Origin: Paratrimastix pyriformis
Lineage: Eukaryota > Preaxostyla > Paratrimastigidae
Direction: 5' to 3'
NCBI GenBank assembly: GCA_027972325.1
Contig: JAPMOS010000050.1
Span: 67,501 to 131,500, forward strand
DNA length: 64,000 nt
The notes below the pieces were generated by a model that saw only the letters and a list, made by a program, of their open reading frames with translations, did not search any database and was not told where the DNA came from. Below, one piece after another: positions 1 through 64,000 of this stretch (position 1 is the first letter of the stretch; every line of letters begins with the position of its first letter). The translations under genes were made by a program, and so were the position numbers.

Positions 1-91
1 CCACCACCCACCACCCACCACCCACCACCCACCACCACCACCCACCACCACCACCACCACCACCACCACCACCACCACCACCACCACCACC

Positions 92-122
<31 letters not shown>

Positions 123-130
123 CTTCGACC
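1..130. repeat. (CCA)n / (ACA)n microsatellite
   Basis: Almost pure trinucleotide repeat, CCA turning into ACA. It lies just downstream (minus sense) of the exon at 237-568, so it is probably intronic. Confidence 0.9.
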
Positions 131-236
131 TCTCCGTCATCATTTTCCCGGGACTCCGTTCCCTCTGATTGATAGACCACACCACACCACACAGCCCCAC
201 CCCACCCCATCGCCCACCCACTCCGATTGGACGGAC

Positions 237-568
237 ATGATCAGGGCGCCCCGACCGCCGTTCCACCCGTTCGACTGGACGATGGGCGGGTGCAGGGCGG
301 TGGCCTTGTACAGCAGGGCGCTCATGAACTGGGCCGACCCACCGCCGTCCAGCCCCTTCAGGTGGCCCACCAGGCTGAAGTTCTTGCTGGTGTCGTAGAA
401 CATGACGTGGCCGAGGCCGCTGTTGTCGATGACGTAGAGGACCGTGTCGGTCAGCCAGCCCGTGGCGCTGGTGGAGCTCATGTCTGCGGGGGCGGGGAAC
501 AGAAACCGGCCCAGCAGCGGGGTCGCCGCCTCGTTAGACCCGAGGGCCAGCAGGCGCTCCGGCAGCAG
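237..568 (-). CDS. Exon of surface-protein gene, copy 1 (gene runs off the left edge)
   Basis: The exon opens after CCCCAG at 569-572 and closes at a GTCCGT donor at 236. It reads LLPERLLALGSNEAATPLLG, then TDTVLYVIDNSGLGHVMFYD, SLVGHLKGLDGGGSAQFM and IVQSNGWNGGRGALIM. The SLVG core and Gly-rich end recall the repeat units encoded at 15-36 kb. The duplicate lies at 36645-36985. The following exon would be beyond the left edge. Function is unknown; a cell-surface protein is an inference from the related exons. Confidence 0.6.
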
Positions 569-611
569 CTGGGGATGCATGCGAGTGAGGCGCAACCAGA
601 AAATGCTGAGT

Positions 612-682
612 CAATAGGGTGGGGGGTGGGGGGTGGGGGTGGGGGTGGGGGTGGGGGTGGGGGTGGGGGTGGGGGGGGGCGG
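612..682. repeat. (GGGGGT)n run
   Basis: G-rich microsatellite, C-rich on the coding strand, lying a few dozen bases upstream of the acceptor of the 237-568 exon, where it can act as a pyrimidine tract. The copy at 37030-37070 has a different length. Confidence 0.85.
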
Positions 683-699
683 TGGATTGAGCAGAGTAT

Positions 700-900
700 G
701 GCGGGACCTGGGCGGTAGCAGCCGTGGCGGGGCGGCGGTTGAACTGATCCGGGTCGCAGGCGCCGGGGGCCGGTCGATAGCGGAGAGTCCCCCGGAAATG
801 CACGCTGCCTGCGGCGGATGGGGCCCCCAGATGCATAGTCACTGGGGTGGGCAGGCAGTACTCCTCCCCTTCGGTCAGCTCGTGCCCATGAGCAACACTG
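700..900 (-). CDS. Possible exon, copy 1
   Basis: Minus-strand reading contains GHELTEGEEYCLPTPVTMHL and SVHFRGTLRYRPAPGACDPD, uninterrupted in both this copy and the copy at 37110-37290. Mixed composition and conservation argue for coding, but no GTCNG donor closes it. The product is not recognised. Confidence 0.35.
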
Positions 901-1561
901 CGATGATGATAGAGGACCAAAATTGGAATCGGAAAAATGTGAAACACAGACATCCCCATGGGACCATCGCATTGAATGTCGTTTATGGACACCAGAATGT
1001 TTGGTGTTGCCGTGGCAGCAAGGGTGAAGCGAGGGTGGCAGCCGGACGTAATGATCTCATCCTATTCGGAGAAAGAACCGGATCTGTCAATCTCTTCCAT
1101 CCATCTTGCAGACCAAGGCAACAGTACCCGTGTCTTCTTTGAAAACACGTCCGCAGGCATGTGCTTGATCGGGGGACCCAGCTGCGCAAAGAGATTTTTC
1201 GTATTTCGCACGAAAATGTGTCAGACCAACAAAACAAGAGATACAGCAGCAAAGCAGCAGCAAGATCCGCGGGGAGAGGCAGAGTTTCATCTCGAAAAGA
1301 GCGGAACACGAGACTCTGCCTGCCGGAGAGAACCGCTCCCACCGGGGACAATAGACTAAATTCAGGCCGGCGAAGCCGAGAAAATTGGGGGAAAAACGTG
1401 TTGGCCCGGGGACAATGGGGCAATTGCCGGAGAAGAACGATGAAAGGGGTGAGGGAAGGGAAGAAAGAAAGAAAGAAAGAGGGGGAAGAGGAGAACGATA
1501 CAAAAGGAAAAGAAGAGGATTCATTTCGAGAAAAGGGACAAAAAGAAAGGTTCTACCCCAC

Positions 1562-2053
1562 TCACCGTTTTAGCCCATCTTGGCGTTGGGGTCGCTCTCC
1601 ATCTTGTGCTGGTCGAGAGCCACGTTGAAGCATGCCAGGCCCGTGCTCTTGTGGTGGGCGGTGGCGTCCTGGGCCCAGGTCTCCTCGAGCGCCGCACCCA
1701 GCGGGCCAGCGTGGCGGCAATGCGAGCCAGCCAGAAGGAGCGGTTGAAGGTCCGCTCGGCCTTGCGGTGCGCCTCGCCCACCAGGTGGAAGAACTTCTCG
1801 GCCTTGGGGCCAAGCTGAGCGACCACCGTGATGCCGAAGGGCCAGAGGTTGCCCGGGTTCTTCGCGCACCATTCCTTGTACTCGGTCTCCTTCTGTGCCT
1901 CGGCCTGGCTCGGCACGTCCCCTCGGGCGGCGGCGGCGGAGTGGGAGCTCGGCCACTACCAGGTCGAGGTAGTGCACCCCTCCGGAGACGAAGGTGAAGG
2001 AGATGTCGGGGCGGCGCACCTTCGCCTTGGGGCACGCGCGGGACGGGTCCCAC
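1562..2053 (-). pseudogene. LINE C-terminal fragment (restriction-like endonuclease type)
   Basis: Two overlapping minus frames carry RRPDISFTFVSGGVHYLDLV and then EYKEWCAKNPGNLWPFGITV, QLGPKAEKFFHLVGEA and FNRSFWLARIAATLARW. The PD...D spacing and the end matching FGQLGPQATAFVDLIKAQ / HFSRHWWLAR of the 24-26 kb copies place it in the endonuclease tail of an R2/NeSL-like LINE. A frameshift near 1915 separates the halves. The 1381-1515 stretch downstream is probably its 3' UTR, because an inverted copy lies at 3205-3320. Confidence 0.6.
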
Positions 2054-2092
2054 GCGCCGCGGCGAAAATCGTTCCCCCGCTTTTTTCCTCCA

Positions 2093-2220
2093 CGGCTAGT
2101 CGGGCGAATCTCGGCTAGTCTCGGCTAGTCTCGGCTAGTCCCGGCTAGTCTCGGCGAATTTCGGCTAGTCGGGCGAATTTCGGCTAGTCTCGGCTAGTCC
2201 CGGCTAGTCCCGGCGAAATT
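2093..2220. repeat. 10-bp minisatellite, CGGCTAGTCT type
   Basis: About a dozen tandem or near-tandem copies of (C/T)CGGCTAGTC in the left arm of the 1352-3129 element, opposite in orientation to the array at 2855-3090. Confidence 0.85.
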
Positions 2221-2854
2221 TCGCCGGTCACATTCCGGCCGACAGTGTTCTTGTTATTGGATCTCGTAGTATTTCAATACTCCGCCCTGAGCAAGCGAAG
2301 CGCATTTTCACGCGATGCCGACCAATATATATATCATCACAGCTCACATCCTCTTAAGCACAGCATGTCTCTCATCGAATGGTGAATGAAGTGGCTGGGT
2401 TCTGATCGCTAAACAGCTGTGGAGACGCGACCGGTGGGAAAAGTCACACAGAATAAGATGGAATCGGATGAAATCGGTCGTGTGGGGAGAAGAAATCAAG
2501 ATTTCCACCGAAGTGCTGCTTCTGTCAAAAAAGGTGGGAATGGAAGGGGTCGACCACACTTTCTTAATTTACAGCAGCAGGTTTCCCCTTTCAACCATTT
2601 CCATCTTTTCTCCATGGTTCCTGTCCAACAAGATTATCGGAATCGGCCAGCCACCCGTCATCGTTCCTCATTCTACGAATACCGCCATTGAGAACGGTGT
2701 CGGTATCCGTGTTTTTCGTTTGCCAAGTTCTTTCCATCACTCGGAATTCATCCGTCGAAATTTCGCCGGTCCGGCGACTTTTGGAGTGGGGGTTCGACCA
2801 TAGTTTGTTTTTTGCCGGGGGTTCACAAATTCGACGGGGGGAAAAAAATCGCCG
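2221..2854. other. Interior of the 1352-3129 element, no gene seen
   Basis: AT-richer unique sequence with only short frames on both strands. No motif or repeat recognised. Confidence 0.5.
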
Positions 2855-3090
2855 CGACTAGCCGCGACTAGCCGCGACTAGCTGGGACTAGCTGGGACTA
2901 GCCGGGGACTAGCCGGGGACTAGCCGGGGACTAGCCGGGGACTAGCCGGGGACTAGCCGGGGACTAGCCGGGGACTAGCCGGGGACTAGCCGGGGACTAG
3001 CCGGGACTAGCCGGGGACGAGCCGGGCACGTTTTTCCCCCCACTAGCCGGGGACTAGCTGGGACTAGCCGGTCGAAAAAGGAAGTTCGCC
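2855..3090. repeat. 10-11-bp minisatellite, GACTAGCCGGG type
   Basis: About 20 units of GACTAGCCGGG and variants, the inverted counterpart of the array at 2093-2220. Confidence 0.9.
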
Positions 3091-3194
3091 GACTAGCCTC
3101 GGCGAAGCCGCCGGCCTGAATTTAGTCTAATGGGCAGCAAGAAATGGGCCGGAAATATTTGAGTCTCGTGTTAAAATGCAGCCTCGTGTGAGGC

Positions 3195-6135
3195 TATTGG
3201 ATTTTCCTTTTGTATCGTCTCCTCTTCCCTCTCTTTCTTTCTTCCCTCCCCCCTTTCATCGTTCTTCTCCGGCAATTGCCCCATTGTCCCCGGGCCAACA
3301 CGTTTTTCCCCCATTTTCGGCAGCAACCTCCCACCCCTATTTTTCAGTTTGTTGCCGGCAGAGACCAAGGAGACAAGCAATAATGCCGGTTTTACCGAGA
3401 AATGAAGTATGCAGAGGGTCCAAGCATTAGTGAAAGAGCCGACCCTCAACTCTGGGTGAGTCAGTGGAGATAGAAAATGCACATTTTGCCAATGGTGGTT
3501 GGAGTTGCTGGCTCAAAAGTACCGGGGGGTTATCGGAGTGCGTCTCAGCGAACAGAAACGCGTGACACTGGGTCAAAAGCAGGGCCAGGCTTGTCCTGAG
3601 GTCAAAAATGGTGATTATTTTGAGGGTGGATTTTCCTTGTTTCCGACGGAGCGCAGTGGGGGTTGTGTCTTTTCTGCGAGTGTCACGCGATCTTGGGAGA
3701 GAACTCGCTGGAGAATGTCAAGGCACGAAGAACCAGGCTGGAATCATGCCATCGGTTGGCAAAATGGGCCTGGAAGTTGGGCAATCATTTAGAGCCTCTG
3801 TTACCTTTGGGATTCACGCGCGAGAAACGAGAAGTCCGGCAAGGGCGGGCATCACGTCGAGAAATCGTTTGCGCATCATTCTTGTCGAAAGATTGTTACA
3901 ATCAAACCCTTTGTTCGGGACGAGCGAGAGACGGGTTCCTTGAACAGCTTTCGTGCAATTTTTTTCTTTTATTGTGCCGACGGAGGTGCTGATATTCCGA
4001 TGTTTTAAACGGAAGCTGTAAGACTCCTGCGACATATTTCGGTGCGGCAGCTCTATCGCCTTTTCAGATGACCACCTCCTCGAAATCATTGGACTGTGGG
4101 TCGAAGACAAGACCGATAAGCTATAGAAATGCAAAACGATCACAGTGAATGAACTGGCTGGTGAAAAGTCAGCCCCCATGTTGAAGGTTGCAGAGCGCAT
4201 GCCGACATCTTGTGGTGGCCCAACGTTCGGTCTGCAGCCAGTCTGGATGTGGAGACACCTCTCAACGTATAAAGGAAAGGGTGTCTTGAAAATTTCGTGC
4301 TTCCCGGACGAGTTTCTGACGCGAACCAGTTCGACGATATCGCCGGCATCGCATGTCAACGGTCCTCTTCAGCAGAGCCTTGAAATTTTCGTCACTGAAG
4401 CCACGTGCTGTTGGCTTTCCAACAAAAAAAAAATGGACCTCCGATCATGTCCAAAAGGAGAAAAAAAACGGCCTTTTTCCAGACCCGCCGAAAATCCAAA
4501 GGCTAGAGAGAGAGAGATAGCGTGTTCAACCTCAACGGCACGCAGACTAAGTTGAAATTCAAACTCGAATTATTACATTCAAGTCTGTCACTCTCCTGAG
4601 TCCTCGCATGCCACACGCGTCCACTAAGCGTGCGAATCGCAGATCCGCATTGACTCCCTCGAATTCTGTGGGAGCGCTCGGTGGAGATAGTCAATGGTCA
4701 CTGACTTCCTGGTTCTTCGTCGTGCTCTTTGCGGGTCTCGTTTGTTCTCGCCTCCGTCACTCCTGATCGACGGCAATAGGACTTCGTTGCTCCGATCGCT
4801 TCGACCGGGCAAGATGGAGCTGGTGATGGTGTCGTCGGGGTGGTGCGTCGTGTGCGCGATCCGTCCGCCGCTCTCTAGGCGGCGCGACCTGGGGGGGCGC
4901 GGCTCCCCGCTCTCGCCGGTCTGCCGTCGGTCTTCCGCCTGCCGCCGCTCATGGTTGCCGCGCACCTCATGCCGAACAGGGCGAGCATGCTCTCCACCAG
5001 CTGCGTCCCGATGCGCCGGCAGAGGCTTTGCACATCCAGCTTGGCCTTGCCCCTCGACTCCAGGCGCTTTTTCCTGGCCTCCGCATTCTCCGGCGGCCGT
5101 GGCTCTCTGCCCTTCCTCTGCGGCGCTCCCAGCGGGCTCAGTGACAGCTCGAGGAGCTCCTGGTACGTCAGGCGCGGCACAATGCCTGTGCTCCCGAAGA
5201 GGAGGATGCGGTACCGGCACGCTCGCCCGCTCCTGGCGATGGCCTCACAGAGGGGCCCGTACTTCGCGCTTTTGGCCTGGAACGCCTCCTCAAAGTTCGA
5301 GGTACCTGGATCTCCAGGACCTCCATCCCGCCGTCCGGCCGTTCCAGGACGATGTCCGGGTGCTGGTCCCTGGCCTCCGGCACCGCGGCGAGGACCTCTT
5401 CCGGGAAGGCTGCCTGCTTGTTGGTTCTGGCCACCCCGTGGTATCCGAACTTGTGCGGGACCCTCTGGGCCAGGAATCTGAAGACCCGGTCCGTGATGGC
5501 GTCACTCCTCTTGACGTAGTAGTCTCCGAACTTCCTGCCGCATCCTCCCAGCAGGTGGCTCTGCGTCTCGGGGGCCCTGCATCCAAAGGGGCACCAGCAG
5601 TCCCTCCGCCGCCGAACCGGGCCGACACGGCCTTCACGCCCGGGAAGGCGTGGAAAAACCCGAAGCAGATGTTCCGGAGCTGCTGGACCGGGCGCGTGAT
5701 CTTGCCAGCCCAGCCCGACGAGAGCTTCCCCTCCAGGGGGTCCAGGGTGTGCCACCACCCCGTGGGCGCCTTCAGCCATTCCTCCGTGATGTCCTCCTCG
5801 TTCCACCATTCGGCGGTCCGCTTGGCCGCCGCCTCGCTCAGCAGCCTGTAGCAGAATGGCAGGTCCCCTGCGGGCGGCCCGCTCGCCCTCGGTCCCACCG
5901 GGGTCTCCGCCTCGACGGTGATCATCTGGAGCGCGACCTGCAGGCCCGTGGTGGGTGTCCGGTCCAAGAAGCCGAGCGGCATGGGCGGCTTCCCCCTCGC
6001 CGCCTCCGCCGCTGCTCTGGCCTGTCGATCGACCCACTGGTTCGCCGGCAACCGGGGCGCCGGGAGCGCCACCTCGTCGAGGTGGGCCGGGCAGTAGCGC
6101 AGCACCAGCCGGGGATACTTCAGCAGCTCTCGCCT
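3195..6135. mobile_element. 2.9-kb insertion absent from the paralogous segment
   Basis: The paralogue at 37770 reads GTGTGAGGCTAACTAAGGAG. Here GTGTGAGGCTA ends at 3194 and CTAACTAAGGAG resumes at 6136, giving a CTA target duplication. The block begins with a plus-oriented copy (3205-3320) of the LINE 3' UTR seen inverted at 1381-1515, and ends with the minus-oriented LINE fragment 4875-6137. It is therefore composite or rearranged. Confidence 0.6.
3330..4620. other. No recognisable gene
   Basis: Balanced base composition, short frames only, no repeat family recognised except a short GA run at 4504-4518. It lies inside the 3195-6135 insertion. Confidence 0.5.
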
Positions 6136-6137
6136 GA
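4875..6137 (-). pseudogene. LINE fragment: RNase H end, Cys/His knuckle, restriction-like endonuclease
   Basis: Minus frames give, in order, an RNase-H-like end (RYCPAHLDEVALPAPRLPAN then QWVDRQARAAAE), a spacer with EWWNEEDITEEWLKAPTGWW, a knuckle (CPFGCRAPETQSHLLGGC), then RSDAITDRVFRFLAQ, QHPDIVLERPDGGMEVLEIQ (PD...E) and a C-terminus with LTYQELLELSLSPLGAPQRK. This order matches the C-terminal half of a LINE. At least two frameshifts separate the parts (near 5660 and 5300). It is 5'-truncated at 6137 and inactive. Confidence 0.65.
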
Positions 6138-6723
6138 TCTCTAACTAAGGAGCCATGAGAAAGAAATCACAAAAGGTTTTATCCACCAATTCCCCCGTCG
6201 GCTTCGGCTCAAACGGCATCACCCCCACCTCCTTCAGCACCGAGCCGGCTGGTGAGCCTCGGCCTCGTGGTTGCGCTTGGTCGGTATGTCACCCCTAGGT
6301 CGCCCCGAAAGCAAGACAGGAAGAAGGTCGTTTCCGTCTTCATCAATGGCCCAAGAGGCCGGAGGGCCGCTGTCCACCATCACCTTGTCATTTGATCCTG
6401 GCCAGCGACTACCCTCTGATGGACTGCCCCCCGCAAAGGCCTGGCCGAGTTACAATCTCGTTTTGCCTGTGCCTGCGGGGAGAGCCAGAATACATCGTTG
6501 GTCGAAGATGGGTTGGGAAATGGGAGGAACAACCCTTGACTTTGCGAGACTGACTGACTGACGGAGTCTGTCTGGACCCCGCACACGCCAACCCCAACCC
6601 CCCAACCCCCCCCCAGGCCAAGAGGAGACCCGCGCTCAGACCCGCGCACTCAGACCCCGATCGACCGGCGGGCAGTGAGCCGCCCCATCACCACACAGAT
6701 GCACACTTGATGCTTCTTTAGAC

Positions 6724-7105
6724 AGAAGGTGGCGCCCGAGGCGCCGTGGGGGGGGGGGGGGGGGGGGGGGGCGAAGGCAAGAGATCACAAAAAAATGCAA
6801 CAACACTCACAAAAGATTGGATCTTGGATCATCCAGATCCGACCAGCAAAACAAAATGCCGACGGCTTCCGCCTCTGTCAACCGAGTACATTCGGTGGAG
6901 GCCGGACTGGGCCACGGAGCCATATAAGGCGGGCCCAGACCGAAAACAAGAAAAAAAAAAAAGCAACAACTCAAAAGAAGAGGTCACACACAGCCTCGAT
7001 TTCGCCGAGCGGGGAAAATGAAAGTTCCGACGGAAAGAAGCGCCCCGACGAAGTTCAGAGGGGTCCGAAAAGACATCGCCATGCGCGAATGGCAGCGACA
7101 CAACA
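6724..7105 (-). other. 3' flank / probable 3' UTR of IPT gene A
   Basis: Sequence after the stop codon of gene A is conserved with 57840-58184 of copy B despite having no open frame, as expected for a 3' UTR. A long G run at 6748-6772 interrupts it here and is absent from B. Confidence 0.45.
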
Positions 7106-7434
7106 TCAGACACGCGCGGCGGCAGGGACACCGTCATTGTCCGTCACGGCCACGGCCAGCGGGGCGGCGACCACAGGGGACGGCGCATAGGCGGCGGTCT
7201 CACTGGGCCCAACCGCAACCGAGGCGTCAGCCGGAGGAGCGGTGAGGACAATGATGGTGGTCGCAGGGGGCGGGGGCGGAGGCGACGTCATCATGGGGTT
7301 CATCTGCACCATCTCAACGTCACCGCCCTTGCTGTCGTTGGGGGTCTCAGCCCCCGGGCCCTGGTGGCCCTGTTGGCCCTGGCCTGCCTCGGCAAGGGAC
7401 CCCGCGGCCGATGGGGGCAGAACGGTGGCCGAAA
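7106..7434 (-). CDS. Gene A last exon: cytoplasmic tail
   Basis: Acceptor GATGCAG at 7435; stop TGA at 7106-7108. It encodes VSATVLPPSAAGSLAEAGQG, a proline run and PSETAAYAPSP, ending NDGVPAAARV. It is rich in Pro, Ala and Thr and has no enzyme motif. The B copy (58185-58525) has the same ends with an expanded Pro run. Confidence 0.85.
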
Positions 7435-10400
7435 CTGCATCGCCGTGGGAGATGGGGGGAACCGATGATGGGATGAGAGCCCGAGACACACCGAGCGAGG
7501 TGGGCGAGGAGTGCCGGGCCGAGTCTGTGTGTTCGGCATGCCAGGCATATGCGTGAGTGCGTGGGTGCATGACCGTGCGAGCAAGGGATGGGCAGCGGCG
7601 GACCGGCCGAGCGGCGGCGGTGACGGCGGGCGAGGAAGACGGCCAGGACGGCCAGCAGGCCCCCGACGAGCATGAGGGCCCCCACCACAAACAGCGCAAT
7701 CGAGCCTCCGCTGACCCCGCCTGCACACAGCGAGGGAGAGCCAAGAGAGGGTGACGATCCCGTTCGTCATCAGCCCCCCCAAGAACAGGACGATCATCAG
7801 CCATCCCGGGTGGCAGACCTGTGAGGTCGTCCCCCTCGGCGGTGGCGGTGGCGGCCACGTAGGTGAAGGCGTCGCCCAGGGTGGCGCTGGTCATGTCGCG
7901 GTTGAGCAGCTGCAAGTCCGTCACCCAGTCGGCCCCGGTGGGCGTGCCCTCGGGGGGCGGCGGCACGTAGGCCCGCACCGTCTCGCCCGTCAGCACCTCC
8001 ACCTCGAGGCACGCCCGGCCGCCCACCAGCACGGTCGCGTTGGCCCGCAGGTGGGTGCCCGTCAGCGTCACCAGGGTGGCCGCCTTGAACGAGCCCCGCC
8101 GCGGGCTCACCCCGCTCAGGGTCGGCGCCTCGGCTGCCCCGGCCGGGCAAGGCGCGAGCGAACAACGGAAGAGGTGCGTTTGAGAAATTTGCTCACCACA
8201 CACGCACTCATCTCCCCTCCCTCCCTCCCTCCCCACGCGCACCGACAGACCCTGGAAGTAGAAGGGCGTGGGCATGACGGCCACCGTCCCGTCGGCATTG
8301 GTCACCACCACATCCGCGGGTCCGATGGCCACCGCCCCGTCATTCCGGCCGGTGGCTGCCGTGGTAGCGGCGGCAGCGGTGGCAGCGGTGGCGGTGGCGG
8401 TGGGGTTGACGGTGCACTGGAGGGAGTTCCCGTCGGCGGCGATGACGATGCCCGTGCAGGGCAGCGAGCCCACCCGGACGGTGCACCCGGGCCGGAAGTC
8501 GGACCCGGTGACGGTGATGGTGGTCGGCCCCGAGGCGGCCGCCAGGGTCGAGGGCGAGACCCCGCCCACGGCAGGGGTGGGGCCCGTGAAGGTGAACGCC
8601 CCCACGGCGGTCGTGGTCAGGCCGTCCGTGTTGCGCACCGTCACGTCGGCCGAGCCCACCGCGCCCCCGGCCGGGACCACGCACCTGATGCGGGTCCCTG
8701 CGCGTCGCACACAGTGCCACCAATGGGAGAGCGGAGAAGGGGGGTGTGGGATGATGGGAAATGGTGGGGAGGCCGCGGGGGGATCTGCATTGCCGACGGA
8801 CCGGCGATGATGGTCGCCCCGGTGCAGGAGCGCCCGCCGATGGTGACGGTGACCCCGGCGCGGATGTTGCTGCAGATGAGGGTCACCGTGAGGGAGCTCG
8901 TGGCGCGGCAGGTGGCCGGGCTGATCGAGAGGAAGACCGGCGGGTAGACGGGCGACCCCACCGCTGCCGAGGACGATCCGGAGAGGGAAGGCGGAAGAGG
9001 ATGAGGATGCAATCGGAAAGCGGAGGAGGCCGTGGATACGATGATGTGTGCGCGGGTGACGGACGGGTGAACTCGAAGGCCTTCGACAGGGTGGCGCTGG
9101 TCAGGTCGGCGTTGGTGACGGTCACGTTGACCTTCGCCTCGGCCCCGGGCGGGCTGCGGTGCGGGTGGCAGAACAGTTGAGCACGTGAGGCAGTGGCACA
9201 CACCACCAGACACCAACCCGTGTGCTGAACCCGAAGTCGACACAACACACATGAACCCGTGCGCGACACGACACACACCAACCCGAACCCGTGCGCGGCA
9301 CCCGAAGTCGAGTCGAGGGGGCCGACCTGGTGCAGGTGATGGTGGTCTGGTTGTGGACCACGAGGCCCGTGCAGGGCAGGCTGCCCAGGAGGACCGTCGC
9401 CCCGGCCCGGAAGCCGGTGCCGCTCAGGGTGAGCCCCGTCGCCCCGCTGGTCGGCCCCGAGACGGGCCACACCTGGCCCAGGGTGGGCACCGCGCCTGCA
9501 CGGGCGGGGACACGAGAGACGGGCGAGGGGCACAAAGAGCAGAGGAAGAGATTGGCCTGGTGCCACCCGGCGTCCACACTGCGAGCAGGCCACGCAGCAC
9601 TCGGGGGGCCCATCGTCTCACCAAATGACCTCATCAGAGAAACAAGCAGTCCCGCTTGGCATCATCAGCAACCCATCAGCATCCCGTCAGCAACCCATCA
9701 ACAACAACATCATCCCATCATCCCATCATCATCATCATCCATGGGTGGGGGCGGACCCTGGTAGGCGTAGGCGGCGGCGCGGGTGGCCGAGGTCATGTCG
9801 CTGTTGGTCAGGGTCACAGCCACCAGGCCAGCCGCCCCGGCGGCCGGGGCGGTGCAGGTCAGGCTGCTGCTGCCGCTCCCCAGGGCGACACCCGTGCAGG
9901 CCGCCCCGCCCAGGGTCACCCGGGCACCCGCCCGCATGCCCGTCCCCACCACAGTCACCAGCTGGCCACCCGCCAGGGGTCCCGTGGCCGGGCTGATCGC
10001 ACTTAGGGCCGGCCACACCCCCTGGAAGGTGTACGCGCCCCCGAGGGTCCCCGAGACCCCATCGGGGTTGGTCACCACCAGATCGGCCGCCCCCGGGGGG
10101 TGGCTGGTTGTGGAGGCCGGCAGGACGCAGGTCAGGCTGGTGGCCGTGCAGGCGGTCACCGTGCAGGCGGCGGCCCCGATGGCGGCCGTGGGGCAGCTGC
10201 CCGATGTCGGCTCCGCCCAGAAGCCCGCACCGGCAATGGTCAGGGTCACCGGGGCCGCCATCACGGCCGGGCCCGCGCTGGGCGTCACCGAGGCGGCAGT
10301 GAAGGTCGGCGCGGCGCCTGTCGGGGAGAGGTGATGAAGGAGCGAGGGAAAGGGCGAATGAGGGAGCCAGAACCCTGAGATGGAAGCTTGCTCTGCTGTG

Positions 10401-12796
10401 GGCGCGCAGGCGGACCCTGCACGGTGATGCTGCGGCTGGCCTGGTGCCCGCCAAGGTTGGTGACGGTCAGGTTCTGGGAGCCGCGGAGGGCCGAGGGGCC
10501 GCACTGGGCCAGGATGCGGGTCGGCCCGGCCGAGACCAGGGTGCAGGCCAGGGTGCCCCCCAGGGTGACAGCGGGCAGCTCGAAGGCCGACCCGCTCAGG
10601 GCCAGCAGGCAGCCCGTGGCCGCGGGGCAGACGGCCGGCGTGCAGCCCGACAGGATGGGGGTGCGCACTGTCGGGGGGGGGGGGGGGGGGGGGGGGGGGC
10701 GAACGGAGGGAAACATGAAGCGTCGGGTCGGGTCGGGTCTGGTTGCGGCATGGACCCACAGCCAACCCAGCACGGGAAAGGCAGCCCGACCTTGGTAGGT
10801 GTACGTGACCGAGGCCGCGTAGCCGCCCAGGTTGATCAGGGTCAGGTTGCTGTGCTCGGCCGTGCCGGCGGGGACGGTGCAGTTGACTTCGGTGGCCGTG
10901 GCGGCCGTGCAGGTGAGCGGGGTAGAGGCCAGGGTCACGGTCGGGTTGACGAAGTCCGTCCCGGTGATGGTGATCACACAGCCGCCCGCCAGGGGGCACG
11001 CGGGGCCCACCGAGGCGATGACCGGCCGGGGGACTGCATGGGGTGAGGGTGGGAAGAAAAAAGGGTTTGAGCTGAAACCAACCTCAGGTGAGCGAAGGGG
11101 CTGACCGAAGCCCAACGGGACGACTCAACGGCTCAGGTTCCACTGATTGGCGGGAGTGCCAAATTTGGATGTGCCGTGATGAAGGCAGCAGAGCTTTATG
11201 GGGTGACAGTCTTCTCCCTGCTTTATCAATGGAAGTGTGCCCCCCTCCACTCACCCCCCCCCCCCCCCCCCTCCCACACACACAGACACACACACAGACA
11301 CAACACACACAGACAGACACAGAGACACAGAGACACAGACAGACACAGACAGACACAGGCAGACACAGGCAGACACAGAGACACAGACACAGGTGTTGCG
11401 CGCCGATGTTCACTTATGCACAAGACGGGCCGATGTGGTGAAGGGTGGTTGGGTGCGCGATTCGCTCCGAAGGGACTGGACATATGGACCGGTCGTTCGT
11501 TGGGTGTGCGTGCTCTCCCTTATATCTGGTGGTGGTGGGTGGTTGAGCAAATCCCCTTGCGCCGCTACTCGCTGCTGCCACCTAGTGGGGGTCCCTCCGC
11601 ATTACGCCACGACGTCCTCTCCCTAACGAGCCTATCAAACGCCCTCCACAGGGGATTCCTTCGCCCACGGGTGCAGTGACATTCGTGCTGTCTCTTCGAC
11701 CTCTCTGGTTTTTGTTTTATTTTCTCGTTGCTTCGTTCCTTCTTTACTCGACATACCACCCCCACCCCCACCCCCACAATCGCGCGTCCGCGCACAGACA
11801 CGGCCCTGACCAACACGCAAAGCGCACGAACCACCACCGACCTTGGTATGTGTACGTGACCGAGGCCGCGTAGCCGCCCAGGTTGATCAGGGTCAGGTTG
11901 CTGTGCTCGGCCGTGCCGGCGGGGACGGTGCAGTTGACTTCGGTGGCCGTGGCGGCCGTGCAAGTGAGCGGGGCAGAGGCCAGGGTCACGGTCGGGCTGA
12001 CAAAGTCCGACCCGGTGATGGTGATCACACAGCCGCCCGCCAGGGGGCACGCCGGCCCCACCGAGGCGATGACCGGCCGGCGGACTGCATGAGGGAGGGA
12101 GGGAGGGAGGGAGGGAGGGAGGGGCGGGGGGGGGGGGGGGGGGGGGGGGGAGGGAGGAGGAGGAAGCGATTCAGGAAGATGGTGAAAAAGAAAAGACAGG
12201 GAAACGCGAATCGAACAGCAGGTGTCCACACCAGGCCAAATGCAAGCAGACACAGCGAAAAGCGCTCAGACGGAAGAGAACGTCGACAATCCCAAAGAGA
12301 GGTCTCGTCGCCCCAAAGGGGATCCGTTCCATGGTTCACGCAGAGCACAGCATGCATCCGTCCTCGGTACCCGACGGACGCAGACACGCTTCAAACGAGA
12401 GGACGAACGCCGCGAGAAGTGCGGCAAGAAGGGCGCGCAGACAGAGACAAAACCGCAAGACACCAGCAACCGGCACGCCAACAACACCAACAACAACAAC
12501 CACCACCGACCTTGGTATGTGTACGTGACCGAGTCGGCGTAGCCGCCCAGGTTGATCAGGGTCAGGTTGGCCTGTTCGGCCGTGCCGGCGGGGACGGTGC
12601 AGTTGATTTCGGTGGCCGTGGCGGCCGTGCAAGTGAGCGGGGTAGAGGCCAGGGTCACGGTCGGGCTGTCGAAGTCCGTCCCGGTGATGATGATCACACA
12701 GCCGCCCACCAGGGAACACGCCGGGCCCACCGAGGCGATGACCGGCCGGCGGACTGCATGAGAGGGGGAGGGAGGAAGAGGAGGACGAGGAGGACG

Positions 12797-12860
<64 letters not shown>

Positions 12861-14894
12861 GACGAGGAGGACGAGGAGAGGAGGCGGAGGAGGAGGAGGC
12901 GGAGGAGGAGGAGGAGGAGGCGGCGGAGGCGGAGGAGGCGGAGGAGGCGGAGGAGGAGGAGGAGGTAAAAACGTTAGGCAAACGTGCCCCAGGTTCAGAA
13001 GAGGTTGATGAGATGGAGGCGGAGGGGGCGGGAGGAAGGACACCGCAAATGTCGGCACAGTCCGCGAGGGAAGTGCCAGAACGAGGATCTGCACACACCA
13101 GGCCAACAGACGCAAGCAGGCCAGCGAACAAGGGGGTCAGTCCATCCGGTCCGAAACGGAAGTCATTCGCAATATAGTCGCGCCAAGGTCACCGACACAA
13201 ACAAGATTCAAACGAGAGGAAGAACGTGTCCACCACCGACCTTGGTATGTGTACGTGACCGAATCCGCGTAGCCGCCCAGGTTGATCAGGGTCAGGTTGG
13301 CCTGTTCGGCCGTGCCGGCGGGGACGGTGCAGTTGATTTCGGTGGCCGTGGCGGCCGTGCAGGTGAGCGGGGCAGAGGCCAGGGTCACGGTCGGGCTGTC
13401 GAAATCCGTCCCGGTGATGGTGATGACGCAGCCACCAAGCAAAGAGCACATCGGGCCCACCGTGATGATGACCGGCCGGCGGACTGCACGAGTGAGAGCA
13501 GAAAAATGATGAAACCAGCATCCGCAAGAGAAAGGTGCAAATGGTACAGCAGGCTCTATCGGTACCTGGTGGCTCGTGGACGTGGCCATCACAGGGGGTG
13601 ACAGCCAGGGTGGCCCGCCCGGGCAGCGGGTAAAGCCATCCACTACGCCGAGCTTTGCCGGTCGATCTCGAAGGCCAACGGGCAACCCTGCCGCGTGGTC
13701 CCGGTGGTCCTCTCGGCGCGGGGAGTCGTCCCTCGGGCCACGCTGAAGGCCCTCTCTCGGACCACCCCGGCCTCCCCGCCTGAGATCCGCCTGGGCCTCA
13801 AAAAGTGCCTCTCCTCCCTCGCCATCCTGTTCGTGCGACGCCCTGGCCCTGATGACCATGCGCAACAGGGCGGCTCCCGAGGAGCCGCACCCTGACACAA
13901 GGCACACCCCCCCCCCCCCCCCCCCCCCCATCACCCCCCCACCCACTGGGGCTCCGCTCGCCGCGGCTGCCCCGCGGAGGGTCCAACACGGTCATTAGGC
14001 CCAGGGCCCCCATCGGAACGTGGAACGCGCCCAGACACCGGACCCGCAAGACGCCAGCAATCGGCACGCCAACCACCACCGACCTTGGTAGGTGTATGTG
14101 ACCGAGTCGGCGTAGCCGCCCAGGTTGATCAGGGTCAGGTTGCTGTGCTCGGCCGTGCCGGCGGGGACGGTGCAGTTGATTTCGGTGGCCGTGGCGGCCG
14201 TGCAAGTGAGCGGGGCAGAGGCCAGGGTCACGGTCGGGCTGACAAAGTCCGACCCGGTGATGGTGATCACACAGCCGCCCGCCAGGGGGCACGCCGGCCC
14301 CACCGAGGCGATGACCGGCCGGCGGACTGCATCGGCGGGGGTGGTGGTGGTGGTGGTGGTGGGGCGGGGAGGGGCGGTGAGTTGTTAAAGATAGCAAACA
14401 CCCGAGAGACGCGCCACGCCACCCGAAACCCACCGCGGCGTCTGGCCACCAGGGCGTCTGGCCCAGTTTGTCATCCCCAGGAACGACTAGACACGGCTCC
14501 AGGAAAGGGGGGCTCCCAAGGGCAGGAAAGGGTCAAATGCACGGCACGAGAATGAGAGAATGGCTCCCCAGGAAAGAGTTGAACCACCAACACCATCCCA
14601 ACACCGGCTCCACTGAACCCCATCCCCCAAAGTCCCCGGACGGACAGTTGTATGTGTATAGGATCGAGTCGGCATGCTGCCCGGGGGCATCAATCCGGAC
14701 GCTCAGCCAGCAGCGCTCCTTGGGGGCCGGCGGGGCCGTGCAGACGATCTGCGTCGTGGTGGCGCTCTGGATGGGGCACGGGCGCCCCTCCATGGTGACC
14801 GTGGGGTCGATAAAGTCGTGGCCGTGGATGGTGATGTCGCCCCCGGCGGCCTCGACCTGCGCCGGGTCGACCGAGTCGATCGTGGGATAGACAA
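7106..14894 (-). CDS. IPT/TIG-domain type I membrane protein, gene A (3' part)
   Basis: Spliced minus-strand gene. Exons, 5' to 3': 14646-14894, 14084-14326, 13241-13483, 12511-12753, 11842-12084, 10791-11033, 10416-10667, 9757-10317, 9327-9495, 9065-9153, 8802-8963, 8251-8697, 7819-8133, 7604-7720, 7106-7434. All but one junction are phase 1. The product is a string of IPT/TIG (immunoglobulin-like, plexin/transcription-factor type) domains, each starting with PxIxSVxP and containing GxxITIxGxxF, then one transmembrane helix and a 109-residue tail including the stop. IPT tandems on membrane proteins usually work in adhesion or ligand binding, so a surface receptor or adhesin is the inference. 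The first exons may be those at 15-37 kb. Every frame checks across each junction. Confidence 0.85.
7604..7720 (-). CDS. Gene A transmembrane exon
   Basis: A 117-bp phase 1-1 exon coding GGVSGGS, then the hydrophobic IALFVVGALMLVGGLLAV and LAVFL, then ARRHRRRSA. The basic stop-transfer run after the helix puts the IPT domains outside and the tail inside. Donor GTCCGC, acceptor GTGCAG. Confidence 0.9.
7819..8133 (-). CDS. Gene A IPT exon next to the membrane
   Basis: A 315-bp exon: APTLSGVSPRRGSFKAATLV through TLTGTHLRANATVLVGGRAC to SATLGDAFTYVAATATAEGD. One IPT domain plus a short stalk. Donor GTCTGC. Confidence 0.85.
8251..8697 (-). CDS. Gene A exon: end of one IPT domain plus a second
   Basis: A 447-bp exon: TRIRCVVPAGGAVGSADVTV finishes one domain, PAVGGVSPSTLAAASGPTTI starts the next, ending FYFQG before a GTCTGT donor. 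An Ala/Thr-rich insert (TATATAAT) is longer than in copy B. Confidence 0.85.
8802..8963 (-). CDS. Gene A exon: first half of an IPT domain
   Basis: A 162-bp phase 1-1 exon: VGSPVYPPVFLSISPATCRA to IRAGVTVTIGGRSCTGATII. The domain is completed by the exon at 8251-8697. Confidence 0.85.
9065..9153 (-). CDS. Gene A exon: second half of an IPT domain
   Basis: An 89-bp exon, phase 2 in and phase 1 out: PGAEAKVNVTVTNADLTSAT and KAFEFTR. Copy B is also 89 bp. Confidence 0.85.
9327..9495 (-). CDS. Gene A exon: first half of an IPT domain
   Basis: A 169-bp exon, phase 1 in and phase 2 out: PTLGQVWPVSGPTSGATGLT to VVHNQTTITCT. Donor GTCGGC. Copy B (60617-60785) has the same length and phases. Confidence 0.85.
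9757..10317 (-). CDS. Gene A exon: two IPT domains
   Basis: A 561-bp phase 1-1 exon with two whole domains: one with SVTPSAGPAVMAAPVTLTIA, the next with PALSAISPATGPLAGGQLVT, ending AAYAYQG. Donor GTCCGC. Confidence 0.88.
10416..10667 (-). CDS. Gene A exon: IPT domain
   Basis: A 252-bp phase 1-1 exon: PILSGCTPAVCPAATGCLLA to NLTVTNLGGHQASRSITVQG. A poly-C tract (minus sense) at 10673-10700 lies directly upstream of the acceptor. Confidence 0.88.
10791..11033 (-). CDS. Gene A 243-bp IPT exon, unit 5 of 5
   Basis: Phase 1-1: RPVIASVGPACPLAGGCVIT, CTAATATEVNCTVPAGTAEH, ending ASVTYTYQG. Donor GTCGGG. Confidence 0.9.
11262..11395. repeat. (CACAGA)n microsatellite
   Basis: Intronic CACAGA/CACACA array after a poly-C run at 11254-11273. 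Confidence 0.9.
11842..12084 (-). CDS. Gene A 243-bp IPT exon, unit 4 of 5
   Basis: Nearly identical to unit 5, with GSDFVSPTVTLASAPLTCTA. Donor GTCGGT. The acceptor is preceded by a (CCCT)n and poly-C tract in minus sense. Confidence 0.9.
12511..12753 (-). CDS. Gene A 243-bp IPT exon, unit 3 of 5
   Basis: Same exon with CSLVGGCVIIITGTDFDSPT and GTAEQANLTLINLGGYADSV. Donor GTCGGT. Confidence 0.9.
12775..12965. repeat. (GACGAG)n / (GGAGGC)n microsatellite
   Basis: Purine-rich hexamer array, pyrimidine-rich on the coding strand, filling the intron upstream of unit 3's acceptor. Confidence 0.9.
13241..13483 (-). CDS. Gene A 243-bp IPT exon, unit 2 of 5
   Basis: Variant with RPVIITVGPMCSLLGGCVIT. 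Donor GTCGGT. Phase 1-1. Confidence 0.9.
13625..13845 (+). pseudogene. LINE tail fragment inside an intron
   Basis: Plus frame reads HYAELCRSISKANGQPCRVV, PVVLSARGVVPRATLKAL and LKKCLSSLAILFVRR. The KY/HYxxLCxxL...VVPVVxSxRG layout is the usual C-terminus of LINE proteins with restriction-like endonuclease. Its orientation is opposite to the host gene. Confidence 0.5.
14084..14326 (-). CDS. Gene A 243-bp IPT exon, unit 1 of 5
   Basis: Phase 1-1, donor GTCGGT, acceptor GATGCAG. Its sequence is closest to unit 4, a sign of recent exon duplication. Confidence 0.9.
14646..14894 (-). CDS. Gene A IPT exon upstream of the amplified units
   Basis: A 249-bp phase 1-1 exon: YPTIDSVDPAQVEAAGGDIT, GHDFIDPTVTMEGRPCPIQS, ending ILYTYN. 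Copy B has the matching exon at 63119-63364 (246 bp). Donor GTCCGG. Confidence 0.88.
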
Positions 14895-15079
14895 CTGCAA
14901 AGAGCATGAACAGAAGGGCAAGGGCGGCAGCATAGGAAGGGGTGATGAAATATCTGCATCGTGGGATGGACAACTGCATGCACAGGAACCGAAGGGCAAG
15001 GGCGGCCGCATGAAGGGGCGGTGAAGAACCAGGGCAGGCGAGGGTCCAACGCAAACAAATATTCACTCTGTGTCTGCAT

Positions 15080-37300
<22,221 letters not shown>

Positions 37301-37399
37301 AGGACCAAAATTGAATCGGAAAAATGTGAAACACAGACATCCCCATGGGACCATCGCATTGAATGTCGTTTACGGACACCAGAATGTTTGGTGTTGCCG

Positions 37400-38035
37400 T
37401 GGCAGCAAGGGTGAAGCGAGGGTGGCAGCCGGACGTAATGATCTCATCCTATTCGGAGAAAGAACCGGATCTGTCAATCTCTTCCATCCATCTTGCAGAC
37501 CAAGGCAAAAGTACCCGTGTCTTCTTTGAAAACACGTCCGCAGGCCTGTGCTTGATCGGGGGACCCAGCTGCGCCAGAGATTTTTCGTATTTCGCACGAA
37601 AATGTGTGTCAGACCAACAAAACAAGAGATCCAGCAGCAAAGCAGCAGCAAGATCCGCGGGGAGAGGCAGAGTTTCATCTCGAAAAGAGCGGAGAGAACC
37701 GCTCCCACCGGGGACAATGGGCAGCATATGAAATCAGTCAGTCAGTCAGTCTCGTGTTAATGCAGCCTCGTGTGAGGCTAACTAAGGAGCCATGAGAAAG
37801 AAATCACAAAAGGTTTTATCCCCCAATTCCCCCGTCACCTCATCACCTCCGATAGGCTTCGGCTCAAAGTGCATCGCATCTCATCACCCCCACCTCCTTC
37901 ACTGGTGAGCCTCGGCCTCGTGGTTGCGCTTGGTCGGTATGCCACCATCCTAGGTCGCCCCGAAAGCAAGCCAGGGAGAGAAAATGGATGGAAGAGCGAC
38001 GACCTAAGACTTCCCCCCCAGGTTTTGAGGACGAG
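37400..38035. other. Duplicated non-coding flank
   Basis: No gene recognised. It is the undisturbed version of 980-6320 and so documents the empty insertion sites. Confidence 0.5.
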
Positions 38036-40174
38036 TGTTGTGGGAATAGGGTTGTTTCCCCCTGGTTTGCCCCACCAAGAGATTCAGCCATTGCCAACGT
38101 CCCTTGAGAGTGACTACAGTAATATTACTCGTCGAATTTTGAACGAAACCCATGTTTTCCTTTTCCGCCGCCAGCGGAAAGCCATCTTCACAACGTGCCA
38201 ACACCGCCTTGCATTCAGACATTCCCAACCGCGTCCAACTGGTCCAAGAGCTCTGTTTCCCAGAGTTTTCCATGTCCCAATGCACCTTCGACGGCCTACT
38301 CAAATTCAAGAAAGAGTGGGACCGCTTTTCTCTCATTCACCGGAATGTTGAGATGCCACCTCTCTGTGAGCACTTGCCAATGGAGCTCATCGACACTCTA
38401 CCACTTGATTCGTTTGACGATGATCAAGCCGTTTTTTCCGCTCTTTTGAGATGCTTCGTCCGCGTGATGCCCATCAGCGCGTTGCGGAGTTTGGAAAGCT
38501 GACTTTCAAAGCCTCCTTTGCCTCTCCAGTGCCTCTTCACTTCCAGCTGACCCAGTTTATTCACAGCTACAAGGCACTTGGTGAAGCATTGGGTCTCCCG
38601 ACTTTCTGCCTCAGGGAGCGCTTTCCACGCGCCATCCTTGGCGAGTTCGGCCGCGCCTTCAAGCGCGAACTCCGTGCGCAGTCGTCGCTGCGTCCTGACC
38701 GCGTTCTTGCAGAGCGTCAGGAAGCCTCAGTGGAAGCCGCGGTTCTCAAGTTCTTCCACGCCACTGACACCGCGGCTGCCTCCACCGCCCCGGCTCCCTC
38801 CACCGCCCCGGCTGCCACCGCCACCGACACCGACACCGACACCGACACCGCTGAGGACCCGGAAGAGCAGGCACTCAAGGCTTGCTTCGACTGCTCCCTG
38901 GCGCTCGCCAAGCGCCTACACGAGGCGAAGGAGACGCTCGTCTCCTCGGGCCTTCAGCTCCCGACCAGCACCCCGCCTCGCCCCCGCCAACAAGCCCCCA
39001 GCCCGTCGCCCTCCTGCCTCGGACCCGGCCGATTCAGCCTCCATGTCCTCCTCCGGTGACGATGAGACAATCGCCGCCGTCCCTCCTCACGCCCGTTCTT
39101 CCCGTCGCTTCCCAAGCTGACGTTTGAGGAGAAGGCCCGCCTGCGTGCCCTCGGCATTTGCGTGAGGTGCCGGCAGCCCGGCCATCATGAGAGGGAATGC
39201 CCCCGTGCGGTCTCGGACCCCCCCGCACCCTCCCCTCCCACCAACCCAGCCCCAGCCGCCACCAGTGGTCCAGCCCCTTCAGCGCTTCCGCCGGCTGATC
39301 CCCAGTCCGGCGGAGTGCCAGGCTCGCCGCTAAGGGCGACCCCAAGCACTTCCTCTGTGTCATGGTCGCCAACCCAGCCCCGGACCCCCTACCCGCCTTG
39401 CGGTACCCTTGACAGGAACTTCCGCACCACCGCGGTCCTCCCGGACGGGCGCCCTGTCCATGCCATCCTGGACAGCGGTGCCCAAGCCAACGCCATCAGC
39501 CAAGCCCTGGCAACGCATCTCGGCCTCGTTCCCTCGGCCCCTCCGGAAGCCGTTCCCATCGTGACAGCCGGCGGACAGAGACTCGAGAGTGTCGGCACCC
39601 TGGAGCTTCCGCTCCGTTTCTCTCCTTTGGAGGAGGCTGCCCCGACCGTCGTGCACACGCATGTCATTTCTTCTCTGTGCCCGTCAGATGCCATCGTGAT
39701 AGACCCCGCGGTCTCACGGACTACGTTGTCCAGTCCAACCCGCCTTCCCTGACCCTGCTCCGTCCCCTGCCCCTGCCCCTGCCCCTGCCCCTGCCCCTGC
39801 CCCGCCTCCGCGCCCCGTCTGACTCGTCCCTTCCTCCACCTCCGCCCACGTCTCCGCCCACGTCTCCGCCCATGTCTCCGGCCACGTCTCCGTCCATGTC
39901 TCCGCCCATGTCTCCGCCCATGTCTCCATCTGCCTCTTCGCCCGCCCCTGTCCCAGCCGCCCCTGTGGACTCTATGGGTGGAACCCACGGCAAGCGCCGC
40001 CGTCGCCATCGTCGCTAATCCGTGTGACTACCTACCTACCAACCCTCTTCCAGCCTCATCCTTGCGTGAAACCCGTCCCTAAGGAGGGTGGTGTTGTGGG
40101 AATAGGGTTGTTTCCCCCTGGTTTGCCCCACCAAGAGATTCAGCCATTGCCAACGTCCCTTGAGAGTGACTACA
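38036..40174 (+). mobile_element. Short-LTR, gag-protease-only retroelement fossil
   Basis: Bounded by two 83-bp direct repeats beginning TG and ending CA (38036-38118, 40092-40174) that look identical, with CGAG on both flanks as the likely target duplication. A purine tract (AAGGAGGGTGG) precedes the 3' LTR. Parts in order: gag-like region, zinc knuckle (CxxCxxxGHxxxxC), an aspartic protease region with the ILDSGAQ motif, and a Pro-rich end. No reverse transcriptase or integrase, so it depended on a partner. The identical LTRs point to a recent insertion. The frame appears broken about two or three times. It resembles TRIM/TR-GAG elements of the Ty3 lineage; the family is inferred. Confidence 0.75.
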
Positions 40175-40620
40175 CGAGCCCACCCGGCGAGCCTGACGCT
40201 GCCGTCGTCCACCCGCAAAGGAGGCTTGCGAACGTGAATACCTCGCTCTCTCCGAAGACGAACGGAAGACCTATGACTGGTCGATTCAGTGCCACAAGTT
40301 CCGCACCAACACCTGCTACCGCGAGATTCCGGCCCATTGGGACTGTCTCTTCAAGTTCACTGGGAACGCATAAACAACCCGAGACTTTTTGTCTCTATCT
40401 CTCCGCCACCTTCTTCCCGCTTTCCATGTGTCCCTGTTTTTTTGAAAAGAGTGGCTATTACCCCCTGGAGCCTCGTCGCATCGAGAAGACCGTTGATCTA
40501 TTGTTCGACCATAACTTTTATCTTGTGCGGAACCCGTCAGCGTGGGTCCGTTCACCGAGAAGAGCGTGTGCCAGCCGTAGTTCGTCCTACAAGGGGAACA
40601 AAACAGAGATGGCGTGAGAA
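40175..40620 (+). pseudogene. Partial duplicate of the 41.7-kb gene-like stretch
   Basis: 40209-40325 repeats 41700-41790 with few changes. A second small duplicate pair is 40438-40470 and 40658-40690. No intact frame. Confidence 0.4.
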
Positions 40621-40623
40621 ATA

Positions 40624-42020
40624 GTGCTTTCCTTGTGTCTGATTTTGAACTTCCTGGTTTTGAAAAGAGTGGCTGTTACCCCTGGAGTATCCCGCATGGA
40701 AACCGCCAAAATGCAGAGGAAGCACGCAAGTCATGCCATGCTTAGCAGACGGACTCGGTCTCGCCAGGTGATCATTCTCGTCGAGGACGTCCCCGAGTCC
40801 CTTCCTGAGCCCCTTCCTGAGTCCCTTCCTGAGCCCCTTCCTGAGCCCCTTCCTGAGCCCCTTCCTGAGCCCCTTCCTGAGCCCCTTCCTGAGTCCCTTC
40901 CTGAGCCCCTTCCTGAGCCCCTTCCTGAGTCCCTTCCTGAGCCCCTTCCTGAGCCCCTTCCTGAGCCCCTTCCTGAGCCCCTTCCTGAGCCCCTTCCTGA
41001 GCCCCTTCCTGAGCCCCTTCCTGAGCCCCTTCCTGAGCCCCTTCCTGAGCCCCTTCCTGAGCCCCTTCCTGAGCCCCTTCCCGGCATGATGCCACGACAA
41101 GCCCCCGGCTACGAAGTCCGCTGCTCCCCGCTCCTCAATCGGTCTGTTTACTGTTTTCCCTGATGTGTTGTGGGTTTCTCATGCCTCTCCTCCAGGACCT
41201 ACGACTTCTTTCAACCGGAGGACAAGACCGAGGTGCACCTAAGCCGACAGGCTTTTTACGAACGGATCTTCCCCAAGCTGCTGGCAAGTTGGTTCCCGAA
41301 CACGAAACATCTGAATCCCGGCCTCATCGTCCCCGTTCACTTTTTGAAGCCGTTGACTGAGTACCATTTCTCCGCTCCCATCTGTGTTGAGTTGCACAAG
41401 GTACTCACCCGGATGGTTCTCGCTTTCGGTGGCGCCTTTTTTCCTTGACCAGCGGACGCTGTTCTGATACGTCGCAGACCTACAGGGGCCTGTCAGCAAG
41501 AGCCTTGCTCATTACCCTGCTCCTTGATTCCGAGGCTGCATTCGACATCGACCACCCCGTCGAGGGCCCGATGAGGCTCGATGAGATCGTCCTCTGGGAA
41601 CGCTCTTACCCCTTCTACCTCAGGGGCGTTCTTCGTGACCGTTCCCTGTTGGAGCGCACTGACTACTACGGAGAACAGTTCCCCAAGGTATTCCTGGCCT
41701 GCGAACGTGAATACCTCTCTCTCTCCGCGGACGAACGGAAGACCTATGACTGGTCGATTCAGTGCCACAAGTTCCGCACCAGCACCTGCTCGCGCGAGCT
41801 TCCTACCCTTTGGGACTTCCTCTTAACTGGGCCCCTTCCTCTGCCCGTTCCTGTCCTTGTGGCTGAGCCCGAACCCGTGCCGGAATCCGTGCCCCTTCCC
41901 GAGAACGTGCCGGTAGCCGATGATGACGAAGATGAATGGTTTGCCGGCGATAAATTCGGATGACGACACTGGCAACAACGACTACAACGCCAACCCCCAA
42001 GGCGAAGACGAAGACGAGTA
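40624..42020 (+). CDS. Unidentified plus-strand gene-like stretch with LPEP repeats
   Basis: Frame from about 40624 with a (LPEP)n core, then [12 protein letters not shown], a possible GTCTG...CTCCAG intron at 41141-41200, then [20 protein letters not shown] and [21 protein letters not shown] further frame at 41445-41963 has [40 protein letters not shown] and an acidic end. No family recognised; it could be host or mobile. Confidence 0.35.
40797..41083 (+). repeat. (CTTCCTGAGCCC)n minisatellite
   Basis: Twelve-base unit, about 24 copies with GAGTCC variants, coding (LPEP/LPES)n. Confidence 0.95.
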
Positions 42021-42049
42021 ATGAATCTGGTTCTCTTTTTGATCCGAAA

Positions 42050-42253
42050 TTAGAGGCTCGACGTTTTCTCTCGAAAAAAGGAGGAGGAAGTGCGTCAGGG
42101 TGAAGCAAGGTGAAAGTGAAGCAAGGAGGATTTGGGAGGGTCTGTTCATGAAAACCCGCGGGCCCTCACTCCAGACAGGCCGAGTGGGGAGGGTCTGTCC
42201 ACGAAAACCCGGAGGCCAGAGCGTCGGGCTTTTTTCTATAGAAATCTCAATGT
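42050..42253. other. Short spacer with two direct repeats
   Basis: GGGAGGGTCTGT followed by GAAAACCCG occurs twice (42135 and 42187). No gene. Confidence 0.4.
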
Positions 42254-42963
42254 CTATAGCGTCCACAGAAACCCTGGAACATGCCATGGTTCCGGCTTCG
42301 GCTTCGCAGCAGTGGGCTCCTTCTTGCGCTTCTCCTCGCGCTGGGCCGCCCAGTTTTCAAAGGCCATCGACCGACATTTGTCAGGCGCCCACTCGAAGCG
42401 CCTTTCTCGTGCCACCACGTCGCATTCGTCGAGAGCTTGCTGCAGGGCTTCGGGGGTCTCGCCAAGGACAGAGACGTCGTCCGCGAATAGCAGACCCGGG
42501 ATGCGCTCCCTCCTGCCGGGCACCAGAACGCCGTGGCCTCGCGCCCGCAGCCTCCGCACGAGGCCGTCAATGAAGAACAGATACAGGCCCGGGGATGCCG
42601 GGCACCCCTGTCGCAGGCCACGGTGAATCTCAAAGATGGGCCCCCGTTCGCCTCGTACGACAACCGCCGCCTCGGTCTTCGCGTACATGGCCATCAGCAG
42701 GAGCAGGAGGCAGCCCCGGCAGCCACGCGCCTGCAGGATGGCCCACAAGATGTGTCGGTCGACGGTATCGTAGGCGGCACGGATGTCCAAGAAGGCTGCG
42801 TACGTGCTCAGCCTGGCCTTGCGGCGGAGGGCCACGATCTCCTGCAGGGCGATGACCTGCTGGACCGCCGAGTGCTCCCGGCGGAAGCCTCCCTGCTCCT
42901 CCGCCAGGCCCGGCTCCAGGGAGGACCGCAGCCTCCGGTCCAGGGCCAGGGCCAGCACCTTGG
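42254..42963 (-). pseudogene. Outer LINE, 3' part: reverse transcriptase
   Basis: SKVLALALDRRLRSSLEPGL, EEQGGFRREHSAVQQVIALQ, AFLDIRAAYDTVDRHILWAI, RGLRQGCPASPGLYLFFIDG and LLFADDVSVLGETPEALQQA cover the central RT motifs, with FADD at the active site. The 5' part lies at 53311-54949. It ends soon after the FADD region, so the thumb and later domains are missing here. Confidence 0.88.
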
Positions 42964-42977
42964 AGGCCACTGGGGCC
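42964..42977. repeat. Target duplication, left
   Basis: AGGCCACTGGGGCC, repeated exactly at 53297-53310. Confidence 0.85.
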
Positions 42978-43162
42978 GTGTGTGTGTGTGTGTGTGTGAT
43001 ACTTCCCGGCTTGCGCCGAGTCCGGAATCGGGCCGAAGCCCGCGGGTGACATGATCCCCCCCGGGCCGCCTTCCCGCAGGACAAGTCCTGCAGAAAGAGC
43101 ACCCCAGGGAGTTCATGGGTCGGCTACCGTCCCTCCAGGGGCGGTCTCCGCCGACTTCCGGA

Positions 43163-44200
43163 CTACAGCTCTTCTTTCATTCCTGCCTCAAATTTTTCGC
43201 ACTTCTTCCTTTGCTGAATCGCTATGAGCATCGTTTTCCTGATTCCTGCCAGCTCGCTTCCCACCTCCTTTTGAGTGTCTTCATCCACAATTCCCATTTC
43301 CGCTGCCAGTCTACATGCATTCGCGTATTCCATCTTAACACCGCACTTCGCTCTCAACCTCCTCATCACCTTCGTCACCACCGCCTCCGATATCCCCCTC
43401 CAGTTGTAAAGCGCTTCCCCATCTCTCGGGCGGCCCTCATAGTTTACCTGCACCATGCAACTCCCGGCCTCCTTCCTCAACATCGCCTCCAAAGCCCACA
43501 ACGGGGCTGGGTCCATCGGGAATCTCTCCCTAGCCCGCCCATTCTCAAACATCAGAATCCCCACATCAAACCGCGCCTTCCCCACCACTTTCCTCCCGGT
43601 GCGCCAGAAACTCGGCTCCCAAAAGGCAAAACCACCCTCCTGGATGATGAAAAGCTCACGCATCTGAATGTCCCCTTGATCGCCAAGCTCACACCGTGCT
43701 TCGGCTCACTCCCCGGCTGGATTCTGTTCGCTTTCCCTTCCCCGTACGGCACAATAACAATGCATCTAAACGCTCTTTTCCTCCTCTACCAATCGGGCTC
43801 TCCGCCCACTCTCCAATTGCTCGGAAAACCGATCCATCTCCTCCTGGGGTTATATTCCGGATTCGCATAAATCAACAAGTCCCGATTCTCCTTAAATAGC
43901 CCGTACCCATCCACCGAACCTCCCAGGAACCAGTCTTCCTTACTCGGCGTTCTATACTCTGGGAAACTGAGATCCGCATTCCCTGGGTGCGAAAACGCCA
44001 TCACCGTTAGGCTTCCCGCCTGCCTCAGCAACGAAGATATAGTGTGGGGAGTCGTCCATTGGTTCCTCAGCGTACTCATATGCGTCCGCCCCTCCTTTAC
44101 TGTCGTGCTTTTCCCTTCCTCATATCGGTCACACATCTCAGCCACCTCTGTCGAGAACCTTTCCCAAAACTGTCCCATGTTCTCGCCCGAAACCATCTCC
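43163..44200 (-). pseudogene. Inner LINE ORF2: unrecognised C-terminal region
   Basis: About 330 residues after the knuckle: NMGQFWERFSTEVAEMCDRY, NQWTTPHTISSLLRQAGSLT, NRDLLIYANPEYNPRRRWIG, then FRCIVIVPYGEGKANRIQPG and, after a frameshift near 43665, MRELFIIQEGGFAFWEPSFW and KARFDVGILMFENGRARERF, ending GMKEEL. One in-frame stop near 43786. It resembles no LINE domain I know. Confidence 0.6.
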
Positions 44201-44219
44201 CCGGGACCTCTCCATCAAT

Positions 44220-44480
44220 TGCCATAGCCTCACCTTCGTGATCTGCCTGCCCCTTATCTTCACACACTCGCCCATCGGCTCCACCCACTTCTCCTCGAGC
44301 AACTGGTCCGGGTCTTCAGCTCCCTCCGCCTTGTCCAACCACTCAATTAGCTTCACTGCATCCGCCCCTTTCCATCTCTCCCCCACACATCCCGCCATCC
44401 CTGGGCACTCAAACACCAAGTGGTTCATGTGGTCCCTCACCCCACACCAACACTTCCCATCCCCCCTCCCCGTTGATGTA
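44220..44480 (-). pseudogene. Inner LINE ORF2: Cys/His knuckle
   Basis: GKCWCGVRDHMNHLVFECPG gives CxC...H...H...C, as found after RNase H or RT in many LINEs. Followed by EWLDKAEGAEDPDQLLEEKW. Confidence 0.7.
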
Positions 44481-44596
44481 GAACCGGATGTTGGCCGTGA
44501 TATACCGCTGCAGGATTGCCATCATCGCCAGCTTCCCTGACATCTCACACCTCATCGTTTGCACGTTGATCCCTCCGTTGCGACTCTCTGCATTAA

Positions 44597-45200
44597 TCAA
44601 CACAATCTCGTTTTTCTTTTACGAGCCGCCCTCCACATTCGACTTTTCCTCCCCCATTCCTTCATCACCTCTCTGAAGTCTGTCTCCACCTCCTTCCCGT
44701 CACTTCTCCGCACCAGCTTGAATCCCCATCCTTTCTCTTCGGGCACCACGCTCGGCTCCATCTTTATGCTCCGTCCCGCAATCTTGTCTGCCAATCTGTT
44801 CCCCTCCGCATCCAGCGACGCACTAGTTTCCTGATGTCCCTTAACCCAGACCAGTCGTATCTCTCCACGATGCTCCTTCACAATCCGCTGCCCCCTCCGC
44901 AGCAGTCCCTCCGCCTTCGATTCTATCAGATCCGTTGGTTTCCACCAACCCTTTATCAGTCCCTCAACCCACCCCTTTGCCACTTTACTGTCCGTTCTCA
45001 CTTCCACATTCGCATCCTGTCCAATCCGAATAGCCTCCAGAATAGCCTCCAACTCCGCTTCATTGTTAGTCTGCCCCGACCCGAACACCTCCTCCCCGCT
45101 CTCACCGCCAGCGCCCCATTTTTAATCTCTCAATCACCGCGAACGCCGCCCGTCTTTCCTTCCGGCTTCTTGTCGCACTCCCATCAGTATAAACAACCTC
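44597..45200 (-). pseudogene. Inner LINE ORF2: RNase H
   Basis: VVYTDGSATRSRKERRAAFA holds the first catalytic Asp; QTNNEAELEAILEAIRIGQD the Glu; VRTDSKVAKGWVEGL the second Asp; and LVWVKGHQ...EGNRLADKIAG the last His/Asp motif. All four acidic sites are present. A frameshift lies between the first two motifs. Confidence 0.88.
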
Positions 45201-46258
45201 CATTCCGCCTCTGGCTCCACCACTCTTACTTCCACCTCATCACACTCCGCCATCAACTCCTCCCGCCTTTTCCACAATACCTCGTCCCACTCACCAGCCC
45301 TCGCCCTCCCCATCTTGTTCCCCCTCCCCTCCACCTGCCCTTCCGCCCTCTCTTTCTTCTCGCTCGCCTCAATCTGCATCCGACCCCCTCCTCCCCATCT
45401 TCGCTCCTTCCCTTCTTACTCTCCCCCTTTCCCACCCCATCCTCCCCTCCCATGTTTCCTCCGTTTCACCACTGCCACCTTCCCCCGACGCACTGCAACT
45501 TTGCTTGCCTCTTGACTCTTGGTTTCGCTTCCCCGACCGCCCCAACCCCCCGACTCCCCTCACTCCTTCCTTCATTCCCCTTATCTGCATTGCCTTCCTC
45601 CTTTTCCTTCTCCACTCTCCGCCTTTTCCGCCCCTCCTCCGCCGACTCCTCCTCCCGAATCCGCCTCGCCAATTGCAGATAGTCCGGACTCACCCTGTTA
45701 CCATACAGACACACCCGCTTTTTGATCGTCTCCACATACTGCGGCATCACCCCTTTCCAATGAAATCTTCCCCATGATGAGGTCCGCCACACTCCGAATC
45801 TTCCTTTCATGAGGGTCTGTCTGTGCTTCTTTGTTATCTTGTAGGCTCCGCCATCTCTTCCAGTGTCGTCGGCATGCCGTACTTCACTTCCTCCTTCAGT
45901 TTCTCACCGTCCCTCAGGATCGCCATGTCTCTCCTGTGCATCACCTGCAACGCCCCAATCACCACCCCGGCATCTTCTCCTGCCCGTGCATCTTCACCCA
46001 CTTCCCTGCATCATCCAACAGCGGCTCACGCGTCGTCCACAATTTCTGCAGCAGCACGATCTCCTCCCTCAGCACCACTCCACACCCCTGCTCGTCCGCC
46101 ATCCTCCCCAGAATTTGTGTCATCACCATCATATCATGGACATCAATCGGGTCCTTCAGCCCCATACCCCTTCCTCCTCCGGAAAGAACAGCACCTCTGC
46201 CGGGTCGCATTTCCCAATACAACCTCCGATTTCCTGAACACCCTCGCATATCTCTGCT

Positions 46259-47610
46259 TCAGTGTTTCCAAGTCCCTTGTCGGCATTGGGCACTGCCTCG
46301 CCGTGTATTGTATGTCGAGACACACTCATTAATCATTTGCACCATCAACCTCGGAGGGACCTTCTTGTCCATGAGCCTGTGCAGTCGCCCACACATTTTC
46401 TGGATCACCTTCTCCGTGTTGACCTTCATGTTCATCTCCTCATCTATCCATATCCCAAGATACCGAATTGCTCCACCCTTTGCTGCACTCTGATCTTCGA
46501 CCCTCTCCCAGATCCAAGTCCGTCTTCCCTTCACCCCGCCACACAGGTAGTCACACTTGCTCCACGACAGCTCCATACCAGCCTCTTCCACTTTCCGCCT
46601 TACCGTATTCACCAAACGGACCATCTGTTCCCTTGTTCTCGTCACCAACATAATGTCGTCCGCAAATGCCAACACCTTTACCTTCCTGCCGCTATCCAGA
46701 ATATAGCGCCTCCTGTCGTCTCACCTCCGCCAAGACTCCTCCATGAAGGAGATAAACAGCAGGCAGGACAACGGGTCCCCTTGACTAATTCCTCTCTCAA
46801 TGTCATAGCTATCCGTCAACCCGTACCCCGTGATCACCCGCGCCTTTCTCCCCTCATACAAGCTGTCCACATACCTGACAAATTCCTCTTCCACCCCCAT
46901 CCTTCTCAACCCCCTCCTGAGCGCCTCCATGTCAACTGTATCATAGGCCTTTCTTATATCTAGCGCGCACATGTGGAACTCCTTACCTCCCATAATCTTC
47001 GAGTCCGTCAACACCCCCAAAATCTCGGCAATAGGCGTCTCAATCCTCCGATCCCTCAGGAAACCAAACTGCTCCGCCCCGAATACCCCTTTTCAACGCA
47101 CCAGTCTTGAAATCTCGAGGCAATCACTACCTGCAGTCCTTTCAAAAAAACCTGTATTAAAGTTATAGGCCTTCTGCCGGCCGGATCCCCGGATGCTCCG
47201 TCTGCGATTTGGTTGCCATATAGACCGAGCTGAGTTTCAGCTCCTCAGGAACCTCAGACTTCTCCAACATCTCGTTGTATCGCCTCCCAACCACTCCTTA
47301 ATTTCGTCCTGACAAGCATGGACCATCTCCGCCGTCACTCCATCCGGGCCAGCTGCTTTCCCGTCCGGCAACGCCCCCAGTATTGGATATCATGCGTCGT
47401 CAGAGGGGCCATAATTACCCTTCCACCCACGCCTCCCGTTACCTCCTTCAGTCTTTGCCCCCGTCCCCCACCGGCAGCTTCCTTTTGCAAGCCCCGCCAT
47501 GAATCCCCACCATCCCTCTTAACCTCCGCCGGGTCCGACACCACCCTGTCCATCTTCCCCTCCGCATTTCGAGTCACGTAGGTTGTAATTGGCGCCGCGC
47601 CATCCGTCAT
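46259..47610 (-). pseudogene. Inner LINE ORF2: reverse transcriptase
   Basis: In order: ALPDGKAAGPDGVTAEMVHA, AEQFGFLRDRRIETPIAEIL, MCALDIRKAYDTVDMEALRR, YDIERGISQGDPLSCLLFIS, VLAFADDIMLVTRTREQMVR and IRYLGIWIDEEMNMKVNTEK. FADD is the catalytic pair. Several frameshifts (near 47330, 47100 and 46700). Confidence 0.88.
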
Positions 47611-47789
47611 GATACCCTTATAGATACGCTTGCGCTTTCCTCCAATGCCCTATCTCTTACCATAATGCACCAACCTCATCTTCGCCAACTGTTTCAACAT
47701 CTCCTTCCTCTTATTCAAGTCCTCCTCCGCCAGCGCTCTCCTCCTCAATTTCTTTATCCTGAAAGGCTCAAAATCTCGATCCGTATTCA

Positions 47790-48920
47790 TCACATCCCTA
47801 TAGCCAAAACGCAGCCAGCTGTTACCCGAAGAAACTCACTCATCTGTTCAAATGATGGCTCCTCCCCCTTCACAGCTGCCTCTCGCAACATTTGCGCAAC
47901 CTTCCCACGGTACTTTTCCATTTTCCCAACCATAACATCATACTCCTCCTTCTTCTTGTCCCGCAACAGTGCCTCCACCTCCGTCCGGGAAGGGCAGATG
48001 GCCACCTTCCTCCGAGCCATTTTCACCGCAGAAGGCGCCATGTTTCGGAGATCCGTTACAATCATGTGGTGATCCGTGACCGCCTGCCACTGAATCTCAT
48101 CATTCCGCCAAACAAACAAATTGTCCAGCACCCTCCCCATTGTCCCCTGCGTCGACAGACACAAATCCAACCGGGCCCTCCCCTTCCCTTCATGCTCTTC
48201 CTCTTTCGCCACCGTCCCACCCTTCCGGCTCCGGATAAAAGTTATCTCCCCCGCCTTCCCAACCATCTTCGCCACATCATACAATCCCAGTTTCTCTTGC
48301 TCCCCTCCTTCCTTAGCCCATCCGTTCGCATCTGTGTACACCACGACTCCTCTCCCATCCGACGCCCCCCCCGCCACACACTCCTCCAACCGCTCCAAGA
48401 TCACACTCCTTACCCTCACGTTCGCCTCTCCGTCTCCAGTAGGAAAATACATGTTGATGAGTCTCATCTGATTCTTCCCCTCCGTCCAGTCCATAAACAT
48501 GAGATAACCAGGAATCACCTCCGTAATCTTTCGCACTGCCACTTGCAATGTTTTTCTATACCCAATCATCACCCCCCCTCTCGGGTGCCTCTTAACAGAC
48601 TCCTCCGCCACTGAGCTCCTCCAGCACCACCCCTTCATCCATTTTTCCTGCAAAAACTCCTTGTTGTCCCTCGTTCCTTTCGTCTCCTGCAAGAGCGCTA
48701 TGTCCGTTCGACCCACCTTTAGCAAATCTTCTACATTTTTCTTTTTCCATTCCGAGCCCAGCCCCCGCACATTCCATCCGACCACCCTCACCCGATCCTC
48801 CTCTTTCCCCGGCAACCCCGCCCTCAAGTTAGCCTCCTTTTTTTCGCAGCACCACTTTTCCACCCCACAAAATTCTTCCGCCTCCGCCTTCTCATCATAC
48901 ACCCGCTCAATATCCAGCAT
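47790..48920 (-). CDS. Inner LINE ORF2: APE endonuclease
   Basis: One open frame: VRVVGWNVRGLGSEWKKKNV, DIALLQETKGTRDNKEFLQE, RHPRGGVMIGYRKTLQVAVR, MRLINMYFPTGDGEANVRVR, VVVYTDANGWAKEGGEQEKL, ARLDLCLSTQGTMGRVLDNL and AVTDHHMIVTD. These are the N, E, Y, D/N and DH motifs of apurinic-type endonucleases that nick the target for priming. The frame upstream joins the protease-like part. Confidence 0.9.
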   Translation of the reverse strand: MLDIERVYDEKAEAEEFCGVEKWCCEKKEANLRAGLPGKEEDRVRVVGWNVRGLGSEWKKKNVEDLLKVGRTDIALLQETKGTRDNKEFLQEKWMKGWCWRSSVAEESVKRHPRGGVMIGYRKTLQVAVRKITEVIPGYLMFMDWTEGKNQMRLINMYFPTGDGEANVRVRSVILERLEECVAGGASDGRGVVVYTDANGWAKEGGEQEKLGLYDVAKMVGKAGEITFIRSRKGGTVAKEEEHEGKGRARLDLCLSTQGTMGRVLDNLFVWRNDEIQWQAVTDHHMIVTDLRNMAPSAVKMARRKVAICPSRTEVEALLRDKKKEEYDVMVGKMEKYRGKVAQMLREAAVKGEEPSFEQMSEFLRVTAGCVLAIGM

Positions 48921-49157
48921 TTTCGCTTTTTGCCTCTTCTTCCTCTGCGCATCCCTTTCCCTTCCTTCTCCGCGCCTTCACTCCCTTCCCCTCCCCCGCA
49001 GGCACCCTGACTTCCGGGTAACTATCCCCCACTGCAGATAGGCTTCCCACACCCACCCCCATGCCCTGCTCCGCCCCGGCCCATCCCCGCTCCCCAGCCT
49101 TCCCACCTCCCATCTGCATCTTCACACCTCCGAACGCCGGACCCAGGGCCGACTTCC

Positions 49158-50255
49158 TCATCTTCGAAGCCTTTTCCTGCCCTCCACATACAGGAACACA
49201 TCTCCATGACCTGCTTCCTCTTCCCCAACTTCTCCGACCCTGCTGTCATTAAACCTCCACCATTGGTCTCCAATCTTTTGACCGCCACCCAGTGTCGCCC
49301 ACCCCCTTCTCCCACAAAACTCCGCCACCGCTACCATGTGGTACACCTTACCGCCCATTTCCACCACATCCGGCTGGACCCTCCATTGCCTCTTATCAAC
49401 CATCCCTTCCCTACCCCGCGTCACTTGGACGACCATAACACCCTCTGTTCCCACCACCCGCTCCTCCCTCGCATGCCAACGATCCACCCCACACCCAGGG
49501 CACCTTTTTCGTATCCTCTGATTTGAAAGGATCACCCTTCCCACAGCGTCACTCATTTTCTCGAAATCCCGCTCCAATCTCACCGTTAGATCGCTTCTCT
49601 CTCTCCGTTCCGCTGCTCATAAGCTCACACTCCTGACATGTGTCCTCTACTTCCACAGTTACCTTTGCCGCGATCCCAGACCTCCGCAACAATTCAACGA
49701 GGGCCTCCTCCGCTTCCCCATCCTGCCCTTCGTCCAAACCCCTGGTTCCCTCCCTCCACACCCCATCTTCCCACCCGGGGTCCCATGACCTCCCCGCAAT
49801 ATCTCGTACAACTCACCCACCCCCAGCCGCCTCAACCACCTGGAGGGCCGTGCTGATCCAGCACCGGTGGCCAGTGACATTAACTATTCCTCATACATTC
49901 CGCCCCCATTACCATCCTCCAGCTCTCCATCACCTTCCCCACTCCATTTCCACCTCCATAGCAATCCTGCTCCCCACCGCCTCCAATCTTTTACCGATGT
50001 CATCGTCATTACAATAAAACTCAACCAACCCAACCAGCTTTTTCAAAATTCAGCCAAGTCAATGTCAGCCCACCCCCTTTTCCACCCCTCCTTCATCCCC
50101 ACCCATCTCTTTAATCGGTCAACAATAAAATTCCAATTGGCCTGGCATGCTAAACCTTCCAAGTCCCCCAAGCGTACATTATCACTCGCATCCATGATAT
50201 CCGAGCCAGTCTCCTTTCCAAACCTCCCTGTCCCAAGAGCACTGCCGAAACTCAA
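49158..50255 (-). pseudogene. Inner LINE ORF2: ubiquitin-specific-protease-like domain
   Basis: Minus sense, in order: EGLACQANWNFIVDRLKRWV (Cys box candidate, C-x2-N as in CYxN), QDGEAEEALVELLRRSG (like QQDAxEFL), VEVEDTCQECELMSSG and RIRKRCPGCGVDRW (two CxxC zinc pairs), VMVVQVTRG (like LxIHLKRF), VYHMVAVAEFCG, RHWVAVKRLE (His box, GHY position) and DQWWRFNDSRVGEVGEEEAG, then VFLYVE. The set and order are those of USP/UCH peptidases (family C19). Frameshifts lie near 49300 (two, mutually cancelling) and 49580. In the live element it would have cut ubiquitin-like links or the polyprotein; that role is inference. Confidence 0.75.
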
Positions 50256-50399
50256 AGGAGTCTACAAGGCAAACGGCAACAAGGAAAACATTCGCACAGA
50301 CCGTAAGCAAAAGGAAGCCAGCCCCAGCCACCTGAGCCAAAGTAGTATGCCCCGATGTCGCCAGCCTGTGACGCATTCCCATCCCCGGCATGGTCCTCC

Positions 50400-50825
50400 A
50401 TCCTACCATCAAGGTTTTCCCCAAAGCCGGGGTTCTCCTCTGCTCCTTCCCTCATGAGGTTGTCCCCTTCAGCGGGGTTTTCCTCCTTCTTCTTCTTGAG
50501 GTTGTCCCCCTTGGGGTTTTCCTCCTCCGTGTCCGTCCCCACCCAGCCGATGGCGCCCAGCGATGCCCCTTGAGGTTGTCCCCGACGGCGGGGTTTTCCT
50601 CCTTCTTGAGGTTGTCCCCCTTGGGGTTTTCCTCCATCATGTCCATACCCCACCCAGCCGATGTCGCCCAGCGCTGCCCCTTGAGGTTGTCCCCGACGGC
50701 GGGTTTTCCTCTTTCTTGAGGTTGTCCCCGACGGCGGGGTTTTCCTCCTTCTTGAGGTTGTCCCCGACGGCGGGTTTTCCTTCTTGAGGTTGTCCCCTTC
50801 GGGTTTTCCTCGTACCACTCGGTGA
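50400..50825 (-). repeat. Minisatellite coding EENPKGDNLKK / EENPAVGDNLKG
   Basis: About ten units of roughly 33 bp (TTGAGGTTGTCCCC with TTTTCCTCC) with longer inserts. In one minus frame it gives alternating NPKGDNLK and NPAVGDNLKG words upstream of the protease-like domain. Confidence 0.8.
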
Positions 50826-50839
50826 GGTTTGCCTGCCAC

Positions 50840-51600
50840 ATTTTAGCCAGGTTGTCCTCGACCCTCTCTGGCCACCCCAGGGGTAACGATCCCTAGGGCA
50901 TCCCGCCGACGTAGCACAGCGGCCCCCTCCTCTCCAGCACCCGCAGGAACCGCTGCGGGTGTTAAGGGGGTCCTGGTTTGACCGTTGACCCCTTGACCGG
51001 CCCTAGCGTCACCACCAGTCCTACCGAGATCATCGATCTCAGAAAATGAGTAAACTGTAATAAATGAAAACTTACACAGACCTTCAGACATCGTCCAAAG
51101 TTGCCCATTCCTTCGGAGGTTTTGTGCAGATGCAGGCATTGGAGCTCCCATCTGCTCAGTCCAGTATTGGAATTGGATGACTGAAAAAAAGGTACACACA
51201 GACCAACCCCATTCCAGGAAAGCTCAAAACAATAACCAGACTGCCCTTGACCAGCCCTACCAAGATCAGCGGCCACATTCCTAAAAGTTTCTGAAGATGA
51301 CAAAAAGAATACCGGAAAGACAGACTCTCTCCCAAAGAACGTGCCGCATCAGCAACATCCCAGAGAAGGATCTTCCATCTGACCAGACGGTCAGACAGGC
51401 ATCTCAGGGGCCAGATATCTGAAATTCTAAGGATGAGCCGCTGCCAGACGTCCCAACAACCAACAAACCGGTAGATATTTCCGACACCAGACAGGGCCCA
51501 CCTCCGAGGCAAAGCACTCTGTCCAGCCGGGAGACTATGATCAAAGCATGATTAGAAACTCTCCACCCATCTTCCTCCATCCACAGACCAACGAGACATC
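50840..51600. other. Stretch between ORF1 and ORF2 of the inner LINE
   Basis: AT-richer than its flanks, no domain recognised. It holds two GTCTGTGT motifs (minus sense, 51081 and 51203). Confidence 0.4.
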
Positions 51601-52163
51601 GGCTAGACATACCACACCAACCTGAGGGCAGCCGCCACCCAATGCAGCCACCACACCAAGCCGGCACACCATCCAACCACCGTTGGAAAGTAGGGGCGCT
51701 CAGCCCACCAGAAAACGCGGGAGAAAACAGCCATCCCAACCCCGCCAACCCTCCTGATCCCATCTCTCTCCCGTCCACCACCGGCCCCTTCGCCCCTTCC
51801 AGAGGTCTTCCCCTTCTCCGTACCAGCATTCCCAGTTCTCATTACCAGTCTTTATCCAACCCATACGACCACGCTTCTCGCCCCTCTCTTTTTGATCAAC
51901 AAGGCCAATTCCATTTACCCTACCGTGGACCCAATTCTCTTCGACCACCGTCTGCATCCAAAAGCACCATACACATATCACTTCCTGTCTTTGCACTACC
52001 TTCTCCAATTTTACCCCACTCCACCTTCTTTTCCTTCATTCGATTGCTCCCCCGCCAACCACTCTCCTCCCCACGCCATTCCAATAGAAGGCTGTTTCTT
52101 TCCACACGCATGTCCCAGGAGCAAGAGCGTAAGAGGGTGGAAGAGAAACACAGCCCCCAACCT

Positions 52164-53226
52164 TTACTTGAACTTCTTCCCCGCATTCACCCCCACCGAC
52201 ACCTTCACCACACGCGGACGCGACTCCGCTTCAAAGCGTCGATGGCCTCCCTCTGCTCCGGGGTTGCCATGACACAAAACGTCCCGTCCCACCGCCCACT
52301 TGACCACGCCACTTCTGATCTCCAAATATCGGAGACCTCTACCACAATGTGGTGGTTCTTGAGGTACTCCTGCATCTGCTGCGGCCACTCGACACCGGCC
52401 GCACGAATAAAGGCCAAACGATGGTCCGCCCGGAGAGGCCGATCCTCCCCGGAGCGATCTGTACTATGCGCTTGCCCCGGAAGATCTCCGGGATGTGGGG
52501 CTGTCCCACCGAGCATGTCACAGACACACGCCATGCACCCGGCTGGCGAGCAGGCTTGACCCAAACTACCGGGGTGGCGATCAATAAGTCAGCGATTGCG
52601 AACAGACACTGCGCACTCGGGTTCGCTTCACGCAACCATTGGCGAACCTCCTCTTCTTTAGCTTCCAGGGGCAAACCACCCAGATGAGCCCTCATTGTAA
52701 CAAAGGTCACAGCTGAGGCCGGCCGCTCACATTCACTTCCCAGATCAGTCAGGACGGCCTGATTCCGACTTGCAAAAGCTCCAAGAATCTCCGCGGCATC
52801 GGGTCTCAGACACGTCACGCCAAAAGTTCCTTCTTCCAGGCCTTGTTGAACACGGGCCTCGCCAAGGATCTCACGAAGCTGGCATTCAAGTTCGTACCAG
52901 CTAAATTGCACAGCACTTGGCTCAAATTTAATAGCGAATCTCATTGTCTCAGCCTGTAATTCACAAAAGGCAATTGACAAACAAAGACCCAAGATGAGCC
53001 CAACAAACATCCTTGATAGGCGGACTTTCGGTAGGAAAGCCACTATCCAATTAACACAGACCATAACTTTTTCCTTCTTTTCACCCTGCTCCTCGGCCTG
53101 GCTCTTTTCGGCCACTCTTTTTTTACCAGCCGCCTCCATTCTTTGGCGATTGGCTTCAGCCTCAACACTTTCCAGCGTCAGAGGAACCGCACCAGCATCT
53201 TCAACAGAATGAGTTTCAGAAGACAT
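52164..53226 (-). pseudogene. Inner LINE ORF1
   Basis: Starts MSSETHSVEDAG 70 bases inside the insertion, followed by a charged stretch (NRQRMEAAGKKRVAEKSQAE) and later FVTMRAHLGGLPLEAKEEEV and RLAFIRAAGVEWPQQMQEYL. It probably encodes the nucleic-acid-binding partner, judged by position. A frameshift lies near 52430. A 108-nt GTCTG...ACAG segment (52954-53061) could be a retained intron. Confidence 0.6.
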
Positions 53227-53296
53227 CGTCAATTGGCCAATAGAAAAGGCGAAGATCCCAAATTCAAACACTTTCCAGGTCGGTAGGACCGGGGGA

Positions 53297-53310
53297 AGGC
53301 CACTGGGGCC
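53297..53310. repeat. Target duplication, right
   Basis: AGGCCACTGGGGCC, identical to 42964-42977. Confidence 0.85.
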
Positions 53311-54949
53311 AGGGCAATCGGGCGGTATGCGGTCGGGCTCTGGCCTCCCTTGCTCTTGTGGACCGGTACCAAGTGGGAGAGGCGCCACTGTTCCGGCCAC
53401 AGGCCCCACCGCCAGGTGAGCTCAAAGAAGAGGCGGAGGGCTTCGGTGAACGTTGACCCTGCCCGCTTCAGGAACAGCGGGGGGATGCCGTCCGGTCCCG
53501 GCGCTCCGCCACTCCGCAGATCCCCCAGGGCCAGCTCCACCTCCTCCCGAGTGAGTGGCCTGTCCATGGTGGCTGCCATCCGGCCTGCTGACGACGGCTC
53601 AAACTCGAGACTGGGTAGCGGCGGCGGTGGCCCGGGCAGCATCTCTCCAACCTTGCGGAAATGGGCCGTGAACTCCTCGAGGCCCACCCCCAGCTCCTGG
53701 TCGGCCTCTTCAGGGTGCTCCTCCCCCAAGAGCCGTGTGAGGGACCACCAGGATCGCTCCCCGAGAGGCGGAACTCGGCCATCATGCCGCTCTTCGCCGC
53801 TCGGGCCTCCCGCCGAAAGGCGCTGCGGGCTGCCTTCACACCAGGGCCTCTCCTCTGGGCCATCTTGGCCCGCCACAGATCGGCGAGCCGAGGGGTCCAC
53901 CATGCTCGGGAGGCCGCGGTGACCCGCTTCCTTCCAACCGCTTCCCTGCCAGCGCGGCGGAGAAGAGCCAGCAATTGGTCCCATCTCAACTTCAGCAGCT
54001 CTGGGAGGCCAGACTCTTGGTGTCCGCCTCCAGGCGAAGAGAGAGGTCGGCAGCCCGAGGGATGCCTCCTCCTCGAAGTGGGCCCAGTTGGCCTTGTCCA
54101 AGCACCAGGCCCACCGCGGCTTGGTGCGACCCTTGCGCCTGGGCGGGGCGGGGCGACGCGGACTGTGCCTGAGAGGTGGACAGCGCGGTGCTCGCACGCT
54201 GAATCCGGGACCTCCTGGCCCATCGGGTCCAGCAGATTGCGGCTGGCCGCCCGCGGTGCCACCACTTCCCGCGGTTGCTGGAGGCCGTCCAGCAGATAAT
54301 AATCCACCTTGGTGGATACATGCCTTAAGCCCCCAGGGTCATAGCTTGGGAGCGGGGCGTCCCCATCCTGGGCCGCGATGGTGAGCCCGGCTTGCTCAGC
54401 CAGCAGCTGCAGGAGTTCCCCTGCTCATTGCCGTTGTCCGAGGGGAGGGACATGCACATTAAAATCGCCGGCGATCACCACAGGGGCTGCAGGGGGCGCA
54501 GGGTGCGGATGCACTCGAAGAGTTCCCAGCCGTATAGGCGCCGAAGCTCCGTGGCTTAAAGTAGCATGCCCCAAAGAGAACGCCCTTGATACGACCCATA
54601 CCGTGCAGTCGTGCAGGTAGGGGGATAGACGGCGGGCTCCTTGGGCCCATGGCCCGGAGAGACCAAGGGCGACCCCGCCAGAGGGACGTTCGCCGGTCCA
54701 GCTCGCGTGGCCTTCCACAAACCAGCGGAAACCCTGGATGCGGGGGGCCTCTTGGTCGGAGAGCCAGGTCTCAGTAAGAAAGACGGCCTGGACTCCGCGG
54801 GACAGATCGGCCACCGCACGGGCACGGTGCCGTGCGCGGATGCTGGACACATTCCAGCAGAGGGCCCGAAAGTTCTCGGGAGGTGCTGGGGGAGAGCACC
54901 TCAGGTCCAAGGACGAGGGCTTGGCAGCAGGTGGGGGAGCCTCGGGCAC
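53311..54949 (-). pseudogene. Outer LINE, 5' part of ORF2: APE endonuclease and start of RT
   Basis: ALCWNVSSIRARHRARAVAD, VFLTETWLSDQEAPRIQGFR, GGVALGLSGPWAQGARRLSP and VIAGDFNVHVPPLG are APE motifs. Then VDYYLLDGL, ELLKLRWDQLLALLRRAGRE, and RT start TREEVELALGDLRSGGAPGP and PVHKSKGGQSPTAYRPIALA. Frameshifts or stops near 54425 and 53770. It continues at 42963: reading across the 14-bp duplication gives IALAPVASKVLAL. Confidence 0.87.
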
Positions 54950-54959
54950 GGGGCCCGGG

Positions 54960-55590
54960 GCGGCTTGGGTCCGATCGGGCTCAGCCCAACCTCAGCGTTC
55001 CATTGCGCCGGCCGCTGTGGAAATTGCACCGGCAAGACGAGCGATCGGCCACCCGGCGAAGCGGCCCGATGCAGGGAGAGACCGGGTGCCGGGAGCGCCA
55101 CAAGGGGCGCCACCCGGGGTCCGGCCAGCCAGACATGCGGAGCAGCAAAAGGCGTCCACTGGACCATCGGGAAACCGCACGGCGCGGAAGACCACGCAGG
55201 CTGCGGAAACAAAGGCCCAGAGACCGGCCAGGCCCGCGAAGGCGGACAGAGGCCAGGCAGTGCAGGCGGCGCAGGCGGCGCATGCGGCGCGGGCGGCATC
55301 AGCAGCAAGGGCCCCGAGGACAGCGGGGACCCGGGCGGGCCACTCGCTGCCCCGCAAACGACGGCCCCGTGCGGCAAGCGCACCGACAAAGGCCCCGGAG
55401 GCATCGGGACGCGGCCACCCGCAAACGACGGCCACCCGGGTGGCAAGCGCACCGGCAAAAGGCCAGGCGGCACCGGCACCCGGCCACCAGGCGGTGCGGC
55501 GCAGGCAGGCAGGAGCCAGACCCCGGACGGCAGCAGATGCACCAGAGGCGGGGGCGCAGGCAAGGCAGGCCCGGATAGGCCAGGCAGCAT
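54960..55590. other. GC-rich stretch upstream of the outer LINE
   Basis: More than 70 percent GC by eye. Several frames stay open on both strands, none convincing. In minus sense it sits where ORF1 or a 5' UTR of the outer LINE would be. Confidence 0.4.
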
Positions 55591-57522
55591 CGCATGCGGC
55601 GCAGCAGGCGGGGCCAAGAGCACAGGCAGCGGGGCCCCGGGGACGGCGCCGACCCCGACGGGCCAGCCACCGAACCCCAGACGCGGACCCGAGCGGCCCG
55701 GCCGACGGCACCGACAAGCGGTGGCCCCGAGGCGCCAGCACCCGGCCGAGGGCCAGGCACCGGCGGAACAGCGGCCAAGGCGGCACCCGGCAGCGGCGCA
55801 GCAGGCGGGGCCAAGAGCACAGGCAGCGGGGGCCCCGGGGACGGCGCCGACCCCGACGGGCCAGCCACCGAACCCCCAGACGCGGACCCGAGCGGCCCGG
55901 CCGACGGCACCGACAAGCGGTGGCCCCGAGGCGCCAGCACCCGGCCGAGGGCCAGGCACCGGCGGAACAGCGGCCAAGGCGGCACCCGGCAGCGGCGCAG
56001 CAGGCGGGGCCAAGAGCACAGGCAGCAGGGGCCCGGGGACGGCGCCGACCCCGACGGGCCAGCCACCGAACCCCAGACGCGGACCCGAGCGGCCCGGCCG
56101 ACGGCACCGACAAGCGGTGGCCCCGAGGCGCCAGCACCCGGCCGAGGGCCAGGCACCGGCGGAACAGCGGCAAGGCGGCACCCGGCAGCGGCGCAGCAGG
56201 CGGGGCCAAGAGCACAGGCAGCGGGGGCCCCGGGGACGGCGCCGACCCCGACGGGCCAGCCACCGAACCCCAGACGCGGACCCGAGCGGCCCGGCCGACG
56301 GCACCGACAAGCGGCGGCCCCGAGGCGCCAGCACCCGGCCGAGGGCCAGGCACCGGCGGAACAGCGGCCAAGGCGGCACCCGGCAGCGGCGCAGCAGGCG
56401 GGGCCAAGAGCACAGGCAGCGGGGCCCCGGGGACGGCGCCGACCCCGACGGGCCAGCCACCGAACCCCAGACGCGGACCCGAGCGGCCCGGCCGACGGCA
56501 CCGACAAGCGGCGGCCCCGAGGCGCCAGCACCCGGCCGAGGGCCAGGCACCGGCGGAACAGCGGCCAAGGCGGCACCCGGCAGCGGCGCAGCAGGCGGGG
56601 CCAAGAGCACAGGCAGCGGGGGCCCCGGGGACGGCGCCGACCCCGACGGGCCAGCCACCGAACCCCCAGACGCGGACCCGAGCGGCCCGGCCGACGGCAC
56701 CGACAAGCGGCGGCCCCCCGAGGCGCCAGCACCCGGCCGAGGGCCAGGCACCGGCGGAACAGCGGCCAAGGCGGCACCCGGCAGCGGCGCAGCAGGCGGG
56801 GCCAAGAGCACAGGCAGCGGGGGCCCCGGGGACGGCGCCGACCCCGACGGGCCAGCCACCGAACCCCAGACGCGGACCCGAGCGGCCCGGCCGACGGCAC
56901 CGACAAGCGGTGGCCCCCGAGGCGCCAGCACCCGGCCGAGGGCCAGGCACCGGCGGAACAGCGGCCAAGGCGGCACCCGGCAGCGGCGCAGCAGGCGGGG
57001 CCAAGAGCACAGGCAGCGGGGGCCCCGGGGACGGCGCCGACCCCGACGGGCCAGCCACCGAACCCCAGACGCGGACCCGAGCGGCCCGGCCGACGGCACC
57101 GACAAGCGGCGGCCCCCCGAGGCGCCAGCACCCGGCCGAGGGCCAGGCACCGGCGGAACAGCGGCCAAGGCGGCACCCGGCAGCGGCGCAGCAGGCGGGG
57201 CCAAGAGCACAGGCAGCGGGGCCCCGGGCCAGCCACCGAACCCCCAGACGCGGACCCGAGCGGCCCGGCCGACGGCACCGACAAGCGGCGGCCCCCGAGG
57301 CGCCAGCACCCGGCCGAGGGCCAGGCACCGGCGGAACAGCGGCCAAGGCGGCACCCGGCAGCGGCGCAGCAGGCGGGGCCAAGAGCACAGGCAGCGGGGG
57401 CCCCGGGGACGGCGCCGACCCCGACGGGCCAGCCACCGAACCCCAGACGCGGACCCGAGCGGCCCGGCCGACGGCACCGACAAGCGGCGGCCCCCCGAGG
57501 CGCCAGCACCCGGCCGAGGGAA
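55590..57522. repeat. 198-bp tandem repeat, about 9.5 units
   Basis: CGGCGGAACA recurs at 55761, 55960, 56158, 56354, 56551, 56752, 56951, 57151 and 57329, a period of 196-201 bp with one shorter unit (178). The unit length being near a multiple of three keeps long frames open on both strands. Confidence 0.95.
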
Positions 57523-57689
57523 ATTATTTTTCGGACACCGGGGATAACTTGACTTTTTTTGTTAAATCACGAGACTGACTGACTGACGCCAACCACCACG
57601 AAAGGTCGGTCCCTGTCGAGTCTGTCTGGACCCCGCACATCGGCCCCTCCCCCCCCCCCGCCCCCCCCCCCCCCCCCCAGGCCAAGAGG

Positions 57690-57782
57690 AGAGGCTCCCG
57701 CGCTCAGACCCGCGCTCAGACCCGCGCTCAGACCCGCGCTCAGACCCGCGCTCAGACCCGCGCTCAGACCCGCGCTCAGACC
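57690..57782. repeat. (CGCTCAGACCCG)n minisatellite
   Basis: About seven 12-bp units. Copy A (6635-6655) has only about two, so the array expanded after duplication or shrank in A. A poly-C run precedes it (57645-57680). Confidence 0.9.
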
Positions 57783-58184
57783 CCGATCGACCGGCGGGCA
57801 GTGAGCCCATCACCACACAGATCAGATACACTTGATGCTTCTTTAGACAAAAAGATGGCGCCCGAGGCGCCGGGGGGGCCGAAGGCAAGAGATTACAACA
57901 ACACTCACAATAGATTGGATCATCCAGATCCGACCAGCAAACAAAAATGCCGACGGCTTCCGCTCTGTCAACCGGATACATTCGGTGAAGGCCGTACTGG
58001 GCCACGGAGCCATATAAGGTGGGCCCAGACCGAAAACAAGAAGAAAAAACCAACAATTGGAAAGAAGAGATCACACACCCTCGATTTCGCCGAGAGGGGG
58101 AAATGGAAGTTCCGACGGAAAGAAGCGTCGACGAACTTCAGAGGGGTCCGAAAAGACATCACCACGCGACGGCAACGAAAAACA

Positions 58185-58525
58185 TCAGACACTCACGGCG
58201 GCAGGGACACCGTCATTGTCAATCACGGCCACGGCCGACGGGGCGAGCACAGGGGGCGGCGCATAGGCGGCGGTCTCACTGGGCTCAACCGCAACCGAGG
58301 CGGCGCCAGCCGGAGGAGCGGTGAGGACAATGATGGTGGTCGCAGGGGGCGGAGGCGGAGGCGGAGGCGGAGGCGGAGGCGGGGCGGCAGCCGGCAAGGT
58401 CATCATCGGGTTCATCTGCACCATCATCTCAACGTCACCGCGCTTGCTGTCGTTGGGTGTCTCAGCCCGCGGGCCCTGTTCGGCAAGGGACCCCGCGGCC
58501 GAAGTGGGCGGAACGGTGGCCGAAG
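58185..58525 (-). CDS. Gene B last exon: cytoplasmic tail
   Basis: ASATVPPTSAAGSLAEQGPR, RGDVEMMVQMNPMMTLPAAA, a longer proline run than A (coded by GGAGGC repeats), ending DNDGVPAAVSV and stop. Acceptor GGCGCAG. Confidence 0.85.
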
Positions 58526-61500
58526 CTGCGCCGCCGTGGGAGAGAACATCCAGTATTCGGGGGATGAGGAAACCGATGACGGGATGAGAGCCAAGGCACA
58601 CCGAGCGAGAGCGAGGAGTGTCGGGCCGCGTTTCTCTTCATGCGTGGATGTGTGGATGCGTGGATGCGTGGGAAAGTGGGTGCGTGGGTGCATGAGCGCC
58701 GTGCGAGCACGGGATGGGCAGCTGCGGACCGGCCGGACGGCGACGCCGGACAAGGAAGACGGCCAGGACGGCCAGCAGGCCCCCGACGAGCATGAGGGCA
58801 CCTACCACAAACAGCGCCACCGAGCCCCCGCTGACCCCGACTGTACACAGCCAGCACAACCCCAAAACCAGGACGAGGGAGAACCCAAGAGAGTGTCAAT
58901 CGAACTCACCATCGAAACCCACCAGCCATCGAAACCATCATCAGCCATCAAACCATCACCAGCCATCAGGATCAGATCATCCACCACGATCATCTGCCAG
59001 TGGGCGGACCGGCGAGGTCGTCCCCCTCGGCGGTGGCGGTGGCGGCCACGTAGGTGAAGGCGTCGCCCAGGGTGGCGCTGGTCATGTCGCGGTTGAGCAG
59101 CTGCACGTCCGTCACCCAGTCGGCCCCGGTGGGCGTGCCCTCGGGGGGCGGCGGCACGTAGGCCCGCACCGTCTCGCCCGTCAGCACCTCCACCTCGAGG
59201 CACGCCCGGCCGCCCACCAGCACGGTCGCGTTGGCCCGCAGGTGGGTGCCCGTCAGCGTCACCCGGGTGGCCGCCTTGAACGAGCCCCGCCGCGGGCTCA
59301 CCCCGCTCAGGGTCGGCGCCTCGGCTAGGGCGCGAGCGAACAGAGGAAAGGGCGCGTTTGAGACAGGAGGACAAGAGCGCGTTGTTTGAGAAATATGCTC
59401 ACCCCGCACGCTCCCTTCTCCCCTCTCCTCCCCTCTCTTCCCTCCTCTCCGCACTCCCCTCTCTCCCCTCCGCCCCCTCATCCCACGCACACGCACCGAC
59501 AGACCCTGGAAGTAGAAGGGCGAGGGCATGACGGCCACCGTCCCATCGGCATTGGTCACCACCACATCCGCCGGCCCGATGGCCACCGTGGTCCCCCCGT
59601 CGTTGCGGCCGACAGAGGCAGCGGCAGCAGCGGCAGTGGCGGTGGGGTTGACGGTGCACTGGAGGGAGTTCCCGTCGGCGGCGATGACGATGCCCGTGCA
59701 GGGCAGCGAGCCCACCCGGACGGTGCACCCGGGCCGGAAGTCGGACCCGGTGACGGTGATGGTGGTCGGCCCCGAGGCGGCCGCCAGGGTCGAGGGCGAG
59801 ACCCCGCCGACGGCAGGGGTGGGGCCCGTGAAGGTGAACGCCCCCACGGCGGTCGTGGTCAGGCCGTCCGTGTTGCGCACCGTCACGTCGGCCGAGCCCA
59901 CCGTGCCCCCGACCGGGACCACGCACCGGACGCGGGTCCCTGCGCGTCGCCATCGCCCCGCACAGCACCACCAGCCCCAGGCGCGGCAAGGAGAAGAGAG
60001 GGAAACGACATGCATGAAGAAACAGATGTTGACACGCCTTAGAAAACTGCCCGGCTGGCTGTCACCCCGCATCAGCAGGAGGCCGCGACGGACTGGCGAT
60101 GATGGAGGCCCCGGTGCAGGAGCGCCCGCCGATGGTGACGGTGACGCCGGCGCGGATGTTGCTGCAGAGGAGGGTCACCGTGAGGGAGCTCGTGGCGCGG
60201 CAGGTGGCCGGGCTGATCGAGAGGAAGACCGGCGGGTAGACGGGCGACCCCACCGCTGCCGAGGACGATCCGGAGAGGGAAGGTGGAAGATGATGGGGAT
60301 GTAATCGGAGTGGATATGATGGCTGCTCGGGTGACGGACGGGTGAACTCGAAGGCCTGCGGCAGGGTGGCGCTGGTCAGGTCGGCGTTGGTGACGGTCAC
60401 GTTGACCTTCGCCTCGGCCCCGGGCGGGCTGCGGTGCGGATGGCAGGGCGTGGCGGCCGATCAGATGAGGCAGTGAGACACATGCATTCCGAAGAGAAGG
60501 CCAAGTCCCCCAAGCATCCCCCAAGCATCCCCCAAGGAGCCCCCAAAGGCAGCGAACCCCCAGCAGGAACCCCCAGCCAAGAACCCCTAGCAGGACAGAA
60601 GGCGACGGGGGCGGACCTGGTGCAGGTGATGGTGGTCTGGTTGTGGACCACGAGGCCGGTGCAGGGCAGGCTGCCCAGGAGGACCGTCGCCCCGGCCCGG
60701 AAGCCGGTGCCGCTCAGGGTGAGCCCCGTCGCCCCGCTGGTCGGCCCCGAGACGGGCCACACCTGGCCCAGGGTGGGCACCGAGCCTGCACAGAGGAGGC
60801 AACAGAGACGGGGCAAGTGCACAAAGAGCAGAGGAAGGAATGAACGGGATTGGATTGTAGCGCATCACCCAGGGGGGGGGGGGGGGGGGGGCGGACCCTG
60901 GTAGGCGTAGGCGGCGGCGAGGGTGGCCGAGGTCAGGTCGCTGTTGGTCAGGGTCACATCCACCAGGCCAGCCGCCCCGCCGGCCGTGGCGGTGCAGGTC
61001 AGGCTGGTGGCGCCGCTGTCCAGGGCGATCCCCGCGCAGGCCGACCCGCCCAGGGTCACCCGGGCACCCGCTCGCATGCCCGTCCCCACCACCGTCACCA
61101 GCTGGCCACCCGCCAGGGGGCCCGTGGCAGGGGTAATCGCACTCAGGGCCGGCCACACCCCCTGGAAGGTGTACGCCCCCATGAGGGTCCCCGAGACCCC
61201 ATCGGGGTTGGTCACCACCAGGTCGGCCGCCCCCAGGGGCTGGCTGGTTGTGGACGTCGGCAGGACGCAGGTCAGGCTGGTGGCCGTGCAGGCGGTCACC
61301 GTGCAGACGGCGGCCCCGATGGCGGCCGTGGGGCAGCTGCCCGATGCCGGGTCCGCCCAGAAACCCGCACCGGCAATGGTCAGGCTGGCCGGGGCCACCA
61401 CCAGGGCCGGGCCCGCGCTGGGCGTCACCGAGGCGAAGGTCGGTGCGGCGCCTGTGGGATGAGCAGGTGGGGTGGCGCGTGGGGGGATCATGAATACATC

Positions 61501-64000
61501 AGCCAATCTCACCAGTGAGAAGACCAGGGCGGCGGCCTGCGTGCAGACCCTGCACGGTGATGCTGCGGCTGGCCTGGTGCCCGCCAAGGTTGGTGACGGT
61601 CACGTTCTGGGGGCCGCGGAGGGCCGAGGGGCCGCACTGGGCCAGGATGAGGGTCGGCCCGGCCGAGACCAGGGTGCAGGCCAGGGTGCCCCCCAGGGTG
61701 ACGGCGGGCAGCTCGAAGGCCGACCCGCTCAGGGCCAGCAGGCAGCCCGTGGCCGCGGGGCAGACGGCCGGCGTGCAGCCCGACAGGACAGGCGTGTGCA
61801 CTGTGTCGCGGGGAGGAGGAAACGCATGAACCACCCACCGTTCAGGGCGAGATCGAGATGCTCATTCTCGAAGAGGCAGGCAACATCGGCCCTTCCGACC
61901 ACGCAACATCATGGTACAGCACGGCAGGGCAGCAACCGACCTTGGTAGGTGTACGTGACCGAGTCGGCGTAGCCGCCTAGGTTGATCAGGGTCAGGTTGG
62001 CGTGTTCAGACGTGCCGGCGGGGACGGTGCAGTTGATTTCGGTGGCCGTGGCGGCCGTGCAGGTGAGCGGGGCAGAGGCCAGGGTCACGGTCGGGCTGTC
62101 AAAGTCCGACCCGGCGATGGTGATCACACAGCCGCCCGCCAGGGAACACGACGGCCCCACCGAGGCGATGACCGGCCGGCGGACTGCATGCGGGGGGGGG
62201 GGGGGGGGGGGGGGGTACGTGACGATCAACCACCATGGAGGAAAACACGGCAGGCAACGTGCGAATCGTACACCAGGTTCAGAAGAGGGCGGAAGGTCAC
62301 CGCAAATGTCGGCACAGTCCGCGAGGGAAGCGCCGGAATGAGGATCTGCACACGCCAGGCCAACAGACGCAAGCAGGCCAGCGAACAAGGGCAGTCAAAA
62401 GCGCTCCGACGGAAGAGAACGTCCGATCCGAAACGGAAGTCAGAACCCACAGCAGCAAAAGCACGCATCGCGCCAAAGGGGGTCACCGACACAGGCAAGA
62501 GATTCAAACGAGGAGGAACTTATCGCGGATCCCTACGAAGCTCAGACGCCGACACACCCACAACCGACCATCGTAAGTGTACGTGACCGAGGCCGCGTAG
62601 CCGCCTCGGTTGATCAGGGTCAGGTTGGCGTGTTCAGACGTGCCGGCGGGGACGGTGCAGTTGACTTCGGTGGCCGTGACGGCCGTGCAGTTGAGCGGGG
62701 CAGAGGCCAGGGTCACGGTCGGGTCGACAAACTCCGATCCGGTGATGGTGATGACACAGCCCCCAAGCAGGGAACATGCCGGGCCCACCGAGGTGACGAC
62801 CGGCCGGCGGACTGCATCAGATGAGGGTCGTGGCGGGGAAGAAGAATGAGGAGGAGGGCCACAAGAGACCATCATTCACCTCCTCCTTCGATCAGACCGC
62901 GCCACCGGTTCAAAAAGAGAGATGAGTACCCACAAAAAGTGGGGCGCGGTGCACGAGGGAAGCATACGCAAGCAGGCAGCGAACAAGGGTCGGTCAACGG
63001 CAGAGCGTCCAGACGGAAGAGCACGTCAATCGAAAAAAGAAACGAGAACGCCGAATGCACACGCCCACACGGCCCACCCACACCCAGCGAGCTCCACCCC
63101 ACACAACGAAGGACGGACGCTTGTAGGTGTAGGTCGCCGTGTCGGAGTGCTGCCCGGGGGCGCCCGTCTGGACGGTCAGCTGGCAGCGCTCCTTGGGGGC
63201 CGGGGGGGCCGTGCAGACGACCATCGACGGGGTGGCGCTCTGGATGGGGCACGGGCGACCCTCCATGGTCACCGTGACATTGACAAAGTCTGCCCCGTTG
63301 ATGGTGATGTCGCCCCCGGTGGCCTCGACCTGCGGGTCGACCGAGTCGATCCGGGGATGGACAACTGCAAAGAACAGCAGGGAAGCGGCAAGCGTTAGTC
63401 GGCGGTGGGGGACAGCCGGCATCTGCGAGGCCCGAGCGGCGGGACGGACAGTCGTAACTGTAGCTATAGGAGGCCTGCCGGCTGTTGCTGTTTCGCATGA
63501 CGAGGCTGCCGCTCTCGAGCGCGGCCACAGGCATCTGGCAGATGACCGCCGTCCCGGTCCAGCTGGGGCAGTTCAGCGGCCCGCTGCCGTAGAAGACGGT
63601 CGGGTTGTAGAAGCCGGTCCCGGTGATGGTGATGGTGCAGCCCTCGGGTGGGCACGAGGGGCCAGCCGAGTAGATCGCAGGGGTGGTCGCTGGGGAAGGG
63701 GGGGAGGAGGAGCGGGAGAGGAGCGTGAGGAGGGTCGAACAGGACCTCCAGGCATTCGCACGGGTGGATTGCCCCCTGGCGATCCTGGCAAGCACCCCGT
63801 CATCCCGGGGGGGTGGGAGCGTCGCAGCACAGGAACGGACAGAGGTACGCAAAGTTAGTCGACACCTGGAGGCCGTTGCTGCTGGTCAGCTTCAGGGCGA
63901 ACGTGCCAGACGTGGACAGCGTGGGCAGGCGCACGTGCAGGTCGGTCGTGGTGGAATCGCCCAGCACCTGGCCCGCCTGCCCGCCCACGGTCACCTGGAC
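58185..64000 (-). CDS. IPT/TIG-domain type I membrane protein, gene B (partial)
   Basis: Paralogue of gene A with the same phases. Exons, 5' to 3': 63841 to beyond 64000, 63450-63689, 63119-63364, 62569-62811, 61941-62183, 61549-61800, 60897-61451, 60617-60785, 60340-60428, 60094-60255, 59505-59939, 59010-59324, 58730-58840, 58185-58525. It has two 243-bp IPT exons where A has five, plus two upstream IPT exons with no clear match in A. Every frame checks across the junctions and no stop interrupts it, so it looks functional. A surface receptor or adhesin role is inferred from the domain content. Confidence 0.87.
58730..58840 (-). CDS. Gene B transmembrane exon
   Basis: A 111-bp phase 1-1 exon: VGVSGGS, VALFVVGALMLVGGLLAV, LAVFL, then VRRRRPA. 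Two codons shorter than A after the helix. Confidence 0.9.
59010..59324 (-). CDS. Gene B IPT exon next to the membrane
   Basis: 315 bp, equal in length to A. Acceptor CCCTAG (A has GGGCAG). Ends with TYVAATATAEGDDLAG. Confidence 0.88.
59505..59939 (-). CDS. Gene B exon: IPT end plus IPT
   Basis: 435 bp (A: 447). RVRCVVPVGGTVGSADVTVR, VGGVSPSTLAAASGPTTITV, FYFQG. Donor GTCTGT. Confidence 0.88.
60094..60255 (-). CDS. Gene B exon: IPT first half
   Basis: 162 bp, as in A. Donor GTCCGT. Confidence 0.87.
60340..60428 (-). CDS. Gene B exon: IPT second half
   Basis: 89 bp, as in A: NVTVTNADLTSATLPQAFEF. Donor GTCCGT. Confidence 0.87.
60617..60785 (-). CDS. Gene B exon: IPT first half
   Basis: 169 bp, as in A. 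Donor GTCCGC, acceptor TGCAG. Confidence 0.87.
60897..61451 (-). CDS. Gene B exon: two IPT domains
   Basis: 555 bp (A: 561). SVTPSAGPALVVAPASLTIA and ITPATGPLAGGQLVTVVGTG. A G run (60872-60891) lies just past the donor. Confidence 0.88.
61549..61800 (-). CDS. Gene B exon: IPT domain
   Basis: 252 bp, as in A. Donor GTCTGC, acceptor CACAG. Confidence 0.88.
61941..62183 (-). CDS. Gene B 243-bp IPT exon, unit 2 of 2
   Basis: RPVIASVGPSCSLAGGCVIT, GTSEHANLTLINLGGYADSV. Donor GTCGGT. Upstream of the acceptor is a poly-C tract (minus sense, 62190-62214). Confidence 0.9.
62569..62811 (-). CDS. Gene B 243-bp IPT exon, unit 1 of 2
   Basis: RPVVTSVGPACSLLGGCVIT, VTYTYDG. Donor GTCGGT. Confidence 0.9.
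63119..63364 (-). CDS. Gene B IPT exon
   Basis: 246 bp: HPRIDSVDPQVEATGGDITI, VTMEGRPCPIQSATPSMVVC. Counterpart of 14646-14894. Donor GTCCGT. Confidence 0.88.
63450..63689 (-). CDS. Gene B IPT exon without counterpart in A
   Basis: 240 bp phase 1-1: PAIYSAGPSCPPEGCTITIT, GFYNPTVFYGSGPLNCPSWT, ASYSYSYD. Donor GTCCGT. Confidence 0.85.
63841..64000 (-). CDS. Gene B IPT exon, cut by the right edge
   Basis: VTVGGQAGQVLGDSTTTDLH, FALKLTSSNGLQVSTNFAYL: the last two thirds of an IPT domain, donor GTCCGT. The exon starts beyond 64000. Confidence 0.8.

Follow-up and report, generated by a model that had tools for sequence, protein, structure and literature searches.

The window is the whole stretch of 64,000 nucleotides of Paratrimastix pyriformis DNA that was analysed. 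It contains a decayed LINE on the minus strand, whose candidate ORF1 is followed, in 5' to 3' order, by tandem repeats, a broken ubiquitin-specific-protease (USP) domain, an APE endonuclease, a reverse transcriptase (RT), an RNase H and a Cys/His stretch.

42978..53296, minus strand: whole LINE insertion, subfamily A, decayed, 10,319 bp
53297..53310, minus strand: target-site duplication, 5' copy, 14 bp
52339..53226, minus strand: candidate ORF1, from MSSETHSVED; ORF with the same start in copies L020, L022 and L023
50429..50797, minus strand: tandem repeats between ORF1 and ORF2, 36- and 110-bp units
49170..49937, minus strand: broken USP (C19-like) domain, with frameshifts and four stops
47790..48977, minus strand: APE endonuclease ORF piece (Exo_endo_phos 3e-05, 24.3 bits; cut-off 24.5)
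46259..47092, minus strand: RT, two ORF pieces (RVT_1 1.5e-10 and 2.1e-10)
44597..45121, minus strand: RNase H (PF00075, 5.3e-14)
44138..44521, minus strand: ORF piece with the Cys/His stretch CWCGVRDHMNHLVFEC (from 44452), read from the translation
42964..42977, minus strand: target-site duplication, 3' copy, 14 bp

The predicted limits of the insertion were borne out by the 14-bp duplication (53310-53297 and 42977-42964) and the (CA)n 3' tail, and it interrupts the RT gene of another LINE, one half of which lies in each flank. Four further copies (L012, L020, L022 and L023) begin at element nt 1-3, each in different flanks; in L023, the 3' tail was seen without a target-site duplication. Candidate ORF1 matched no family in the Pfam scan. 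The number of tandem repeats seems to vary, as the alignments of other copies were scrambled there.

The assignment to LINEs is based on RVT_1 and Exo_endo_phos in one ORF, and on the duplication and simple-repeat tail of the window copy. In the ORFs scanned with Pfam, no integrase family and no RLE family was found, the C-terminal part being only partly covered in the case of RLE. The combination of APE and RNase H fits several LINE clades. The window copy itself is dead.

The LINE that was split by the insertion (53297-54424 and 42254-42977, minus strand) has the RT motifs GLRQGCPASP and FADD and differs from the USP-bearing element. After the RNase H, about 1 kb of open pieces (43163-44214, minus strand) was seen, parts of which recur in L023 and L025.

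Identity of the domain ahead of the endonuclease

The motifs of the USP region were located in the window copy as follows.

49840..49884, minus strand: Cys box VNVTGHRCWISTALQ, nucleophile codon 49863-49861
49705..49725, minus strand: QDGEAEE box, in the frame of CQEC
49627..49638, minus strand: first CxxC pair, CQEC, in the frame of QDGEAEE
49491..49502, minus strand: second CxxC pair, CPGC, in the frame of WWRFNDSRV
49274..49297, minus strand: His box RHWVAVKR, His codon 49294-49292
49236..49262, minus strand: Asp box WWRFNDSRV, Asp codon 49247-49245

The original prediction had placed these strings in a single long ORF. The strings are indeed present on the minus strand, but they are spread over three frames with four stops. 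CPGC, VMVVQVTRG, VYHMVAVAEF and WWRFNDSRV share the second frame, and RHWVAVKR stands alone in the third; hence, the window copy is frameshifted. The stops over C442:116670-117437 (window 49170-49937) are one TGA, two TAG and one TAA. LACQANWNFIV (from 50153), formerly the Cys-box candidate, was rejected: it lies upstream of the point where codon-like substitution starts, L021 and L026 have interruptions in its frame, and in L017 and L018 the string is absent from the frame. The Cys codon is the one within VNVTGHRCWISTALQ.

Compared with the intact USP of another copy, the window stretch aligned over residues 1–259 of 261 with 66% identity (320 bits). At the level of sequence, this likeness is more than chance.

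A match to the C19 family, named beforehand as a check, was obtained with Pfam UCH for L010 (5.3e-7), L012 (2e-7) and L015 (1.7e-5). These three of the seven USP-bearing ORFs of one scan passed the curated cut-off. L016, L018, L022, L023, L033 and L037 (0.14) were below the cut-off, and the L030 and L038 ORFs had no match in the Pfam scan. The PDB sequence match to USP15 was at 2.7e-11. With the predicted structure (pLDDT 77, pTM 0.79), all 50 Foldseek matches listed and all 50 VIA matches listed were USPs, with SAGA Ubp8, USP46, USP12 and USP1 among the closest folds. The domain ahead of APE has the USP fold, with the Cys, His and Asp boxes in C19 order.

We aligned 11 domains. The His, Trp and Asp did not vary, and the Cys and first CxxC were conserved in almost all rows; the L037 row comes without its first half, as its Cys half sits in another piece. 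Both CxxC zinc pairs were present in subfamilies A, B, C and D. Subfamily F (L038) has CAC instead of the second CxxC and YGNAG instead of the QD box, and in L037, where the frame breaks, the first CxxC was not seen. Two CxxC zinc pairs are not universal among USPs. In A, B, D, E and F, the Asn that precedes the Cys occupies position -6. As it is at -5 in cellular USPs, the oxyanion geometry is uncertain. Cellular USPs (USP46/12, USP15/4, Ubp8) share the fold, the Cys/His/Asp order and the CxxC pairs with the LINE domain, but identity is ~14–21% in the structural rows and they are not fused to APE and RT.

Each subfamily was also held out in turn, and a profile built from the remaining five was run against 287 sequences. 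The held-out members were found at 2.9e-65 (A), 1.4e-73 (B), 3.8e-19 (C), 5.1e-12 (D), 2e-27 and 1.1e-11 (E, two pieces) and 6.6e-23 (F). The best E-value of 280 shuffled ORFs against the held-out profiles was 0.023.

Linkage to APE and RT across the genome

The 56-Mb assembly (495 contigs) is that of a eukaryote, judging from its LINEs and numerous USP gene pieces; a search with one light-harvesting family gave no match. It was searched with Pfam UCH. The 61 matches comprised full cellular-type matches and a group confined to the His half of the profile, the latter located in long ORFs. Of 20 regions fetched, 18 (L009–L026) had the LINE USP motifs, with all three boxes in 15; the Cys box was missing in L019, L020 and L024. 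L027 and L028 had no such motifs. Two LINE USP domains were also used as queries and yielded 158 and 27 matches. At least 28 of the 158, of which ~150 were listed, covered 240 or more of the 261 residues and had no stop.

Based on RT, the copies were assigned to subfamilies A (window, L015, L018, L021–L023), B (L016, L033), C (L010, L012), D (L029, L030), E (L032, L037) and F (L036, L038). Each of the six contained at least one copy with the USP domain ahead of APE. USP and APE share one ORF in A, B, D and F: L018, L021, L030 and L033 had USP, APE and RT in one ORF, L016 likewise with RT incomplete, and L038 had USP and the start of APE. In subfamily C (L010), the USP ORF stops 27 bp before the APE-RT ORF, and in subfamily E (L037), USP is divided between two frames, with APE in a separate ORF. 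Hence, an APE-type LINE lineage encodes a USP-fold domain directly ahead of APE and RT, and this arrangement recurs in six subfamilies.

An RT on the same strand, 1–4 kb downstream, was found at no fewer than 51 of 128 USP places (median gap: 1846 bp, quartiles: 1810 and 1928 bp). The other orientations gave 3 (RT 1.5–6 kb upstream) and 4 places (other strand within 6 kb). The 51 are a lower bound because many copies are fragments and the counts come from the matches listed: the 128 places stem from ~150 listed of 158, and a further search, with 127 matches, contributed 120. The omissions were mainly second rows for one place, and both searches scored part of the candidates. Other copies thus keep the region, with intact copies among the matches listed. 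L032, L034, L035 and L036, which have no USP, are apparently 5'-truncated or replaced upstream, as far as readable. L037 and L038 belong to the RT families of such domain-less copies (e.g. L032 and L036) and do carry it.

The likeness could also reflect chance or a neighbouring pseudogene, the outcome that would have overturned the original prediction. The window piece 49158-49616 alone, which had no Pfam match at E 0.1, speaks for this, but the explanation is refuted and its probability is practically nil. Both readings are ruled out by the same-ORF linkage, the insertion limits, the shuffles, the fold and the 66% identity to an intact copy. As the domain is encoded ahead of APE in six diverged subfamilies, and in one ORF in several, it is a part of the LINE.

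Between subfamilies, identity was 44% to 89% for RT and 24% to 58% for USP. The two trees conflicted (L030 and L037 compared with L021 and L033): D stood beside A and B by RT, and E by USP. This may reflect an exchange of 5' halves between subfamilies. RT and USP identities of the 15 family pairs had a Pearson correlation of 0.77, which was carried by the A–B pair, and a Spearman correlation of -0.12.

Constraint on the domain and start of ORF2

In five near pairs, the dN/dS of the USP domain was 0.17, 0.13, 0.11, 0.12 and 0.30. The four pairs with sound borders had values of 0.05–0.13 for APE and 0.07–0.27 for RT (two RT values on 64 codons). In three of the four comparable pairs, USP reached up to ~3 times the APE value. 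Judged by the substitutions, the USP domain (0.11–0.30) is under purifying selection and in part less constrained than APE (0.05–0.13), in a sample biased towards open frames and UCH likeness, by which the copies were chosen. The rows 'Nterm', 'RTpost', all D29/30 and L015/L021 from APE on were dropped because the borders failed or, for APE, because L015 is frameshifted there. Other values were 1.15 for L010/L012, on five changes, and 0.46 for L015/L018.

In subfamily A, codon-like substitution begins close to the Met located 12 residues upstream of the Cys. Downstream of this Met, the changes at codon positions 1/2/3 were 18/9/48 and the alignment had no gap column; upstream of it, they were 39/55/66 and there were 170 gap columns. 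Both counts are from the six pairs among four copies. For the stretch from +255 to +630, the counts were 28/15/31 with no gap when L026 was left out. With L026, which is interrupted there, the pattern was lost (302/267/310, 120 gap columns). From the onset of codon-like substitution, the USP domain probably forms the N-terminus of ORF2p in subfamily A. In L037 and L038, a Met precedes the Cys by 15 residues; in the subfamily sequences compared, B, C and D have no Met so near.

Possible function and relatives

The USP-like front end suggests that the element edits host ubiquitin signals on jumping. We infer the substrate and the benefit. On balance, we lean towards a working deubiquitinase tethered to the LINE RNP, which would spare the RNP from ubiquitin-dependent loss. 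It would act in cis on the ubiquitin of ORF2p, ORF1p or host factors encountered by the RNP. Removing this ubiquitin would keep the RNP from being degraded by the proteasome, or restricted in a ubiquitin-dependent way, before target-primed reverse transcription is complete. We counted against a working enzyme the Asn at -6, the patchy passing of the UCH cut-off, the motif losses in F and L037, the conflict of the RT and USP trees and the USP dN/dS above that of APE.

The odd Asn spacing and the loss of a zinc ligand and the QD box in F would also suit a non-cutting module that binds ubiquitin or a partner and localises the RNP. This is improbable, as Cys, His and Asp are aligned in all six subfamilies even though identity drops to 24%. 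Since USP adjoins APE in one long ORF, cleavage of the element's own polyprotein might be considered. USPs are known to require a ubiquitin fold in the substrate, and none of the ORFs scanned with Pfam matched a ubiquitin-like family, which makes such cleavage very improbable.

A tethered deubiquitinase might instead act on chromatin: by de-ubiquitinating histones or repair factors where the target is nicked, it would open or license the site for reverse transcription. The enzyme that nicks and copies carries the domain, SAGA Ubp8 and USP1 are among the closest folds listed, as are USP46 and USP12, and a repair role of ubiquitin/SUMO proteases is proposed for other transposons in the accessible part of PMC2836005. 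We regard this as possible, though rather unlikely. The fold does not separate the two sites of action; we would rank protection of the RNP first and target chromatin second. Whether an entire clade of APE LINEs, old enough that RT identity has dropped to 44%, depends on an N-terminal USP, with de-ubiquitination as a built-in step of retrotransposition, is an even call.

Dualen/RandI elements are, like the USP-LINE, LINEs with APE, and the original prediction ascribes an OTU-like protease to them. They have both APE and RLE according to PMC4640811, whereas no RLE family was found in the USP-LINE ORFs scanned. That source also describes an Ulp1-like protease at the N-terminus of the NeSL and Utopia-1_TSP non-LTR retrotransposons. 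What they share with the USP-LINE is a cysteine protease from the ubiquitin/SUMO systems, placed N-terminally of RT; those elements combine the Ulp1-like protease with RLE and occur in nematodes, whereas the USP-LINE has a USP fold, APE and RNase H and lacks the Ulp1–RLE combination. In Trichomonas vaginalis, a Transposase_11 protein is joined to a C19 peptidase, again a mobile-element enzyme, but of a DNA transposon and not a LINE (PMC2836005, accessible part). Ginger1, Mutator and Helitron elements with OTU or Ulp1 also carry ubiquitin/SUMO proteases but are DNA transposons with other protease families (same source), and Helitron2 with deubiquitinase-like domains is cited in the accessible part of PMC7599744.

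No LINE with a C19 domain was found in the literature searched (abstracts and listings, mostly open-access; an earlier report is possible, e.g. in Repbase Reports), nor in the accessible parts of PMC4640811, PMC2836005, PMC7599744, PMC3747384 and PMC12747079. LINEs with SUMO-protease-like domains are already known, and the USP-LINE would be an independent gain of the same kind if there is no earlier report. If independent, it suggests that retrotransposition repeatedly meets the ubiquitin system, either as a barrier or as a tool.

The presence of a USP in a LINE, as originally predicted, is supported; its capture from a deubiquitinase, with time and source, is what we infer. The LINE USP profile was compared with eight host loci that match UCH, the best of which reached 2.6e-06. 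For the L016 USP region, a search of 5.8 billion proteins yielded 1905 candidates, none of which matched at E 0.01. RT-based protein searches gave 357 matches (the best 120 of 357 were used) and 11 matches; the USP profile found nothing convincing in these 131 RT relatives (best E 0.042). The protein search needs shared 5-residue words and may miss distant relatives, and we make no claim that the lineage is confined to this genome.

In L031, a subfamily A 3' end with a (CA)n tail (2247-6001) abuts a subfamily C RT (2-2240); therefore, USP-LINEs have inserted into one another. Elsewhere in the window, a GC-rich tandem array lies at 55596-57520 (197-bp unit, 9.8 copies, 96% match).
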